Origin: Sphingopyxis sp. Root154
GTDB lineage: Bacteria > Pseudomonadota > Alphaproteobacteria > Sphingomonadales > Sphingomonadaceae
Assembly (NCBI RefSeq): GCF_001427105.1
Contig: NZ_LMGI01000001.1
Span: 620,001-684,000, forward strand
DNA length: 64,000 nt
Reading direction: 5' to 3'
The notes beneath the pieces were generated by a model. That model searched no databases. It worked only from the letters and a program-made list of their open reading frames with translations, and was not told the DNA's origin. The position numbers and the translations under genes were made by a program. Within the stretch, counting starts at the first letter, position 1. Every line of letters starts with the position of its first letter. Below, piece after piece: positions 1 to 64,000 of the stretch.

Positions 1-755
1 ACGCTGCCGCGCGGCTCGCCGCGCCAATCCTTGTAGGTGACCAGCAGCGACTTTTCGTCCATCATCGCTGTCTGGATGCGCGGCCAGGGGCACATGTAGA
101 TGCACACCTGTTCGCGCATGAAGCCACCGAGAATGAAGGTTGTCGCGGTGAGGACGGCGACGGTGCCGTAGGCGACCGGTGCCGCCTGCCCGGCCCAGAA
201 GTCGTGAGTCAGCGTCGGCGCGTCGGCGAAATACATGATCCACGCGCCGCCCGTCCAGAAGGCGATGCCCAGATAGATGGCATATTTGGCGCCGCGCTTC
301 GCCAGCTTTTCGATGGTCCAGGGGCCATTCGCCAGCCGCATCTGCGCATTACGGTCGCCGTCGATCAGCCGGTCGACATGCTGGAAGAGATCGGTCCAGA
401 CGGTCTGCGGGCAGGCATAACCGCACCAGGCGCGCCCGACCGCGCTGGTAACGAGGAACAGGCCGATACCCGCCATGATCAAGAGGCCCGCGACATAGTA
501 GAATTCGTGCGGCCAGATTTCGATCTGGAACATGTAGAAGCGCCGGTGGGCAAGATCGACGAGCACCGCCTGATCGGGCGCATAGGGTCCGCGGTCCCAG
601 CGAATCCAGGGCGTGCCATAATAGATGGCAAGAGTGACCGCCATGATCGCCCATTTGAAGCGACGGAAGGGACCGTTCACCGCCTTGGGGTAAACGCCCT
701 TGCGCGCTTCGTAGAGCGAGGCCGGGGCGCCGGCGAGATCCTCAGGGCTGGCCAT
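1..755 (-). CDS. ccoG: Cytochrome c oxidase accessory protein CcoG (3' end cut by window edge)
   Basis: CcoG is a membrane polyferredoxin-like protein needed to mature cbb3 oxidase, probably through copper reduction. The frame reads from ATG at 755 to the window edge without a stop, about 251 residues. It begins MASPEDLAGAPASLYEARKG, has membrane segments near residues 33-50, 85-105, 155-180 and 190-210, and carries the family cysteines in WCGYACPQTVW and EQVCIYMCPWPRIQ, the latter preceding the ferredoxin domain that lies off the window. The start overlaps the end of ccoP by 14 bases, so the genes are translationally linked. Identity is firm; only the C-terminal part is unseen. Confidence 0.93.
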   Translation of the reverse strand, partial: MASPEDLAGAPASLYEARKGVYPKAVNGPFRRFKWAIMAVTLAIYYGTPWIRWDRGPYAPDQAVLVDLAHRRFYMFQIEIWPHEFYYVAGLLIMAGIGLFLVTSAVGRAWCGYACPQTVWTDLFQHVDRLIDGDRNAQMRLANGPWTIEKLAKRGAKYAIYLGIAFWTGGAWIMYFADAPTLTHDFWAGQAAPVAYGTVAVLTATTFILGGFMREQVCIYMCPWPRIQTAMMDEKSLLVTYKDWRGEPRGS

Positions 756-1668
756 CGGCTCCCTGCCCTTTCGCCGCGGGCGCCGGGGGTGCCTTCTCGC
801 CGCCGCCCAGCGAATAGACATAGGTTGCGAGCATCTTGATGGTGACCGGGTCGAGGCGCTCGCCCCAGCGCGGCATCACGCCGTTGCGCGGCTGGTTGAT
901 CGTCGCGGCGAGGCTGTCGCGGTCGCCGCCATAGAGCCAGATGGCATCGGTGAGTTTCGGCGCGCCCACCTGCCGCCCGCCCTCGCCGCGGGCGCCATGG
1001 CACACCGCGCAATTGGTGTCGAAGAGCACCGCGCCGCGCGCCGAAGAGGCGCTCGCCTTCTCCTGGCGGCTGAGCGTGCGAACAAAGCTGACCACATCGC
1101 CGATCTGCGCCGCATCGAGTATCCCGTCGCGCCCGAATGCCGGCATCAGGCTTGCCCGCGTGTCCTTATGCCCGGGATTCCGGATGCCATGCGTGACTGT
1201 ATATTCGATCGCAGCAAGGTCGCCGCCCCACAGCCAGTCGTCGTCGGTCAGGCTCGGATAGAGCGTCTTGAGACCTGCGCCGCCGGCGCCGTGGCACTGG
1301 ATGCAATGCACGCGGAATGCCGCGCCGCCGCCCTGCACCGCGGCCTGCATCAGCGCATGCTTGGTCGGCAGATCGGCGATATCGGTCGCAGCGATCGCAT
1401 TCACGGTCGGCGCGCGGCGCTTGCTGTCGGCGGCGAGTTCCTGCTCGAGCTGCCCGCGGCTCGACCAGCCGAGAACGCCTTTCGTCGCGTCATCGATCAT
1501 CGGCCAGGCCGGGTAGAGGATGACGTAGCCGAGCGCCCAGACGATCGTCAGATAGAAGGTCCACAGCCACCAGCGCGGCAAGGGCGTATTGAGCTCCTCG
1601 ATGCCGTCCCATTCATGTCCGACCGTGCTCGTGCCGGTCGCTTCGTCGATGCGTTTCTGCTCAACCAT
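742..1668 (-). CDS. ccoP: cbb3-type cytochrome c oxidase subunit III, diheme CcoP
   Basis: CcoP is the diheme electron-entry subunit of the high-affinity cbb3 terminal oxidase, anchored in the inner membrane with heme domains in the periplasm. The 308-residue product has one N-terminal membrane segment (about residues 33-52) and two heme-binding CxxCH motifs: CIQCH at 122-126 and CAVCH at 220-224. Length and order match the family. The gene starts inside the end of ccoQ (8-base overlap) and its own end overlaps ccoG, so N-O-Q-P-G is one tight operon on the minus strand. Expression is presumably driven from the FNR box upstream of ccoN. Confidence 0.97.
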   Translation of the reverse strand: MVEQKRIDEATGTSTVGHEWDGIEELNTPLPRWWLWTFYLTIVWALGYVILYPAWPMIDDATKGVLGWSSRGQLEQELAADSKRRAPTVNAIAATDIADLPTKHALMQAAVQGGGAAFRVHCIQCHGAGGAGLKTLYPSLTDDDWLWGGDLAAIEYTVTHGIRNPGHKDTRASLMPAFGRDGILDAAQIGDVVSFVRTLSRQEKASASSARGAVLFDTNCAVCHGARGEGGRQVGAPKLTDAIWLYGGDRDSLAATINQPRNGVMPRWGERLDPVTIKMLATYVYSLGGGEKAPPAPAAKGQGADGQP

Positions 1669-1819
1669 GCTCGTCGTCCTTGAAGATCATGTTCGCGGCT
1701 TCATCGTTGCGCGGGCGCGCAGCCTTGCGAAACGGCCAGGCCACGAGGCCGAGGAAGAGGACGGCCATGGCAAGCAGCCCCCAGCTGTCGGCGAAATGGC
1801 GGAGCGCGTCGTAGGTCAT
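1661..1819 (-). CDS. ccoQ: cbb3 oxidase small subunit CcoQ
   Basis: A 52-residue protein beginning [20 protein letters not shown]. It has a single membrane helix (about residues 13-30), then a basic turn [11 protein letters not shown] and an acidic tail ending KDDEHG. Size, topology and position between ccoO and ccoP identify it as CcoQ, which stabilises the cbb3 complex and in some bacteria affects signalling through the oxidase. Its ATG overlaps the ccoO stop (ATGA at 1816-1819), and its end overlaps the ccoP start. The sequence is poorly conserved across bacteria, so the call rests mainly on context and topology. Confidence 0.9.
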
Positions 1820-2598
1820 GGCGCTTTCGCCTGGACGGGAGCCGTTTCGGCTTCGTGCGGACGTTCCTGCGGCCCTGCCTTGTCGACATCGACGAGGGTG
1901 CCGAGCATCTGGAGATAGGCGACGAGCGCGTCCATCTCGGTAATGCGATCGGGGTCGCCGTCGAAGTCGCGGACTTGCGCCTTGGGATAGCGCTTGGCGA
2001 GATCGCCAGCGCCCGCCTCGGGATTGGCCTGCGCCGCGATATCGTCATTCGCTTTCGCGATGTCGGCCTTCGAATAGGGCACGCCGACCCGGTAGAGCGC
2101 GGTGAGGTCGTTACGCATATCGCCGGTCTCGAGGTCGCGGTCGGCGAGGAAGGCGTATGGCGGCATGATCGATTCGGGCACGACGCTCCTGGGATCGATC
2201 AGATGCGCGCGGTGCCATTCGTCCGAGTAGCGCCCGCCGACGCGGGCGAGGTCGGGTCCGGTGCGCTTCGATCCCCATTGGAAGGGATGATCGTACATGC
2301 TCTCGGCCGCGAGGCTGTAATGGCCATAGCGCTCGACCTCGTCGCGGAACGGGCGGATCATCTGGCTGTGGCAGGTATAGCAGCCCTCGCGCATATAGAT
2401 GTTCCGGCCGGCGAGCTCGAGCGGCGTGTAGGGCCGCATGCCGTCGACTTTCTCGATCGTGTTGTCGATCCAGAAGAGCGGCGCGATCTCGACGATGCCG
2501 CCGATGGTGACCGCGACGAGCGCGAAGAGACCGAGCAGGCTGACATTGCGCTCGAGAATCTTGTGGCTGAAGCCCTTTTCGGCGTTGTTCTTGGCCAT
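1816..2598 (-). CDS. ccoO: cbb3-type cytochrome c oxidase subunit II, monoheme CcoO
   Basis: The monoheme subunit of cbb3 oxidase passes electrons from CcoP to the catalytic subunit. The start at [10 protein letters not shown] gives 260 residues, the normal family length; the frame is open upstream but that part lies antisense-like within ccoN and has no family sequence. There is one N-terminal membrane helix (about 19-42) and a single heme motif CYTCH at 73-77, followed by the conserved [18 protein letters not shown]. The gene sits 11 bases after ccoN and overlaps ccoQ by four bases. Confidence 0.97.
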
Positions 2599-2609
2599 TG
2601 ATGGGCTCC

Positions 2610-4268
2610 TTATTCGGCAGGCGCGAGGGCGAGCGGGCGGTCCGCGGCCACATTGTGCGGAGTTTCGGTCATCGGCTTTTCGGCGCGGACCTTGCCTGCG
2701 AGCGTCGCCCAGACATTGACGACCATGATGAGGAAGCCCGCGAGATACATCGCCCCGCCCGCGGCGCGGATCAGGTACATCGGGTGCATCGCCGCAACGC
2801 TTTCGGCAAAACTGTAGACGAGGTAGCCGTCGGCGCCGTACTCCCGCCACATCAGCCCCTGCATGATGCCGGCGACCCACATCGACGCGGCGTAGAAAAC
2901 GATCCCCACGGTCGCGAGCCAGAAGTGCCAGTTCACCATCCGCAGGCTGTAGAGACGCGGGCGGTTCCACAGGCGCGGCACGAGATAATAGACGCACGCG
3001 AAGGTGATCATGCCGTTCCAGCCCAGCGCGCCCGAATGGACATGGCCGATCGTCCAGTCGGTATAATGCGACATGGAGTTGACCCATTTGATCGACATCA
3101 TCGGGCCTTCGAAGGTGCTCATCCCGTAGAAGGCGAGCGCCATCACCATCATGCGGATGATCGGGTCGGTGCGGATCTTGTCCCACGCCCCGTTGAGCGT
3201 CATCAACCCGTTGATCATCCCGCCCCAGCTCGGCATCCACAGCATGATCGAGAAGACCATGCCGAGCGTCTGCGCCCAGTCGGGGAGCGCGGTGTAATGG
3301 AGGTGGTGCGGCCCCGCCCAGATGTAGAGGAAGATCAGCGACCAGAAGTGGATGATCGAAAGGCGATAGCTGTAGACCGGGCGCTCGGCCTGCTTCGGCA
3401 CGAAATAATACATCATCGCAAGGAAGCCCGCGGTCAGGAAGAAGCCGACCGCATTATGCCCGTACCACCACTGCGTCAGCGCATCCTGGACGCCGGCGAA
3501 AGCTGCGTAGCTCTTCGAGCCGAAGATGCTGGCGGGCATCGACAGATTGTTGACGATGTGGAGCATCGCGATGGTGATGATGAAGCTGAGGTAAAACCAG
3601 TTCGCGACATAGATGTGCGGCTCGCGGCGCTTCACGATCGTGCCGAGGAAGACAATGAGATAGGCGACCCAGACGATGGTCAGCCAGAGATCGACATACC
3701 ATTCGGGCTCGGCATATTCCTTCGCCTCGGTGACCCCCATCAGGTAGCCGGTCGCCGCCAGAACGATGAATAGCTGGTACCCCCAGAAGACGAAGCGCGC
3801 GAGCGTCGGGAAAGCGAGCCGTGCGCGGCAGGTGCGCTGGACGACATAATAGCTCGTCGCGATCAGCGCGTTGCCGCCGAAAGCGAAAATCACCGCCGAG
3901 GTGTGGAGCGGCCTGATGCGCCCGAAGGTCGTATATTCGAAGTTGAGGTTGAGCGCCGGAAAGGCGAGCTGGAGCGCGATGAAGAGGCCTGCCGCCATGC
4001 CGGCAATGCCCCAGAACAGCGTGGCAATGACGCCCCAGCGAATTGGGTCGTCGTCATAAACGCCCTGATCGGCCGGCATCTTCAATAAGCCGCGCGCAAT
4101 CGCCTCATAATCGGCCCGCGACACGGTTGCCCAGAGCATCAGCAAAGCGGCGAGCGCGACGATGATCATATGGACGGCGAAGGGCGCATCGACCGCGACC
4201 GCCGCCATCACCAGCGCGAGCAGGGCCAGGCCGAGCCAGCCCCCCGCCTTTGCTACCAGAGTGTCCAT
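2610..4268 (-). CDS. ccoN: cbb3-type cytochrome c oxidase catalytic subunit I, CcoN
   Basis: The catalytic heme-copper subunit reduces O2 to water with very high oxygen affinity. Starting at [10 protein letters not shown] (4268) gives 552 residues with about twelve to fourteen membrane helices. Metal-ligand regions include [15 protein letters not shown] (low-spin heme His), [11 protein letters not shown] (CuB His and Tyr), [11 protein letters not shown] (CuB His pair) and [15 protein letters not shown] (heme ligands). Starts at 4286 and 4307 are also open; 4268 is preferred because GGGGC precedes it at workable spacing. An FNR box sits about 86 bases upstream, fitting oxygen control. First gene of the operon. 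Confidence 0.97.
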
Positions 4269-4347
4269 AACGCTTGCCCCTGTCATCGCGCGGCTTCGCT
4301 GCCGCATGGCTCAAGACCGCTCTTGGCCGCGCGGCGGGGCAAAAACA

Positions 4348-4361
4348 TTGACCAGGATCAA
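4348..4361. promoter_or_regulatory. FNR box between ccoN and ompW
   Basis: TTGACCAGGATCAA matches the FNR/FixK palindrome TTGAY-N4-RTCAA. It lies in the divergent region between ccoN (start 4268, minus) and ompW (start 4440, plus), so it could control either or both. The spacing of 80 to 90 bases to each start codon is compatible with an activator site. No binding data are available here. Confidence 0.85.
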
Positions 4362-4439
4362 CGAATAGATTGCGCGGCATCAATGCCCGGCGGCCGCGCC
4401 GGGTGCAGGGAGCCCAGGTCAACGCAAGGAGCAACGACC

Positions 4440-5111
4440 ATGAAAAAGCAGCATCTCTCCCTGATCGCGCTGGCCGCCGCCGCCGCGATTCCCGGCCAGG
4501 CCGCGGCCAAGGCCGGCGATATCCAGTTCAAGATTTTCGCGACCTATGTCGCACCCGACGGCAAGATCAGCGACGTCAAGCTCGACCGGATCGGCCTGCC
4601 GGCCGGAACGCAGACGAAGGCCGACGACAATGTGACGCCGACGGTCGCGATCGAATATTATGTCGCCGACCATATCTCGCTCGAGACGATCGCCGGGGTC
4701 ACCCAGCATGACGTCAATGGCCGCGGCGCGCTGAACGGTGCGACTTTGGTGTCGAACGCGAAGATCGTGCCCGCGACGCTCTCTCTCAAATATCATTTCG
4801 GCAAGGAAGGCGGGATCCAGCCCTATGTCGGCGCGGGTCCGAGCTATTTCATCTTCATCGACGAGAAGCCCGGTGCAACGACCCGGTCGCTCGGCGCGAC
4901 GCGGCAGAAGATGGGCGACAAGCTCGGCGCCGCGCTCCAGGCCGGGGTCGATATTCCGGTGAACGACAAGGGACTTGCGCTGTCCTTCGATGCCAAGCGC
5001 TATTTCCTGCGCCCGACCGCGACCTGGTATGCCGGGACGACCGAGGTGCTCAAGACGCGGCACAAGCTCGATCCCTGGGTGATCAGCGCCGGCGTCGCCT
5101 TCCGCTTCTAG
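4440..5111 (+). CDS. ompW: OmpW-family outer membrane protein
   Basis: An eight-stranded beta-barrel outer membrane protein that may carry small hydrophobic solutes. The 223-residue product starts at ATG 4440 behind AAGGAG and has a signal peptide ending near QAAAKA. The mature part has the OmpW pattern: VTPTVAIEYYVADHISLETIAG, then YHFGKEGGIQPYVGAGPSY, then a terminal strand ending in aromatic VAFRF as required for barrel assembly. It is divergent from ccoN and shares the FNR box at 4348-4361. OmpW genes are oxygen-regulated in several proteobacteria, which fits this placement. The solute is unknown. Confidence 0.9.
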   Translation: MKKQHLSLIALAAAAAIPGQAAAKAGDIQFKIFATYVAPDGKISDVKLDRIGLPAGTQTKADDNVTPTVAIEYYVADHISLETIAGVTQHDVNGRGALNGATLVSNAKIVPATLSLKYHFGKEGGIQPYVGAGPSYFIFIDEKPGATTRSLGATRQKMGDKLGAALQAGVDIPVNDKGLALSFDAKRYFLRPTATWYAGTTEVLKTRHKLDPWVISAGVAFRF

Positions 5112-5137
5112 CCTCCTTGCCTCGCGCCGGTGGACGG

Positions 5138-5827
5138 TCAGCCTGCCATCTCGTTCAGAGCCGCAAGGTCGTTGATGAAGACCTTGCGGCGGGATGGGAG
5201 GTCGATCAGGCCATCGGCGCGCATTTTGGTGAGCTGGCGGCTCGTGGTTTCGATGGTGAGGCCCAAAATGTCGGCGATCTGCTGGCGACCGAAGGGCAAC
5301 TCGAAACCACGCGAGATCACCGCCGCACCAGGCGACGGCGATAAGCGATCGGCCATTTCGAGCAGGAAGGAAGCGACCTTTTCCGATGCCGACTTGCGGC
5401 CGAGTAGGAGCATCCAGCGGCGTGCGCGATCGAGCTCGGCGAGCGTGCGACGCAGCAATTTCTGCTGCAGGTGGGGATGGTCGCTGGCGAATTCGTCGAA
5501 CTGGTCGCGATGGAAGATGCAAAGCTCGGCCTCGCTGATCGCGCTGACGCTGTAAGGGCTTTCCTTCCCGAACGGCCGCCCGATGAAGTCCGAGGGAAAG
5601 ACGATGCCGACGATCTGCTCGCGGCCGTCGGCGGTCGCGGCAACGAGTTTCAGCACCCCTTCGAGGACATTGGCGACGACCGGCGCGTCGTCGCCCTCCC
5701 ACAGGAGCGTGTGACCGCTGCTCACGCGCTGGCGCCGGCCCATCCGGCCGAGCAACAGGAGTTCGTCGGGCCGCAGGCTCGCACAGATGGCGCGGTTGCG
5801 CACGATGCAGGACAGGCAATCGGTCAT
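5138..5827 (-). CDS. fnrL: Crp/Fnr-family oxygen regulator, FnrL type (copy 1)
   Basis: A 229-residue transcription factor expected to bind FNR boxes when its oxygen-labile [4Fe-4S] cluster is intact. Cluster cysteines are visible at C4, C7 and C15 (CxxC-x7-C) with the fourth at C103 (ELCIFHRDQ), as in FnrL/FNR proteins. A cyclic-nucleotide-type beta roll fills about residues 25-115, a dimerisation helix 118-150, and the winged helix ends the protein. Recognition helix IETTSRQLTKM keeps the E..SR residues (E193, S196, R197) that read TTGAT. It is tail-to-tail with ompW. No strong ribosome site was seen before ATG 5827. Confidence 0.93.
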   Translation of the reverse strand: MTDCLSCIVRNRAICASLRPDELLLLGRMGRRQRVSSGHTLLWEGDDAPVVANVLEGVLKLVAATADGREQIVGIVFPSDFIGRPFGKESPYSVSAISEAELCIFHRDQFDEFASDHPHLQQKLLRRTLAELDRARRWMLLLGRKSASEKVASFLLEMADRLSPSPGAAVISRGFELPFGRQQIADILGLTIETTSRQLTKMRADGLIDLPSRRKVFINDLAALNEMAG

Positions 5828-5858
5828 GTGCCGGGCGCCCGGCAGGCACGCATCGCGA

Positions 5859-6668
5859 TCAATGGGCGAGCAGGAGCGCCGCCGGCGCGGCTTCGAGCAG
5901 ATAGCGCGTCACCCCGCCAAAAAGGGTCTCGCGCAGCCGCGGACGCCCATAGGCGCCCATCACGATGAGCCCCGGCGCCAGCTCCTTCGCGGTTCGCTCG
6001 AGAATCTCCTCGGGAGTCAGCGCCCCGCGATCGAGGCGGCGAAGCTCACCATGGATGCCGTGCCGCGACAAATAGCAAAGCGCATCCTCGGCGGGCACCC
6101 TGCCCTCGTCCGGCCCGACCTGCACCATCGTCACGCTGCCCGCGCCCGCCGTCAGCGGCGCCGCGGCGCGCAAGGCGTGCGCGGCTTGCGGGCTGCCGTT
6201 CCACAGGATCATCACCGGGGCGTCGAGGTCGAGCGGCTGGCCTTCGGCGGGCAAGGCGAGCACGGGCGCCGGCACGGTCATCGCGAGGTCGCCCGCCAGC
6301 GTTGGCTGCGCGAGGCCGCGCCGGTCGCGGGGGCCGAGCGAGACGATGGCCAGATCGGCGAGCGTCGCGGCGAGTGACAGCGACGCGAGCGCATCGCCGT
6401 CGGCGATTGCGATATCCCAGGGCACATCCTCGCGCGCGAGCTGCGCCGCGAGCCGGGTCTTGAGCTCGGCATCGGCAAGCTGGGCCGCGGCGAGCTGTTC
6501 GCGCGCCAGATACATGCCGCCGAAGGGGTCCGAGGCGATGAATTGCTGGAAAGGCGAACAGATCAGGAAGCTGAGATGGGCGCCGAGGCGGCGCCCGATC
6601 GCGAGCGCGGTCTCGGTGCGCGCGGCCATGGCCGGGCTCGCGTCGGCGTGAATCAAAAGATTTCGCAT
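5859..6668 (-). CDS. Universal stress protein, tandem UspA domains (copy 1)
   Basis: A 269-residue cytoplasmic protein with two Usp folds. The second retains the ATP-binding loop G-2x-G-9x-G (VMGAYGRPRLRETLFGGVT). Tandem Usp proteins support survival during energy or oxygen limitation; the target is unknown. Start ATG 6668 follows AAGGAG. An FNR box (6721-6734) lies about 60 bases upstream. It is 31 bases from fnrL copy 1, which lies downstream on the same strand, so the two may be co-transcribed. A homologue of similar size lies at 9470-10264 and shares the near-identical loop. Confidence 0.92.
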   Translation of the reverse strand: MRNLLIHADASPAMAARTETALAIGRRLGAHLSFLICSPFQQFIASDPFGGMYLAREQLAAAQLADAELKTRLAAQLAREDVPWDIAIADGDALASLSLAATLADLAIVSLGPRDRRGLAQPTLAGDLAMTVPAPVLALPAEGQPLDLDAPVMILWNGSPQAAHALRAAAPLTAGAGSVTMVQVGPDEGRVPAEDALCYLSRHGIHGELRRLDRGALTPEEILERTAKELAPGLIVMGAYGRPRLRETLFGGVTRYLLEAAPAALLLAH

Positions 6669-6720
6669 GTCTGGCTCTCCTTCAAGATGGAGAGGGAAGC
6701 CCTTATGCGCGCCGCCTTCA

Positions 6721-6734
6721 TTGACCCTGATCAA
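6721..6734. promoter_or_regulatory. FNR box upstream of universal stress protein gene
   Basis: TTGACCCTGATCAA fits TTGAY-N4-RTCAA exactly. Its centre is about 60 bases before the usp start codon at 6668. The region to 7002 also separates this gene from a divergent acetyltransferase gene and includes CTCCGTATAATTACG at 6773-6787, similar to other recurring motifs listed below. Confidence 0.85.
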
Positions 6735-7002
6735 TAAAGCCGCGCTTTCAGGCCGGGCGGCACAGCGGGTCGCTCCGTATAATTACGAAATGCGCCGACC
6801 GCGCGGGGCGTTAGCCTGTCTTCGCAAAGGAGCAGCCGATGCCGAAACCCCGTCCGTTGACCCCATTTCGCGCGCATCCGCGCCGGGCCCCCGTGAATCG
6901 CGCGCCGGCGGACCCGCGGCGCGAGCAAAGTCGCATCGCGGGCACGCTCACCCTTCGCACTTCGCCGCTCCGGCGGTCCGGCCCAAATCAAGGAAACAGA
7001 GG

Positions 7003-7548
7003 ATGACACTCACCAACGCGCCCGACACCACGCTGAGCGAGGCGACCGAGACCTGCCTGCAGACCCGCAGCGGCGTCGATCTTCGCCTCCGGCCGGTCGC
7101 CGACAGTGACGCCGACAGCGTCAACCATTTCTTCGACGGCCTGACGGCTGACGACATGCAGTTCCGCTTCCTGAGCGGCCAGTCGCACCTGTCGAGCGCC
7201 CAGCTCGCAGCGATGATCGGGGTCGATCACCGGCACCGCGAGCATCTGCTGGCGTTCGATGCGGCGACGTCGGAGCTCATCGCGAGCCTGCTGATCGCCG
7301 CCGACGACGCTTTTGTGACCGCCGAGGTCGCGATTTCGGTCGCGCCCGCGTATAAGACGCGCGGCGTCGGCTGGACCCTCCTCAACCATGCCGTCGATCT
7401 CGCGCGTGCCCGCGGCCTTAAGACGCTACGGTCGATCGAGAGCCGCGCCAATCGGGGCGCGATGGAGGTCGAACGGACGCTGGGGTTTAAGGCGAGCGAC
7501 TATGATGGCGACGCCACGCTGGCGCTGCTCGAACTCGAGCTTCGCTGA
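7003..7548 (+). CDS. GNAT-family N-acetyltransferase (copy 1)
   Basis: A 181-residue acyltransferase of the GNAT fold. The pattern DDMQFRFLSG...VDHRHREHLLAF matches the N-terminal half of the GNAT domain found in Pat-like protein acetyltransferases, and VAISVAPAYKTRGVGWTLL is the acetyl-CoA binding loop (R/Q-x-x-G-x-G type). Substrate is unknown; lysine acetylation is possible but unproven. Start ATG 7003 has AAGG nine bases upstream. It is divergent from the FNR-box usp gene and followed 52 bases later by an alcohol dehydrogenase. A clear paralogue lies at 38229-38762. Confidence 0.88.
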   Translation: MTLTNAPDTTLSEATETCLQTRSGVDLRLRPVADSDADSVNHFFDGLTADDMQFRFLSGQSHLSSAQLAAMIGVDHRHREHLLAFDAATSELIASLLIAADDAFVTAEVAISVAPAYKTRGVGWTLLNHAVDLARARGLKTLRSIESRANRGAMEVERTLGFKASDYDGDATLALLELELR

Positions 7549-7600
7549 ACTGGGCCGCCGGGTCGGCCCCCCGACAGGCAGCCGGCTGGAGACGCACCCA

Positions 7601-8617
7601 ATGGACCAAGGCTTTCATGCCATGCAGCTCGACACGCCGGGGGCGCCGCTGCGCCGTGTCGAGCGGGCGATGCCGACACCGGGAGACGGCGAGATCCGGA
7701 TCGCGGTCACCGCGTGCGGCGTGTGCCGGACCGATCTCCATATTGCCGATGGCGACATCAGCGGCCGGCTTCCGATCATCCCGGGCCATGAGATCGTCGG
7801 CCGCGTCGATGCGCTCGGCGGGGGTGTCACCCGGTTCGGGCTTGGCGACCGGGTCGGGGTGCCCTGGCTCGGGCGGAGCTGCGGCGCCTGCCCCTATTGC
7901 GCAACCGGCCATGAAAATCTCTGCAACACGCCCGAGTTCACCGGCTTCACGCGCGACGGCGGCTTCGCGTCGCACGTCGTCGCCGATGCGCGCTTCTGTC
8001 TCGCAATCCCTGCCGCCTTCGACGATGTTCATGCGGCGCCTTTGCTCTGCGCCGGACTGATCGGCTACCGTGCCTATCGCATGGCGGACGGGGCGAAGAC
8101 GCTTGGCCTCTATGGTTTCGGCGCTGCCGCGCATATTCTCGCGCAGATCGCGATCGCCGACGGCACCGACGTCTATGCCTTCACGCGCGAGGGCGACACG
8201 GAAGGCCAGGATTTCGCGCGCCGCCTCGGCTGCATCTGGGCGGGCGCGTCGAACGAGGCCCCGCCCGCTGCGCTCAATGCCGCGATTCTCTTCGCGCCGG
8301 TCGGCGCGCTGGTGCCCGAAGCCCTGCGCCGGGTGCGGAAGGGCGGACGCGTCATTTGCGCGGGCATCCACATGAGCGACATTCCCGGCTTTCCCTACGC
8401 CGATCTCTGGGAAGAACGATCGATCCAGTCGGTCGCCAATCTGACCCGTGCCGATGGCGCGGCGTTCCTCGAAGCCGCTGCGCGCTGCGGCGTGCGGACA
8501 CATGTCACGGCGCTGCCGCTCGCCGACGCGAACCGCGCGCTCGACCGTTTGCGCGCCGGCGCGGTCGAAGGCGCGCTCGTCCTCGTCCCCGAGGGAGCGG
8601 CTAGGGGGAATCCCTAA
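7601..8617 (+). CDS. Zinc-dependent alcohol dehydrogenase, MDR superfamily (copy 1)
   Basis: A 338-residue NAD(P)-dependent dehydrogenase. Catalytic zinc ligands are C39 (TACGVCRTDLH) and H63-E64 (PGHEIVG). The structural zinc site is complete: C94, C97, C100 and C108 in the segment CGACPYCATGHENLC. The Rossmann fingerprint appears as LGLYGFGAAAHILAQ. It most resembles the AdhA-type class that interconverts small alcohols and aldehydes, which suits redox balancing at low oxygen. Start ATG 7601 is the first Met after a TGGAG. It may share a transcript with the acetyltransferase upstream. Confidence 0.92.
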   Translation: MDQGFHAMQLDTPGAPLRRVERAMPTPGDGEIRIAVTACGVCRTDLHIADGDISGRLPIIPGHEIVGRVDALGGGVTRFGLGDRVGVPWLGRSCGACPYCATGHENLCNTPEFTGFTRDGGFASHVVADARFCLAIPAAFDDVHAAPLLCAGLIGYRAYRMADGAKTLGLYGFGAAAHILAQIAIADGTDVYAFTREGDTEGQDFARRLGCIWAGASNEAPPAALNAAILFAPVGALVPEALRRVRKGGRVICAGIHMSDIPGFPYADLWEERSIQSVANLTRADGAAFLEAAARCGVRTHVTALPLADANRALDRLRAGAVEGALVLVPEGAARGNP

Positions 8618-8682
8618 TGGCGCGCCGCGGGCAGCGGCGCGAAAGAGGCGAAGGCCAGACCGGCCTGTCAGGAGAGACTGTC

Positions 8683-8883
8683 ATGGATCGTTTCGAGCGA
8701 GACCCCGCCAGCGCGGCGCGCCCTCCCGAGTGTCCCGATTGCGACCCGCCGGCACAGCCCGACAAGGTCTATCCCGAGATGCCGGCGCCAAACCCCGATC
8801 GCCAGCCGCTGCGCACGTCGCCCGAAGCGCCAGTGCTTCCCGACAGCCATCCCGAAGCCACGCCGCGCGAATATCCCGAATAG
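8683..8883 (+). CDS. Small proline-rich hypothetical protein
   Basis: Not recognised. ATG 8683 is preceded by AGGAGA and gives 66 residues, rich in Pro, Asp and Glu, with a CPDCDP pair of cysteines near the middle and a tail ending in REYPE. No membrane segment or signal peptide is visible and it is probably disordered. It follows the alcohol dehydrogenase by 65 bases and is convergent with the receiver-domain gene. The good ribosome site and isolated position favour a real gene. Confidence 0.55.
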   Translation: MDRFERDPASAARPPECPDCDPPAQPDKVYPEMPAPNPDRQPLRTSPEAPVLPDSHPEATPREYPE

Positions 8884-8913
8884 CCGCGCCCGCGGCGCGC
8901 GTCGGACAACGCC

Positions 8914-9333
8914 TCAAGGGCTCGCGGACGGCGTGCCGCTGCGCGTGAGCCGGGTCACCGCGTCGATGAGCATATGCTCGCGCAGCGGCTTTTCGAGAAC
9001 AAGTGCAAAGCCCGCCTCGCGCGCCCGGGCGCTCAATTCCTCGGACGGATAGGCCGAGATCAGGATGGCAGGTCCATCCCAGCCCTGCGCGCGCAGCGCG
9101 CCGAGCATCGCGATCCCGTCGCTGCTCTCGAGCCGGTAATCGACGATCAGGCAGTCGGGCGCGGCGCGCGCCGCCTCGGCGAGCGCGGGATCGGCGGCGG
9201 ACCAGGCCTTCGCCGCAAATCCGCGCCCCTGCAAAAGCAGGAGAAGCGAGCGGCGCACTGCCGGGTCATCCTCGACGATAAGGATGGTCGGCGGTGCCTC
9301 GCTCCAACCCGATCGGGCGATCAACATGTCCAT
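8914..9333 (-). CDS. Single-domain response regulator (receiver only)
   Basis: About 139 residues comprising a CheY-like receiver: acidic pocket IVEDDPAV, phospho-acceptor Asp in LIVDYRLESSDG, switch Ser in AILISAYPS and conserved Lys in VLEKPL. There is no output domain, so it must act by binding a partner or as a phosphate sink. Receiver-only proteins often accompany FixL/FixJ systems in alphaproteobacteria, and fixLJ lies 8 kb away. The start is uncertain: ATG 9333 and 9327 are both possible and the ribosome site is weak. Confidence 0.85.
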   Translation of the reverse strand: MDMLIARSGWSEAPPTILIVEDDPAVRRSLLLLLQGRGFAAKAWSAADPALAEAARAAPDCLIVDYRLESSDGIAMLGALRAQGWDGPAILISAYPSEELSARAREAGFALVLEKPLREHMLIDAVTRLTRSGTPSASP

Positions 9334-9409
9334 GGTCCCGTTATCGAAGCTTTGGCATGGCGGCCGGGTGCCGACCGCCACATACTCCGCCAGATTCTTG
9401 TAAAATCGC

Positions 9410-9439
9410 CGGGCTCGCCCCTTTGGAGGTGCGAGCCCG
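9410..9439 (-). terminator. Probable intrinsic terminator after usp copy 2
   Basis: A nine-base stem CGGGCTCGC / GCGAGCCCG with a 12-base loop, 30 bases past the usp stop codon on the minus strand. On that strand it is followed by GCGATTTTAC. The U tract is short, so strength is uncertain. Confidence 0.6.
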
Positions 9440-9469
9440 AAGCCGGAGAGCAAGGCCAAAGGCCATCGA

Positions 9470-10264
9470 TCAATGGCTCATGAGCAGAGGAAATTTGCTC
9501 TCCGTCAGCAGATTCTTCGTGGTGCCGCCGAAGGTCTCGCGCAGCCGGCCGCGGCCGTAGGCGCCCATCACCATATAGTCCGCACGGAACATCGTGGCTT
9601 CGTCCGAGATCAGGAAATCGGCGTGAAACTTGCCGATGTCGGTCTTGCGAACATTCGCCTTGATGCCGTGGCGCGACAAATAGGTCGCGGCTTCCTCGGG
9701 GGCGATATGATTGTCGGGCCCTTGCGCGGTGAAGATCTCGACCTCCTTCGCGAAGGCGAGGAGCGGCACCGCGGCGCGGAGCGCGGCCGCCGCCGAGGGA
9801 CGGCCGTCCCATGCGACGAGCGCCCGCTCGAGCTCGAAGCGTTCGAGCGTCTCGGGCACCGCGAGCACGGGCGCACTCGCGCGCGCCACGATGCGGCTCG
9901 CAATGTCGCGCATGTCGGGCATCGGAAAGCCGTCAAGCGCGCGATTGAGGATGATGAGGTCGGCGAGGTCGGCGGCATCGAGCACCGCGTTTGCGATCTC
10001 GTCCATCGCGTCGATCCAGCTCCAGCTGACATCCTCGCGCGACAGGCGATCGCTGATCACCGACTTGTTCTTCGCTTCGCTTTCGCGCTCGTCGAGGACG
10101 ACGACGGTTTCGGCAAAGCCGAACCCATCGCCCGCGATGAGCGGATAGGGAGTGACGTCGATACAGGTCAGATGGCCTTCCACCGCGCGGGTGATATCGA
10201 GCGCCGCCTGCAGGCGGGCTTCCTGGCCATGGTCGTCATGTACGAGCAACAGGATATTTTTCAT
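9470..10264 (-). CDS. Universal stress protein, tandem UspA domains (copy 2)
   Basis: A 264-residue two-domain Usp protein starting MKNILLLVHDDHG at ATG 10264 behind AAGGAG. The C-terminal domain has the nucleotide loop in VMGAYGRGRLRETFGGTT. It is a paralogue of the protein at 5859-6668: both contain REDV.W near the end of domain 1 and SRHGI near the end of domain 2. No FNR box is apparent upstream; instead TACGGATAG occurs at 10330-10338, a motif that also occurs upstream of other genes in this window. It lies divergent to hsp20 across 417 bases. Confidence 0.92.
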   Translation of the reverse strand: MKNILLLVHDDHGQEARLQAALDITRAVEGHLTCIDVTPYPLIAGDGFGFAETVVVLDERESEAKNKSVISDRLSREDVSWSWIDAMDEIANAVLDAADLADLIILNRALDGFPMPDMRDIASRIVARASAPVLAVPETLERFELERALVAWDGRPSAAAALRAAVPLLAFAKEVEIFTAQGPDNHIAPEEAATYLSRHGIKANVRKTDIGKFHADFLISDEATMFRADYMVMGAYGRGRLRETFGGTTKNLLTESKFPLLMSH

Positions 10265-10329
10265 AAGCCGTCTCCTTTGTGTCTGCGATGAATTTATGGG
10301 CCGCACGCCCCGGCCGATATGCGCAATGA

Positions 10330-10338
10330 TACGGATAG
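10330..10338. promoter_or_regulatory. Recurring TACGGATAG motif between usp copy 2 and hsp20
   Basis: An exact nine-base match to the core seen at 19642-19650 and, on the other strand, at 38838-38846. It is 66 bases upstream of the usp start. It may be a FixJ-type response regulator site, but this is inferred from recurrence only. Confidence 0.4.
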
Positions 10339-10342
10339 AAAG

Positions 10343-10370
10343 GCGGCCGCCCGGATGTCCGGACGGCCGC
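10343..10370 (-). terminator. GC-rich hairpin beyond BON-domain relic
   Basis: Stem GCGGCCG / CGGCCGC with an inner pairing CCGGA/TCCGG. It sits 33 bases past the stop codon of the BON relic on the minus strand. An equivalent hairpin with the same outer stem follows the second BON relic at 29846-29874, so both look like the terminator of the same ancestral gene. Confidence 0.5.
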
Positions 10371-10402
10371 AGGGGGTCGCCTCTTCCCCAAGGCGAGCGG
10401 GA

Positions 10403-10500
10403 TCAGCTGTCGACCGCGAGATAATCCTCGACGTCGGTCACGCCCGGGGAGCCGGGCTCGCGGCACGGCCCCGAGCGAGCGCCCGGCGAGCGTGCACACC
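10403..10500 (-). pseudogene. Relic of a BON-domain protein gene (3' end only)
   Basis: Reading the minus strand, the last codons encode SPGVTDVEDYLAVDS and a stop. This is the typical end of a BON domain (APGV..VED.L.V), found in OsmY-like periplasmic proteins. Upstream codons are out of frame and no start is seen, so only the end survives. The rest of the 417-base usp-hsp20 interval (10265-10681) shows no gene. Compare the better preserved relic at 29902-30203. Confidence 0.5.
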
Positions 10501-10681
10501 CTGCCCGAGGCCGAGCCGGCCGCTTATCCGCAACTTCCCGTAAGGAGGGTTCCGATTGGGAGCTTCCCCAATTCAGCCGCCAGCAACGGCTCGGTAGGTC
10601 CGAGGTCGCGTCCCGATGGCGACGGCCCCTGCTCCGGCGCGGCCCGCCGTCCTGACAATATCCGCTTTGAAAAGGAGCAGT

Positions 10682-11170
10682 ATGATGAACGACCTTACCC
10701 CGACCCGCACCGCAGGCAGCCAGCCCGCCCAAGCCGAGCTTGGCGCGATGAACTGGCTACGCGGCGAACTCGACCGCATGTTCGAGGAATTCGCACCGCC
10801 CGGCCGCAGCCTGCTGAGCTACGTCCCGCGGCTCGTGAGCCCGCTCCCAGCGGTCGAGCTCGTCGATACCGGGTCGGCCTACAAGCTGACCGCCGAGCTC
10901 CCCGGGCTCACCGAAAAGGACATCCGGCTCGAGGTCGCCGACGGCGTCCTTCTGCTCGCGAGGGAGAAAGAGGAGTCGTCCGAACGGCGCGAGGACGGGC
11001 ATCTGATCAGCGAGCGGCGCCACGGCAGCTTCCGGCGCCGGATTGCTCTCCCCGCCGACGCCGACGCCGACGAGATCGAAGCGAAGTTCAAGCATGGATT
11101 GCTCAGCGTCGAGATCGCGAAGACCGAAAAGGCGCGCGATCATGCCCGCAAGATCAAGATCGGCAGCTAG
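10682..11170 (+). CDS. Hsp20 / alpha-crystallin small heat shock protein
   Basis: An ATP-independent chaperone that holds unfolding proteins. The 162-residue product starts at ATG 10682 behind AAGGAG. It has an N-terminal arm with MNWLRGELDRMFEEF, a full crystallin domain (about residues 58-145) starting PAVELVDTGSAYKLTAELPGL and including RRHGSFRRRIALP and the HGLLSVEIAK strand, then a short KIKIGS tail. The C-terminal I-x-I anchor is present as IKIG. No ROSE-like thermosensor was looked for computationally. Its neighbours suggest induction at low oxygen rather than only by heat. Confidence 0.94.
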   Translation: MMNDLTPTRTAGSQPAQAELGAMNWLRGELDRMFEEFAPPGRSLLSYVPRLVSPLPAVELVDTGSAYKLTAELPGLTEKDIRLEVADGVLLLAREKEESSERREDGHLISERRHGSFRRRIALPADADADEIEAKFKHGLLSVEIAKTEKARDHARKIKIGS

Positions 11171-11233
11171 ACGCGTGCGCCGGGGCCGCGCCTGCGGGGC
11201 GGTCCCGGCCGCCCCCCTTACCGGAGCAGAACA

Positions 11234-11356
11234 ATGTCCCTGACCCATCACACGGCCTCGCGCAGCGAGGCACTGCTGCGGCTCAAGCTCGGATCGGCGA
11301 TCCTTTCGTTGGTGATGGGCGCGACGCTTATCCTGGCGCTCGCCCCGCGCCTTTAG
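11234..11356 (+). CDS. 40-residue single-pass membrane peptide
   Basis: A short open frame from ATG 11234, with GGAG eight bases upstream, to TAG at 11356. The product has a charged N-terminus (MSLTHHTASRSEALLRLKLG) and one hydrophobic helix of about 18 residues ending LAPRL. It lies 63 bases after hsp20, probably on the same transcript. No family recognised. The good ribosome site and membrane-like composition support it; peptides of this size are easily missed by annotation. Confidence 0.55.
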   Translation: MSLTHHTASRSEALLRLKLGSAILSLVMGATLILALAPRL

Positions 11357-11380
11357 CCGCTTGGCCGAACCCATCGCGCC

Positions 11381-12358
11381 TTAGCGCGTTGGCGCGCCAC
11401 TCTCGTCGCCGCCGAGAATCTCGAGCGGCGCCGGGCTCGCGGTGCGAAGCGAGTCCGGCGTCACGATAACGCTGGTTCCCCCAGTCATGAGCGGGGCAAG
11501 CAGCGCGCGCAGATCGGCCGCGATATCGACGCGTCCGGCGAAGGGCACGGGCACCTTGGCGGCAATTGCGCCCGGGATGGCGACCTCGAGCCAGGCTGCC
11601 GCGCCCGATGCGCCCGACTGGCGGACGAATGCCGAGGTGCCGGTAACCGGACCTTCGATGCGCGCGGGCGCCGATCCGATCATGATCCCGTTGCGCAGCA
11701 CCAGCAGCCGCTGGTCGGCGGCGCTGACAATGATCGACACCGGGCCGCTTGGTGCCCGGTCCGGCTCCCATAGCACCGCGCCTTCGGCCAGCGCCGGCCC
11801 GGTCCGGAGCAGGGGATCGCCGGGAGCCGCGCGCGGCACGGCAGCGGCCTCGGTGACGATGACCGTCATCCCGAGCCGGGTCACGCCATAGAGGAGGCGG
11901 GCAAAAGCCTGCGGCAGCCGGATGCAGCCATGCGACGCCGGATAGCCCGGCAAGCGTCCGCCATGCAGCGCAACCCCGCCCCAGGTCAGCCGCTGCATAT
12001 AGGGCATGGGCGCATCGTCGTAGAGGTTCGAGCGATGATCGATGTCGCGCTGGAGGATCGTGAAGACGCCGGTCGGGGTTTCATGGCCCGCCTTGCCCGT
12101 CGAGACGGTGGTGATCGCGATCGGCACACCGTTGCGATAGAGGGTGCCGCGCTGGGTCGCGAGGCTTACGATCATGAGCAAAGGTCCGCGCGGCGCGATC
12201 TCGGGCGCCCAGATATAATCGCCGGGCGCCAGCCGCTCGGCCGCCTCGAGAACGCTCCCCTGCGGGCTCGCGGGCTCGGCCGACGCCGCGAGGGGAAGCC
12301 ATAGGGCCGCCCCCAGGAGGATCCCCGCCTTTCCGGCGAGCTTCACGTACCTGGCCAT
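11381..12358 (-). CDS. L,D-transpeptidase (YkuD domain), exported
   Basis: A periplasmic enzyme that forms or exchanges 3-3 peptidoglycan cross-links or attaches proteins to the wall. The 325-residue product has a signal peptide ending near ASAEPA, then the YkuD catalytic motif HGGRLPGYPASHGCIRLP (H132, H143, nucleophile C145, R147). The C-terminal 150 residues form a second region (from about residue 175) with a degenerate repeat of the first strands (VSIIVSAADQRLLVLRNG) and no cysteine motif. It starts four bases after the stop of fnrL copy 2 and is surely co-transcribed, linking wall remodelling to oxygen sensing. Confidence 0.9.
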   Translation of the reverse strand: MARYVKLAGKAGILLGAALWLPLAASAEPASPQGSVLEAAERLAPGDYIWAPEIAPRGPLLMIVSLATQRGTLYRNGVPIAITTVSTGKAGHETPTGVFTILQRDIDHRSNLYDDAPMPYMQRLTWGGVALHGGRLPGYPASHGCIRLPQAFARLLYGVTRLGMTVIVTEAAAVPRAAPGDPLLRTGPALAEGAVLWEPDRAPSGPVSIIVSAADQRLLVLRNGIMIGSAPARIEGPVTGTSAFVRQSGASGAAAWLEVAIPGAIAAKVPVPFAGRVDIAADLRALLAPLMTGGTSVIVTPDSLRTASPAPLEILGGDESGAPTR

Positions 12359-12362
12359 CGGT

Positions 12363-13046
12363 TCAGCCGGCCATGGCCGCGACGCGGGCCCGGTCGTTGA
12401 TCCGCACCGCGCGCCGCGAGGGAAGGTCGACGAGACCGTCGCTGCGCATGCGCGTGAGCTGCCGGCAGGTCGTCTCGATGGTCAGCCCCAATATGTCGGC
12501 AATCTGCTGGCGGCCGAAGGGCAGCTCGAAGCCGCCAGACCCGCCGCCGGCGCCGCCAGGAAGCCGTTCTTCCATATCGAGAAGAAAGGAGGCGACCTTC
12601 TCGGGCGCCGATTTGCGGCCGAGCAGCATCATCCAGTGCCGCGCCCGATCGAGTTCGTCGAGGGTGCGGTGCAAAAGCTTTTGCTGCAAATGCGGATGGC
12701 GGCCCGCGAAATCGTCGAACTGCTGGCGATTGAAGATGCAGACCTCGGCATCGGTCATCGCGGTGACCCGGTAAGGGCTTTGCTTGCCGAACGGACGGCC
12801 GATGAAATCGGAAGGGAAGACCAGGCCAACGATCTGCTCGCGGCCATCGGCGGTGGCGACGACGAGCTTGAGAACGCCTGCCAGGACATTCGCGACCGTC
12901 GGCGCTTCGTCGCCTTCCCAGAGCAGAGTGTGACCTGCCTTCACGCGCTGTCGCCGCCCCATGCGGCCAAGTTCGGCGGCTTCGTCGACGGCAAGGCTGG
13001 CGCAGATGGCGCGGCGTCGCACGGCGCAGGAAGCGCAGTCGCTCAT
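12363..13046 (-). CDS. Crp/Fnr-family oxygen regulator, FnrL type (copy 2)
   Basis: A 227-residue homologue of the regulator at 5138-5827, with the same cluster cysteines C4, C7, C15 and C103. The beta roll is nearly identical (RVKAGHTLLWEGDEAP). The recognition helix reads IETTCRQLTRM: the serine that contacts DNA in FNR is replaced by cysteine (C194) while E191 and R195 remain, so target preference or redox behaviour may differ. Start ATG 13046 follows GGGAGGA; upstream open codons to 13169 lack family sequence. GTGATTACGCAACTG lies about 130 bases upstream. Confidence 0.92.
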   Translation of the reverse strand: MSDCASCAVRRRAICASLAVDEAAELGRMGRRQRVKAGHTLLWEGDEAPTVANVLAGVLKLVVATADGREQIVGLVFPSDFIGRPFGKQSPYRVTAMTDAEVCIFNRQQFDDFAGRHPHLQQKLLHRTLDELDRARHWMMLLGRKSAPEKVASFLLDMEERLPGGAGGGSGGFELPFGRQQIADILGLTIETTCRQLTRMRSDGLVDLPSRRAVRINDRARVAAMAG

Positions 13047-13171
13047 CGCCGTCCTCCCGCAAGTGATGCGCGCACGGCGCTCCGGCCCGGTGCCGGGCGG
13101 TTGCCGCCTTGGCGGCGGAATGGATGTGGCTGACCCGTCATTCGGTCCAGATAGCGGTCCGCCGCGCATAG

Positions 13172-13186
13172 GTGATTACGCAACTG
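13172..13186. promoter_or_regulatory. Recurring TTACGCAA motif upstream of fnrL copy 2
   Basis: GTGATTACGCAACTG. It shares the core TTACGYAA with TCGTTACGTAAT at 16951-16962 and, on the opposite strand, ATTGCGTAACGAC at 13256-13268. The intergenic position and recurrence suggest a regulator site; the regulator is unknown. Confidence 0.35.
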
Positions 13187-13255
13187 TACGTATGCCGCTC
13201 GCGCGACGCTTTGCGGGGCACGGTCGGCGGTCCGACCGGGCCGGGCGTAAGGGCT

Positions 13256-13268
13256 ATTGCGTAACGAC
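13256..13268. promoter_or_regulatory. Recurring TTGCGTAA motif upstream of ydcH-dksA operon
   Basis: ATTGCGTAACGAC, the reverse complement of GTCGTTACGCAAT. It lies 57 bases before the small YdcH-like gene. Nearly identical to the element at 16950-16962 (GTCGTTACGTAAT). Confidence 0.35.
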
Positions 13269-13324
13269 AGTTGGCGCGTCGCGGCGCAATCCGGCGAGAC
13301 AAATCCGCGACGAAAGGACCGAAG

Positions 13325-13573
13325 ATGAGCGAAGCCGGCCACGACCTTCACACGCTGTTTCCCGACCATGGACCGACGCTCCATGCGCTCAAGCTGGGCA
13401 ACACCCATTTCCGTAAGCTCGCCGAAGATCATCATGACCTTTCGAGCCAGATCCAGCGCTCCGAGGCCTGCCTTGACGCGGTGCCCGACGAAGAGCTGGA
13501 GACGCTGAAGAAGAAGCGACTGTTCATCCTCGACGAGATCGCCGCGCTCATCGCGCACGAGGAGGCGGCGTGA
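13325..13573 (+). CDS. YdcH/DUF465-family small protein
   Basis: An 82-residue, highly charged, predicted coiled-coil protein. The core HFRKLAEDHHDLSSQIQRSE...LKKKRLFILDEIAALI matches the YdcH (DUF465) pattern of a short heptad hairpin. Function is not established. ATG 13325 follows AAAGGA. It overlaps the DksA-like gene (stop TGA 13571-13573 shares a base with ATG 13573), so the two are translationally coupled. Confidence 0.85.
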   Translation: MSEAGHDLHTLFPDHGPTLHALKLGNTHFRKLAEDHHDLSSQIQRSEACLDAVPDEELETLKKKRLFILDEIAALIAHEEAA

Positions 13574-13902
13574 TGCACAATCTGGCCGAGGTTCGCGCCG
13601 ACCTCGTCGCGCGGCTCGATCGGCTGGCCGCCCTGGTCGAGCGGGTGGAAAGCGAGCAGCGCGCGCCACTCGACGATGATACAGCCGAGCAGGCCGTCGA
13701 ACGCGAGGATGACGAGGCGCTCGACGCGCAGCAGCGCGCCGCGGACGCGGAGATGAAAGCGATCCGGCATGCGATCGCGCGGCTCGATGCCGGTCATTAT
13801 GGCCTCTGCACCTCGTGCGGCACGCCGATCGATGCCGCCCGCCTTGCGGCCTTGCCGACTGCGACGCATTGCATCGCGTGCGAACGCGAGCGCGGCGGCT
13901 GA
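13573..13902 (+). CDS. TraR/DksA-family zinc finger protein
   Basis: 109 residues: an N-terminal coiled coil (about 1-60) and a C4 zinc finger with C79, C82, C100 and C103 (CTSCGTP...CIAC). Such proteins bind the RNA polymerase secondary channel and alter promoter choice, often with ppGpp; short TraR-like forms may act without it. The sequence RLDAGHYGLCTSCG is the usual lead into the finger. GGAGG precedes ATG 13573. Its pairing with a YdcH protein inside the stress region suggests a role in global transcription during oxygen stress. Confidence 0.88.
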   Translation: MHNLAEVRADLVARLDRLAALVERVESEQRAPLDDDTAEQAVEREDDEALDAQQRAADAEMKAIRHAIARLDAGHYGLCTSCGTPIDAARLAALPTATHCIACERERGG

Positions 13903-13924
13903 GCGGCGGCACCGGACGCGCACC

Positions 13925-15202
13925 ATGAACGACGTACTATCACGCGCTGGACTCGAGGGGCTCGCCGGACTTGGGCTCGCGCTCCTTCTCGGGCTGCTCG
14001 TCGGCGTCCAGCGCGGCTGGAGCCTGCGCAACGAGGCGGCGGGCAGCCGCTTCGCCGGCGTGCGGACCTTTGCCCTGTTCGGCCTCGCGGGCGGCATGGC
14101 GGCAGCCGCCGCAGCCCAGGCCCCGGCGATTGCCGCGATCGTCTTCGGCGCCGCGGCGATCCTCATCCTCATCGGCTATGCGAAGAGCGCGCGTCCGCCC
14201 GACCAGCTCAGCGGCACGACGAGCCTCGCCGCGCTCATCACGCTCGGCTGCGGTTATCTTGCGGCGAGCGGCCGACCCGAGATGGCGGCGGTGATTGCCG
14301 TTGCCATGACGATGGTGCTCGCGCTCCGCGACGAGCTGCATCGCTGGGTCGCGGGGCTCAGCGATGTCGAGGTCGGGGCGATCGTCCGCTTCGCGCTCAT
14401 CGCGCTCGCCATCCTGCCCCTGCTGCCCGACCAGCGCTTCGGCCCTTATGACGCCTGGAACCCGCGCCAGCTCTGGCTGGTCGTCGTCTTCGTCTCGGGC
14501 TTCTCTTTTCTAGGCTATATTGCCGCGAAGCGCTTCGGGGCCTCGCGCGGAACGCTCGTCATGGCCGCGACCGGCGCAATGGTCTCCTCGACCGCGGTCA
14601 CCGCGGCGCTCGCGATGCGCGTGCGCGACGGCGAGGAAAGCGAAGCGATGGCGATCGCCGGGATCGGCGCCGCGTCGGCGGTGATGCTGATCCGCGCGGC
14701 GATCCTGACCGCGGTGCTGGCGCCGGCGGCCATGCCCGGATTCGCCTGGATCGCCGCGCCCGCGGCGCTGGTGAGCGGCGGAGCCATTTTCTTTGCGTTG
14801 CGCAGCCGCCGCGACGCCAGTGCCACCGACCGCCCCGTCGACCTCAAGAACCCGTTCCGCCTCGCTCCGGCGATCGGCCTCATGCTACTCGTCATGCTGC
14901 TGACGGTGGCCGCCCGCTGGACGATGGCACTGGTCGGCGAGCGCGGCCTCGCGCTCGTCATCGCGCTCTCGGGACTGGCCGACGTCGACTCCGCGATCAT
15001 CGCCGTGGGCTCGCTTCCCCAGGGTCTGCTCAAAGGCCAGCTCGCGACGGTCGTGATCGTCGCCCCGGTTCTCGCCAACACCTTGTTCAAGGGCGCGACC
15101 GCCGTGGCGATCGCCGGCTGGCGGAAGGGGTGGAAACTTGCGCTGCCGCTCGTCCTCAGCGTCGCGGCGAGCCTCACGCTGGTCCCGATCCTTCTCTTCT
15201 GA
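13925..15202 (+). CDS. MgtC/SapB-family membrane protein with DUF4010 domain
   Basis: A 425-residue inner membrane protein with about twelve helices. The N-terminal part (GLALLLGLLVGVQRGW...AGVRTFALFGLAGG) is the MgtC/SapB domain; the C-terminal part beginning near RFALIALAILPLLPDQ is DUF4010, with the conserved SSTAVTAALA and LADVDSAI. Proteins of this architecture are widespread and of unknown transport role; MgtC itself inhibits F-ATP synthase in Salmonella, but that cannot be carried over. It starts 23 bases after the DksA-like gene. Confidence 0.85.
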   Translation: MNDVLSRAGLEGLAGLGLALLLGLLVGVQRGWSLRNEAAGSRFAGVRTFALFGLAGGMAAAAAAQAPAIAAIVFGAAAILILIGYAKSARPPDQLSGTTSLAALITLGCGYLAASGRPEMAAVIAVAMTMVLALRDELHRWVAGLSDVEVGAIVRFALIALAILPLLPDQRFGPYDAWNPRQLWLVVVFVSGFSFLGYIAAKRFGASRGTLVMAATGAMVSSTAVTAALAMRVRDGEESEAMAIAGIGAASAVMLIRAAILTAVLAPAAMPGFAWIAAPAALVSGGAIFFALRSRRDASATDRPVDLKNPFRLAPAIGLMLLVMLLTVAARWTMALVGERGLALVIALSGLADVDSAIIAVGSLPQGLLKGQLATVVIVAPVLANTLFKGATAVAIAGWRKGWKLALPLVLSVAASLTLVPILLF

Positions 15203-15261
15203 AGCGCGGAGACGGATCATCGCCCTCGCGAGCGCGAAAGTTACCGAAAGAAAGGGCATTC

Positions 15262-16580
15262 ATGCCGATCACAAGCGACGAGGACGCACGGGCTCCCGCC
15301 GCATCGGCGGAGGCCAGGCCGAGCCCGAGAGAATTTCTTCGCGCGCTGGGCCCAGGGCTGATCGCCGGCGCCGCCGACGACGATCCGAGCGGGATCGGGA
15401 CGCATAGCCAGATCGGTGCGGCCTTCGGCTATCGCCTGTCCTGGACCTTCGTGCTCAGCTTCCCGTTGATGGTCGCGATCCAGGGCATCGCCGCCGAGAT
15501 CGGGCGGGTCACCGGAGCGGGGATCGCCCGCAATCTGCGGCGGCACTATCCGCGTCCCCTGCTCTGGTCGATGGTATCGCTCCTGCTGGTGGCGAACATC
15601 ATCAACCTCGGCGCCGATCTCGGTGCCATGGGCGCGGCGCTGGCGCTGCTCGCCGGCGGCGATGCCGGGCTCTACACCTTGCTGTTCGGCATCCTCAGCA
15701 TCGTCCTCGAGGTCGGCCTCAGCTATCCGCGCTATGCCGCGATCCTCAAATGGACGACGCTCACCCTCTTCACCTATGTCGCGGTGCTGTGCGTCGTCCA
15801 TGTGCCCTGAAGCCAAGCGCTCGGCGCGATGGTGGTCCCGGACATCGAGCTCAACGCCGCCTATGCCACCGCCTTTGTCGCGATCCTCGGCACGACGATC
15901 AGCCCCTATCTCTTCTTCTGGCAGGCCGGGCAGGAAATCGAGGAACAGCATCGCCATCATGCAAAACCGCTGTGTCTGACGCCGGCGGCGGCGGGTCCCG
16001 AACTGAAGCGCATCCGTATCGATACGCTGACCGGCATGGCGCTCAGCACGTTGATCTCGCTCGCGATCGTCTTCGCGACCGCGGCGACGCTACATGCGGA
16101 GGGGGTGCGCGACATCGCGACCTCGGCGCAGGCGGCAGAGCGCTGCGCCCGGTCGCGGGGGAGTTCGCCTTCGCGATGTTCGCGCTCGGGATCATCGGCA
16201 CCGGCCTTCTCGCGGTTCCCGTGCTGGCGGGATCGGCCGCCTATGCGGTGACCGAGATGGCGGGAATGGCGGGCAGCCTTGACGCCAATCCCCTCTCTGC
16301 CCGGCTCTTCTACGGCACGATCGCCGCGACGACGCTCGCGGGGGCCTCGCTCTCGGCGATCGGGATCGACCCGGCGCGCGCGCTTTACTGGGCCGCGGTC
16401 GTCAATGGCGTGCTCGCCGCGCCGCTCATGGTCGTGATGATGCTGATTGCGCGCAATCCGCGCGCGATGGGGCGCCTCCGTATTTCGCGGCAGCAGCTCT
16501 GGTCGGGCTGGGGGGCGACTGCGGTGATGGCAGCGGCCACCCTGCTCTTCTTTTTCTTCCTCGTCGCGGGACAGGTCTAG
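15262..16580 (+). pseudogene. NRAMP-family divalent metal transporter, broken by a stop and a frameshift
   Basis: Sequence of an Mn/Fe transporter of the NRAMP family: GPGLIAGAADDDPSGIGTHS is the helix 1 metal site and GTTISPYLFFWQAGQE lies further on. After VVHVP at 15807 an in-frame TGA (15808-15810) replaces what looks like a TGG Trp codon, and the frame then continues with SQALGAMVVPDIELN. Near 16140 one base is missing in GCAGAGCGCTG, after which the remaining helices (GEFAFAMFALGIIGTGLLAV) run in another frame to TAG 16580. Two separate lesions make a functional product unlikely unless they are sequencing errors. Expected length would be about 439 residues. Confidence 0.85.
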
Positions 16581-16900
16581 GCTCGCGCGCTTGCCTGTTC
16601 GGCGATCAGCGCGTCGATCCGGTCGCGCTGCGGCAGGACGATGCCGAGAAGCCCGGCAAGCGTTGCGGCGCCGAGCTTGCGCATCAGGCGCGCGCGATGG
16701 ATTTCGACGGTTCGGTGGCTGATGCCGAGCTCCTGCCCGATCTGCTTGTTCGTGAGCCCGCGCACTAGCCCGGCCGCGACCTCCATCTCGCGATGCGTCA
16801 GCAGATCGACCGGAGGCGCGGTACCCCGCTGCCGTGCGGCAGCGGCCGACGCCGAGCGGCGCGTTGATGCCATGGGGTATTCGCCGCGGCCTGTGGTCAT
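16577..16900 (-). CDS. Stand-alone LuxR/NarL-type HTH regulator
   Basis: A 107-residue protein consisting of a short disordered N-terminus and a LuxR-type helix-turn-helix: [40 protein letters not shown]. There is no receiver domain, so it is not a classical response regulator; it resembles the output half of FixJ. ATG 16900 has GGAAGG nine bases upstream; ATG 16909 is an alternative. It lies downstream of fixJ on the same strand, with GTCGTTACGTAAT about 50 bases upstream of its start. Confidence 0.85.
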
Positions 16901-16949
16901 GCGGTGCATCCTTCCGAAGGACAAAAGTCTATCGGGGACGCAGCATCGG

Positions 16950-16962
16950 GTCGTTACGTAAT
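16950..16962. promoter_or_regulatory. Recurring TTACGTAA motif between fixJ and the HTH gene
   Basis: GTCGTTACGTAAT, containing the palindrome TTACGTAA. It is 11 bases past the fixJ stop and 50 bases before the LuxR-type HTH start. Shares 12 of 13 bases with the element at 13256-13268 read on the opposite strand. Confidence 0.4.
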
Positions 16963-16973
16963 GTCCGCAGATG

Positions 16974-17588
16974 TCACGAGCCGAGTCCGGCCGCGAAAGC
17001 GAGCCGGAGGGCGTCCGAGAGGCTGCGGACGTCGAGCTTCGCCATGAGGTTGGCACGGTGGACCTCGACCGTGCGCGGCGAGATGCCGAGATCATAGGCG
17101 ATCGTCTTGTTGGGCAGCCCCTGCGCGAGGCCTTCGAGGACCTCGCGCTCGCGCGGGGTGAGGATGGCGAGAACCACCTCGGCTTCGGCGGCGCGCGCTG
17201 CGGCCCCCCCAGCGGCGGCCATGCGAGCGAAAGCCGTCTCGATCGAGCCGATCAGCACCGCCTTTTCGAAAGGCTTCTCCAGAAAATCGACCGCGCCGGC
17301 CTTCATCGCGCGCACCGCGATCGAGACGTCGGCATGGCCGGTCAGCACGATCACCGGCATGGTAACGCCGCGCTCGAGCAGCGCCTGCTGGACCTCGAGC
17401 CCGTCCATTTCGGGCATACGCACATCGAGCAGGATGCAGCCTTCGGAGACGTGCCGGATTTCCTTCAGGAAAGCGATGCCATTGGCCCAGGTCTCGACGG
17501 CATAGCCCGAAGTCTTGAGCATGAAGCTCGCCGAGCGCCGGATCGCCTCCTCATCGTCGACGATATGCACAAGCTTTCTATCCGACAT
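16974..17588 (-). CDS. fixJ: Response regulator FixJ
   Basis: The DNA-binding partner of the oxygen sensor FixL. The 204-residue protein has a receiver ([13 protein letters not shown]; phospho-acceptor D55 in [12 protein letters not shown] in VLTGHAD; K in FLEKPF) and a LuxR-type HTH ([20 protein letters not shown]...[16 protein letters not shown]). Length and both domains match FixJ. GGAGGA precedes two adjacent ATG codons (17588 and 17591). The start overlaps the end of fixL, giving a coupled fixL-fixJ operon. Confidence 0.94.
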
Positions 17589-19596
17589 CATCTTCCTCCG
17601 CTTTCGCGCTCACCAGCGTGAAATGAAACTCGGTCCCGCCGCCGGGGCGCTTTGCCATCCAGATGCGGCCGCCATTGGCTTCGACGATTGTCCGGCAGAT
17701 CGAGAGGCCGAGGCCCATGCCTTCGGCCTTGGTGCTGACGAACGCCGTGAAGAGTTGCTCCGCGACCTCGGGGGTGACCCCCGGGCCGGTATCGGCGACG
17801 ATCACCCGGACAAAGCCGCGCTGGTCGGGACGGCTCGTGACGGTCAGCTGCCGCACCGGGCTGTCGGCCATCGCTTCGACGGCGTTGCGAATGAGGTTGA
17901 TCAATACCTGCTGGATCTGGACCTTGTCGACGAGCACCGGCGACGCATAGGGATCGAGGTCGAAACGGGGCTCGACGCTCTTCTCGCGCGCGCCCATCAG
18001 CCCGAGAACCGCCGCCTCGTTGATGAGCAACGGCAGTTTCTCGATCGTTTTCTCCACCTCGCCGCGCGCCACGAAATCGCGCAGGCGCCGGACGATATGA
18101 CCGGCGCGCAGCGCCTCCTTCGCCGTATCGTCGAGCGCATCGCGAACCATCGGCATATCGGCAGGATCGGGATCGGCGAGCAGGTCGCGAATGGCCTCGA
18201 CATAATTGGCGACGGCGGTGAGCGGCTGGTTGAGCTCGTGCGCAAGCGTCGAGGCCATCGTCCCCATCGCGCTCACGCGCGAGACGTGGATCAGTTCGGA
18301 CTGGAGCGATTCGAGCCGCGCCTCGGTCCGCTGGCGCTCGGTGAGATCGCGAATGAAGCCGGTGAAGAGCGGATGGCTGTCGCTCGACGCCTCGCCGATC
18401 GACAATTCCATCGGAAAGGTCGAGCCGTCCTTGCGCTCGGCGAACACCACCCGCCCGATCCCGATGATGCGTTTCTCGCCGGTTTCGAGGAAGCGGCGAA
18501 TATAGGCGTCGTGGCGTTCGCGATCAGGCGAGGGCATAAGCCGGCTGACATTGACGCCAAGCAGTTCGGCTTCCTGATAGCCGAACAGGCGCTCTGCGGC
18601 GGCACTGAACGAGACGATCAGCCCCTGATCGTCGATCACGACCATCGCATCGGGCACCGTCGACAGGATCGAGCGGAGATGGCTCTGCTGCGATCGCAAA
18701 GCTTCCTCGGATGCGCGGCGCCCCGTGATGTCCGAGACGATCTTGGCAAAGCCGCGAAGGCTTCCGTCATCGTTGCGAAGCGCCGTGATCGAGACGTCGG
18801 CGAGAAACTCCGAGCCATCCTTGCGCACGCGCCAGTCTTCGGTCTCGAGGCGGCCCTCGCGCACGGCCGTCGCGAGATCCTCGGCGGGCCTGCCCGCGGC
18901 AACCGCGTCGGGCGGATAGAAGATCGCCGATTCCTTGCCGACGACCTCGTCTTCGCACCACCCCTTGAGGCGCTCGGCGCCCTTGTTCCAGATCGTGATC
19001 CGGCCCTCGGCGTCGAGCAGATAGATGGCGTGGCCTTGCGCGCCGTCGATCAGCAGATTGAGCTCCTCGGCAACGAGCGCCGCCTCGGCATCGCGCCGTG
19101 CGGCGTGGCGGTCGCTTTCGTGCATGCGCTTGCGCATCCGCTCGAAAGCCTGCGACAGCGCGACGATGCCGGCCGCGGTGAGCAGGAAGACCGCGGCCTC
19201 GACCAGATTATAGGTCCCGTCGCCGCGATAGCCGGCAAAATAGAGGCCGAGAAGCAGAGCGGGACCGGTCGCGATCGATGCCGCAAGCGGTCCGGCGAAG
19301 ACGGCGGCGGCGAGAATCGCGGGCGCGAACAGCAGGAAGGGTGCATTGTCGGCAAGCCAGGGCTCAAGCGCATAGCGCAGCAGCCCGGCGGCAGCGACGA
19401 GAGCCAGCGCGCAGGCGAGACGCGCCGCGAAAGAGCGTTGCAACATCGACATCGACCGCGCGGCCTCCGCCCGCGCTGCAAAAAAGGCGCCGCCATCCTG
19501 AAGGTGCGCCTTCCCCCGGTCGCCATCCATAGCGATTTTCGGGCGAGAGCGAAACGCTCGCTGCGTGGGCGATCCGTATTGATCCTTAAGGGGCAT
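17578..19596 (-). CDS. fixL: Oxygen-sensing histidine kinase FixL (heme PAS)
   Basis: Up to 672 residues: four N-terminal membrane helices (about 57-150), a first PAS domain (175-295), a second heme PAS domain (300-425), then HisKA and HATPase. Heme features of FixL are present: proximal His H362 in RHDAYIRR, Arg R368, and Arg R382 in IIGIGR that switches on O2 binding. The residue equivalent to Bradyrhizobium FixL H214 is Arg (R376). The phospho-acceptor is H453 in LAHELNQPLT; ATP-binding boxes N (LINLIRNAVEA), G1 (DTGPG) and G2 (GLGLS) follow. The start is uncertain: ATG 19530 or the Mets near 19450 are also possible. Confidence 0.93.
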   Translation of the reverse strand: MPLKDQYGSPTQRAFRSRPKIAMDGDRGKAHLQDGGAFFAARAEAARSMSMLQRSFAARLACALALVAAAGLLRYALEPWLADNAPFLLFAPAILAAAVFAGPLAASIATGPALLLGLYFAGYRGDGTYNLVEAAVFLLTAAGIVALSQAFERMRKRMHESDRHAARRDAEAALVAEELNLLIDGAQGHAIYLLDAEGRITIWNKGAERLKGWCEDEVVGKESAIFYPPDAVAAGRPAEDLATAVREGRLETEDWRVRKDGSEFLADVSITALRNDDGSLRGFAKIVSDITGRRASEEALRSQQSHLRSILSTVPDAMVVIDDQGLIVSFSAAAERLFGYQEAELLGVNVSRLMPSPDRERHDAYIRRFLETGEKRIIGIGRVVFAERKDGSTFPMELSIGEASSDSHPLFTGFIRDLTERQRTEARLESLQSELIHVSRVSAMGTMASTLAHELNQPLTAVANYVEAIRDLLADPDPADMPMVRDALDDTAKEALRAGHIVRRLRDFVARGEVEKTIEKLPLLINEAAVLGLMGAREKSVEPRFDLDPYASPVLVDKVQIQQVLINLIRNAVEAMADSPVRQLTVTSRPDQRGFVRVIVADTGPGVTPEVAEQLFTAFVSTKAEGMGLGLSICRTIVEANGGRIWMAKRPGGGTEFHFTLVSAKAEEDDVG

Positions 19597-19634
19597 GCCG
19601 CTTCGCTAAGGCCGTGCGCGCGGCGGGACCATGC

Positions 19635-19650
19635 GGGAAACTACGGATAG
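19635..19650. promoter_or_regulatory. GGGAAACTACGGATAG motif between fixL and flavodoxin-fold gene
   Basis: Lies 39 bases before the longest fixL start and 125 bases before the gene at 19775. An inverted near-copy (CTATCCGTAGTTCCCC) lies at 38837-38852 upstream of an acetyltransferase gene, and weaker relatives lie at 23830 and 29241. It resembles FixJ-type sites in having a TACG core; autoregulation of fixLJ is a possibility. Confidence 0.45.
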
Positions 19651-19774
19651 GAGGAATGCGTCCGCGATCCCAAAAGCGGCGGGCGGATCGCCGCACCTCG
19701 CCCATCCGTCCAGCTCGGCCCGGCGCGGTGGTCCGTTCCGGCCGCGCCATCGCGCGCACCTTTAGGAATTCGCC

Positions 19775-20359
19775 ATGAAGGCCAGACGGATCACGCTCAT
19801 CGACGGACACCCCGACCCCGATCCGGGGCGGTTCGTCCATGCGCTCGCCGACGCCTATGCGGCGGCGGCGCTGGCGGCGGGTCATGACGTCCGCCGCATC
19901 GCCGTCGCGGGCCTCGCGTTCGACCTGCTCGAAAGTCGCGCCGAGTGGGAAGAGGGTCCGCTGCCGCCCGCGATCGCCGAGGCGCAGGACGATATTGCCT
20001 GGGCCCAACATCTGGCGATCTTCTACCCGCTCTGGCTCGGCGACCTGCCCGCCCGCCTCAAGGGCTTCTTCGAACAGGTGATGCGTCCCGGCTTCGCCTT
20101 TCAGCCCAAGGCGAAGGGTTTGCCCGAAAAGCGCCTAAAGGGCCGGACGGCGCATATCGTCGTGACGATGGGGATGCCCGCGCTCTTTTACCGTGTCTAT
20201 TTTCGCGCGCACAGCCTGCGCAGCCTCGAGCGCAACATTTTGGGCTTTGTCGGCATCACGCCCACCGAGCGAAGCATCGTCGGCAATGTCGAGGGCGATG
20301 CCAAGCACCGCACGACGTGGCTCGAGACAATGACCGAATATGGCGCGGCCGGGCGCTGA
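19775..20359 (+). CDS. Flavodoxin-fold NAD(P)H dehydrogenase (quinone)
   Basis: A 194-residue cytosolic flavoprotein of the NQO1/MdaB group. It begins RRITLIDGHPDPDPGRFVHAL (phosphate-binding loop of the flavodoxin fold) and contains HLAIFYPLWLGDLPARLKGFF, the FMN/FAD-binding and substrate segment. Such enzymes reduce quinones with two electrons and limit redox cycling. The call of quinone substrate is by family only. It is divergent from fixL, with the GGGAAACTACGGATAG motif between them, and leads a same-strand run of genes to 25557. Confidence 0.87.
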   Translation: MKARRITLIDGHPDPDPGRFVHALADAYAAAALAAGHDVRRIAVAGLAFDLLESRAEWEEGPLPPAIAEAQDDIAWAQHLAIFYPLWLGDLPARLKGFFEQVMRPGFAFQPKAKGLPEKRLKGRTAHIVVTMGMPALFYRVYFRAHSLRSLERNILGFVGITPTERSIVGNVEGDAKHRTTWLETMTEYGAAGR

Positions 20360-20411
20360 GCGCGATGCAAGGCCGCGTCCCCTTCCACCTGCGAACGAAA
20401 GAGAGTTTGTC

Positions 20412-22028
20412 ATGGCCGACCCCGAAACGCAGCTGAAGATCGCCTTTCATGGGGCCGCGGGCACGGTCACCGGCTCGTGCATGGAACTCACGCTCGGACA
20501 GCGAAGGATTCTGATCGACTGCGGGCTGTTCCAGGGATCGCGAAGCCTCGAGACGCTTAATCACGGCGCCTTCGGGTTCGACGTCGGTACGATCGACGCG
20601 GTCCTTCTTACCCATGCTCATATCGATCATTGCGGATTGTTGCCGAAGCTGGCGAAAAAAGGATATCGTGGCGGCGTCTGGTGTACCGCGCCGACCGCCG
20701 ACCTACTCGAATATATGCTCGCCGACGCCGGCCGAATCCAGGAAAGCGACACCGCGCGGCGGAACCGCCGCTACGACCGCGCGGGCGAAAAGATGTTCGA
20801 GCCGCTCTACACCGAGGCCGATGGACTGCGCGCGTGGCGCCTGACGCAGCCTGCCGAGCTTGGGACCTGGTTCGAGCCCGCACCGGGCTTCAAGGCGCGG
20901 CTGTGGAATGCCGGGCATATTCTGGGGTCGGCCTCGGTCGAGCTTGAGGCGGGCGGGGTTCGCCTGCTCTTCTCGGGCGATCTTGGACCCGACAACAAGG
21001 CATTCCAGAGCGATCCCGATGCGCCCACGGGCATGGACTTCATCATATGCGAATCGACCTATGGCGACCGGCCGCGGCCGAAACTGACGATCGAGGACCG
21101 CCGTCAGCTCCTCGAAACCGAAGTGAAGGCCGCGCTCGCGCGCGGCGGCAATCTCATCATCCCGACGTTCGCGCTCGAGCGGACGCAGGAGCTGCTGCTC
21201 GACCTCGCCCGCCTCGCCGAGGCGAACCGCATCCCGAACGTCCCCATCTTCGTCGACTCCCCCCTTGCGAGCCGGGCAACGAAAGTCTTCGCGGCGCACG
21301 CGGCCGAGCTCGAGGATGTCGCGGGCAGCGACATCTTCCGTCACCCCTCGATCCGCTATGTCGAGGATGTCGCCGAATCGATCCGCCTCAACAGCGTGTC
21401 GGGCGCCATCATTCTCGCTGCCTCGGGCATGTGCGAGGGCGGGCGCATCCGCCACCATCTCGAGCATAATCTGCATCGGCGCCAGTCGACGATCTTGTTC
21501 GTCGGTTTCCAGGCGCGCGGATCGCTCGGGCGGGTCATTCTCGACGGGGCTGAGCGCGTGCGGGTTTCGGGCAAGGACATCAATGTTCGCGCCGCCGTAC
21601 GGCGCATCGAGAGCTATTCGGCGCATGCCGACCGGGACGAGCTCGCGGCCTGGATTCGCGAACGTCATCCGATCCGCGGCGGACTTTTTCTCGACCATGG
21701 CGAGAGCGAAGCGATCGAAGCGCTTCGCGTCCTCGTCCAATCCGAAACGCCGGGCCTCGCCGTCGTCGCTCCTGCGATCGGCGAGAGCTTCGCGCTCACC
21801 CCCGGAGCACCGCCCAAGCGAGTCCAGACCGGACGCGTCGATCTTGCCCAGCTCGCGGGCGACGACTGGCAGAATGACTATGCCGATTTCGCCGCCAATC
21901 TGAAGCACAACCTCGCCCATATCCGCAGCGAGAAAGGTCGCCGAAGGGCGCTCGACGAGATGCGACGCGTACTCGCCGGCTATGAGGCGGCGCGCTCCGA
22001 ACAGAAACGGCGCCGCCGTGCGGCATAG
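20412..22028 (+). CDS. Metallo-beta-lactamase / beta-CASP ribonuclease-like protein
   Basis: A 538-residue protein of the CPSF/RNase J superfamily. Zinc motif HAHIDH (H68, H70, D72, H73), then GHILGSASVEL and FSGDLG with further metal ligands, the beta-CASP domain (about 190-400, FALERTQELLLDL and ASGMCEGGRIRHHL) and the RMMBL C-terminal motif YSAHADRDEL. These enzymes cut RNA; this bacterial subfamily is not well studied and may process mRNA under stress. ATG 20412 is preceded by AGAG. It follows the quinone reductase by 52 bases and precedes an alcohol dehydrogenase by 90. Confidence 0.92.
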   Translation: MADPETQLKIAFHGAAGTVTGSCMELTLGQRRILIDCGLFQGSRSLETLNHGAFGFDVGTIDAVLLTHAHIDHCGLLPKLAKKGYRGGVWCTAPTADLLEYMLADAGRIQESDTARRNRRYDRAGEKMFEPLYTEADGLRAWRLTQPAELGTWFEPAPGFKARLWNAGHILGSASVELEAGGVRLLFSGDLGPDNKAFQSDPDAPTGMDFIICESTYGDRPRPKLTIEDRRQLLETEVKAALARGGNLIIPTFALERTQELLLDLARLAEANRIPNVPIFVDSPLASRATKVFAAHAAELEDVAGSDIFRHPSIRYVEDVAESIRLNSVSGAIILAASGMCEGGRIRHHLEHNLHRRQSTILFVGFQARGSLGRVILDGAERVRVSGKDINVRAAVRRIESYSAHADRDELAAWIRERHPIRGGLFLDHGESEAIEALRVLVQSETPGLAVVAPAIGESFALTPGAPPKRVQTGRVDLAQLAGDDWQNDYADFAANLKHNLAHIRSEKGRRRALDEMRRVLAGYEAARSEQKRRRRAA

Positions 22029-22118
22029 GCAAAAACCTCGCATCCGGCGATGCCGATGCGATCGAGGCCGTCCAGGCAAAGGTCCAGACGCCCTTCCACC
22101 CACAAAAGGAGACTTCGC

Positions 22119-23186
22119 ATGAAAGCCCTCGTCTATAACGGTCCCGGCCTGAAGGCCGTCGAGGAGCGGCCCGTCCCCCAGGTGCAGGATGCTGGCGACG
22201 CGATCGTGCGCATCACCAAGACGACCATTTGCGGCACCGACCTTCACATTCTCAAAGGCGATGTCCCCAGCTGCGCGCCGGGGCGCATCCTCGGGCATGA
22301 GGGCGTGGGCATCGTCGACAGCATCGGGGCGGGCGTGACGGCTTTCGCGCCCGGCGATCATGTTCTGATCAGCTGTATCACCGCGTGCGGGCGCTGCGAA
22401 TATTGCCGCCGGGGCATGCAATCGCATTGCGCGACGGGCGGGTGGATCCTCGGCAACATCATCGATGGCACCCAGGCCGAATATGTTCGCATCCCGCATG
22501 CCGACACGAGCCTCTATGCCATCCCCGAGCAGGCCGACGAGGATGCGCTTGTCATGCTCAGCGACATCCTCCCGACCGGCTTCGAATGCGGCGTACTCAA
22601 CGGCAAGGTCGCCCCGGGGTCGATCGTGGCGATCGTCGGCGCGGGGCCGATCGGCCTAGCCGCGCTGCTCACCGCACAGCTCTTCTCGCCCGCCCGTATC
22701 ATCATGATCGATCTGGACGAGGCACGCCTCGCTGTCGCGCGCCGGTTCGGCGCCAGCGACACGATCAACAGCGGCACGCGCGACGCCGCGGCGGCGCTGA
22801 TGGAGATGACGGGGGCGCGCGGAGCCGATCCGGTGATCGAGGCGGTCGGCATCGCCGCCACCTTCGAACTTTGCCAGCTGCTTGTCGCAGCCGGAGGAAC
22901 GATTGCGAACGTCGGCGTGCATGGCGCCAAGGCCGACCTGCACCTCGAGCGCCTGTGGTCCCACAATATCACGATCACGACGCGATTGGTCGACACCGTC
23001 TCGACGCCGCAGCTGCTGCGGATGGTCGAGGCGAAACAATTAGACCCCGAACAGCTTGTCACCCACCATTTTGCGATGGCCGACATGATGGACGCTTATG
23101 ACGTCTTCTCCCGGGCCGCCGAAACGAAGGCGCTCAAGGTCATCATCGAAGCGGCCGATCCACGCGCGGCGAGATCCGCCGCGTGA
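22119..23186 (+). CDS. Zinc-dependent alcohol dehydrogenase, MDR superfamily (copy 2)
   Basis: A 355-residue dehydrogenase with complete zinc sites: catalytic C38 and H60-E61, structural C90, C93, C96 and C104 (CGRCEYCRRGMQSHC). The Rossmann motif is VAIVGAGPIGLAALL. The sequence TGFECGVLNGKVAPG is typical of the class that includes formaldehyde/butanediol-type and isopropanol-type enzymes; the substrate cannot be fixed. ATG 22119 follows AAAAGGAG. Its stop overlaps the next gene (GTGA), so the following unknown gene is coupled to it. Confidence 0.92.
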   Translation: MKALVYNGPGLKAVEERPVPQVQDAGDAIVRITKTTICGTDLHILKGDVPSCAPGRILGHEGVGIVDSIGAGVTAFAPGDHVLISCITACGRCEYCRRGMQSHCATGGWILGNIIDGTQAEYVRIPHADTSLYAIPEQADEDALVMLSDILPTGFECGVLNGKVAPGSIVAIVGAGPIGLAALLTAQLFSPARIIMIDLDEARLAVARRFGASDTINSGTRDAAAALMEMTGARGADPVIEAVGIAATFELCQLLVAAGGTIANVGVHGAKADLHLERLWSHNITITTRLVDTVSTPQLLRMVEAKQLDPEQLVTHHFAMADMMDAYDVFSRAAETKALKVIIEAADPRAARSAA

Positions 23187-23836
23187 CGCAGCGCATGCAC
23201 GAGATCGCGCGGACCATCGTCGATCTGCAGGCCGAACTCGATCGCGAGATCGAGCATCGGCGCAGGGCGCTCGGCGTGCAGGTCCATGACCGGCTCGTCG
23301 AATTCGAGCGCGGCATCGTCATCGAACAACGGAAACTCAAGACTAGCGTCCGCGCTTTTCTCGCCCGCTCGTCCTTCGGCGCCGTGATCAGCGCACCCGT
23401 CATCTACTCGATGCTGCTTCCTCTGCTCCTCCTCGATATCTGGATCAGCTTCTACCAGGCCATCTGCTTTCGCGCCTATGGGATCGCCCGCGTCGAGCGG
23501 CGCGACTATATCGCGTTCGACCGGGGACGCCTCGCCTATCTCAACTGGGTCGAAGCGCTGAACTGCGCCTATTGCGCCTACGCCAATGGCGTGATCGCCT
23601 ACGCCCGGGAGATCGGAAGCCGGACCGAGCAATATTGGTGCCCGATCAAGCATGCGCTCAGGATCAGCGATCCGCACCAGCGCTATTATGAGTTTCTCGA
23701 ATTTGGCGATGCCGAGGGGTATCGGACGCGCCTTGCCGCGTTCCGCGCGTTGCTGAGCGCGGATGGCGACGACAGCTCCGCGGAGCGCGGCGCCGCGGCG
23801 CGGCGGGCGGAAGCGCAGGAAGGGACGAGTCCGTAG
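23183..23836 (+). CDS. Uncharacterised membrane-associated protein (YWCPIKHA motif)
   Basis: A 217-residue protein of unknown function. A charged helical N-terminus (about 1-60; heptad-like RTIVDLQAELDREIEHRR) is followed by one or two hydrophobic helices (about 67-100) and a Cys- and Tyr-rich segment (LNCAYCAYANGVIAY) leading to EQYWCPIKHALRIS. The cysteines and the WCPIKH motif look like a possible metal or cofactor site. Start GTG 23183 overlaps the dehydrogenase stop; ATG 23195 is an alternative. The C-terminal 30 residues are low-complexity. The coupling implies a role tied to the dehydrogenase or to the same stress. Confidence 0.8.
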   Translation: MTQRMHEIARTIVDLQAELDREIEHRRRALGVQVHDRLVEFERGIVIEQRKLKTSVRAFLARSSFGAVISAPVIYSMLLPLLLLDIWISFYQAICFRAYGIARVERRDYIAFDRGRLAYLNWVEALNCAYCAYANGVIAYAREIGSRTEQYWCPIKHALRISDPHQRYYEFLEFGDAEGYRTRLAAFRALLSADGDDSSAERGAAARRAEAQEGTSP

Positions 23837-23844
23837 AATCCCGC
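23830..23844. promoter_or_regulatory. Possible regulator motif TCCGTAGAATCCCGC
   Basis: On the minus strand this reads GCGGGATTCTACGGA, sharing GGGA-N2-CTACG with the element at 19635 (GGGAAACTACG). It overlaps the end of the upstream gene and lies 66 bases before the HdeD-like gene at 23910. Confidence 0.3.
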
Positions 23845-23909
23845 AATGCGGCGCTTCCAGCAAGGGGTTATGCCTGCTCCCGACGCCATTTCCGCGAGGG
23901 AGACGATTG

Positions 23910-24467
23910 ATGATTTCGACCAATGCGCCCGGCCGCCCGGTGCAAAGCGGCCTCTGGAAGGAAATATCGGTGCTCGAGATCGGGGTGGCCGTGTGCCTTC
24001 TCATCCTGTTCATCCTGTCGCGCACTTTCCTCGAGACGATTGCAGCCATCTATATGCTCGTTGCCGCGATGCTGTTCGCCGCGATCGTCCAGGGCCGCAT
24101 GGCGGCGACCTGCGACGACCGGCTGGATCGTCGGCTCTGGCTCGCAAGCGCGCTCGCCTGCCTGGTTCAGGCGATCATCCTGTTCGTCGATCCGCTGCTC
24201 GGCGGTTATCATACCGCGATGGCGATGGCTGGCGTGCTCGCGGTTGGAGCGGCGGCGCGGCTGACGCTCGCGCTCGCGCGCAACCATGCCGGCCGCGGCT
24301 GGCTCTATCTCTCGGGCGCGGTCAGCATGATGGTATCGCTCGCGATCGGGTTCGCCTGGCCGTTCGCCTCGATCCTCCCCGCGGCGCAAAGTCTCACGCT
24401 CGACCTGCTCGCCGTCGCGGCGATGCTGGCGAGCGTTACCGGAAAGGCCCCGACATGTTCGAAATAA
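23910..24467 (+). CDS. HdeD/DUF308-like six-helix membrane protein
   Basis: A 185-residue inner membrane protein with six predicted helices, small residues throughout, and short polar loops such as ATCDDRLDRRLW. The topology resembles HdeD-type (DUF308) proteins linked to acid and stress survival; this is a topology-based guess. ATG 23910 is preceded by GGGAG. Its end overlaps the next gene by 13 bases, and it lies in the run of same-strand genes 22119-25557. Confidence 0.7.
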   Translation: MISTNAPGRPVQSGLWKEISVLEIGVAVCLLILFILSRTFLETIAAIYMLVAAMLFAAIVQGRMAATCDDRLDRRLWLASALACLVQAIILFVDPLLGGYHTAMAMAGVLAVGAAARLTLALARNHAGRGWLYLSGAVSMMVSLAIGFAWPFASILPAAQSLTLDLLAVAAMLASVTGKAPTCSK

Positions 24468-24829
24468 TCCACTCGAAGTACGATGTGCTTGCCGTCCGTA
24501 TCGACGGCAAGATCACGGGAGAGGATCTGGCCTCGATCATGGACCGGCTCGACGCCGCGATGGCGGCGAACGAGACTGTGCATGTCTATGCCGAGACGCG
24601 GTCGATCGACGGTATCGAGATCAGCGGGCTGGCCGCGCATATCGCGCGGGCCGCACCGCTTTTCGCAAAGCTCGACCGGTTCGGACGCGTCGCGGTCGTC
24701 GCCGACCAACTATGGATCCGGGCCCTCACGCGGATCGAAAGCGCGCTTCTGCCGCACATCAGCTATCGGGTGTTCAAGCCCGAAGATCGCGGCGCGGCCC
24801 TGATGTGGGTCGAAGGGCACGACGGATGA
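24455..24829 (+). CDS. SpoIIAA-like (STAS-type) protein
   Basis: A 124-residue protein with the pattern of the SpoIIAA-like family (DUF3478): VLAVRIDGKITGEDLASIMDRLD at the start, a central strand VHVYAETRSIDGIEISGL, and KLDRFGRVAVVADQLWIRAL near the end. Members form a STAS-like fold and are thought to act in cytosol or at the membrane face; no enzyme activity is known. The start lies inside the HdeD-like gene and the stop overlaps the VIT-type transporter (ATGA at 24826-24829), so the three are coupled. Confidence 0.82.
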   Translation: MFEIIHSKYDVLAVRIDGKITGEDLASIMDRLDAAMAANETVHVYAETRSIDGIEISGLAAHIARAAPLFAKLDRFGRVAVVADQLWIRALTRIESALLPHISYRVFKPEDRGAALMWVEGHDG

Positions 24830-25557
24830 CGGGCACCCTCCCGCTGGGTCCCTGGCCGTCCGCGCGCGGCGATCACCGCGAAGCCCATCTCGTATCGCGG
24901 ACGGGATGGCTGCGGGCAGCCGTGCTCGGCGCCAACGACGGGATCGTGTCGACCGCAAGCCTCATTATCGGTGTCGCGGCGTCCGGCGCCACCCATCAAT
25001 CGATACTGGTTTCGGGGATTGCCGGCCTCGTTGCCGGCGCCATGTCGATGGCGGCCGGCGAATATGTGTCGGTCAGTTCGCAAGCCGATACCGAGCGAGC
25101 GGACCTTGCGCGCGAAAAGAGAGAACTGGCGAGCGACCCCGCTGCCGAACGCGATGAGCTGGCCGGCATATATGAAAGCCGCGGCCTCGATCCGGAAACC
25201 GCGCGCATCGTGGTCAGCCAGATGACCGCGTTCGACGCGCTCGCGACGCATGCCCGCGACGAACTCCATATCACCGATATGACGGCGGCGCGCCCGGTCA
25301 CCGCGGCGCTGGCATCTGCTGCCACCTTCACCGCCGGCGCGTCGCTACCGCTCCTTGTCGCGGCCCTGGCGCCGACGACGCGGATCGTTGCGCTCGAAGC
25401 TCTCGGGTCCCTCCTGTTCCTCGCCGCGCTGGGATGGCTGGGCGCATTGGCCGGCGGCGCCGCGCCTGCCCGTCCGGTTGCACGCGTCATATTCTGGGGG
25501 GCGCTTGCGATGGCCATCACGGCCGGAATCGGCCGACTGGTGGGCACGGCTGTCTGA
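24826..25557 (+). CDS. VIT1/CCC1-family Fe/Mn transporter-like membrane protein
   Basis: A 243-residue membrane protein with five helices. Helix 1 carries the family signature AAVLGANDGIVSTASLIIGVAA, helix 2 AGLVAGAMSMAAGEYVSVSSQ. A charged central region (about 88-150, ADLAREKRELASDPAAERDELAG) forms the metal-binding domain of the family. Homologues move Fe2+ or Mn2+ out of the cytoplasm. It is the last gene of the operon-like run. Its role here may be iron detoxification when ferrous iron accumulates at low oxygen (inference). Confidence 0.9.
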   Translation: MTGTLPLGPWPSARGDHREAHLVSRTGWLRAAVLGANDGIVSTASLIIGVAASGATHQSILVSGIAGLVAGAMSMAAGEYVSVSSQADTERADLAREKRELASDPAAERDELAGIYESRGLDPETARIVVSQMTAFDALATHARDELHITDMTAARPVTAALASAATFTAGASLPLLVAALAPTTRIVALEALGSLLFLAALGWLGALAGGAAPARPVARVIFWGALAMAITAGIGRLVGTAV

Positions 25558-25750
25558 CGGGCATGGGCGGGCGCGGCCCCGATCCTCGAACAAATGATCG
25601 GCAGAGGCAGCCTTTTCGCTCTGGCGCGGTTTCCTGCTTCATGGTGGCCGCGGCCGAACTAACGAAACATTCGCGGCTCCCGGCCGCCTCCGCCAATCTA
25701 CAGGCATGCGAGAACCTGGGCATCGGCGGTCATTATGGAGCAAAGGCGCC

Positions 25751-26746
25751 ATGACCGCGGCAGTTGCCCCCGCACCAACGGACTTCGGCCCTGATCGGGT
25801 ATTTCCGCTTGCTGCGCAGCGCGTCGGCCTTCTCTATGCTTGGCGCCATGGGCGCCGCGTCGCCTGGGACCATCCCGCCCGCTTCACCGAACTTGTGCAG
25901 CTTAGAAAGCTGACCGACCGGTCCCCGATCCAGACCCAGATGATGGACAAAATAGCGGCGAAGCGCCTTGCGGGAGCGCGGCTGGGTGAGGAGTGGATCG
26001 TGCCGACCATCTGGCAAGGCACGGCCCTGCCCCGGCTTATCCTGTTTCCAGTCCCCGCGATTATCAAGTCGCGTCACGGCTGCAACCAATATCGTGTCGT
26101 CACCGCGGTACCCGACTGTGAACGATGGCAGCAACTGCGCAGAATCGCGCGCCGCTGGCAGCGCAGGCCCTATGGGCGCTGGCTCGACGAGTGGGCCTAT
26201 CACGACGTTCCGCGCGGCATCCTCGCCGAACCACTGCTTGGCGGCGCGCTTCCGCTGCCGATCGACTATAAGATATATGTGTTCGGGGGTGTCGCGACGC
26301 ATGTCCAGGTCCATCTCGGGCGCGGCCGTCGGCATCGATGGATCCTTCACGACCGCAGCTGGCGGCAGCTCGTCAGGGCCGCGGACGAACCGCCACCGCC
26401 GCCCTCACTGGCCGCGATGCTGGAGGCAGCCGAGGCGCTAGCCGGCGACATGAACTTTCTTCGCGTCGACTTCTACGACGTCGGGGGCCGGCCCTATTTC
26501 GGGGAATATTGTCTCTATCCGGGTTCCGGGCTCGACCCCTTTGCCGCGGACTGGATCGATTTTGAACTCGGGGCGCTCTGGCTCTCCGCGATGGCGAGAA
26601 ATGCGGCGCCGTCAGACCCTTTGAAATTCGTGACCGAGCAGCCATGCCGCGGCCCGGTCGTCGCCCCGTCATCGGCCATGATCGGTATCGAAACTGCGTT
26701 CGAGGAGTTTCATGCGATCGACGATCGAGAAAAAGAAGGCCGTTGA
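25751..26746 (+). CDS. TupA-like ATP-grasp protein
   Basis: A 331-residue protein matching the TupA-like ATP-grasp family, named after a teichuronopeptide synthesis enzyme. Visible blocks: WAYHDVPRGILAEPLLG, PIDYKIYVFGGVATHVQVHLGR (nucleotide-binding strand pair) and MNFLRVDFYDVGGRPYFGEYCLYPGSGLDPF (magnesium and catalytic end). Family members are expected to join an amino acid to an acceptor carboxyl using ATP; here the substrate is unknown. ATG 25751 follows AAAGG; an earlier in-frame start at 25706 is possible. Its end overlaps the convergent potassium channel gene by 78 bases. Confidence 0.8.
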   Translation: MTAAVAPAPTDFGPDRVFPLAAQRVGLLYAWRHGRRVAWDHPARFTELVQLRKLTDRSPIQTQMMDKIAAKRLAGARLGEEWIVPTIWQGTALPRLILFPVPAIIKSRHGCNQYRVVTAVPDCERWQQLRRIARRWQRRPYGRWLDEWAYHDVPRGILAEPLLGGALPLPIDYKIYVFGGVATHVQVHLGRGRRHRWILHDRSWRQLVRAADEPPPPPSLAAMLEAAEALAGDMNFLRVDFYDVGGRPYFGEYCLYPGSGLDPFAADWIDFELGALWLSAMARNAAPSDPLKFVTEQPCRGPVVAPSSAMIGIETAFEEFHAIDDREKEGR

Positions 26747-27121
26747 CCAGCCGATCAGGATGATCCCGCTCGCGCCCTCGATCGCGCCGAGGATGCGCAG
26801 TCCCGGGGGCAGGACGATGTCGCCATAGCCTATGGTGACATAGGTTGACGTCGAGAAATACAGGGCATGCTCAAAGTCCGTGAAAGCGCTAAGGAGCTGA
26901 TAAATTCCCGCCCAGATCCAGATTTCAGCCGAGTGCAGCGCGAACAGCCCGAAAGCGGCGACGAGAATTGCGCCGCCGTTGAGAAGAATGACGAGATAGC
27001 GCCGCGACGCACGCCGGTAGCGGCGCAGGATCGCAAGCAACAGCGCCAACCCGGCGAGATGCACCACGACCGTAACCCCGACGACGAGGGTAGCGAGACC
27101 GAGCTGATGGGCGAGCGTCAC
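26669..27121 (-). CDS. Two-helix potassium channel protein
   Basis: A 150-residue inner membrane protein. Two N-terminal helices (about 6-30 and 43-63), then the pore loop STSTYVTIGYGDIVLP with selectivity filter TIGYGD (96-101), then a final helix (about 108-135). No RCK or cyclic-nucleotide domain, so gating must come from elsewhere. It would carry K+ out of the cell. The gene is convergent with the ATP-grasp gene and upstream of the monooxygenase gene's end, from which 73 bases separate it. Confidence 0.9.
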   Translation of the reverse strand: MTLAHQLGLATLVVGVTVVVHLAGLALLLAILRRYRRASRRYLVILLNGGAILVAAFGLFALHSAEIWIWAGIYQLLSAFTDFEHALYFSTSTYVTIGYGDIVLPPGLRILGAIEGASGIILIGWSTAFFFSIVDRMKLLERSFDTDHGR

Positions 27122-27194
27122 GAACCGCTCCCGACGGCCTGCTGCACGATCGCGGAGCTATGCCCCCGGCCGGCCTTGCGGCGCGGCCGCGCCA

Positions 27195-28748
27195 TCAGGC
27201 CGCGATTTCCGTACCGGTGCGAGCCGACAACGCCGGGCGCTCACCATCATAGACGAACTCCGCTCCGCGCAGGTCGATCCGCGGGAAGGCGTCCTTCTCC
27301 GCCCAATAATCCTGATTGTGGCGCCATTCGGGTTTGTCGCCGCGGCGCGGCATCGCGTCGAGACCGCGCATCAGATAGCCCGGATTGAAATTATCTTCCT
27401 CGATCCATGGCAGGATCTGCATGCCCTCATCCTCAGGCCGCAGCGCGACCTCGACCCTTTTTGCACCGATGTCGTCCATATGGTTGAGGAGGTTGCAAAC
27501 GAAGTCCCCCATCATATCGACCCTGAGGGTCCAGCTGGCGCGAAAATAGCCCATGACCCAGGTGAGGTTGGGCACGCCGGTCATCATCATGCCGCGATAG
27601 GTAATCGTCTGCGCCCAATCGACCGGTGCGCCGTCGATATCGAACGGGATTCCGCCCATGACCGACAGATTGAATCCGGTCGCCGCCACGATGATGTCGG
27701 CTTCAATCGCCTCGCCGCCGGCCGTGCGGACACCCGTCGCGGTAAAGTGATCGATCATATCGGTGACGACCGTCAGCTTCCCTTGCGTAGCGGCCTTGAA
27801 GATGTCGCCGTCGGGGCAAAAGGCGAGGCGCTGCTGCCACGGGCGGTATTTCGGCGTGAAATGCGGCTCGAACACGAAGTCGGGATCCCCCGAATAAGCC
27901 CGGATCAGCGCTTTCAGATCCTCGAACACCGCGTCGGGCTCGGATTGGCACCGCCGTGTCATCAGATCCTGGTCGTGCATGATCTGTGCCCGCACGACGC
28001 GATGGACCGTGGGCTCGTCGATCCCGACTTCGCGAAGCCGGTCGGCAAGTTCGTTCCTGTTCTCGCTGCAGTAGAAATAGGTCGGCGAACGCTGGAGCAT
28101 CGTCACATGCGCCGCCTTTTCGGCGAAGGCCGGCACGATGGTTGCCGCGGTGGCGCCCGAGCCGATAACGAGTATGCGCTTGCCCGCATAATCGATCGCC
28201 GGGTCCCAGAGCTGGGCATGGATGAACTGCCCCTCATAATTCGACAGGCCGGGCCAATCGGGGATGTAGGGCTCCTCATGATCATAATAGCCTTGGCACA
28301 TCCAGAGGAAGCCGGCTGTAAAGGTGACCGCCGCGCCATCCGGCGCGCGCACGGCCTCGATCGTCCAGCGATTGGTGGTGCTCGACCAGTGGCAGGCAGT
28401 GATGCGATGGCCATAGTGGATATGGACGCCGATCTCGTTCTCCTCGATCACCTCGCCCATATATTTGAGGATTTCGGCGCCGCTGGCGATCGGCGCGCCG
28501 ACCCAGGGCTTGAAGCGATAGCCGAATGTGTAGAGGTCCGAGTCCGATCGCACGCCGGGATATTTGTGGGTCTCCCATGTCCCGCCAAAAGTCGGTTTTG
28601 CCTCGAGGATCGCGTAACTCTTGCCCGGACACTGCTGCTGGAGGTGATAGGCCGAGCCGATGCCCGAGATGCCGGCACCGACGATCAGCACATCGACATG
28701 GATCGGACGGGGCTGGCCTGGGTCCGCTCGGTTCCTGGTTTCCGCCAT
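27195..28748 (-). CDS. FAD-dependent Baeyer-Villiger-type monooxygenase
   Basis: A 517-residue flavoprotein with two Rossmann fingerprints: GAGISGIGSAYHLQ (FAD) and GSGATAATIVPAF (NADPH). The BVMO-like segment between them includes TFGGTWETHKYPGVRSDS. The typical FxGxxxHxxxWP fingerprint is replaced by YEGQFIHAQLW, so it may be a Baeyer-Villiger or an N-hydroxylating type; the substrate is unknown. ATG 28748 is preceded by AAGGGAG. An FNR box (28809-28822) lies about 67 bases upstream, odd for an oxygen-consuming enzyme. Confidence 0.88.
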   Translation of the reverse strand: MAETRNRADPGQPRPIHVDVLIVGAGISGIGSAYHLQQQCPGKSYAILEAKPTFGGTWETHKYPGVRSDSDLYTFGYRFKPWVGAPIASGAEILKYMGEVIEENEIGVHIHYGHRITACHWSSTTNRWTIEAVRAPDGAAVTFTAGFLWMCQGYYDHEEPYIPDWPGLSNYEGQFIHAQLWDPAIDYAGKRILVIGSGATAATIVPAFAEKAAHVTMLQRSPTYFYCSENRNELADRLREVGIDEPTVHRVVRAQIMHDQDLMTRRCQSEPDAVFEDLKALIRAYSGDPDFVFEPHFTPKYRPWQQRLAFCPDGDIFKAATQGKLTVVTDMIDHFTATGVRTAGGEAIEADIIVAATGFNLSVMGGIPFDIDGAPVDWAQTITYRGMMMTGVPNLTWVMGYFRASWTLRVDMMGDFVCNLLNHMDDIGAKRVEVALRPEDEGMQILPWIEEDNFNPGYLMRGLDAMPRRGDKPEWRHNQDYWAEKDAFPRIDLRGAEFVYDGERPALSARTGTEIAA

Positions 28749-28808
28749 CGACAGCTCCCTTTTCCTTGTATCCGTGGAACGGCATGAACACCGCATCATC
28801 AAAGGTCA

Positions 28809-28822
28809 TTGACCTTGATCAA
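28809..28822. promoter_or_regulatory. FNR box upstream of flavin monooxygenase
   Basis: TTGACCTTGATCAA fits the consensus in both half sites. It lies 61 bases before the monooxygenase start and 58 bases past the end of the small membrane peptide gene on the same strand. Confidence 0.85.
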
Positions 28823-28879
28823 CCAGGCCGGCGCCCCCATCTGTTCGAGGATGTGCTGCCCAGGCGCCAGCAGTGCCAG

Positions 28880-29008
28880 TCAGAGCCGGAAGAGAAAGAA
28901 CCAGACCGACCCCAGAATGACGAAGGCGAAGTAGACGAGCCACAGCCCGAGCGCACCCGCGTGCTCGCGGTTCCGCTCGATCGGGTCTTCGGGGTTCGAC
29001 GGCGCCAC
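28880..29008 (-). CDS. 42-residue single-pass membrane peptide
   Basis: From GTG 29008 (AAGGGA nine bases upstream) to TGA at 28880. The N-terminus is charged (PSNPEDPIERNREHAG), followed by one hydrophobic helix of about 20 residues (LWLVYFAFVILGSVWFF) and the end LFRL. It begins two bases after the stop of the 57-residue gene, so they form a mini-operon. No family recognised; the layout resembles small regulatory subunits of membrane complexes. Confidence 0.6.
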   Translation of the reverse strand: MAPSNPEDPIERNREHAGALGLWLVYFAFVILGSVWFFLFRL

Positions 29009-29010
29009 CG

Positions 29011-29184
29011 TCAGGATCCCTTGCGCGCAAATCTTCGCGCGGCGAGGAGGCCTGCGGTGAGAAGCGGAACGAGCGCCGCCGCCGCGCGTAGCTTGGGCGA
29101 TCGCGAAACGCGGCCGATCTTCTTGCGCATCCGGCGCGGGACGCCGAGCTTCGCAAGCGACCTGTCGACATTAGGCAAATCCAT
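29011..29184 (-). CDS. 57-residue basic peptide with membrane segment
   Basis: ATG 29184 follows GGAGG at good spacing. Sequence starts MDLPNVDRSLAKLGVPRRMR, is very basic in the first half (RRMRKKIGRVSRSPKLR), then has one short hydrophobic stretch (AAAALVPLLTAGLLAA) and ends RRFARKGS. Its role is unknown. It lies upstream of the 42-residue membrane peptide; a possible regulator motif lies 57 to 71 bases upstream. Confidence 0.6.
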   Translation of the reverse strand: MDLPNVDRSLAKLGVPRRMRKKIGRVSRSPKLRAAAALVPLLTAGLLAARRFARKGS

Positions 29185-29240
29185 ATTGTCCTCCTTCGTC
29201 CTGAGCGTGGCCAGAGACTGGGCGAAAGGGGCAGGGCGCG

Positions 29241-29255
29241 AAATACGTAGATCCC
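29241..29255. promoter_or_regulatory. Possible regulator motif AAATACGTAGATCCC
   Basis: On the minus strand GGGATCTACGTATTT, which aligns with GGGAAACTACGGATA at 19635 (GGGA-N2-CTACG-N-AT). It is oriented toward the two small membrane peptide genes that start at 29184. Confidence 0.35.
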
Positions 29256-29358
29256 GCATGTGGCCGGGGCGCGAAGGACGCGTTACCGTTCTGCAATGCC
29301 TGCCCGGCGGTACCTCGCGGACCCAGCAGGTCGATGCGATGATTGGGAGACCTGATCG

Positions 29359-29838
29359 ATGCCGCGGCCGATGACGGCTCGAAGCGCCGGGATATTGCTT
29401 TATCGGCTGATAGGCGGGAGCTTGGAGGTCTTGCTCGTCCATCCCGGCGGACCCTATTGGCGCCGGCGCGATCGTGGTGCCTGGCAGATTCCGAAGGGAG
29501 ATATTTTAGCCGGCGAAAGCACGGAGGCGGCGGCCTTGCGCGAAGCTCAAGAAGAGCTTGGCACGGCGTTGCAAGGGACGCTCGTTCCAATGGGGCGGCT
29601 CCGGCAGGCCGGTGGAAAGATCGTCGAAGGCTTCGCGCTCGAGCAGGATCTCGACACTGCCGCGATCGTGAGCAATTGCTTCGAGATCGAGTGGCCTCCG
29701 CGCAGCGGCCGGCGCCAGTCTTTTCCAGAGATCGAGGCGGCGCAATGGTTCACGGTCGCGGAGGCCGAGGCCATGATGCTTCCCAGCCAACAGCCATTCC
29801 TCGACCGGCTCGCCGATTATCTGGCCCTGAGACACTGA
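29359..29838 (+). CDS. NUDIX hydrolase
   Basis: A 159-residue pyrophosphohydrolase. The Nudix box is exact: G47-x5-E53-x7-R61-E62-x2-E65-E66-x-G68 in GDILAGESTEAAALREAQ followed by EELG. The N-terminus RSAGILLYRLIGGSLEVLLVHPGG and the GAWQIPKG segment match the branch acting on diadenosine polyphosphates or similar nucleotides, but the substrate is uncertain. ATG 29359 has GGGAG about ten bases upstream; ATG 29371 is an alternative. It is convergent with the BON relic. Confidence 0.9.
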   Translation: MPRPMTARSAGILLYRLIGGSLEVLLVHPGGPYWRRRDRGAWQIPKGDILAGESTEAAALREAQEELGTALQGTLVPMGRLRQAGGKIVEGFALEQDLDTAAIVSNCFEIEWPPRSGRRQSFPEIEAAQWFTVAEAEAMMLPSQQPFLDRLADYLALRH

Positions 29839-29845
29839 CACAAAA

Positions 29846-29874
29846 GCGGCCGCCCCCGTTTCTGGGACGGCCGC
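29846..29874 (-). terminator. GC-rich hairpin beyond second BON relic
   Basis: Stem GCGGCCG / CGGCCGC, loop of 15 bases. It is 28 bases past the BON relic stop on the minus strand and only eight bases past the NUDIX stop on the plus strand, so it could end either transcript. Same outer stem as the hairpin at 10343-10370. Confidence 0.5.
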
Positions 29875-29901
29875 AAAGCGAATCTTTCCCGATCGCTCCG
29901 C

Positions 29902-30203
29902 TCAAAGGGCGATCGTGATATTATCCTCGACCCGGGTGCCCCCGGCGCCGACCATGCGGCCCTCTCGCCGACCCCGCGTTCGGCCCATGCCTTGACCTTG
30001 CCGCCGAGTTTGATGATGCCGCCGTCGGTGGTAACCGCGGCCGCGTCGAGATCCGCCTGGCGCTTGAAGGCGGAGACGATGCGCCTCTTCACATGAGCGG
30101 GGGCCGGGTACTGCTTGACCTCGATCGACCGCGGCAAAGCTTCGTGCAGCCTGTGCGGATCGACTACGACCGTCATCCGCCATCGCACCGTATAGGCCCG
30201 CAT
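29902..30203 (-). pseudogene. BON-domain protein gene remnant with frameshift
   Basis: The minus strand encodes HVKRRIVSAFKRQADLDAAA and GGIIKLGGKVKAWAERGVGE, the body of a BON domain (OsmY family, periplasmic, lipid-associated). After AAWSAPG the frame is lost: one base is missing in GGGGGCACCC, and the expected end RVEDNITIAL with stop TGA at 29902 lies in the next frame. The N-terminal residues (MRAYTVRWRMTVVVD) look like a decayed earlier BON repeat. Intact OsmY-like genes have two or three repeats, so this is a truncated, frameshifted relic. Confidence 0.7.
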
Positions 30204-30230
30204 AGGCGGGCGGGCCGCCGACGGGGAGGC

Positions 30231-30536
30231 TCAGCGCTTGCGGACAAACTCTGCGCGAAGCACGAGACCCTTGATGGCTTCGTGGCGGCAATCGATTTCC
30301 TGCGGATCGCCGGTCAGCCGGATCGACTTGATGACGGTCCCTACCTTGAGTGTCTTGCCGGCCCCCTTGACGTCGAGATCCTTGACCAGAACCACCTGAT
30401 CGCCGTCGTGGAGGATGTTGCCCACCGAATCGCGTACCTCGACCTGCCCGGCCGCCGCGTTTCGGCTGGCCAGTTCGGATGCAGGCATCCACTCGCCGCT
30501 CTCTTCGTCATAGACATAATCATTATCGCTGGTCAT
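30231..30536 (-). CDS. PhnA-domain protein lacking the usual zinc ribbon
   Basis: A 101-residue protein whose C-terminal 70 residues match the PhnA/YjdM domain: VRDSVGNILHDGDQVVLVKDL, then VGTVIKSIRLTGDPQEIDCR and LRAEFVRKR. The N-terminal Cys4 zinc ribbon of E. coli YjdM is absent and replaced by DNDYVYDEESGEWMPASEL. Despite the old name phnA, no phosphonate activity is established. GGAG lies eight bases before ATG 30536; ATG 30548 is an alternative. Confidence 0.82.
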   Translation of the reverse strand: MTSDNDYVYDEESGEWMPASELASRNAAAGQVEVRDSVGNILHDGDQVVLVKDLDVKGAGKTLKVGTVIKSIRLTGDPQEIDCRHEAIKGLVLRAEFVRKR

Positions 30537-30621
30537 TTCATGCTCCATTGAGGTTGGCGGCCGTTCGGTCGGTCGAACGGACGCATATAGTTTTGAAAGC
30601 GCGCAAAGCGCGGAACTGCAT

Positions 30622-32283
30622 TCACTTCTTTCCGAGCAGCTCTACGGCAAGCACCTGCGCACGCGCATAATCGGCCGCATAGGAGAGCTTCATCGACGTT
30701 TCGCCAAGCCCGACGCGACCCAACATCGAACGGGGCTGCGGCTGCACACCCGACAATATGACCTCAGCCCCGGCGAGCCGCGCCTGTTCGACAAATTCCT
30801 CGAGCGCCTGCGCCCCGCTCGCGTCGAGTAGGGGCATAAGCCGCAGGCGGAGGATGATGACGCGCGGTGACTGGCCCAACCGGCGCAGCGTATCGAGAAG
30901 TTCGCCAGCGACGCCGAAGAAGAAGGGACCGGCGATCCGGAACACTTCGACGCCCGGCGGTAAATCGTCGCGCTGATGCCTATCTTCGGAATCGAGATCG
31001 ATATCGCGCGGCCTGCCGGACCCGACCTCGACGGCCTCAGCCATGCGCGCCATGAACAAAAGCGACGCGAGCGTCACGCCAACGCCGATCGCGACCGTCA
31101 GGTCGACGAGTATCGTCAGCCCGAAAGTCAGCAAGAGCACGGCCCGATCGCTGTTTGGCATGCGGAGCACGGCGAGGAAGCGCTGATACTCGCTCATACC
31201 CCACGCCACCATGAACAGGATCGCGGCGAGCGCCGCCATCGGCACATAGGCCATCAGATCGGTGCCGAAGAGGATGAACAGCAGCAAGAAGACCGCATGC
31301 ATGATGCCCGCGACGGGCGTCTTCGCGCCCGAGCGGATATTGGTCGCGGTGCGGGCGATCGCCCCCGTTGCGGGGAGACCACCGAACAGCGCCGAGCCGA
31401 GATTGGCGACGCCCTGGCCGATCAGTTCCTGGTTTGAGCGGTGCCGCGTCCCCGCCATGCCGTCGGCGACGACTGCGGATAGCAACGCCTCGATCCCCGC
31501 GAGGAAGGCGATGGTGAAGGCCGACGGCAGGACGGCGCTGATCTTCGCGAATGAAATCTCCGGAAACGACGGCATTGGAAGACCCGCCGGAATATCCGGA
31601 AACCGCGAACCGACGGTATCGACCGGGAGATTCAGCAACGCCACAACGAACGCGCTGACCACCACGGCAATCAGGAAGCCGGGAAGTCGCGGCGCCAGCC
31701 TGCGAAAGCCAATGATGATCGCGAGGGCACCGATGCCGACGCCGATGGCGGCCCAGCTAGCACTCGGCAAAGCCCCCAGATAAGCCTGCCATTTGGGAAG
31801 GAAATCGGCAGGCACCTTGTCAATGGCAAGACCGAGGAAGTCCTTGACCTGGCTCGACGCGATGATGACTGCGATGCCCGCGGTGAAACCGATCACGACC
31901 GGATGCGGGATATATTTGATCATCTGCCCGAGCCGCAGCACACCGGCGAGGATCAGCATCAGTCCCGCGAGCAAAGTGGCGATGAGCAACCCGTCATAGC
32001 CGTGGCTCGCGATCACATTGAAGATCACGACGACGAAGGCGCCGGTCGGCCCGCCGACCTGGACGCGCGATCCGCCGAGCGCCGAGATCAGGAAGCCGGC
32101 GACGACCGCGGTGATCAGCCCCTTGTCGGGCGAGGCACCGCTGGCGATGCCGAGCGCCATGGCGAGCGGCAGCGCGACGATCGCGACGGTCAGGCCGGCA
32201 ATCGCATCGGCGCGGAAGGTTGCGGCGGAATAGCCTTCGCGAAAAACCGTCAGGAGCTTGGGCGTATAGGCTTTCGCCGTCAC
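30622..32283 (-). CDS. SulP-family anion transporter with STAS domain
   Basis: A 553-residue SLC26/SulP inner membrane transporter. The N-terminal transport core (about 20-430) has the family sequence FRADAIAGLTVAIVALPLAMALGIASG and SRVQVGGPTGAF. The cytosolic C-terminal STAS domain (about 450-545) contains VIILRLRLMPLLDASGAQAL. Ion could be sulfate, bicarbonate or a dicarboxylate. Its ATG overlaps the stop of the preceding Xre-type regulator (ATGA at 32280-32283), suggesting the regulator controls this transporter. Confidence 0.93.
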   Translation of the reverse strand: MTAKAYTPKLLTVFREGYSAATFRADAIAGLTVAIVALPLAMALGIASGASPDKGLITAVVAGFLISALGGSRVQVGGPTGAFVVVIFNVIASHGYDGLLIATLLAGLMLILAGVLRLGQMIKYIPHPVVIGFTAGIAVIIASSQVKDFLGLAIDKVPADFLPKWQAYLGALPSASWAAIGVGIGALAIIIGFRRLAPRLPGFLIAVVVSAFVVALLNLPVDTVGSRFPDIPAGLPMPSFPEISFAKISAVLPSAFTIAFLAGIEALLSAVVADGMAGTRHRSNQELIGQGVANLGSALFGGLPATGAIARTATNIRSGAKTPVAGIMHAVFLLLFILFGTDLMAYVPMAALAAILFMVAWGMSEYQRFLAVLRMPNSDRAVLLLTFGLTILVDLTVAIGVGVTLASLLFMARMAEAVEVGSGRPRDIDLDSEDRHQRDDLPPGVEVFRIAGPFFFGVAGELLDTLRRLGQSPRVIILRLRLMPLLDASGAQALEEFVEQARLAGAEVILSGVQPQPRSMLGRVGLGETSMKLSYAADYARAQVLAVELLGKK

Positions 32284-32600
32284 CGGGCGGCTGCCTCGCT
32301 GACGTCCTTGTCGTAGAGAAGCGAAGACCCCAGCCCTTTGGGCTTGCCTTCGATCGTCTCGCGCAAGCGGACTCCGCGGCCGATCCCGATGCTCGGCGCA
32401 TTCTCCCCAAGAAGCTCGATTCCCGCGCCTTCGAGCGCGGCGATCACTTTCACCAGCGTGTCGATGACGCCGCGCACCTGGCCACCGGAGCTTTCCATCC
32501 GCTGGATGGTTGGAAGGGAGAGCCCGGCCAGTTCGGCGAGCTGGCGCTGGTCGATCCCGAGAAGGGCACGGGCGGCGCGCATCTGCTGTGACGTGATCAT
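32280..32600 (-). CDS. Xre-type HTH regulator paired with SulP transporter
   Basis: A 106-residue protein with an N-terminal lambda-repressor-type HTH: MRAARALLGIDQRQLAELAG, SLPTIQRMESSGG. The second half (about 50-106) has no recognised domain (IELLGENAPSIGIGRGVRLRE resembles the short tails of transporter-linked Xre regulators). It is coupled to the SulP gene downstream. The AT-rich region before its start contains two near-identical 14-base direct repeats, candidate operators. Confidence 0.85.
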   Translation of the reverse strand: MITSQQMRAARALLGIDQRQLAELAGLSLPTIQRMESSGGQVRGVIDTLVKVIAALEGAGIELLGENAPSIGIGRGVRLRETIEGKPKGLGSSLLYDKDVSEAAAR

Positions 32601-32613
32601 ATCAGCTCCTTGA

Positions 32614-32667
32614 TGCTTTATACATCATTTATAAATCTTAACATCATCAACTAATGCTGTATATATC
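32614..32667. promoter_or_regulatory. AT-rich promoter region with two direct repeats
   Basis: ATGCTTTATACATC (32614-32627) and ATGCTGTATATATC (32654-32667) are 14-base repeats matching at 12 positions, 40 bases apart start to start. They sit 14 to 67 bases upstream of the Xre-SulP operon in an unusually AT-rich stretch, and also 91 bases before the DUF983 gene on the other strand. Likely operator of the Xre regulator. Confidence 0.55.
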
Positions 32668-32757
32668 GAGCATGCCAATCGATAGATCAACTTGTCGCGC
32701 TCTCAGGGGCGCGCCCCGCCAATGCCGTTCGCGAGTTTGCCGCAAGGAGCCCGGCTG

Positions 32758-33249
32758 ATGCCCAATTTCATGGTGTCGCCCTTCGACCGTCCCGTCACCC
32801 GGAATATCTCGCCGCCAGCGAACGATGAGGTGTCGAATGTGGATAGCTTTGTCCTTCCGGCGTCGGGCTGGGAGTCGATGCTCCGCGGCGCGAGAAGCCG
32901 CTGCCCTCGCTGCAACGAAGCGAAGCTGTTTACCCGCTTTCTCAAGCCGGTGGCGACTTGCCCCCATTGCCTGCAGGACTGGACGCATCAACAGGCCGAT
33001 GATTTTCCGGCCTATGTCTCGATCCTGCTGACCGGGCATATCATGGCGCCGATCATCATCGCGCTCGTTCAGGAGACGGCGCTGTCGCTCGCAGGGCTTG
33101 CCGCGATCATCGTCCCGCTGATGCTGGCGCTGATGATCGGGTTTATCCAGCCCGCGAAAGGGGCGATCATCGCCCTGCAATGGTGGTTCGGCATGCATGG
33201 ATTCGAGAAGGAACGGCGAGACGCGGAGGCGTTCGACCGCAAACAATAG
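32758..33249 (+). CDS. DUF983-family membrane protein
   Basis: A 163-residue protein. A CxxC pair (RCPRCNEAKLFTRFLKP) and a second pair (CPHCLQDW) form a zinc-ribbon-like cytosolic part. It is followed by two membrane helices (about 83-107 and 112-135) and a charged tail ending FDRKQ. DUF983 genes occur beside cytochrome oxidase assembly genes in many alphaproteobacteria, but the role is unknown. AAGGAG precedes ATG 32758. It is divergent from the Xre-SulP operon. Confidence 0.85.
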   Translation: MPNFMVSPFDRPVTRNISPPANDEVSNVDSFVLPASGWESMLRGARSRCPRCNEAKLFTRFLKPVATCPHCLQDWTHQQADDFPAYVSILLTGHIMAPIIIALVQETALSLAGLAAIIVPLMLALMIGFIQPAKGAIIALQWWFGMHGFEKERRDAEAFDRKQ

Positions 33250-33286
33250 GGAAGATGAATGGCCGCTGCGCCTCGGGAGAGCGGAC

Positions 33287-34831
<1,545 letters not shown>

Positions 34832-35090
34832 CTACTCATTGGTCAGATCGTGCTGTGACGCAAGGCCGACGCAACGCCTTTTCTCGATGACTCGATGAAG
34901 TGCCACCCGATGATGGGTGGTGGTCATCGTTCAGCTCTCGATGCCGCACGAAAGAAAGCGGAGAAGCCGCGACACCGGATAGCGTGCGAATAATTTCCGG
35001 ACATAAGCAGGTGATAACGCGGACCGGCCTGCCGAAGCGCTTTCAGCTTCAAGCGGCCCCTTGCTTTGGGTTGGCCGCATGAAGATCCTT

Positions 35091-35636
35091 TCAGATCTGC
35101 GAAGGCCGCATCCGCGCCAACATCCTGTCCCTTAGAATATAATGGTGGAACAAAGACGCCGCGGCATGAAGCCCGATCAGCCAATATCCGATCGTACCGC
35201 CCAGTTCGTGGAGCTCCTCCACTCGCTCGGCTAGGGCGCCGTTCGCTGCGACCAACGGCGGTAGCTCGATGCCGAAAAAGGGTATCGCTTCGCCTTCTGC
35301 ACTCAGGACAAGCCAGCCAGCGACCGGCATTGCAATCATCAGGACATACAGCGCGGCGTGCGTTGCGCCGGCAATCGCGTTTCTCCACGCCGGTTCATTC
35401 ACCGTTGCCGGCGGCGCCCATATCAGGCGCGCCGCGATCCTGAGCCAGACGAGTGCAAAGACCGAGAGGCCCAACATGAAGTGCCAGGTTTTGAAGGCTT
35501 CACGGGTTATGGTGCCTTTCGGCCAGAATTCCCGCAACTCGATGGCCGCATAGACGGCGACAAGGAGTAGAAGCATAAGCCAATGAAGTATGATCGATGG
35601 GAGTGCATAATGCTCCGGGTCGGTCTTGGGCGTCAC
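35091..35636 (-). CDS. Cytochrome b561-type membrane protein
   Basis: A 181-residue, four-helix di-heme b-type cytochrome. Likely heme ligands are the histidines in SIILHWLMLLL, KTWHFMLGLS, GATHAALYVLM and LIGLHAAASLFHH. These proteins oxidise quinol or handle superoxide. The start is chosen at GTG 35636 because AGGAG stands seven bases upstream; the open frame extends to a TTG at 35651. A perfect FNR box (35683-35696) is about 54 bases upstream of this start, supporting oxygen control. Confidence 0.88.
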   Translation of the reverse strand: MTPKTDPEHYALPSIILHWLMLLLLVAVYAAIELREFWPKGTITREAFKTWHFMLGLSVFALVWLRIAARLIWAPPATVNEPAWRNAIAGATHAALYVLMIAMPVAGWLVLSAEGEAIPFFGIELPPLVAANGALAERVEELHELGGTIGYWLIGLHAAASLFHHYILRDRMLARMRPSQI

Positions 35637-35682
35637 ATCGGTTCTCCTCAAGCCGATTCACCACAGTCAGTATCTCGGCACA

Positions 35683-35696
35683 TTGATTTGCATCAA
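35683..35696. promoter_or_regulatory. FNR box upstream of cytochrome b561 gene
   Basis: TTGATTTGCATCAA, a perfect TTGAT-N4-ATCAA palindrome and the best match in the window. It lies 47 to 60 bases before the chosen b561 start and 37 bases past the end of the ArsR-type regulator gene. Confidence 0.9.
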
Positions 35697-35732
35697 ACCC
35701 GCGAAATGCCCAATGGCGTTGTGCGGCGCGGG

Positions 35733-36041
35733 CTAGACGCCGCAGCACGCCTGGCAAAGGGCGGCGGCGACCCTCCGCATCTTGGGGTCCGACAAACTAG
35801 AATATCGCGTCTGCGCCTTACCGCGCATCGACACGATCCCCTGCTTTCGGAGACGAGCGAGATGCTGCAAACCCGCAGACTGCGACAGGCCGCAAATCTC
35901 AGTCAGCTCGCCAACCGACACCTCGCGTTCGGCGATCTGGCACAGCATCATCAGCCGCTCTCGCTCCGCCAAACAACGCGCCGCCCTATTCTGAGACCGG
36001 CGGAACCGCGATCTCAAGCAGCGCGCAGCAGTTTGTCGCAA
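35733..36041 (-). CDS. ArsR-family transcriptional regulator
   Basis: A winged-helix regulator of about 102 residues: RLMMLCQIAEREVSVGELTE, then recognition helix LSQSAGLQHLARLRKQGIV and wing GKAQTRYSSLSD. The C-terminus ends ALCQACCGV; with Cys in MLCQIAE this gives several thiols that could sense metals, sulfide or oxidants, as in BigR/SqrR-type members. The start at a TTG (36041) is poorly supported and the first 20 residues do not look conserved, so the true start may be downstream. The 168 bases beyond show no gene. Confidence 0.75.
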   Translation of the reverse strand: MRQTAARCLRSRFRRSQNRAARCLAERERLMMLCQIAEREVSVGELTEICGLSQSAGLQHLARLRKQGIVSMRGKAQTRYSSLSDPKMRRVAAALCQACCGV

Positions 36042-36209
36042 ACCCGCCGAACTTCCGGTCCGGCGCGATCAGGTATTGGATGGCCGTTCTATCCCCGCTC
36101 ACTCAAAATCGGGCTTTCACAGCGTTTACCAGTGAGCATAGCGGCTATTTTCCCGGGTTGGCCGGAACTTCTCCAGCTAGGTCACTTTTGTCAAAGTCTT
36201 CGCATGGTG

Positions 36210-36581
36210 TCAGCGGGGAGAGCGAAGCGACACAATGTAAGCAGAGGCCATCTCAGCCTCTTCTCTGGTCAACATGATCGACATCGCATCCGGTGTATCG
36301 TGTCCATCGCGAAAAAATTCGCGCAGCAAATCTTGGTTAAACCCCATGTCATTCGCCACCGCCACAAAGCTGGGCGCCTGCGAATTGGGGGGCTCAACGC
36401 CCGGGCGTAATGCATGACAACCGCTACAGCGCTCTTCGACAAAAGAAAGCGTTCGCGCGTCCTGAGTTTGCGGCGCGGTCGCAAGGGCTGCTGTATTGGA
36501 AGTAGCAACTTCCCTCTCAGCGGGCACGCATGCGCACAGCAGAGCGGTTGTCAGTACGACGAACAGTCGTGAAATCTGCAT
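36210..36581 (-). CDS. Monoheme c-type cytochrome, lipoprotein
   Basis: A 123-residue exported protein. The signal ends in LLCAC, with C18 as the probable lipidated cysteine. A single heme motif CSGCH at 52-56 and candidate axial Met residues in DAMSIMLTREEAEMAS complete a small cytochrome c fold. It may pass electrons from the quinol pool to a terminal oxidase or other acceptor. AAAGG lies upstream of ATG 36581. It follows the DUF1971 relic and the alternative oxidase gene on the same strand. Confidence 0.87.
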   Translation of the reverse strand: MQISRLFVVLTTALLCACVPAEREVATSNTAALATAPQTQDARTLSFVEERCSGCHALRPGVEPPNSQAPSFVAVANDMGFNQDLLREFFRDGHDTPDAMSIMLTREEAEMASAYIVSLRSPR

Positions 36582-36631
36582 GGCGAGCCTTTCTGGGGGC
36601 CGGGTAGCGAGGTTGCAAAGCAGCGTCGCAA

Positions 36632-36972
36632 TCAAACGTGGATGGCACAGTCTCCCATACTGGCTAACTGTGGCTCCTGATCGTAGAATTCGACGACCAT
36701 GCGGACGGGGCAAATCGGTTCAACCAAATGGGGCTGGTCCGGAAGGACGATCCCCGGATGCTCGGCGTCGAGGATAGTTCCGAAACGGGATCGAGTACCC
36801 TGTAGTGAAGCCAGCCTTCGAGCACCCGAATGACGCCCCAAACGCCGACTTTAGTTCGATGCTCCCGGCGAAGCCCGGCCGGAAGCGTGGTCTCGTCAAA
36901 GATGGGGGTACTTCTGTACGGTTCAGGTGCGCCAATCTTCACGGGGCCGTCCGGGCGTCGGTCGCCGCGCAT
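36632..36972 (-). pseudogene. DUF1971 (TehB N-terminal-like) gene with frameshift
   Basis: The first part reads PYRSTPIFDETTLPAGLRRE, TKVGVWGVIRVLEGWLHYRV; the second, in the next frame, reads TILDAEHPGIVLPDQPHLVE and PVRMVVEFYDQEPQLA. Joined at VSE/TILD they make a complete small cupin of the DUF1971 family. One A is missing in CGGAACTATCC. Homologues accompany hemoglobins and nitrosative stress genes and match the E. coli YeaR group. Either a recent pseudogene or a sequencing error in a homopolymer. Confidence 0.75.
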
Positions 36973-37006
36973 CGGGATACCGCCGCCCTGCATTCCGTCA
37001 CGCATC

Positions 37007-37732
37007 TCAAGCATGCAGCCGGATTTCGGTAGCGTGGTCGGGATAGGCTGCGACCTGCGATTGATCGACATGCTCTCCATTGAGCTGGTTTGCGAAACCA
37101 TGATTGACGTCGCGGTGATGCGCTTCGTCGGCGCGCACCAGCAATACGACATCGCGCAATTTCGCATCGTCGGCCATTTTCCAATAATGTTTGGCGATGG
37201 CAGGAGCGGGCACGTTCGGCGACCGGCCCTCGTCGATTTCCTGGAGGTACAATGTGTAGCTGGTGACGGCTTCCTCCTCGAAATAGCCGACAACGCGGTG
37301 AGCGGTACGCGAGGAGAGGAGATAGAGGATCGAAAATCCAACCAGGAACACGCCTTGGACAGACAGGATCATCAGCCGCTCGAACCACGTGGGCTTGGCG
37401 ATCTCGATGAAAGTCATGAGGTGCATGCGCTCGTTTTCGGCTTCCTCCATCAAGGTCCGGATCCAGCCGTCGTCATCGCGCATCCGGCGCAGGCAGCTCA
37501 GATGGGTGAACATGGCACCGACCATGCCCGGCACCGCTGCGACCGTCTCAAGGACGATCGCCCGGTGGCCGTAGCGCTTGGCGAACAACCTGTCGGCGCT
37601 GAAGCGCAGAAGCTTGGTGAAGCCGAGCGCAAACCGATCGGAAAAGCCGTTCGGCTGGTGATGCACCGCGGGCTGAATATTTCGTTCGGTGGCAAGGGCG
37701 AGCTTGTCGGGGACCAGGATCATATTCGTCAT
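37007..37732 (-). CDS. aox: Alternative oxidase (cyanide-resistant quinol oxidase)
   Basis: A 241-residue di-iron membrane-bound quinol oxidase that reduces O2 to water without pumping protons. All iron ligands are present: E62 (LETVA), E101 and H104 (NERMHL), E in FEEEAV (152-154), E203 and H206 (ADEAHHRDVNH). Two hydrophobic amphipathic segments (about 66-80 and 118-140) mark monotopic membrane attachment. AAAGGA precedes ATG 37732. It is rare in bacteria and known to help with nitric oxide or cyanide stress; here it stands beside a globin and a DUF1971 relic. Confidence 0.96.
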   Translation of the reverse strand: MTNMILVPDKLALATERNIQPAVHHQPNGFSDRFALGFTKLLRFSADRLFAKRYGHRAIVLETVAAVPGMVGAMFTHLSCLRRMRDDDGWIRTLMEEAENERMHLMTFIEIAKPTWFERLMILSVQGVFLVGFSILYLLSSRTAHRVVGYFEEEAVTSYTLYLQEIDEGRSPNVPAPAIAKHYWKMADDAKLRDVVLLVRADEAHHRDVNHGFANQLNGEHVDQSQVAAYPDHATEIRLHA

Positions 37733-37743
37733 CGTAAGTCCTT

Positions 37744-38160
37744 TCAGGACTGCGTGGGAGTCGGTCGGGATGTATTCCCGGGCGCCGGAGAGAGCCGAAA
37801 ATATAGTGCGAGCTTGAGACTCTCGGCGATCCGCGCCGCTTTGCCCTGGAGCGCGGCAGCGGTGGTCGGTGGCAACATCTCGGCAGTTACCTCGGTCCAG
37901 AGCATCAGCCAGCGATCGAACATCGGCGGCGTGATCGCGGGCATGTGCGTGAGGTGCGCGGCCACCGGGCTGCCTTTGTAGCGACCACTGGTCAGCATGA
38001 CAGAAGACCAGAAGTCGACCAGCTTTCCCAGGTGCTGCTGCCAGTCGCCGATCGCACTATCGAACACCGGACCGATCAGAGCATCGTCCCGGACGCGCGC
38101 GTAAAAGCGTGGAATCAGGCGCTCGAGCTGCGCCTCGCTAACTTTGCCGCTGATGTCCAA
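37744..38160 (-). CDS. Group III truncated hemoglobin
   Basis: A 138-residue 2/2 globin (trHbP/group III type). Blocks RLIPRFYARVRDDALIGPVFD, WQQHLGKLVDFWSSVML, and PVAAHLTHMPAITPPMFDRWL (with the proximal His) are typical. Start TTG 38160 is chosen because AAAGGAG lies six bases upstream and the sequence from DISGKV matches family length; ATG 38214 would add 18 residues without family sequence. It probably binds O2 or NO and may detoxify NO. It is 11 bases before the alternative oxidase gene in the same operon. Confidence 0.9.
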   Translation of the reverse strand: MDISGKVSEAQLERLIPRFYARVRDDALIGPVFDSAIGDWQQHLGKLVDFWSSVMLTSGRYKGSPVAAHLTHMPAITPPMFDRWLMLWTEVTAEMLPPTTAAALQGKAARIAESLKLALYFRLSPAPGNTSRPTPTQS

Positions 38161-38228
38161 ATGCCGCTCCTTTCTGCCATGGCCATATGCCGGGCGGTCT
38201 AGCGACCGGCCCAACCCTCAAAGATCGA

Positions 38229-38762
38229 TCACGCATCGACCGGCAGCGGCAGTTTCCTTTCGACGAGCACGAGCGTGGCATCGCCCGGATAGGGGCGCGC
38301 GGTGAACCCCATGTCGCGTTCCAGTTCGATCGCGGCGTGGTTCGCGTAGCTTTCAATCGACTGCAGGGTCATCACGCCCGCAGCCTCGGCAAAACGCGCG
38401 ACATATTCGAGTAACTTCCAGCTCACGCCGCGGCCCTTGTAATCCGACCGGATGCTGATCGCGACCTCGCCGGTTTCCATCGCGTCGTCACATGCGAGCA
38501 TCGCGGTTGCGATGACCGTTGCGCCATCTTCGGCAAGCGCGAGAAAATTCTCTTTCTGGCGATGATCGACATCGATCAATGCGGCCAAACGGTTATGACC
38601 AACGATATTGATGCCGGTGAGAAAGCGGAATCGCAGATCGTCGGGCGTCACATGCGTGAACAGCTCCGCGAGCGCCGGTTCATCGTTCGGACTGATCGGG
38701 CGAACATGGAATTTGAACCCCGTCCGGGTTGTAAGATCGCCGCTCCAGCTCTGGTTGTTCAT
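38229..38762 (-). CDS. GNAT-family N-acetyltransferase (copy 2)
   Basis: A 177-residue acetyltransferase, paralogous to the protein at 7003-7548: both have DD.(R/Q)FRFL.G, then (A/L)VDHR..E..LA, then VAIS(I/V)....KGRG or KTRG. The acetyl-CoA loop is YKGRGVSWKLL. Target unknown. ATG 38762 has AAAGGA upstream. It is the first gene of the globin-AOX run; CTATCCGTAGTTCCCC lies 75 bases upstream. Having both paralogues next to oxygen-stress genes suggests protein acetylation as part of the response (inference). Confidence 0.88.
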   Translation of the reverse strand: MNNQSWSGDLTTRTGFKFHVRPISPNDEPALAELFTHVTPDDLRFRFLTGINIVGHNRLAALIDVDHRQKENFLALAEDGATVIATAMLACDDAMETGEVAISIRSDYKGRGVSWKLLEYVARFAEAAGVMTLQSIESYANHAAIELERDMGFTARPYPGDATLVLVERKLPLPVDA

Positions 38763-38836
38763 TTTCGTCCTTTCGATGCGGCGCGGTCATTTGCCGAATG
38801 TATCGAGACGCTTTTGAACCGGAGCGAGGCGTAACC

Positions 38837-38852
38837 CTATCCGTAGTTCCCC
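38837..38852. promoter_or_regulatory. CTATCCGTAGTTCCCC motif upstream of acetyltransferase-globin-AOX operon
   Basis: On the minus strand GGGGAACTACGGATAG, matching the element at 19635-19650 at 14 of 16 positions. It lies 75 bases before the acetyltransferase start and faces the operon. Confidence 0.5.
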
Positions 38853-39269
38853 GTATTCATCCGGCGTCGCGACGGGCGATTAGGTGGGGATTCCCACAAC
38901 TGTGATAGCATCCGGCAGCTTGGCAAAAGAGTTCGAAATTGACCGGGCTTGGCCGCTTGCCGCCACTCCGTTCTTAGATTGCGAGGCTCAGGAGCGGACG
39001 TCGAAGTTGTTCCAAGCGAACATGCCCCCCGGGAATAATCGACCCGGCGCCGCCTTCAAATGAACTGCGCGCGATATACATATACGCCATGCGCGACGGG
39101 CGCGCCGCGCGATCATACAGAAACGGCTTTCATCTCTCCGGTCCCCGACCAATGGCCACGAGTCTCGTTTTTGGCGCTGCCGTACAATTATCGGTTGGAC
39201 TGCGAGGCTATCCGCGCGCTGCGACCCAGGAGAGCTCTTCCTTTTAGGAAAACAGAGATCTTCATCTTG

Positions 39270-39304
39270 CGCCCGCTCGATTTCGTTCGGGCGGGCGTTT
39301 TTTT
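39270..39304 (+). terminator. Orphan intrinsic terminator; possible small RNA end
   Basis: Stem CGCCCGC (39270-39276) and GCGGGCG (39291-39297) followed by seven T. This is the best rho-independent terminator in the window, yet no gene on the plus strand ends before it within 700 bases. A non-coding transcript ending here is a reasonable guess. Confidence 0.75.
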
Positions 39305-39453
39305 GGCGCCCCTTCCAGAACCGCTCCAACTGGTCAAATAGGCGCTTTGCCGGCCGTCGTTGACGCGAGCATTTCGGCTGATAGCTTGGTTCGACAGGAA
39401 CAGTCGCGGTGAGACCCGCCGCCACATTCACCTCGTCTCAATTTGCCTGAAAA

Positions 39454-39469
39454 TTAAGGTTTGTTTAAC
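39454..39469. promoter_or_regulatory. CtrA-like box TTAA-N7-TTAAC
   Basis: TTAAGGTTTGTTTAAC fits the full CtrA consensus of alphaproteobacteria. There is no coding start just downstream on either strand: the nearest gene to the right ends at 39650. It may serve an unannotated transcript or be chance, although AT-only patterns are rare in this GC-rich DNA. Confidence 0.4.
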
Positions 39470-39649
39470 CATCTGGCGCCACGATCTCCCCGTGCCGCAC
39501 CCCCATGTGCCCCACACACATGCGGCATTAAGTAGGGCGGCGGTCGCTGGTCCCGGCCGCCGTCCAGCTTCCAGAGTTGCGCTAGGTCCATATGCTCGCG
39601 CACCGTCAGACAAATAAGAAACCGCGCGACGCCTGACAGGCTTAAGCGG

Positions 39650-40441
39650 CTACCCACGCCCCGTAATCAAAGGGCTATCGGGCGGAGGCGCGAATTCATA
39701 CGGCGGCGCCGCAGCTCCGGGAGACCCGCGCGTCACTGCGTCATAAATGGCGAGGCCGAGCACACTGTGCGCGATCAACGTCATCGCCAGCTGCGATACT
39801 GTCATAGCGGCGACACCCCACCACCAAGCGGCATGCACCGATCCCCGGCGTCGTAGATCGGCGACCATGCCGACGAGCGGCAGGACCATCAGGGCCGCAA
39901 ACACGCCCCATTCGGCAAACGGGATGAGGAGGGGCATTGGCAGCAGACGGCCAAACGCTGGTCCGGTAAGAAAGGCCATGGCGCAAAACAGAAGGCGCCG
40001 GTGCCACTCGGTCCGCTTGCGCAACGTGATAGCAGTTGCGACAAGCGCGCCGAAGCACAGCATGGTTATCGAATTCATGACGAGAAAATAGGCCGGCTGA
40101 AAAAAGAAGGGGACGGTCCCCTGACGCGCCATGGTCATGGTGGTGAAGATACCGACGCCGACCATCATCGTGGCCCAGGCCGCGGCGAGCCAGCCTAACC
40201 GACGGTGAAGCAGCATCGATCCGCGCGTCACGAGGGCGCTTTGCGTTACATAAATCACGACCCAGCCGAAGAATATGACGGCATGAAAATGAACGAGCGG
40301 CGGAGCCGAGAAGCTTGAGCGCCCCATCGCCAGTTGCATGGAAAATCCCGCGACTATGATGGCTGCCATGATGAGCGCCATGGAGAGGAAGAACCGGTCG
40401 TCTCGGCCGTAGCCGGGCCGCGGATGTGCAACGGTCGCCAA
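39650..40441 (-). CDS. Seven-helix membrane protein of unknown function
   Basis: A 263-residue polytopic inner membrane protein with about seven helices. Histidines in PPLVHFHAVIFFGWVVIYV and WHRRLLFCAMAF lie near helix ends and could bind heme or metal, but no family was recognised. Start TTG 40441 is supported by GGAGG five bases upstream; internal ATG codons follow only after the first helix begins. It is alone, with 265 bases before the next gene upstream on the same strand. Confidence 0.7.
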   Translation of the reverse strand: MATVAHPRPGYGRDDRFFLSMALIMAAIIVAGFSMQLAMGRSSFSAPPLVHFHAVIFFGWVVIYVTQSALVTRGSMLLHRRLGWLAAAWATMMVGVGIFTTMTMARQGTVPFFFQPAYFLVMNSITMLCFGALVATAITLRKRTEWHRRLLFCAMAFLTGPAFGRLLPMPLLIPFAEWGVFAALMVLPLVGMVADLRRRGSVHAAWWWGVAAMTVSQLAMTLIAHSVLGLAIYDAVTRGSPGAAAPPYEFAPPPDSPLITGRG

Positions 40442-40706
40442 TTGAGCCTCCGAGCGAGGGGAAATCAGGCTTGCACTTTGCCGCGCCGAGCAATTGCTGT
40501 CACGTCGATTTCACACCTGCCGCAGAGTAAGGCCGGTACAGGATCACCGGTCGGCTTCCAGTACATCTTGCTGAGTAAGATTGGTCGACCAAGGATTGGC
40601 GGCTTCTAGCCGTGGATTTAAGATAGCGGAAATTATCGAAGGGGTTCTCGGTGACGAAGTGGATCGTCCAAATGCCGCCTGCAGCGTCGCGAGTATCCGC
40701 CTCCTT

Positions 40707-41447
40707 CTAGCTTGGACAGGTGTAGCGATACCACTTGCGCGCGACGCCGGGCGGCCAGCGGAAGCTGGCTGGATCGTTTACCTGTTTGGAAACGCTGACC
40801 GAGCCGTTCGTGTCGACTTCGCTGACCCTGTTTGCACCCTCCAGCCAGCTACGGACCGTGCTGCGCGAAGCGATGGCCCCGACAAGCGTCTCATTGGTTT
40901 GCGACAATCGATCGGCGCCGAGCCTGATACGCATTGTGAAGGCGTCGCCCTTCCGAAGCGTGCCTGTGTGCGTGACCTCGGCGCCTTGCTCGCTCCAGCA
41001 TGATCGGGAGATACCATGCGCGGTTGCGAACTCATAGCCCACGCCTATGGCCATGATAGATTGCTGAAAGGTCGGCGCCACGACGGACGTCCGCAGCACC
41101 GCTTCGATCGGCGCGCCCGGTCGGATGACGGCGATGACATAGGTTTCGGCGTAGGAGGGTATGAAGTCGAATGACCGTCCAGCGCTCGCGCTCCGCGCCA
41201 TCAAAAGCGTTCCAGCGGCGTCATAGACTTCGATGATGACTTTCCCGGCGAGACTGACGTCGATGCTTCGCGTTTCCCCGGGCACGCCGGCGAAATAGAA
41301 ATAGCGCACTGCGTTGCGCTCACCCGCCGCAAGCGTGAGCGGCTGGCCAACCGGCAAAGGCTGTGCGCTTTCGATCTGCGCCATCGCGGGACGGCCAATC
41401 ATCGCGGCCGCGACCGCCAGTACGAAGAGCCTCAGATGATGTTTCAT
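40707..41447 (-). CDS. Exported protein of unknown function
   Basis: A 246-residue protein with a signal peptide (MKHHLRLFVLAVAAAMIGRP) cut near AMA-QIE. The mature part starts with a beta-rich region (LTLAAGERNAVRYFYFAGVPGE) that resembles domains covering pre-peptidase C-terminal folds, and ends with VARKWYRYTCPS. It has no catalytic motif that I can name. It overlaps the end of the upstream gene by four bases and so forms a two-gene operon. Confidence 0.65.
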   Translation of the reverse strand: MKHHLRLFVLAVAAAMIGRPAMAQIESAQPLPVGQPLTLAAGERNAVRYFYFAGVPGETRSIDVSLAGKVIIEVYDAAGTLLMARSASAGRSFDFIPSYAETYVIAVIRPGAPIEAVLRTSVVAPTFQQSIMAIGVGYEFATAHGISRSCWSEQGAEVTHTGTLRKGDAFTMRIRLGADRLSQTNETLVGAIASRSTVRSWLEGANRVSEVDTNGSVSVSKQVNDPASFRWPPGVARKWYRYTCPS

Positions 41448-42007
41448 TGCGCGCGCCCCCGCTTGCGCATGGCGTCGAGAAACGCGGTGAGCGCCGCCTC
41501 CGATTCCGCCCGCGCCTTGGCGCTGGCGGCGATATTGCGGGCTAGTTCCGCGGCCGCCTGACGCTGTTGTTGCTGCTGCGCCTCGCTCCACTCCGGAGCC
41601 GCGGGAGCTGGCGGTGAGAAGACGGTAAGATGGCTACCCGATGCTGCGACTGGACCAGAAGATGCGCCGGGCGCGGGCCATGCTCCCCGCCAGTTGGTCC
41701 GAATGACTTGTCCGACGCTCATCGAATAGCGCCTGTTGCCTTCTTCGGCATCGCTCAACCGTTTGGAGGAGTGGCAGTCGGGCTCGCGAACGATTGTCTC
41801 GAACTGTGCAACATATCCCTGAAAGGCGCGGCCGAACTGGCGCGTCAGGACTTCCTGATGGACATTCGATCCCTCGCCGATGTCGACGACCGCTGAAAGA
41901 TATGTGTCGTACGACCCGTCCTTCTGTATCGTGCACCAGCCATATTCCGCGCTTGCAGGGGTCATGACGGCGATCGACAGCACCATCCCACATAAAAACC
42001 GATGCAT
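41444..42007 (-). CDS. Exported Gln/Ala-rich protein of unknown function
   Basis: A 187-residue protein with a signal peptide (MHRFLCGMVLSIAVMTPASA). The mature N-terminus EYGWCTIQKDGSYDTYLSAV includes a cysteine that may pair with one near REPDCHSSKR. A proline-rich linker follows (about 105-135), then an alpha-helical Q/A-rich tail (SEAQQQQQRQAAAELARNI). GAGGGGGC precedes ATG 42007. It is coupled to the downstream exported protein. Not recognised. Confidence 0.65.
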   Translation of the reverse strand: MHRFLCGMVLSIAVMTPASAEYGWCTIQKDGSYDTYLSAVVDIGEGSNVHQEVLTRQFGRAFQGYVAQFETIVREPDCHSSKRLSDAEEGNRRYSMSVGQVIRTNWRGAWPAPGASSGPVAASGSHLTVFSPPAPAAPEWSEAQQQQQRQAAAELARNIAASAKARAESEAALTAFLDAMRKRGRAQ

Positions 42008-42102
42008 CCAAGCCCCCTCGTTTGCATTGTGAGAATCTATACCGAATATCCGCAGACATTGGCGAGCCGTTCCTGCCAAATCAAGGCTCGCGGAGAAGCG
42101 TC

Positions 42103-43221
42103 TCAAGACAGGCGAAAATGCCGCTCCGCATTACGGTGAAAAATGCTGGCGCGCTGATCGGCCGTCAGGTCGGCGCCTTCGATGAAGGTCACCGCATCGC
42201 GCGAACTTTCATAGGGATAGTCGATCGCCCACATGATATTCTCGATGCCGGCAACCTTGATGACGAGATCCAGCACATCGGGAGATTCGAAGCCGCTGGT
42301 CGTCACCGCGAAGTTGCGCCGGAAATAGTCGCTGGGTGCCAGCGACAAGGGTTTCATCCGGCCGTCCTTGGCGCGGCGGGCCGCCATATGATCGAGGCGC
42401 CACATCCAGAACGGCAGTGCTTCGCCCATATGCCCAAGAACGATACGTAGCTGCGGATAACGATCAAAAACTCCGCTTAAGATCATCCGCACAGCATGCG
42501 TCCCGGCCTCGACGCCGAAGCCCCAGATCGATCCTCCCATGCTGTAGTCCCGAAACGGAGCGGCCATGCCGTTCGAGGGCGCGCGCGGGTGAAGATAAAT
42601 CGGACGATCGAGCGACTGCGCCGCCTCAAGGATGGGAGCAAAGCGCGGATCGTCCAGATAAAGATCGTGGGTGTGTGAATTGACGATAAAGCCCTTCAGG
42701 CCCAGCGCATTCACTGCGCGCTCCATTTCTTGCGTCCCTCTAACCGGATCGTGCGGCGCAAAGCAGGCAAGTCCGGCAAAGCGTGTCGGGTGCCGCGCGA
42801 TGGCGGCGGCGAGATAATCATTGGTTGTCGCTGCAAGCTCGCTCGCCCGGGCTGGCTCGAAGATCTGCACGCCTGGTATCGTCACTGATAGAAGCTGCAT
42901 GTCGACGCCGGCTTCGTCCATGTCGCGGATGCGCTCTGCGTCCACATCAAGGAGCTGGCGGCGAAACCGGTCTTGGTTCGATCCGGGACGCGGGTTGTCG
43001 AAAATCGAGAGGATACCAGTGGGAATATCCAAGCTGGAGTTGGGCTCTGACCGGGCAATCTCCAGCCATGCCTTTGCGAGCTCCGGCGTAGCAAAGGCTT
43101 CCTCGGTCGCGATCTTGCGCAGTGGCGCCTTGGCCAGTTGAGCTGATGCTGGCCGGCTTGCCACCGAGGCCCCTAAAATAGCCGTTGTTGCACCCAGAAA
43201 TTTTCGACGACTGGTGGTCAT
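42103..43221 (-). CDS. Amidohydrolase (ACMSD/resorcylate-decarboxylase-like), Tat-exported
   Basis: A 372-residue TIM-barrel metal enzyme of the amidohydrolase-2 family. A twin-arginine signal (SRRKFLGATTAILG) is unusual for this family and suggests periplasmic location. The barrel shows EEAF, GLKGFIVNSHTHDLYLDD, PIYLHPRAPS, LGHMGEALPFW and WAIDYPYES, supplying Zn or Mn ligands (H, H, D). Relatives decarboxylate or hydrolyse aromatic acids; the substrate is unknown. GGAGG precedes ATG 43221. Confidence 0.88.
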   Translation of the reverse strand: MTTSRRKFLGATTAILGASVASRPASAQLAKAPLRKIATEEAFATPELAKAWLEIARSEPNSSLDIPTGILSIFDNPRPGSNQDRFRRQLLDVDAERIRDMDEAGVDMQLLSVTIPGVQIFEPARASELAATTNDYLAAAIARHPTRFAGLACFAPHDPVRGTQEMERAVNALGLKGFIVNSHTHDLYLDDPRFAPILEAAQSLDRPIYLHPRAPSNGMAAPFRDYSMGGSIWGFGVEAGTHAVRMILSGVFDRYPQLRIVLGHMGEALPFWMWRLDHMAARRAKDGRMKPLSLAPSDYFRRNFAVTTSGFESPDVLDLVIKVAGIENIMWAIDYPYESSRDAVTFIEGADLTADQRASIFHRNAERHFRLS

Positions 43222-43402
43222 GGGCGTACCTCCGCGGAGGGCAAAGCAATATGGGGCAGAAGGCCGCACGCAATGAAACTGGGAATTTTCATGGAAGGTC
43301 TCCAATGGGCAAGATTTTGCGACCCCCATGGATTACCAAGATATTGCGCGGCTTTACCTGAGGCGGCAAGCCGAAAATCTGTTTGCACGTGGCGCGTGAG
43401 GT

Positions 43403-43432
43403 TTGGCCGATTTCGGACTGGCAGCTTTCAGG
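43403..43432. repeat. Dispersed intergenic repeat, copy 1
   Basis: About 30 bases starting TTGGCCGAT and ending with CTGGCAGCTTTCAGG. Nearly the same sequence lies at 44710-44739 and a weaker form at 43921-43949. This lies in the 348-base stretch 43222-43569, where no gene was found. Confidence 0.45.
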
Positions 43433-43569
43433 CGGCGAACTTGGAGAAGCGGACGTTCGAAACCGGTGGGGCGAGGTTGGCAGCTCGCGACCGTTTTCGG
43501 TCATCGCTTTGAACTGGCGGGATTGTTAAAAGTAGGCGCTCAAGATGACTTGAGTTAGAAGGAGCGACG

Positions 43570-43908
43570 ATGATCGAGCACCACGGCAGCTGCCATTGCG
43601 GGCGGGTTCACTTGGTACTGCGCGACGAGCCAACCGAAGTCGGCGAATGCAATTGCTCGATTTGCCGGCGTACCGCCGGACTGTGGCACTATTGCCCGCC
43701 GAAATCGGTCACGGTCGAGGGAGAGGGAGTAGCCTACCAGCAGGGTGATCGCGCACTCGACACGTGGCACTGCCAAGCCTGTGGCTGTACGACACACTGG
43801 ACGCCAACTGATCCCAATTACCAGCGCATGGGAGTCAATCTCAGGATGTTCGAACCCGATTTGTGGCGCGATTTGCCGCGTCGTCTTGTTGATGGCGCGT
43901 CTTACTGA
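43570..43908 (+). CDS. GFA-family (glutathione-dependent formaldehyde-activating-like) zinc protein
   Basis: A 112-residue Mis18/GFA-fold protein with the expected zinc cysteines: GSCHCGRVHL, CNCSICRRT and CQACGC. The family name comes from Gfa of Paracoccus, whose catalytic role has been disputed, so no reaction is assigned. AAGGAG lies before ATG 43570. It stands alone between two copies of the dispersed repeat. Confidence 0.88.
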   Translation: MIEHHGSCHCGRVHLVLRDEPTEVGECNCSICRRTAGLWHYCPPKSVTVEGEGVAYQQGDRALDTWHCQACGCTTHWTPTDPNYQRMGVNLRMFEPDLWRDLPRRLVDGASY

Positions 43909-43920
43909 AGGGATTTAACT

Positions 43921-43949
43921 CTGGCCGGTAGTTGTCCGTCAGCTTTCAG
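43921..43949. repeat. Dispersed intergenic repeat, copy 2 (divergent)
   Basis: Starts CTGGCCGGTAG and contains TCAGCTTTCAGA; 15 to 25 bases further it reads GAAGCGGAC, as does copy 1. It begins 12 bases past the GFA gene stop. Confidence 0.4.
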
Positions 43950-44061
43950 ACCGAGATCGTGCGAAGCGGACTTTGCTCTCAGCGACCAAGGGCGTGAGGC
44001 TGGCTCGCGTCGAATAACAGGATGCAGACATGGCCATTAGTCCGATGCTATCGACGAGTTC

Positions 44062-44709
44062 ATGATCCGATACGACACCAGCTTTCAAAGACTGGCATTC
44101 TGCCTCGCGGGACTTGCGGGCTTTGTCGATGCCATCGGGTTCCTCGGGTCTGGCGGACTCTTCGTATCGTTCATGAGCGGCAACTCGACCAGACTGGCCA
44201 TTGGTATAACGGAAGCGAAGACTGTCGCCTTGGCGGCTGCAGCGCTGATCGGCCTCTTCGTTGCCGGTGTGTTCCTCAACATCATCGTGACGGCGAAAAT
44301 AACCGTCGCGCATCGCAAGGTCGTGGCAATATCGGGCGTCGCCGTGCTTCTCCTCTGCGCTGCATGCTGCAAATGGACCGGGTTCGATGTCGCTGCCACA
44401 GGATTTCTCTGCGTTGCAATGGGCGCCTCAAACACGATCTTCCGCCGCGACGGAGAGGTGAGTATCGGCGTCACTTATATGACCGGCAACCTTGTCAAAC
44501 TCGGGCACAGGCTCGCTGATGCGGCACTGGGTGGTAGCCGGACGGATTGGATTCCCTATTTGCTCCTTTGGCTTGCCCTTGTCCTCGGCGGAATTCTCGG
44601 TGCCGCCAGTTATTCCTGGTCTCAAGATGCAAGTCTTGGCTTCGCAGCGGCCTTCGCTCTCTTCCTCATTCCCGTAGTACAAAGAATCACCGGCTCCTTG
44701 AAGTCGTAA
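44062..44709 (+). CDS. DUF1275/YoaK-family membrane protein
   Basis: A 215-residue membrane protein of six helices. Helix 1 has FCLAGLAGFVDAIGFLGSGG and then FVSFMSGNSTRLA, the hallmark of DUF1275; the second half repeats the pattern (TYMTGNLVKLG). It may be a small transporter, but no substrate is known. No strong ribosome site was seen before ATG 44062. A repeat copy starts right at its stop codon. Confidence 0.88.
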   Translation: MIRYDTSFQRLAFCLAGLAGFVDAIGFLGSGGLFVSFMSGNSTRLAIGITEAKTVALAAAALIGLFVAGVFLNIIVTAKITVAHRKVVAISGVAVLLLCAACCKWTGFDVAATGFLCVAMGASNTIFRRDGEVSIGVTYMTGNLVKLGHRLADAALGGSRTDWIPYLLLWLALVLGGILGAASYSWSQDASLGFAAAFALFLIPVVQRITGSLKS

Positions 44710-44739
44710 TTGGCCGATAGCAGACTGGCAGCTTTTGGA
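44710..44739. repeat. Dispersed intergenic repeat, copy 3
   Basis: TTGGCCGAT then GACTGGCAGCTTT; matches copy 1 at roughly 25 of 30 positions. Directly abuts the DUF1275 stop codon. Confidence 0.45.
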
Positions 44740-44831
44740 TCGAAATCAGCGAAAGCATCAGTGGGCACATCTCGCCGGTCGATCACGAGAACATACTGAT
44801 CTTGGATGTAGTTATTCGCAACCCATAGAAC

Positions 44832-45986
44832 TCATCGTTCGCCCATCGAGTCACCGAATGTCTTCGATATGGGTTTCAACAGATATCCGAGCACCGTGTT
44901 CTTGCCTGTCTTGATCTCGACGGAGGCAGTCATGCCAGGCTGTATCTCGATCTTTTCACCCGTCCTCGGGCGCAGCGAACGGGCGTCGGCGACGACGTTA
45001 ACCCGGTAGAATATCTGTTCACCGGACGGCTTCTGCTCGGTCAGTGTATCGGGGCTGATGTAGGTGACCCGCCCGTTTGCCGAGCCATAGATCGAGGAAT
45101 CATAGGCATCGAATTTCACCGAGGCGTTCTGGCCGACCCGCAAATAGGCGATATCGACCGGGGACACCTTGGCTTCGATGATCAGTTTGTCGCCGGTGGG
45201 GACGATTTGCAGCACTTCGTCGCCGGGACGCAGAACGGCGCCGATCGTTGTAAAGCGCACATTCTTGACCACGCCGTCGGTGGGCGCAAACAATATGGCG
45301 GCATCGAGCGCGGCCACCCTTTGTTTCAACGTTTGGTCGGCGACGACGAGTTCTTCTTCGGTCCGGCTATACTCGGCCTGAAGGTCCTGAAGATATTTAT
45401 TCTGCCGGTTCGCGATCTGCCCCTCGATGTCCGCAACCGACCGTTGAAGCCGCATTATTTCGCTGCGGCTAACGTCCCCAAATTCGAGCAGCGGCATATT
45501 CATTTCGAGCTCGCGGCGCGCGATCGCCTGCATGTTTCGCAAAGTGCCTATATCCTCGGCCTGCGCCGTGCGCCGACGACTGTAGAGCTGCCGCTGATTA
45601 GCCACGAATTCGGGGAACGCCTGAACATCGTCCGTGAAGGCGAGCGGACGGTTGAATAGCTCGGCCTCGATGCGGCTCTTGATCGTGCGGTAGCTTGCAA
45701 CCTTTGCACGCGATTCCTCGACCGCCGCCTGAATTCGGATGGGATCGAGGACGACGAGTTTCTGCCCGCGACGAACGCGGTCGCCTTCGCGCACGAGGAT
45801 TTCGCCAATGACGCCGCCGTCGGTGCTCTGGATCACCTGCACCCGTCCCGCCGGAATAACCTGGCCCGTGGCGCGGCTGACCTGGTCGATCTCGGCCCAG
45901 CCGGCCCAAATGAGCATGCCGATCAACGCGACCGCGGTCACATTGATGACCAAGCTGGATCGGCGAAGAGTTTGGGGAACCCGCAT
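44832..45986 (-). CDS. Type I secretion membrane fusion protein (HlyD family)
   Basis: A 384-residue periplasmic adaptor. An N-terminal membrane helix (about 12-28) is followed by the lipoyl half motif (VIPAGRVQVIQSTDGGVIGE), a long coiled coil (about 75-235, with QLYSRRRTAQAEDIG and NRQNKYLQDLQAEY), the second lipoyl half (VAALDAAILFAPTDGVVKNV) and a beta barrel ending PISKTFGDS. It would bridge the ABC exporter to a TolC-like channel. It starts two bases after the ABC gene. No TolC homologue follows within the window. Confidence 0.9.
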   Translation of the reverse strand: MRVPQTLRRSSLVINVTAVALIGMLIWAGWAEIDQVSRATGQVIPAGRVQVIQSTDGGVIGEILVREGDRVRRGQKLVVLDPIRIQAAVEESRAKVASYRTIKSRIEAELFNRPLAFTDDVQAFPEFVANQRQLYSRRRTAQAEDIGTLRNMQAIARRELEMNMPLLEFGDVSRSEIMRLQRSVADIEGQIANRQNKYLQDLQAEYSRTEEELVVADQTLKQRVAALDAAILFAPTDGVVKNVRFTTIGAVLRPGDEVLQIVPTGDKLIIEAKVSPVDIAYLRVGQNASVKFDAYDSSIYGSANGRVTYISPDTLTEQKPSGEQIFYRVNVVADARSLRPRTGEKIEIQPGMTASVEIKTGKNTVLGYLLKPISKTFGDSMGER

Positions 45987-45988
45987 CC

Positions 45989-47689
45989 TTAACTCCCGGC
46001 CTGCGGCTGCGGAATCGCGGAAGCCGCTTTCTCTCCGCGACGCAATTTGTCGATAACCGATGCCGTGTCGCCATCGAGCACGACGCGCCCCCCCTGCATA
46101 ACCAGCAACCGCGACATCGCGCCAAGAAATTGCAGCTTATGCGTGACGATGACGATAGCCGTCGACGGCTCGCTCTCCTTCGTCAAAAATCCGAGGACAC
46201 GCGCCTCATTCTCCTGATCGAGATTCGACGTCGGCTCGTCGAGCAGCAGAAAAAGCGGGCGCAGCAGGAAGACGCGCGCCAACCCCACCATCGTGCGCTG
46301 CCCCCCCGACAATCCGCCGCCACCTTCGAATATCGGAAGATCGAGACCTTTAGGATGGGTGCGCACTAGGTCATCGAGACCCGAGCGCGACGCGGCTTCA
46401 AGCAACTGATCGTCTGTAACCGTCGGCAGCCCCATGGTCAGATTGTCGCGCAGCGTACCCGAAACGAGGCGGTAATCCTGTGGGAAATAGCAAATCTCGC
46501 GCCGGAGGCTGTCTTCGGCGATCTGGTCGAGCGCGATGCCGCCAAGAAGTACGTGCCCTTTTTGCGGGGGTACCAACCCTGCCAGCAACCGCAGCAGGGT
46601 CGATTTGCCGGCGCCAACAGATCCGATGATGCCCACTCGCTCTCCCGCTCCGATTTCGAGCTTCGGAACAGCAAGACCGAAACGCGATTCCCCGTGCGCG
46701 AAAACGATATTCTCGACCTTCAAAGCCGACCCCGGGGTATCAGGACGGATTTTCTGCATGTCGAGCGGCTGATCGCTCGGCATCGCCAGCAATTGATCGA
46801 GGGCGCGAAGCGACGCGCGCGCGTAGCCCCACTGGACGACGAAGCCGGGCAGCGATGCGACGAGAGGACCGTTTATGCGGCCGCTGATGATCGTGCAAGC
46901 GATCAGCCCGCCCATCGTCATCTCGCCCTGATTGACGCGATAGGCGCCCCACACGACGATGCCGACATAGGCGACTTGCTGAAGAAAAGCGAAGGTCTGG
47001 CTGGCAATGACCGACCACCGTTGGACTTTCACATCATGGCTGTTGACCGTATCGATCAGACTGTTCCACGCGGCGAGCATGTGCCACCCTCCCCGGTTGG
47101 CCTTGATCGTTTCTGAGGCGTCAAGCGCTTCAACCAGAAGACCGTTCTTGCGATTGCCGGTGACCTGCGTTCGATCGGCATGCTCGCGAATCCCACGCGA
47201 AAATATGAGGGCGAGCAGAAGCGAGAGCGCGAAGATCGCCAGCGGCACAACCGCGACAACACCGCCGATCATGGCCATTACGACGAGAAACAGCAGCGCG
47301 AACGGCAGATCCGCCATGACGAAGATCGAGGCGGAGGAAAAAATCTGGCGTACTTGCTCGAGCCCGCGCAACTGCGCCGCCATCGTTCCTATGCCCGGCG
47401 GCCGCGCATCGAGGCGGACGGCTTGCATTCGATCGAAGAAATATTCAGAGACTTCGGCGTCGATTGCCATGGCTTCGCGGCCGACCATCAAGGCCCGGAT
47501 GATGCGCATTATGAAGTCGATGAGCAGCGCGAAACCGATCCCCGCCGTCAGAACCCAAAGAGTGGCGAAGCCCCCGCGCGGGATGACACGGTCATAGACC
47601 TGCATCGAATAAAGCGAGGTAGCGAGTGCGAGCGCGTTGACGACGACGGTCGCGACGACGGTTTCGAACAGGACATGCTTGCGGCGCAT
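45989..47689 (-). CDS. Type I secretion ABC transporter (permease and ATPase)
   Basis: A 566-residue exporter half. The transmembrane domain (about 10-290) begins LFETVVATVVVNALALATSL. The nucleotide-binding domain has Walker A GSVGAGKST (356-364), Q-loop FPQDY, signature LSGGQ (460-464), Walker B LLLDEPT (481-487) and H-loop VTHK. The sequence is closest to LapB/RTX-type exporters, but the N-terminal C39-like domain of those is absent: upstream in-frame codons (PWSAI) run to a stop near 47750 without another start. No clear ribosome site at ATG 47689, so the 5' end may be eroded. Confidence 0.9.
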   Translation of the reverse strand: MRRKHVLFETVVATVVVNALALATSLYSMQVYDRVIPRGGFATLWVLTAGIGFALLIDFIMRIIRALMVGREAMAIDAEVSEYFFDRMQAVRLDARPPGIGTMAAQLRGLEQVRQIFSSASIFVMADLPFALLFLVVMAMIGGVVAVVPLAIFALSLLLALIFSRGIREHADRTQVTGNRKNGLLVEALDASETIKANRGGWHMLAAWNSLIDTVNSHDVKVQRWSVIASQTFAFLQQVAYVGIVVWGAYRVNQGEMTMGGLIACTIISGRINGPLVASLPGFVVQWGYARASLRALDQLLAMPSDQPLDMQKIRPDTPGSALKVENIVFAHGESRFGLAVPKLEIGAGERVGIIGSVGAGKSTLLRLLAGLVPPQKGHVLLGGIALDQIAEDSLRREICYFPQDYRLVSGTLRDNLTMGLPTVTDDQLLEAASRSGLDDLVRTHPKGLDLPIFEGGGGLSGGQRTMVGLARVFLLRPLFLLLDEPTSNLDQENEARVLGFLTKESEPSTAIVIVTHKLQFLGAMSRLLVMQGGRVVLDGDTASVIDKLRRGEKAASAIPQPQAGS

Positions 47690-47962
47690 AATGGCCGACC
47701 AAGGTCGGAATCGACAGGCAAAGCTCGACGATGGGCTGGGTGCCGCGCCTCATCGGACAACAAACGCGCCCTTGGCGAAGCCGCAGGCGGGGCGGCGTGC
47801 GCGCGGGCCTGGGCTTTTAGCCGCCGCCCCGCCAAGAACAGCGAGCCAAGAGCGCTGCGCGGCCAATCGTGCAAACGCGCGACCTCTGGCGGCGCCTGCC
47901 GCCGTCAGTGTACGCTCATTTGAGGCCGCGCTCACTATGACCGTCGAGCCCAGCCGATGCGG

Positions 47963-49930
47963 TCAGCTCTCCCACGCGAGGTTGAGCACGACCGCCGCCA
48001 TCGCGGATTTGTCATGCGGCAGAAACCGGCCATAATGTTTGGCGACGATCTCGGGGCTATCCTGAATCGCATAGCCCGCCTGCTCATAGGAGCCGGTCTT
48101 CTTGAGCACATGGGTTGCCAGTACGTCGCGAACATTATGTGGGCCGTGTGGCAGCAAGCCCTTGATTGCGCCTTGCCCTGTGTAGGGGTTGTAGATGCCG
48201 TATCGCTGGATTGTAAGGCGCCACGCATCGTAAAAGCCTAATTGGCTATAGGCGGCATTTTTCGTCGTCAGCTTGGCAGACTTTACGAAGAAGGTCCTCG
48301 GATCCTCAGCGCCGCCAAGGAGGATTTGCCGGTCCCGCTGGAGATAGATGTCGATGAACTCGTAGAGCCGCCCGAGATCGGGAAGCAGGAGCCGGTAAGG
48401 CTTCCTGCTGAAGAAGGAGGAGGACGCGTTCTTGAAGGCGACCGCCGGAATGAAGACCTCCCATCCACCCGAAAGATCATTCCATCTGAGTTCGCCGCAT
48501 TTCAGCATCTCAAGCTGCTTCTCAGTGCTGTGCCGTCCGCCCCGGACGCAGAAACGAAGCTGCCGCAGATTCTTCTGGCGTAGTCCGAGATGTAATCCGA
48601 AACGCAACATCAAGAAGGCGCGCACGGCCTCGGCAGCCGACTTTGGGTGACGCCGTGCATTCGGCATCCGGTCCAATATTTCCTCGGTGATCTTGCGATA
48701 CTCGCCGACGGGGCTCGCCGCTTCGAGGATCGGCAGTATCGGTTCGAACGGATCGCGGTGGACCTTCGCGACGCGCTGGACATCCTTCTTCCGGTTCAAC
48801 GCATAGATGGTGAAGCGATCGCAAAGGGCATCCCAGTCCTGCCGGGCTTCGTCGATCTCGCTCGGCGATATCAGGCCATCGACTGGTTGCAGCGCGCCCG
48901 CAAGCCCCGGATTCTGCCGCATCCAGCCCGTCTTGTCGCGCGAGAGCGACAGCGCGAAGTCGAGCATATTGACCTCCCAGCTCGTGTAGAAGCCGCGGCG
49001 ATCCTCGCGCCACTGGAGATACCAATCCCAGACCGAAGGAAAGAGAAGCATGGCCAGGCACAGCCGGTCGAGCGGAACGCCATGGCCCTTGACCTCGCTG
49101 TCGAGCGGCGAGCGCAGCGCGCCGAAGAGAAGTCCCAGATGTTCGAGCTTCTGCGACGCGGTCTCCTCACCCCACATGCCCTGACGTAACAGCCCCGATG
49201 GAGCCAGCGTAGATGTCTTGAACGCGATAAGACGGCCTACCTCATGCTGGAGATGCAAGGGCGCGTCGCGGCAACCGGGCAGATTCTCGTCGACTGGGTC
49301 CGCTGCAGCGACAGCTACATCGCCCGGTACGAAATCATGGCAGTCGATCCGCGGGAAACGGAGAGAGAAGCGCTGCTGCGTCGCTCCACGCTGGAAGCGC
49401 CGATAGTCCGTAGTGCCGGCAATGATGACCGAGCGCACCCATTCCAATATTTCATCGCGTTCACGCTTGGGGCGCTTCGCGAAATCGCCGGGGAGGTGCC
49501 ACGCGAGCCGGCGTCGCTCGGGCGTGCACAATGTGGGAATGGCCCGCCTGGCCGTAGCGCGGCCACTTCGGTCCAGCTTGTCCCGAAAATATCCCGCGGG
49601 AAGCCGATAGCGGTGCTCGATCCGTTCGAGCACGGCGAGGCTCTCGATCGTTCCCGGCGCTCTTGTCCCTAGAACCCAAGTCTGGATCGTCTTGCGATCG
49701 GTCTTGTCGCGCGGGCCGATAATCGCGCGATGGAGATGATTGCAGCTGTCGCCATGCCGCCGCATGTGCAGCGCGAGTGCTTCCGGAAAGGAGGATGGGT
49801 CGACCCAGTCCCCTTCCAAAGCCTGCGGGAACTCGACAACCGGCTTGGGCTTCGGACCCCGCTTCTTTTTAGCATGACCCACGGCCCCGGCGATCTCGAT
49901 ATCGGGAAAAAGGGACGGACATTCAGCCAT
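47963..49930 (-). CDS. Large tyrosine recombinase-like protein with N-terminal HTH-like domain
   Basis: A 655-residue protein, far longer than a usual integrase. The C-terminal quarter shows the tyrosine recombinase active site: R451 in HLGLRQKN, H598 and R601 in PHNVRDVLATH, and H632-Y633 in IVAKHYGRF. Residues about 55-120 (HLHRAIIGPRDKTDRKTIQT, then TIESLAVLERIEHRY) resemble a lambda-repressor-type HTH. The middle part (about 130-420) is not recognised. Start GTG 49942 is an alternative. It is 208 bases to the left of tRNA-Thr, on the wrong side for classical 3' tRNA integration. The substrate site is unknown. Confidence 0.75.
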   Translation of the reverse strand: MAECPSLFPDIEIAGAVGHAKKKRGPKPKPVVEFPQALEGDWVDPSSFPEALALHMRRHGDSCNHLHRAIIGPRDKTDRKTIQTWVLGTRAPGTIESLAVLERIEHRYRLPAGYFRDKLDRSGRATARRAIPTLCTPERRRLAWHLPGDFAKRPKRERDEILEWVRSVIIAGTTDYRRFQRGATQQRFSLRFPRIDCHDFVPGDVAVAAADPVDENLPGCRDAPLHLQHEVGRLIAFKTSTLAPSGLLRQGMWGEETASQKLEHLGLLFGALRSPLDSEVKGHGVPLDRLCLAMLLFPSVWDWYLQWREDRRGFYTSWEVNMLDFALSLSRDKTGWMRQNPGLAGALQPVDGLISPSEIDEARQDWDALCDRFTIYALNRKKDVQRVAKVHRDPFEPILPILEAASPVGEYRKITEEILDRMPNARRHPKSAAEAVRAFLMLRFGLHLGLRQKNLRQLRFCVRGGRHSTEKQLEMLKCGELRWNDLSGGWEVFIPAVAFKNASSSFFSRKPYRLLLPDLGRLYEFIDIYLQRDRQILLGGAEDPRTFFVKSAKLTTKNAAYSQLGFYDAWRLTIQRYGIYNPYTGQGAIKGLLPHGPHNVRDVLATHVLKKTGSYEQAGYAIQDSPEIVAKHYGRFLPHDKSAMAAVVLNLAWES

Positions 49931-50137
49931 GAGGGTGGGCACTTTATATAGACTCCTGCATTCGATTTCGGGGCTGCGCCCGATGGCAGAAGCTCCCTTT
50001 CAAATCGAAAACGGCTCGATCGCTCGCTATCCGGTTGAAGGAGAATGCGGTCGCAAACCGTCTGTTGCGGTCCTCGAGGGAAAGTGCGCCACGACGCTTG
50101 TTTTCGCGCCGACACGCTGGTAGAGGCGCCCCTCGTT

Positions 50138-50213
50138 GCCGCTTTAGCTCAGTTGGTAGAGCACATCATTCGTAATGATGGGGTCACAGGTTCGAGTCCT
50201 GTAAGCGGCACCA
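50138..50213 (+). tRNA. tRNA-Thr (anticodon CGT)
   Basis: 76 bases folding as a complete cloverleaf: acceptor GCCGCTT / AAGCGGC, D arm AGCTCAGTTGGTAGAGC, anticodon stem TCATT / AATGA around CGT, T arm with GGTTCGAGTCC, and encoded CCA. Base pairing is intact. The anticodon CGT reads ACG (Thr). Confidence 0.96.
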
Positions 50214-50312
50214 TCGACCCCATAAATCAATGACTTAGGCGACACTCCGACTGGTTGCGCGTGGGCCGGATCGATGCTTGCGACCGCCGGGATAAGAATC
50301 GAATAGCTATCT

Positions 50313-51083
50313 TTATCCGCGGCCCGCGACTGGGCGCCTGGCAGAGAGCCCGAAGTCGGACGGCCGAAAGCTGAACCGGTCGTTGGAGGGAAATGCCCCG
50401 AATGCGGTAAGCTCGCCCCGCTCGTAACGAAAATGCCAGGTTTGGGCATTGCGAGGCTCCCGATCGTGGAAGACGGATGCGTCAAACAAGGCGACATTCG
50501 CGCGATGCTGAGGGTCTCGAACGGACGCGTAACGTATTGCTTGCGCCTCGATTAACCGTGCCTCAACGGCAAACAACTGACACGCCGAATAATCATCCGG
50601 CGACATCCATAGCGATGCACCCCCGACAAATGGCTGCGCGCACAGATCGAGCATGCGATCCATGCTCACGGAAACGCTGATTGCCGAATGCTCCACAGTA
50701 GTGCTCGGCGGTTGAGCCTCCGGCGATCGGGAATAGAATCGAAGACGCCAATAGGCTGTCTCCGCGATCGCCGTGTCGATTGTCTCAGCCGCATAGAAGA
50801 TGCCGGGTTTTTCGCCGACGCGACGGAATCTTGAACTACTCTTGTGTCCGTAACGAAACGGGGTGGCGAGCAAGTAGTGGAGATCCCTGGCCGCCACGGG
50901 CATGTTCGGCTTCACGTCGTCGGCCAACCGTTCGAGCAAAGCCTGATCTTCCGCGCCAGCCGCGAGACGGTTTGTCGAAATCCGATGCTGCGCCTCAACA
51001 ATCCGCCAGAGCTTTCCACTATAGACGCGAAAATGCTCTGGCTTCGGCGTTTGTTCAAACGCGGGCGCGGTAGTCATCGACAT
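50313..51083 (-). CDS. RES-domain toxin
   Basis: A 256-residue toxin of the RES-Xre system; characterised members destroy NAD+. The RES core is seen in LWRIVEAQHRIS, RFRRVGEKPGIFYAAETIDT and AIAETAYWRLRFY with the family's Arg, Tyr and Glu, and further conserved SP..YSACQ. The N-terminus (about 1-60) is an added segment. The gene overlaps the antitoxin gene by 29 bases. Start ATG 51083 or 51077. Confidence 0.88.
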   Translation of the reverse strand: MSMTTAPAFEQTPKPEHFRVYSGKLWRIVEAQHRISTNRLAAGAEDQALLERLADDVKPNMPVAARDLHYLLATPFRYGHKSSSRFRRVGEKPGIFYAAETIDTAIAETAYWRLRFYSRSPEAQPPSTTVEHSAISVSVSMDRMLDLCAQPFVGGASLWMSPDDYSACQLFAVEARLIEAQAIRYASVRDPQHRANVALFDASVFHDREPRNAQTWHFRYERGELTAFGAFPSNDRFSFRPSDFGLSARRPVAGRG

Positions 51084-51429
51084 AGTCGGCTACCTCGCTC
51101 AAACCGCGGATCGTCCGGATCAGATCGATAGGTCTGCCACCGAGGTCCAGATTCTCGGATTTCAGCCACGATATTGAGGCCGCATCGTCGCTCCCCATGA
51201 GCGCATCGAGGCTGCGAAAAAGGCGAATGAGATACTGCCCCAGCTCGAACGCTTTCTCGACTCGCTGGAGTTTGTAGCCGCCGGACCGAAGTCGAGACGC
51301 CGTGGCAGCAGAAATGCCGACGACCGCACCCAATTGCTCGTTGGTCAATTTCCAGCACGTGGCGACGCGCGCGACCGCTTCCGAAAGAACTCGGCTCTGA
51401 TCCGCTTGAGAAACCAGCCGCGTCGCCAC
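51055..51429 (-). CDS. Xre/MbcA-type antitoxin
   Basis: A 124-residue antitoxin. The N-terminal HTH (LSEAVARVATCWKLTNEQLG, ISAATASRLRSGGYK) and the C-terminal Xre-MbcA-ParS toxin-binding domain (LFRSLDALMGSDDAASISWL, GRPIDLIRTIRGL) are both present. Start GTG 51429 is chosen because AGGAG lies seven bases before it and because the longer frame to ATG 51462 would place the palindromic operator inside the coding sequence. It precedes and overlaps the toxin gene, the usual order for autoregulation. Confidence 0.87.
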   Translation of the reverse strand: MATRLVSQADQSRVLSEAVARVATCWKLTNEQLGAVVGISAATASRLRSGGYKLQRVEKAFELGQYLIRLFRSLDALMGSDDAASISWLKSENLDLGGRPIDLIRTIRGLSEVADYVDDYRARV

Positions 51430-51440
51430 AACATTCTCCT

Positions 51441-51464
51441 GAATGAAATTCCACAATATCATTC
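51441..51464. promoter_or_regulatory. Palindromic operator of RES-Xre operon
   Basis: Half sites GAATGAAATT and AATATCATTC separated by CCAC; nine of ten positions are complementary. It lies 12 to 35 bases upstream of the antitoxin start, where the autorepressing Xre protein would be expected to bind. Confidence 0.65.
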
Positions 51465-51501
51465 ATAGGAACAATTCGGTGAATTTGCAAGTGGAAGGGG
51501 T

Positions 51502-52719
51502 TCATTTCGCAGTCAGTGCCGCAATCTGGCCTTCATCGGATGCACGAAGGGCATCGAGATAATCGCTCCACCATTGGTGCATCGCGACGCGCTCATTCCA
51601 GTAGCGTCCGCGATTGTAGGTGCCGCGAACCGCATTGGCGTCGGCGTGCGCAAGCGACCGCTCGATCGCATCGGGGTGCCACTTGCCGCTTTCATTGAGC
51701 AGTGACGAGGCGGTCGTCCGAAGGCCGTGAGCGGTAACTTCTCCGGTCGAATATCCCATCCGCCGGAACGCCTGGTTTAGGGTGTTCTCGCTCATCGGCC
51801 GGCGCGATGTATGAAATGCCGGAAATACGAAGCCCTCGGGCCCCGTCAGTTCATGGAGCTGCTTGAGGTAGGCGATCACCTGACGCGACAAGGGTACGGC
51901 GTGGGGACGCCGCATCTTCATTCGCTCGGCCGGGATGCTCCATACGGCATTCTCGAAATCAATCTCGGGCCACAGCGCTTTGCGCATCTCACCCGGACGG
52001 GCCATCACATGGGGTGCGATCTGGCATCCGAGCCGCGTGATGGCGTTCCCGGTATAACCATCGATCGTTCGCAGGAACGCGCCGACGGCTTCCGGTTCAA
52101 GAAGTGCTGCGTGGTGCGTCACACGCGGCGCGATGAGCGCTCCGCGCAGGACCGCCGTGGGGTCGCTTTCACCCCGCCCTGTCGCGACCGCGTAGCGGAA
52201 CACTCTGCTGGCAAAGGACCGGGCACGGCGCGTCGTTTCATATTTACCCCGCGCTTCAATTTTCTTGAGCGCGGCAAGGACGTCGACCGGCTTGAGGTCA
52301 GCGACAGGCATTGCGGCGATAGGCTTCAATTGATCGAGGAGCCAGTTGGCCTTGACCGTGGTTGCATCCGCCCGGCCATCGGCAACCGATTTGTCGATAT
52401 ACTCCTTGGCGATGTCGCCGAAGGTGTTGGCGGCCTTGTACTGAGCGACAAGCTTATCGCGCTTTCGCTCCGCCAGCGGATCGATCCCGTCGCGAAGCTT
52501 TCGGCGCGCATCATCGCGAAGGCGCCTCGCCTCTGCCAAGCTCACTTCGGGATAAAGTCCAAGCGCGATGCGATTGTCCTTGCCCATGAAGCCATATTTG
52601 TATCGCCACAGCTTAGCGCCCGTCGGCCTGACCTCGATGTAGAGACCATTGGCATCGGCCCGCTTGTAGGGACGGCTCTCGGGTTTGAGCGAACGGATCT
52701 GGGTATCGGTAAGGGGCAT
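51502..52719 (-). CDS. P4-type tyrosine integrase
   Basis: A 405-residue site-specific recombinase that inserts genomic islands into tRNA genes. The N-terminal DUF4102-type arm-binding domain (PLTDTQIRSLKPESRPYKRA) is followed by a core-binding domain and a catalytic domain with R241 (ARPGEMR), H331-R334 (HGLR), H358 and nucleophile Y368 (GTYNRG). AGGAG precedes ATG 52719. It is located 227 bases from the 3' end of tRNA-Leu, the classic arrangement for an integrated island. Confidence 0.94.
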   Translation of the reverse strand: MPLTDTQIRSLKPESRPYKRADANGLYIEVRPTGAKLWRYKYGFMGKDNRIALGLYPEVSLAEARRLRDDARRKLRDGIDPLAERKRDKLVAQYKAANTFGDIAKEYIDKSVADGRADATTVKANWLLDQLKPIAAMPVADLKPVDVLAALKKIEARGKYETTRRARSFASRVFRYAVATGRGESDPTAVLRGALIAPRVTHHAALLEPEAVGAFLRTIDGYTGNAITRLGCQIAPHVMARPGEMRKALWPEIDFENAVWSIPAERMKMRRPHAVPLSRQVIAYLKQLHELTGPEGFVFPAFHTSRRPMSENTLNQAFRRMGYSTGEVTAHGLRTTASSLLNESGKWHPDAIERSLAHADANAVRGTYNRGRYWNERVAMHQWWSDYLDALRASDEGQIAALTAK

Positions 52720-52945
52720 TGGGGGGCGACTCCTGCAAACAGGCCTTGGCCAGAGCGGGAGGAGCGGGCTCAAAATCGACAAAAGGGGCCACCGAAATTT
52801 CCCGGGCCATCGTGCCCCGTTTCGGTGGCCCGTTTTTGGTGAGATCGAGTGAAACTTCCTCGGACGCCCAAAGACAAGACCAAGGATAAAATGGCAGATT
52901 TCTGCCGTTTTGTCGATGGTTCTGGGGCGTCGTGATAGGGGAAAA

Positions 52946-53032
52946 TGGTGCCCAGAAGAGGACTCGAACCTCCACGACCTTGCGATCGCCAGCACCTGAA
53001 GCTGGTGCGTCTACCAATTCCGCCATCTGGGC
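52946..53032 (-). tRNA. tRNA-Leu (anticodon CAG)
   Basis: 87 bases including CCA on the minus strand. Acceptor GCCCAGA, D arm with GGCGGAATTGGTAGACGC, anticodon stem CCAGC / GCTGG with loop TTCAGGT (anticodon CAG), a long variable arm, T arm GGTTCGAGTCC, and 3' CCA. The long variable arm confirms a leucine type. The adjacent integrase suggests its 3' end is an attachment site. Confidence 0.96.
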
Positions 53033-53232
53033 ACGGGGTAGGAGCGGGCGCTTAGCGGCGCGTATGTCGGCTTGTCAACCGCGTCGGACCAGCCAGAGTG
53101 CATTTTATCGCAAAGCTGCCGGTTTCGCGTCGGAATGCCGTCCTCGCCCCTTGCTCCCCTCCCCGCTTCGCGGCATGGGAAGGCCTTCGGCGCGCCCCGC
53201 GCCATCCAGAGAATCGATCACAGGCGGACGAC

Positions 53233-54171
53233 ATGCAGAAACTCGACGGGCAATTGATCACGGTATTGGGGGGCGGCGGCTTCCTCGGCCGCTATGTCGT
53301 GCAGCGCCTGCTCGCACGCGGTGCGCGCGTTCGCATCGCGCAGCGCGAACCCCGCGCCGCGACCTTCCTGAAGCCGCTCGGCGGGCTCGGCCAGACCCAG
53401 TTCGTCGCGGTCGATGTTCGCGACGCGGCGAGCGTCCTGCGCGCTGTGCAGGGCAGCGACGCCGTCATCAACCTCGTCGGCGCGTTCGGTGACATGCAGG
53501 CGGTGCAGGCCGACGGCGCGGGCCATGTCGCGACCGCAGCCAAGGCGGCGGGCGCCGGTGCGCTCGTTCATGTCTCGGCGATCGGCGCCGATCCCGCGAG
53601 CGCCTCGGCCTATGGCCGCAGCAAGGGCTATGGCGAAGCGGCGGTCCGCGCGGCCTTTGCCGACGCCGCGATCCTGCGCCCGTCGATCCTGTTCGGCCGC
53701 GAGGACCAGTTCATCAATCGCTTCGCCACGATGATGCGCATGGCGCCGGTGGTTCCGGTGATCGCCCCGAATGCGAAATTTCAGCCCGTCTATGTCGGCG
53801 ACGTCGCCGATGCGGTGGTCGCGGCGCTCGGCAGCGACGCTGCAGGCAAGACTTTCGAACTCGGCGGGCCGCAGGTGCTGACGATGGCCGAATTGCTTCG
53901 CTGGGTTGCCAATGCGACCGGCCGCTCGCCGCTGTTCGTCGACGTGCCCGACTTCGTCGCCTCGGCGCTCGCGAGCGGCTTCGGCTGGGCGCCCGGCGCG
54001 CCGATCACCAAGGATCAATGGCTGATGCTCCAGCGCGACAATGTCGTCGCCGACGGCGCCACGAGCCTCGCCCAGCTCGGCGTCACGCCGACCTCGCTCG
54101 CCTCGGTCGCCGAGGGCTGGCTCGTCCAATATCGCCGCCACGGCCGCTTCGCGCAGTTCGCCTCGCGATAA
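53233..54171 (+). CDS. NDUFA9-like NAD(P)-binding reductase (atypical SDR)
   Basis: A 312-residue extended/atypical short-chain dehydrogenase. The nucleotide motif is VLGGGGFLGRYVVQRLLARG; VINLVGAFGDMQAV, VHVSAIGADPASASAYGRSKG and ILRPSILFGREDQF match the complex I NDUFA9 subunit-like group found in alphaproteobacteria. Catalytic residues of SDRs are incomplete (YGRSK rather than YxxxK), so a structural or quinone-related role is possible. ATG 53233 is chosen on family start. Its stop overlaps uppP (TAATG). Confidence 0.87.
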   Translation: MQKLDGQLITVLGGGGFLGRYVVQRLLARGARVRIAQREPRAATFLKPLGGLGQTQFVAVDVRDAASVLRAVQGSDAVINLVGAFGDMQAVQADGAGHVATAAKAAGAGALVHVSAIGADPASASAYGRSKGYGEAAVRAAFADAAILRPSILFGREDQFINRFATMMRMAPVVPVIAPNAKFQPVYVGDVADAVVAALGSDAAGKTFELGGPQVLTMAELLRWVANATGRSPLFVDVPDFVASALASGFGWAPGAPITKDQWLMLQRDNVVADGATSLAQLGVTPTSLASVAEGWLVQYRRHGRFAQFASR

Positions 54172-54971
54172 TGAGTATCTGGCTGACCGCAATCATCCTC
54201 GGCATCGTCGAGGGTTTGACCGAGTTTTTGCCCGTCTCCTCGACGGGGCACCTTATCCTCGCGACCGAATTGCTCGGCTATGACGCCGCGCGCTGGGCGA
54301 TCTTCAACATCGCGATCCAGCCGGGCGCGATCCTCGCGATCGTCGTCCTGTACCGGAAACTCTTCTGGGAGATGTTCACCGGCTTCTTCCGCCGCGACCC
54401 GGTCGCGATCGCTTTCGTGCGCAACCTTCTTCTCGCTTTCTTCCCGGCGGTCATCCTCGGCCTCGCCTTCGGCGACTATATCGAGCTGCTGCTCGAGAAC
54501 GCCGTTGTCGTCGCCTGGGCACTGATCATCGGCGGCTTTGCCATCCTGCTCGTCGAGCGTTTCGCGAAGACGAAAGACGTCGGCGGCGTCGCGAATGTGT
54601 CGGCTCGGCAATCGATGCTCGTCGGGCTCGTCCAGTGCATCGCGATGATCCCGGGGGTCAGCCGCTCGGGCGCGACGATCCTCGGCGCGATGTCGTTCGG
54701 GGTCGACCGCAAGACCGCAGCCGAGTTCAGCTTCTTCCTCGCACTCCCGACGCTGACGGGCGCGACCGTGCTGCAGCTGTTCAAGCATCGCGATGCGATC
54801 ACGACGAACGATCTCAGCCTGATCGCGGTGGGCTCGCTCGTCTCTTTCGTCGTCGCGTGGGCGGTGATCAAGGCATTCCTCGCGGTCGTCACGCGATACG
54901 GCTTTGCGCCCTTCGCCTGGTATCGAATCATCGCGGGCGTCGCCGCGCTGATCTGGCTCGGCATGAGATAG
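54171..54971 (+). CDS. uppP: Undecaprenyl-diphosphatase UppP (BacA)
   Basis: A 266-residue polytopic membrane enzyme that removes a phosphate from undecaprenyl diphosphate to recycle the cell-wall lipid carrier. Both catalytic motifs are present: EGLTEFLPVSSTGHL (the E-rich motif) and PGVSRSGATI (motif PGxSRSxxT). Eight helices are predicted. It is coupled to the upstream reductase (start shares the base of the stop TAA). Confidence 0.95.
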   Translation: MSIWLTAIILGIVEGLTEFLPVSSTGHLILATELLGYDAARWAIFNIAIQPGAILAIVVLYRKLFWEMFTGFFRRDPVAIAFVRNLLLAFFPAVILGLAFGDYIELLLENAVVVAWALIIGGFAILLVERFAKTKDVGGVANVSARQSMLVGLVQCIAMIPGVSRSGATILGAMSFGVDRKTAAEFSFFLALPTLTGATVLQLFKHRDAITTNDLSLIAVGSLVSFVVAWAVIKAFLAVVTRYGFAPFAWYRIIAGVAALIWLGMR

Positions 54972-55021
54972 GTCCGAATCGGTATCAATTGACGAAAGAT
55001 AATTGCGCGGACACGTTTTGA

Positions 55022-55033
55022 GGTAAATTTACC
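55022..55033. promoter_or_regulatory. Perfect 12-base palindrome upstream of gltD
   Basis: GGTAAATTTACC, in an AT-rich stretch between uppP and gltD, 97 bases before the gltD start. It could bind a dimeric nitrogen regulator, but none can be named from sequence alone. Confidence 0.45.
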
Positions 55034-55129
55034 CTTATTTTAGGTTAGCAATGCTGTCCTAACTCGCAATTTGGTCGTGACAGCCTAATTTCGACCATGC
55101 AATTCGCCTCTCAACGAAGGGGATATTGC

Positions 55130-56572
55130 ATGGCTTCCGATCGCATGCTCCAGTTTGTGGAGCGTGAACAATCCTATCCGGACAAGCGCTCCGCCGAAGA
55201 ACGCGCGCGCGACTTTCGCGAGATCGCCGAGCGCTACGCGGCGCCCGACGCCGACGCACAGGCGGCGCGCTGTTCACAGTGCGGCGTGCCCTATTGCTCG
55301 GTGCATTGCCCGCTCCACAATCATATTCCCGACTGGCTGCGCCTGACCGCCGAGGGCCGCCTGCGGGAAGCCTATGAGCTCAGCAACGCGACCTCGACGA
55401 TGCCCGAGATCTGCGGCCGCATCTGTCCGCAGGATCGCCTGTGCGAAGGCAATTGCGTCATCGAATTTTCGGGCCATGGCGCGGTGACGATCGGCAGCGT
55501 CGAGAAATATATCACCGACACCGCCTGGGCCGAGGGCTGGGTCGAGCCGCTGCACGCGGGCGCCGCGACTGGCCAGTCGGTCGGCGTCATCGGCGCCGGG
55601 CCCGCGGGCCTGACGGCCGCCGAATATCTGCGCGCCGCGGGGCACGAGGTCCATGTCTATGACCGCCACGACCGCGCCGGCGGGCTGCTGACTTATGGCA
55701 TCCCCGGCTTCAAGCTGGAGAAGGATGTGGTGATGCGACGTATCGACCGGCTGGTCGCGGGCGGCATCCACTTCCATCTCGGCTTCGCGGTCGGCGAAGA
55801 TGCGACACTCGACGCACTCCGGCAGAAGCATGACGCGATCCTGATCGCAACGGGCGTGTACAAGGCGCGCGAGATCAATGTCCCCGGCAATGGTGCAGAC
55901 GGCGTGATCGCGGCGCTCGACTATTTGATCGCATCGAACCGCAAGAGCTTCGGCGACGATGTTCCCGCGTTCGACGACGGCCGCCTCGATGCCAAGGGCA
56001 AGCATGTCGTTGTGATCGGCGGCGGCGACACCGCGATGGACTGCGTCCGCACCGCGGTGCGGCAGGGCGCGAAGTCGGTGAAATGCCTCTACCGCCGCGA
56101 CCGCGAGAATATGCCCGGATCGCAGCGTGAGGTCGCGAACGCAGAAGAGGAAGGCGTCGAATTCGTCTGGCTCTCCGCCCCCGAAAGCTTCACCGCCGAC
56201 AAGCGTGTAAAAGAGGTCGCGGTCGCGGGCATGCGCCTCGGCGCGCCCGACGCGAGCGGTCGCCGCAGCCCCGAGGCCGATCCCGGCCGCAAGTTCGATG
56301 TGCCCGCCGACATGGTGATCAAGGCATTGGGCTTCGATCCCGAGGAACTGCCGCACCTGTTTGGCTCACCCGACCTTTCGGTCACGCGCTGGGGCACTTT
56401 GCGCGTCGATCACCAGACGATGATGACCAGCCTGCCCGGCGTTTTTGCCGCCGGCGACATCGTTCGCGGTGCCAGCCTGGTCGTCTGGGGCATCCGCGAT
56501 GGGCGCGATGTCAGCGACCAGATGGCAAAGTGGTTGAAAGCGAAGGCGAAAAGCGAAAAGAAGGCGGCATGA
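55130..56572 (+). CDS. gltD: Glutamate synthase small subunit GltD
   Basis: A 480-residue FAD and iron-sulfur flavoprotein that passes NADPH electrons to GltB. The N-terminal cysteine clusters are RCSQCGVPYCSVHCPLHN and CGRICPQDRLCEGNCV; the FAD fold starts GVIGAGPAGLTAAEYL and the NADPH fold VVVIGGGDTAMDC. ATG 55130 follows AAGGGG; the earlier ATG at 55097 has no family sequence. It is first in the nitrogen assimilation operon gltD-DUF2059-gltB. Confidence 0.96.
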   Translation: MASDRMLQFVEREQSYPDKRSAEERARDFREIAERYAAPDADAQAARCSQCGVPYCSVHCPLHNHIPDWLRLTAEGRLREAYELSNATSTMPEICGRICPQDRLCEGNCVIEFSGHGAVTIGSVEKYITDTAWAEGWVEPLHAGAATGQSVGVIGAGPAGLTAAEYLRAAGHEVHVYDRHDRAGGLLTYGIPGFKLEKDVVMRRIDRLVAGGIHFHLGFAVGEDATLDALRQKHDAILIATGVYKAREINVPGNGADGVIAALDYLIASNRKSFGDDVPAFDDGRLDAKGKHVVVIGGGDTAMDCVRTAVRQGAKSVKCLYRRDRENMPGSQREVANAEEEGVEFVWLSAPESFTADKRVKEVAVAGMRLGAPDASGRRSPEADPGRKFDVPADMVIKALGFDPEELPHLFGSPDLSVTRWGTLRVDHQTMMTSLPGVFAAGDIVRGASLVVWGIRDGRDVSDQMAKWLKAKAKSEKKAA

Positions 56573-56592
56573 CCAACAGGGAAGGAATTTTC

Positions 56593-57780
56593 ATGACGCC
56601 GACGTTCAAATCGATCCTGCTCGCCGGTGCGATCGCGATCGCGCCTGCACACGCTTTTGCCGCGCCGAAGGAAGCCCCGGTGGCCGAAGTGGTTACCGTT
56701 CCCTCGCCGCCGCAGGTCGAGGATGAGGCATCGAGCGAGTATGACAGCAAGGCCGCTGCCGAAGAGGCAAAGGCGAAGATGCAGAAGGAAATGGACGAGG
56801 CGATCGCGCTCGTCGAAAAAATGTTCGACACCAGCAGCCTGCCGCCGATCGAACCCGCCCGCCTGACGCTCGCGCAAAAGACGATGGGTGCGCTGATCCC
56901 CGCCGGCAGCCTGGAGAAGATGATCGACAATCTCTATGGCAAGATGTTCAAGACGATCATGGGCGAGTTCGGCGGCCAGTCCGACCTGATGCTCTCGATC
57001 CAGACCGGCGTCGAAAGCGAACAGATCGCCAAGCTCGACGAAGCGACCAAGGGCAAGGTCGCCGATATGTTCGACCCGCATCGCAAGGAGCGCGAAGACC
57101 AGATTACCAAGGTGATCAAGCCGCTGATCAGCGAAGTGCTGGGCGACATGGAGCCGCCGATGCGCGAAGGAATGTCCAAAGCCTATGCGCGCAAGTTCAC
57201 CGCGGCGCAACTCACCGACCTCAACGGCTTTCTCGCGACCCCGACCGGCACGCTCTACGCCAATGAATGGATGGCGCTGCAGGCTGATCCCGAGGTGATG
57301 GTCGCGGTGATCAGGGCGGTGCCGCCGCTGATCACCAAATTCATCGACCGCGCACCCGAGCTCGAGAAGGATTTCAAGGACCTGCCGAAGGAAAAGCAGC
57401 TTTCGGACTTTGACGACAAGGAACTCGGCAAGCTTGCCAAGCTGATGAAGGTCGATGTGAAGGTGCTGAAGGAACAGCGCGACATGTGGAAGACCGACAG
57501 CGTCGAAGCGACCGACGCTGTCGCGGTCGAGGCGGCCGACGATTATGCCGTCGACGCGGCCGCCGATGCAGCAGTGGCCGCGGAGGCTGCGGCCGACGCT
57601 GCCGTTGCAGTCGATGCGGTCGCCGACCCCGCCTATGACCGCAGCAACTGGTCGGCCGCCGATCTCAAGCGCGTCGAAGATCTCGAGACCGCGTACGAAA
57701 ATGCATCGCTCGCTGCGCAGCAGGCCGCCGAGGAAGCGGCGGCCAATGCAAGCAAGCGCTCGAAGCTGCCCAACAAATAG
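56593..57780 (+). CDS. DUF2059-domain exported protein with Ala-rich tail
   Basis: A 395-residue protein with a signal peptide (MTPTFKSILLAGAIAIAPAH) and a central DUF2059-like region (YARKFTAAQLTDLNGFLATPT). A charged helical region follows and a long Ala/Val/Asp low-complexity tail (about 305-345, DAAADAAVAAEAAADAAVAV) precedes a final coiled coil. Function unknown. ATG 56593 has AAGGA eight bases upstream; ATG 56569, overlapping the gltD stop, would place the signal after eight extra residues. Its place between gltD and gltB is unusual. Confidence 0.8.
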   Translation: MTPTFKSILLAGAIAIAPAHAFAAPKEAPVAEVVTVPSPPQVEDEASSEYDSKAAAEEAKAKMQKEMDEAIALVEKMFDTSSLPPIEPARLTLAQKTMGALIPAGSLEKMIDNLYGKMFKTIMGEFGGQSDLMLSIQTGVESEQIAKLDEATKGKVADMFDPHRKEREDQITKVIKPLISEVLGDMEPPMREGMSKAYARKFTAAQLTDLNGFLATPTGTLYANEWMALQADPEVMVAVIRAVPPLITKFIDRAPELEKDFKDLPKEKQLSDFDDKELGKLAKLMKVDVKVLKEQRDMWKTDSVEATDAVAVEAADDYAVDAAADAAVAAEAAADAAVAVDAVADPAYDRSNWSAADLKRVEDLETAYENASLAAQQAAEEAAANASKRSKLPNK

Positions 57781-57803
57781 GCATCCAGCCTGTCAGGACG
57801 AAG

Positions 57804-62336
<4,533 letters not shown>

Positions 62337-62341
62337 GTTGA

Positions 62342-62370
62342 TCCTCCCTGTGGCAAAGCCATGGGGAGGA
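62342..62370. repeat. Hairpin element after gltB
   Basis: TCCTCCC / GGGAGGA stem with inner TGGC / GCCA and loop AAA. Similar hairpins are common between genes in sphingomonads and may be repetitive elements that also end transcripts. It starts six bases past the gltB stop. No T tract follows directly. Confidence 0.55.
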
Positions 62371-62491
62371 CCGTTTATCGCGCTAGTGTCGCGGCTTATC
62401 GCAAGTCTCAAACGCGTTCACCGCAGCGAAAGCGTCACTTTCCTATAAACGCCGCTTTGCTGAACCTGACGTCCTTTGAAAGGATGGAGCC

Positions 62492-62917
62492 ATGACCCGT
62501 TTTGCGTTGATCGCCCTCCCCCTGCTCGCGCTCGCAGCGCCGCTTCCGGCTGCCGCCCATGAAATGCAGGGCGCCGTCGAAACGCTCAACGACCCCGTAG
62601 CGCAGGACCGGATGGCCGACACCGTCACCGCGATGGTCGCGGCGCTGATGCAGATGCAGGTCGGCCCGCTTGCGAAGGCCGTGGCGCAGATCGATCCCGA
62701 ATCCGACGCCGCTTATATCCCGCCCGACGCCACGCTCGGCGATATGACCGGCCGCGATCCCGAATATGCCGAGCGCATGGGCGCCGACGTCCGCGCGGGT
62801 ACCCGCATGGCAGGCCATGCCGCCTCGGCGCTCGCAGCTTATGCGCCGGTGTTCAAGGACATGGCGCGCGACTTTGCGGCGCAGTGGGAACGCGAGCGCG
62901 AAGCCTCGCGCCGCTGA
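62492..62917 (+). CDS. Small exported protein of unknown function
   Basis: A 141-residue protein with a clear signal peptide ending in AAAHEMQ. The mature part is alpha-helical (AQDRMADTVTAMVAALMQMQ) with YIPPDATLGDMTGRD in the middle and a charged end. No family recognised. AAAGGATGGAGCC precedes ATG 62492. It stands alone between gltB and the glutathione transferase. Confidence 0.75.
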   Translation: MTRFALIALPLLALAAPLPAAAHEMQGAVETLNDPVAQDRMADTVTAMVAALMQMQVGPLAKAVAQIDPESDAAYIPPDATLGDMTGRDPEYAERMGADVRAGTRMAGHAASALAAYAPVFKDMARDFAAQWEREREASRR

Positions 62918-62994
62918 CGCTTAATCCACAATCGCTGTGCCGGCGCGCGCCATAGGCGTTGCGCGCGGCGCCCCGCTGCCGCTATGCCGGATGC

Positions 62995-63666
62995 ATGTGG
63001 CAACTCTATCAATTCCCGCTCTGTCCCTTTTCGCGCAAGGTCCGCCTTTTGCTGGGCGAAAAGGGCGTCGGTTATGAATTGGTGCGCGAATCGCCGTGGG
63101 AGCGCCGCGACGAGTTTATCGATCTGAACCCGGCGGGGCGCACCCCCGTCATGGTCGATCAGGCGCGCGGTCAGGTGCTGATGGACAGCAATGCGATCGC
63201 CGAATATTTCGAGGAGACCGTCGAAGGCAAGGCGATGATCAACGGCACCGCGGCGAACCGCGCCGAGATCCGCCGCCTGACGTCATGGTTCGATCACGAC
63301 TTCTATTATGAAGTCACGGGCCCCTTGCTGTTCGAACGGATGCAAAAACGCATCGTCCACCGCCAGCCGCCCGACGGCGGCGCGCTGCGCGAGGCGATGA
63401 AGGCGGCGAACAACCATCTCGACTATGTCGATTACCTCATCGACCACCGCACCTGGCTCGCCGGCGCGACGATGAGCCTCGCCGACCTGACGGCGGCGGC
63501 GCATATCTCGGTCGCCGACTATCTCGGAGGCATCGACTGGACGGGGCACGAACAGACGAAGGGCTGGTATTCGGGGCTGAAATCACGCCCGAGCTTCCGC
63601 CCGCTGCTGGCGGAGCGAATGGAGATCGTGTCGCCGCCAAAATACTACGAGGATGTGGATTTCTAA
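62995..63666 (+). CDS. Glutathione S-transferase family protein
   Basis: A 223-residue transferase. The thioredoxin-like N-domain starts WQLYQFPLCPFSRKVRLLL, with the C-P-F-S motif in the place of the catalytic residue, NPAGRTPVMV (cis-proline) and DSNAIAEYFEE. The C-terminal helical domain ends YYEDVDF and includes SLADLTAAAHISV. Substrate unknown; the CPFS motif resembles Beta or Omega-like classes that use a cysteine. ATG 62995 is chosen since it opens the fold directly. Confidence 0.9.
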   Translation: MWQLYQFPLCPFSRKVRLLLGEKGVGYELVRESPWERRDEFIDLNPAGRTPVMVDQARGQVLMDSNAIAEYFEETVEGKAMINGTAANRAEIRRLTSWFDHDFYYEVTGPLLFERMQKRIVHRQPPDGGALREAMKAANNHLDYVDYLIDHRTWLAGATMSLADLTAAAHISVADYLGGIDWTGHEQTKGWYSGLKSRPSFRPLLAERMEIVSPPKYYEDVDF

Positions 63667-63674
63667 ACGCCGCC

Positions 63675-63752
63675 ATTGCGAGGAGCCGAAGGCGACGCGG
63701 CAATCCAGAGTAGGTCGTAAACCGTCCTGGATTGCTTCGCTTTGCTCGCAAT
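63675..63752. repeat. REP-like inverted repeat between convergent genes
   Basis: Arms ATTGCGAGGAGCCGAAGGCG (continuing to CAATCCAG at 63708) and CTGGATTGCTTCGCTTTGCT (63727, continuing to CGCAAT at 63752) face each other. The arms pair as a long imperfect hairpin. This sequence type (cattgcgag...caatccag) is widespread between genes in many alphaproteobacteria. Confidence 0.7.
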
Positions 63753-63766
63753 TACGAGTTGGCTGC

Positions 63767-64000
63767 TCAACAGCTCTTGTATTTCCAGTTCCGATCCTTG
63801 CCCTCGGCCACCTGCGCTACGATCATTTCGATGCGTTTGGCGCGCGTTTCTTCGCGCTTCGCCTCGAGCACCCATTCGATATAGTCGCGCCGCTTGCCGG
63901 GCGAGAAGGCGTCCCAATGGCCTTGCGCCGCGGTATTGGCCTTCAGCGCCGTGCCGAGGTCGGCCGGCAGATCGAGCGCCACCTTGGGCTTCGGCGCCGG
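63767..64000 (-). CDS. YdeI/OmpD-associated-like protein (5' end cut by window edge)
   Basis: The frame is open to the window end. The visible 77 residues, reading KPKVALDLPADLGTALKANT, SPGKRRDYIEWVLEAKREET and RAKRIEMIVAQVAEGKDRNW, match the C-terminal part of the YdeI/OmpD-associated family (bacteriocin-protection type), whose function is unknown. The true start lies off the window. Confidence 0.82.
   Translation of the reverse strand, partial: PAPKPKVALDLPADLGTALKANTAAQGHWDAFSPGKRRDYIEWVLEAKREETRAKRIEMIVAQVAEGKDRNWKYKSC

Follow-up and report, generated by a model that had tools for sequence, protein, structure and literature searches.

The locus and its neighbourhood

The window, by which we mean the whole stretch of 64,000 nucleotides of Sphingopyxis sp. 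Root154 that was analysed, bears on its minus strand the gene of a long protein, which an earlier note had described as an HTH plus tyrosine-recombinase protein of 655 residues. The open frame is real, but the ATG that gives this length lies in frame four codons past a GTG, which as the start gives 659 residues (Table 1), and the homologous start position is ATG or GTG in three relatives of 83-84% identity. Divergent from the gene, and 195 bp from its start codon, stands a tRNA-Thr gene, and between this and a tRNA-Leu gene follow, in this order, a RES toxin gene, an Xre/ParS antitoxin gene and the gene of an integrase of the P4 type. This last frame, with its Pfam integrase matches, shows the statement that the neighbourhood holds no companion recombinases to have been wrong; judging from where its arm domain begins, its true start is probably the ATG near 52719.

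Table 1. Features at and around the recombinase gene, in window coordinates
Feature	Position	Strand	Basis or remark
212 bp past the stop codon	47751..47962		common to islands of L002, L004, G014, G020, G028; similarity ends near 47751
HTH-tyrosine recombinase gene	47963..49942	-	659 aa from GTG; 655 aa from ATG at 49930
Tyrosine-recombinase catalytic domain (predicted), residues 396-659	47966..48757	-	structural matches to 4a8e, XerH, XerD, Cre
Nucleophile Y637 (predicted)	48032..48034	-	invariant, 30 sequences
D628, at usual His/Trp position	48059..48061	-	invariant, 30 sequences
HxxR, H602 and R605	48128..48139	-	invariant, 30 sequences
K504, putative hairpin lysine	48431..48433	-	invariant, 30 sequences; role inferred from motif
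Catalytic R455	48578..48580	-	invariant, 30 sequences
Probable core-binding domain, residues 230-395	48758..49255	-	range aligned with Cre/XerH; tentative
Xre/Cro-type HTH domain (predicted), residues 49-127	49562..49798	-	AlphaFold model and VIA-align, Z about 8
tRNA-Thr(CGT), intact	50138..50213	+	divergent from recombinase; beside all seven close Sphingopyxis-group copies examined
25 bp past tRNA-Thr 3' end	50214..50238		last sequence common to compared close copies
RES-domain toxin gene	50313..51083	-	PF08808, E 1.8e-28
Xre/MbcA/ParS-type antitoxin gene	51055..51462	-	PF09722, PF20432
P4-type integrase, 497-aa frame	51502..52995	-	PF13356 Arm-DNA-bind_3, PF22022 Phage_int_M, PF00589 Phage_integrase
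tRNA-Leu(CAG), island target	52946..53032	-	end overlapped by integrase frame; native flank to right

The seven close copies (the window, L002, L003/G012, L004, G014, G020 and G028) mostly share a block that extends from about 212 bp past the stop codon to 25 bp past the tRNA, after which the flanks differ; in L003 a further 6.3 kb follows the gene. No tRNA-Thr was found in the stretch scanned in G019 and G030, whose copies have 58-59% identity. The gene or a part of it is present in 10 of 36 Sphingopyxis genomes, that of the window included, the partial copies being those of G003, G025 and G032. In G006, a genome without the gene, a tRNA-Thr is followed after 3.4 kb by a tRNA-Leu and then by the right flank of the window (91.7% identity over 6.4 kb, window positions 52898-59290), and the counterpart of this tRNA-Thr lies on another contig in the genome of the window. 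By this comparison the window seems to take in the right-hand end of an island inserted at tRNA-Leu; the island would have a P4-type integrase of its own and enclose both the recombinase and a second tRNA-Thr. A comparable island in G020 contains genes for a TraA-like helicase, for ArdC and for a type III restriction pair, besides one with an L002 homologue that matches ParB_N. Two further candidates at this locus were set aside: the 20-bp sequence after the tRNA-Thr as an end repeat, of which no second copy occurs in the 13 sequences scanned, and the RES/Xre pair of the window as a cassette, which is unsupported, related islands keeping similarity to part of the antitoxin region.

Among the 36 genomes a copy of the tRNA-Thr is one base short in G000, G020 and G032, and in G014 the native tRNA-Thr is absent between otherwise adjoining flanks; all four genomes bear the recombinase gene or a remnant of it. 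A one-base-short tRNA-Thr in three of 10 carriers as against none of the 26 others (hypergeometric 0.017, post hoc) is suggestive. The missing base occupies the position homologous to the crossover in the Rhizobiaceae described below, which fits either past action of the recombinase or decay of a redundant gene.

Architecture and relatives of the recombinase

The earlier placing of an Xre-type HTH in the N-terminal part of the protein and of catalytic R, HxxR and Y residues at its C-terminal end is supported by an AlphaFold model built from 30 sequences (mean pLDDT 70.7, pTM 0.58). The predicted HTH aligns with Xre/Cro-type domains, its structural matches being DdrO (Z 8.2), PlcR (Z 8.2) and P22 c2 (Z 8.0), and the C-terminal domain aligns best with an archaeal Xer (4a8e, Z 10.2, rmsd 3.7, 167 aligned), with XerH, XerD and Cre similar. 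Of the large middle part that was said to be unrecognised, residues 130-229 stay without assignment, but a core-binding domain like that of Cre or XerH can be aligned to residues 230-395; because these alignments have an overall rmsd of 12-14, the assignment is a tentative one. The residues R455, K504, H602, R605, D628 and Y637 do not vary across the 30 aligned sequences. Nine residues before the tyrosine, a position which we take from the XerD spacing to be that of the usual His or Trp, 30 of 30 sequences have aspartate; this position is variable within the tyrosine recombinase superfamily, so that membership rests on the fold and the remaining residues. In the model pLDDT drops below 50 at 504-512, 594-602 and 628-643, in the vicinity of K504, H602 and Y637, and a second model (L047) has a mean pLDDT of 65.4. 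Foldseek by itself gave a weak best match, to XerA (E 0.62), and hhalign of the family profile against two known integrases gave no signal, perhaps owing to the low diversity of the profile (Neff 2.2). On the modelled fold and the conserved residues together, it is nearly certain that the protein is a tyrosine recombinase carrying an HTH domain.

A match to a described recombinase family, which would have spoken against the earlier note, did not emerge from the libraries searched: Pfam and phage records (E up to 1) as well as NCBIfam and PHROGs (E up to 10) gave nothing for the window protein, and against the PDB there were two chance-level sequence matches at E 1 and none by profile. Isolated weak matches to the family libraries occur among relatives, one of 28 aligned family members matching Phage_integrase (E 0.033), and neither the window protein nor the aligned members match Arm-DNA-bind. 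No description of the recombinase or of the site discussed below was recognised among the open-licence papers searched, which is weak evidence of absence.

By tblastn 197 plasmid records hold a relative, and in 89 of them the match covers 80% of the query or more; most come from Sinorhizobium (60), Rhizobium (57) and Agrobacterium (50), 123 records are typed as conjugative, and one Azospirillum plasmid also bears a relative. A genome collection yielded 176 confirmed stretches with a relative, and among the best 80, whose loci were fetched, Rhizobiaceae prevail, together with Devosia, Sphingopyxis, Caulobacter, Magnetospirillum, Roseibium and others. Most relatives exceed the window protein in length (plasmid annotations give about 785 aa) and have some 130 extra N-terminal residues that are missing from the sphingomonad members and from one Caulobacter member. 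The gene neighbourhood of the homologues, which the earlier note had proposed to inspect, displays no overall conservation, but genes of toxin-antitoxin or restriction-like type turn up repeatedly at distances of up to 8 kb (a HipA cluster at 17 loci, Fic at 13, HNH at 13). As part of the whole explanation given below, it is moderately probable that the window protein is a member of an undescribed alphaproteobacterial family of HTH-fused tyrosine recombinases.

Site-bounded units on Rhizobiaceae plasmids

Some recombinase units on Rhizobiaceae plasmids carry at both ends, in direct orientation, the 25-bp site CTTGANNGGANTCGAACCNNCGACC, which read in reverse resembles a tRNA T-arm followed by part of the acceptor strand. 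Where near-identical copies lie in differing contexts, similarity ends at fixed places with sharp borders, the downstream border being about 90-115 bp past the stop codon in many pairs and the upstream border lying at a distance that varies with the cargo. A weight matrix was seeded with 25 unit ends, so that its scores at those ends are not independent; with it, a right-end site (score at least 14, within 700 bp) was present at 24 of the 85 fetched loci, and both ends at 14, the units spanning 3.7-5.2 kb. The matrix gave 83 sites altogether, a figure that includes the seeds and nine instances of one match within the recombinase gene on the other strand, against five in the same sequences read backwards, and the backward maximum at any locus was 15.5, true ends scoring up to 36.3. 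The tests that follow are independent of these seeds. When a unit of pAtCFBP7129b served as query, homology started inside the left site in 11 of the 14 top-ranking plasmid rows other than the query itself (all but H111, H113 and H115) and stopped at most 11 bp from the right site in 13 of them (all but H114). Some of these rows are near-duplicate records, and the tally ends above the lower-ranked rows of about 75% identity. Likewise, eleven records diverge from the pAt1 unit at query positions 2159-2184, the site ending at 2160.

The resemblance to a tRNA does not extend to pairing. In 14 elements the two host halves brought together restore a mean of 0.57 of the two variable T-stem pairs, shuffled halves 0.61 (p 0.68), and single sites of the 14 elements have 0.39 of two on the left and 0.46 on the right, against the same 0.61. 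The sites thus mimic tRNA sequence and not tRNA structure, a result that also counts against folded single-stranded sites of the integron kind. With this negative test, and with no tRNA gene found in the eleven Rhizobiaceae plasmid regions scanned, the view that the insertion sites there are real tRNA genes is unsupported.

Neighbouring sites enclose modules of several kinds: VapBC (729-889 bp), RelBE (788 bp), HipBA (1.9 kb), Fic (1.8 kb, with SoFic as a match of the L079 protein), IetAS (4.0 kb), a MATE transporter (2.1 kb) and the recombinase accompanied by genes for a PIN protein and a DNA-binding protein (3.7 kb). On pTH2a the sites enclose longer metabolic stretches.

The point of exchange

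Identities were compared without gaps, so that small insertions depress the values, and L055, the site of which is one base shorter, was excluded at the left end. At the right end of nine chosen copies of one unit type (36 pairs) identity is 0.88 over the last 20 bases ahead of the site and 0.91 at CTTGA, then 0.58-0.69 in the remainder of the motif and 0.28 beyond. At the left end of four chosen loci (6 pairs) it rises from 0.25 ahead of the site to 0.90 at CTTGA, stays at 0.83-0.88 for another 40 bases and is 0.70 thereafter. Five Fic-bearing units behave similarly, with 0.53, then 1.00 at CTTGA and 0.30 beyond the site on the right, and with 0.31, then 1.00 at CTTGA and 0.53-1.00 after it on the left. 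By these profiles the exchange point is at or adjoining CTTGA, and the T-loop-like half is contributed by the right-hand partner.

Natural plasmids provide examples of such exchange. Agrobacterium pAt1 (NZ_CP048586) and pAtCFBP5877a (NZ_CP039899) have in common 9.8 kb of 98.7% identity, which reaches as far as a site at a RidA gene, beyond which one plasmid has a peptidase-ATPase pair (IetAS according to PADLOC) and the other VapBC and then AbiE, a stretch with no closing site nearby. One VapBC cassette occurs at two places in pAtCFBP5877a, 27 kb apart, the second with a different right half. In pY9 (CP018001) the RidA site holds the recombinase unit and two VapBC cassettes, and the junction of this plasmid combines two pAt1 sites, passing from one to the other somewhere within their common 8 bp GCTCTTGA: the left 50 bases are the flank of one pAt1 site with one difference, the 25-bp site and the right side are those of the other, and the flanks have 97.4% and 99.1% identity. 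Integron-like exchange of cassettes at tRNA-T-arm-like sites in the Rhizobiaceae is thus well supported by sequence comparison.

Numbers, polarity and co-occurrence of the sites

Thirteen whole plasmids bearing the gene (4.65 Mb) hold 87 sites at up to three mismatches, as many as 14 in a single plasmid, and none of the backwards pattern; some of the plasmids are relatives of one another, which makes the counts non-independent. One of the thirteen, NC_011984, has no site at up to three mismatches, and none was found in the Azospirillum plasmid with the gene. Eight whole genomes gave two matches to the backwards control, and some of their forward matches are, to judge by sequence, tRNA genes. 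Of the earlier suggestion of an undescribed transposon or inversion system, the mobile part is supported for the family, the gene of which in the Rhizobiaceae often occupies mobile units with sharp direct-repeat ends. An inversion switch looks unlikely, the sites being in direct orientation and sharing the strand of the recombinase gene in 82 of 87 cases. Replication polarity does not supply a clean rule, 79 of 87 sites being opposite to repC and 67 of 87 fitting a two-replichore rule which plasmid W13 violates. The search for flanking repeats that the earlier note had proposed has two outcomes: a direct site bounds some of the Rhizobiaceae units, but at up to two mismatches it was not found in the genome of the window or in seven other Sphingopyxis-group genomes. 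Matches in four other carriers outside the Rhizobiaceae resemble tRNA genes by sequence.

In a sample of 70 genomes, 42 of which were taken as Rhizobium-group, sites at up to one mismatch occur in 15 of 17 Rhizobium-group genomes with the gene (E 1e-50) and in 22 of 25 without it, and if any gene match at E 1e-3 is counted, in 26 of 29 with a match and in 11 of 13 without; the other 28 genomes have neither sites nor gene. Association of site and gene is hence not seen inside the Rhizobium group. A profile search of the 25 non-carriers found recombinase remnants beyond the N-terminal domain in six, which makes loss of the gene with sites left behind possible, as is another enzyme; six further non-carriers match the N-terminal 107 positions alone, which may be a separate small protein.

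Interpretation

The explanation that we prefer, and hold to be somewhat more probable than its negation, is that an undescribed family of HTH-fused recombinases catalyses, in the Rhizobiaceae, the exchange of cassettes at CTTGA. The mobile form would be a cassette that runs from NNGGANTCGAACCNNCGACC through its genes to CTTGA, and the cassettes would comprise the genes of the family together with unrelated accessory modules, such as toxin-antitoxin, anti-phage and transporter genes. Site-specific recombination would take place at CTTGA between direct, T-arm-like sites, where the enzyme would cut and join through Y637, recognising the adjacent GGANTCGAACC part in double-stranded DNA, perhaps by means of the HTH, and acting in trans on sites throughout the replicon. 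The window copy would be a divergent sphingomonad member, with a spare tRNA-Thr, inside a tRNA-Leu island, and its target would probably be T-arm-like. Within this scheme the comparisons of sequence establish the ends of the units, the site, the crossover position and the occurrence of the same modules at differing sites, and catalysis of the exchange by the recombinase family is likely.

The exchange could also be real but catalysed by another, resident recombinase, the gene being one passenger cassette, an alternative that draws on the sites in most Rhizobium-group genomes without the gene and on the likeness of the recombinase unit to other site-bounded units; yet the remnants in six of these 25 genomes, with N-terminal matches alone in six more, allow for loss, neither sites nor gene occur outside the 42 Rhizobium-group genomes of the 70, and the sites follow the strand of the gene across plasmids, and we regard it as unlikely. 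Another reading takes the window copy for a decayed or domesticated gene that travels in the tRNA-Leu island and is retained for the neighbouring spare tRNA-Thr, which became needed, and not for recombining DNA. This seems to us rather unlikely, if slightly less so: the shortened tRNA-Thr copies and the missing native one in carriers, the failure to find the site at up to two mismatches in the genome of the window and the partial copies elsewhere would fit, but the frame and catalytic residues of the window gene are intact and stop-free full frames of 83-84% identity exist in four other genomes of the genus, which together imply selection on the protein.

The protein might also be an ordinary island integrase that targets tRNA genes, with the att site in the T-arm of tRNA-Thr and two tRNA copies as the island ends. 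At first G020 fits, with two same-strand tRNA-Thr genes 20 kb apart around the helicase/ArdC/ParB island and the gene beside one of them, and the one-base loss does coincide with the Rhizobiaceae crossover position. However, G000 and G014 compared with G006, the gene order of which led us to drop tRNA-Thr ends as the main reading, indicate a tRNA-Leu island, which the P4-type integrase explains, and in the Rhizobiaceae neither the eleven scanned regions nor the T-stem test point to tRNA genes, so that we give this reading a low probability. A catalytically dead DNA-binding regulator or defence protein, finally, could be read from the HTH, from D628 in place of His or Trp and from neighbours that are often toxin-antitoxin or defence genes, but none of R, K, HxxR and Y varies across 30 diverse members and the units that carry the gene are mobile, which makes it very improbable. 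Returning to the preferred explanation, a broader claim is possible though a little short of evens, namely that Rhizobiaceae plasmids harbour a second, integron-independent cassette system, characterised by HTH-tyrosine recombinases, dispersed T-arm-mimicking double-stranded sites and a replicon-wide strand polarity, in which toxin-antitoxin, anti-phage and metabolic cassettes are moved. Were this true, much of the mosaic structure of symbiosis and Agrobacterium plasmids would result from site-specific recombination. Such a system, distinct from integrons in its recombinase and in its type of site, rich in toxin-antitoxin and anti-phage genes and concentrated on the plasmids of plant-associated bacteria, would account for the shuffling of defence and stability genes on these plasmids and supply a new recombination site.

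Relation to known systems

Integrons are the textbook gene-cassette system of bacteria. The units described here share with them a tyrosine recombinase, crossover at a short conserved core and tandem exchangeable cassettes, several of toxin-antitoxin or defence type, tandem exchange at a common site being found in the Rhizobiaceae only. In contrast to integrons, no IntI-family match was found (NCBIfam up to E 10; in Pfam none for the window protein), and the Rhizobiaceae site does not pair in hairpin fashion as the folding attC does; on these two grounds the system is not classed as an integron. Furthermore, the recombinase gene is itself inside a site-bounded unit, its flanking sites look alike on both sides, with no unique attI-like site seen, and the sites are dispersed across 100 kb or more, with some units comprising several genes or an operon. 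Sites without the recombinase gene are comparable to the CALINs of integrons (PMC8618304).

With P4-type tRNA-targeting integrases (Islander/TIGER) the system has in common a tyrosine recombinase and a core like a tRNA T-arm, and it differs in the family having no Arm-DNA-bind match and in the eleven Rhizobiaceae regions having no tRNA gene. Tycheposons, compared by description alone, likewise combine a tyrosine recombinase, tRNA association and variable cargo and differ in being bordered by tRNA genes and 4-200 kb long (PMC10872708). From the simple tyrosine recombinases of the Xer/Cre type the family is set apart by its long N-terminal half with the Xre HTH, by the D at the His/Trp position and by the absence of a family-model match for the window protein; the fold predicted for its catalytic domain is common to both.

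tRNA-Thr(CGT) genes in carriers of the recombinase

A mobile copy has apparently taken over from a tRNA-Thr(CGT) gene: a tRNA-Thr(CGT) short of one base occurs in three of the sampled genomes, and the native gene is absent altogether from a fourth. All four of these genomes (4/4) contain the HTH-fused tyrosine recombinase or a remnant of it.

Organisation of sites and neighbouring genes

On 13 Rhizobiaceae plasmids the T-arm-like sites, the 25-bp direct sites bounding mobile units, keep to a single strand across the whole replicon, and by tally 82 of the 87 lie on the strand of the recombinase. In the locus L149 a segment of ~530 bp (query 2161-2687, record 84960-85486) separates the site of the unit from a PP2C/AbiEii-like gene group; it recurs elsewhere, adjoining LysR genes, and a second site, sought at its far end, was not found there.

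Eleven of the fetched loci, from the Rhizobium group, have a second, convergent tyrosine recombinase 22-124 bp past the family gene, followed in 9 of the 11 by tRNA-Gln(CTG). The profile search also returned open frames of 129-156 aa (G077, G079, G081, G085, G094, G105 and G116), the match being limited to the first ~107 positions of the family profile; they hold the N-terminal domain on its own and perhaps form a small protein family apart.

The RES/Xre toxin-antitoxin pair of the window (50313-51462) is shrunk in two related islands, and a 26-nt direct repeat occurs in three copies, 69-88% alike, amid the genes to the left of the window's recombinase.

Coordinates of features in sampled genomes (G), loci (L) and the window
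Feature	Location	Remarks
tRNA-Thr(CGT) minus one base	G000:C2:611145	
tRNA-Thr(CGT) minus one base	G020:C1:1283056	
tRNA-Thr(CGT) minus one base	G032:C1:84970	
Native tRNA-Thr(CGT) absent	L140:5318-5320	fourth genome
Second tyrosine recombinase	L014:9960-12182	convergent to family gene; PF00589, DUF6538
Remainder of RES/Xre pair	L138 12365-12849	short region, matches part of antitoxin
Remainder of RES/Xre pair	L140 17057-17540	short region, matches part of antitoxin
26-nt direct repeat copies	window 40581-40606, 43403-43428, 44710-44735
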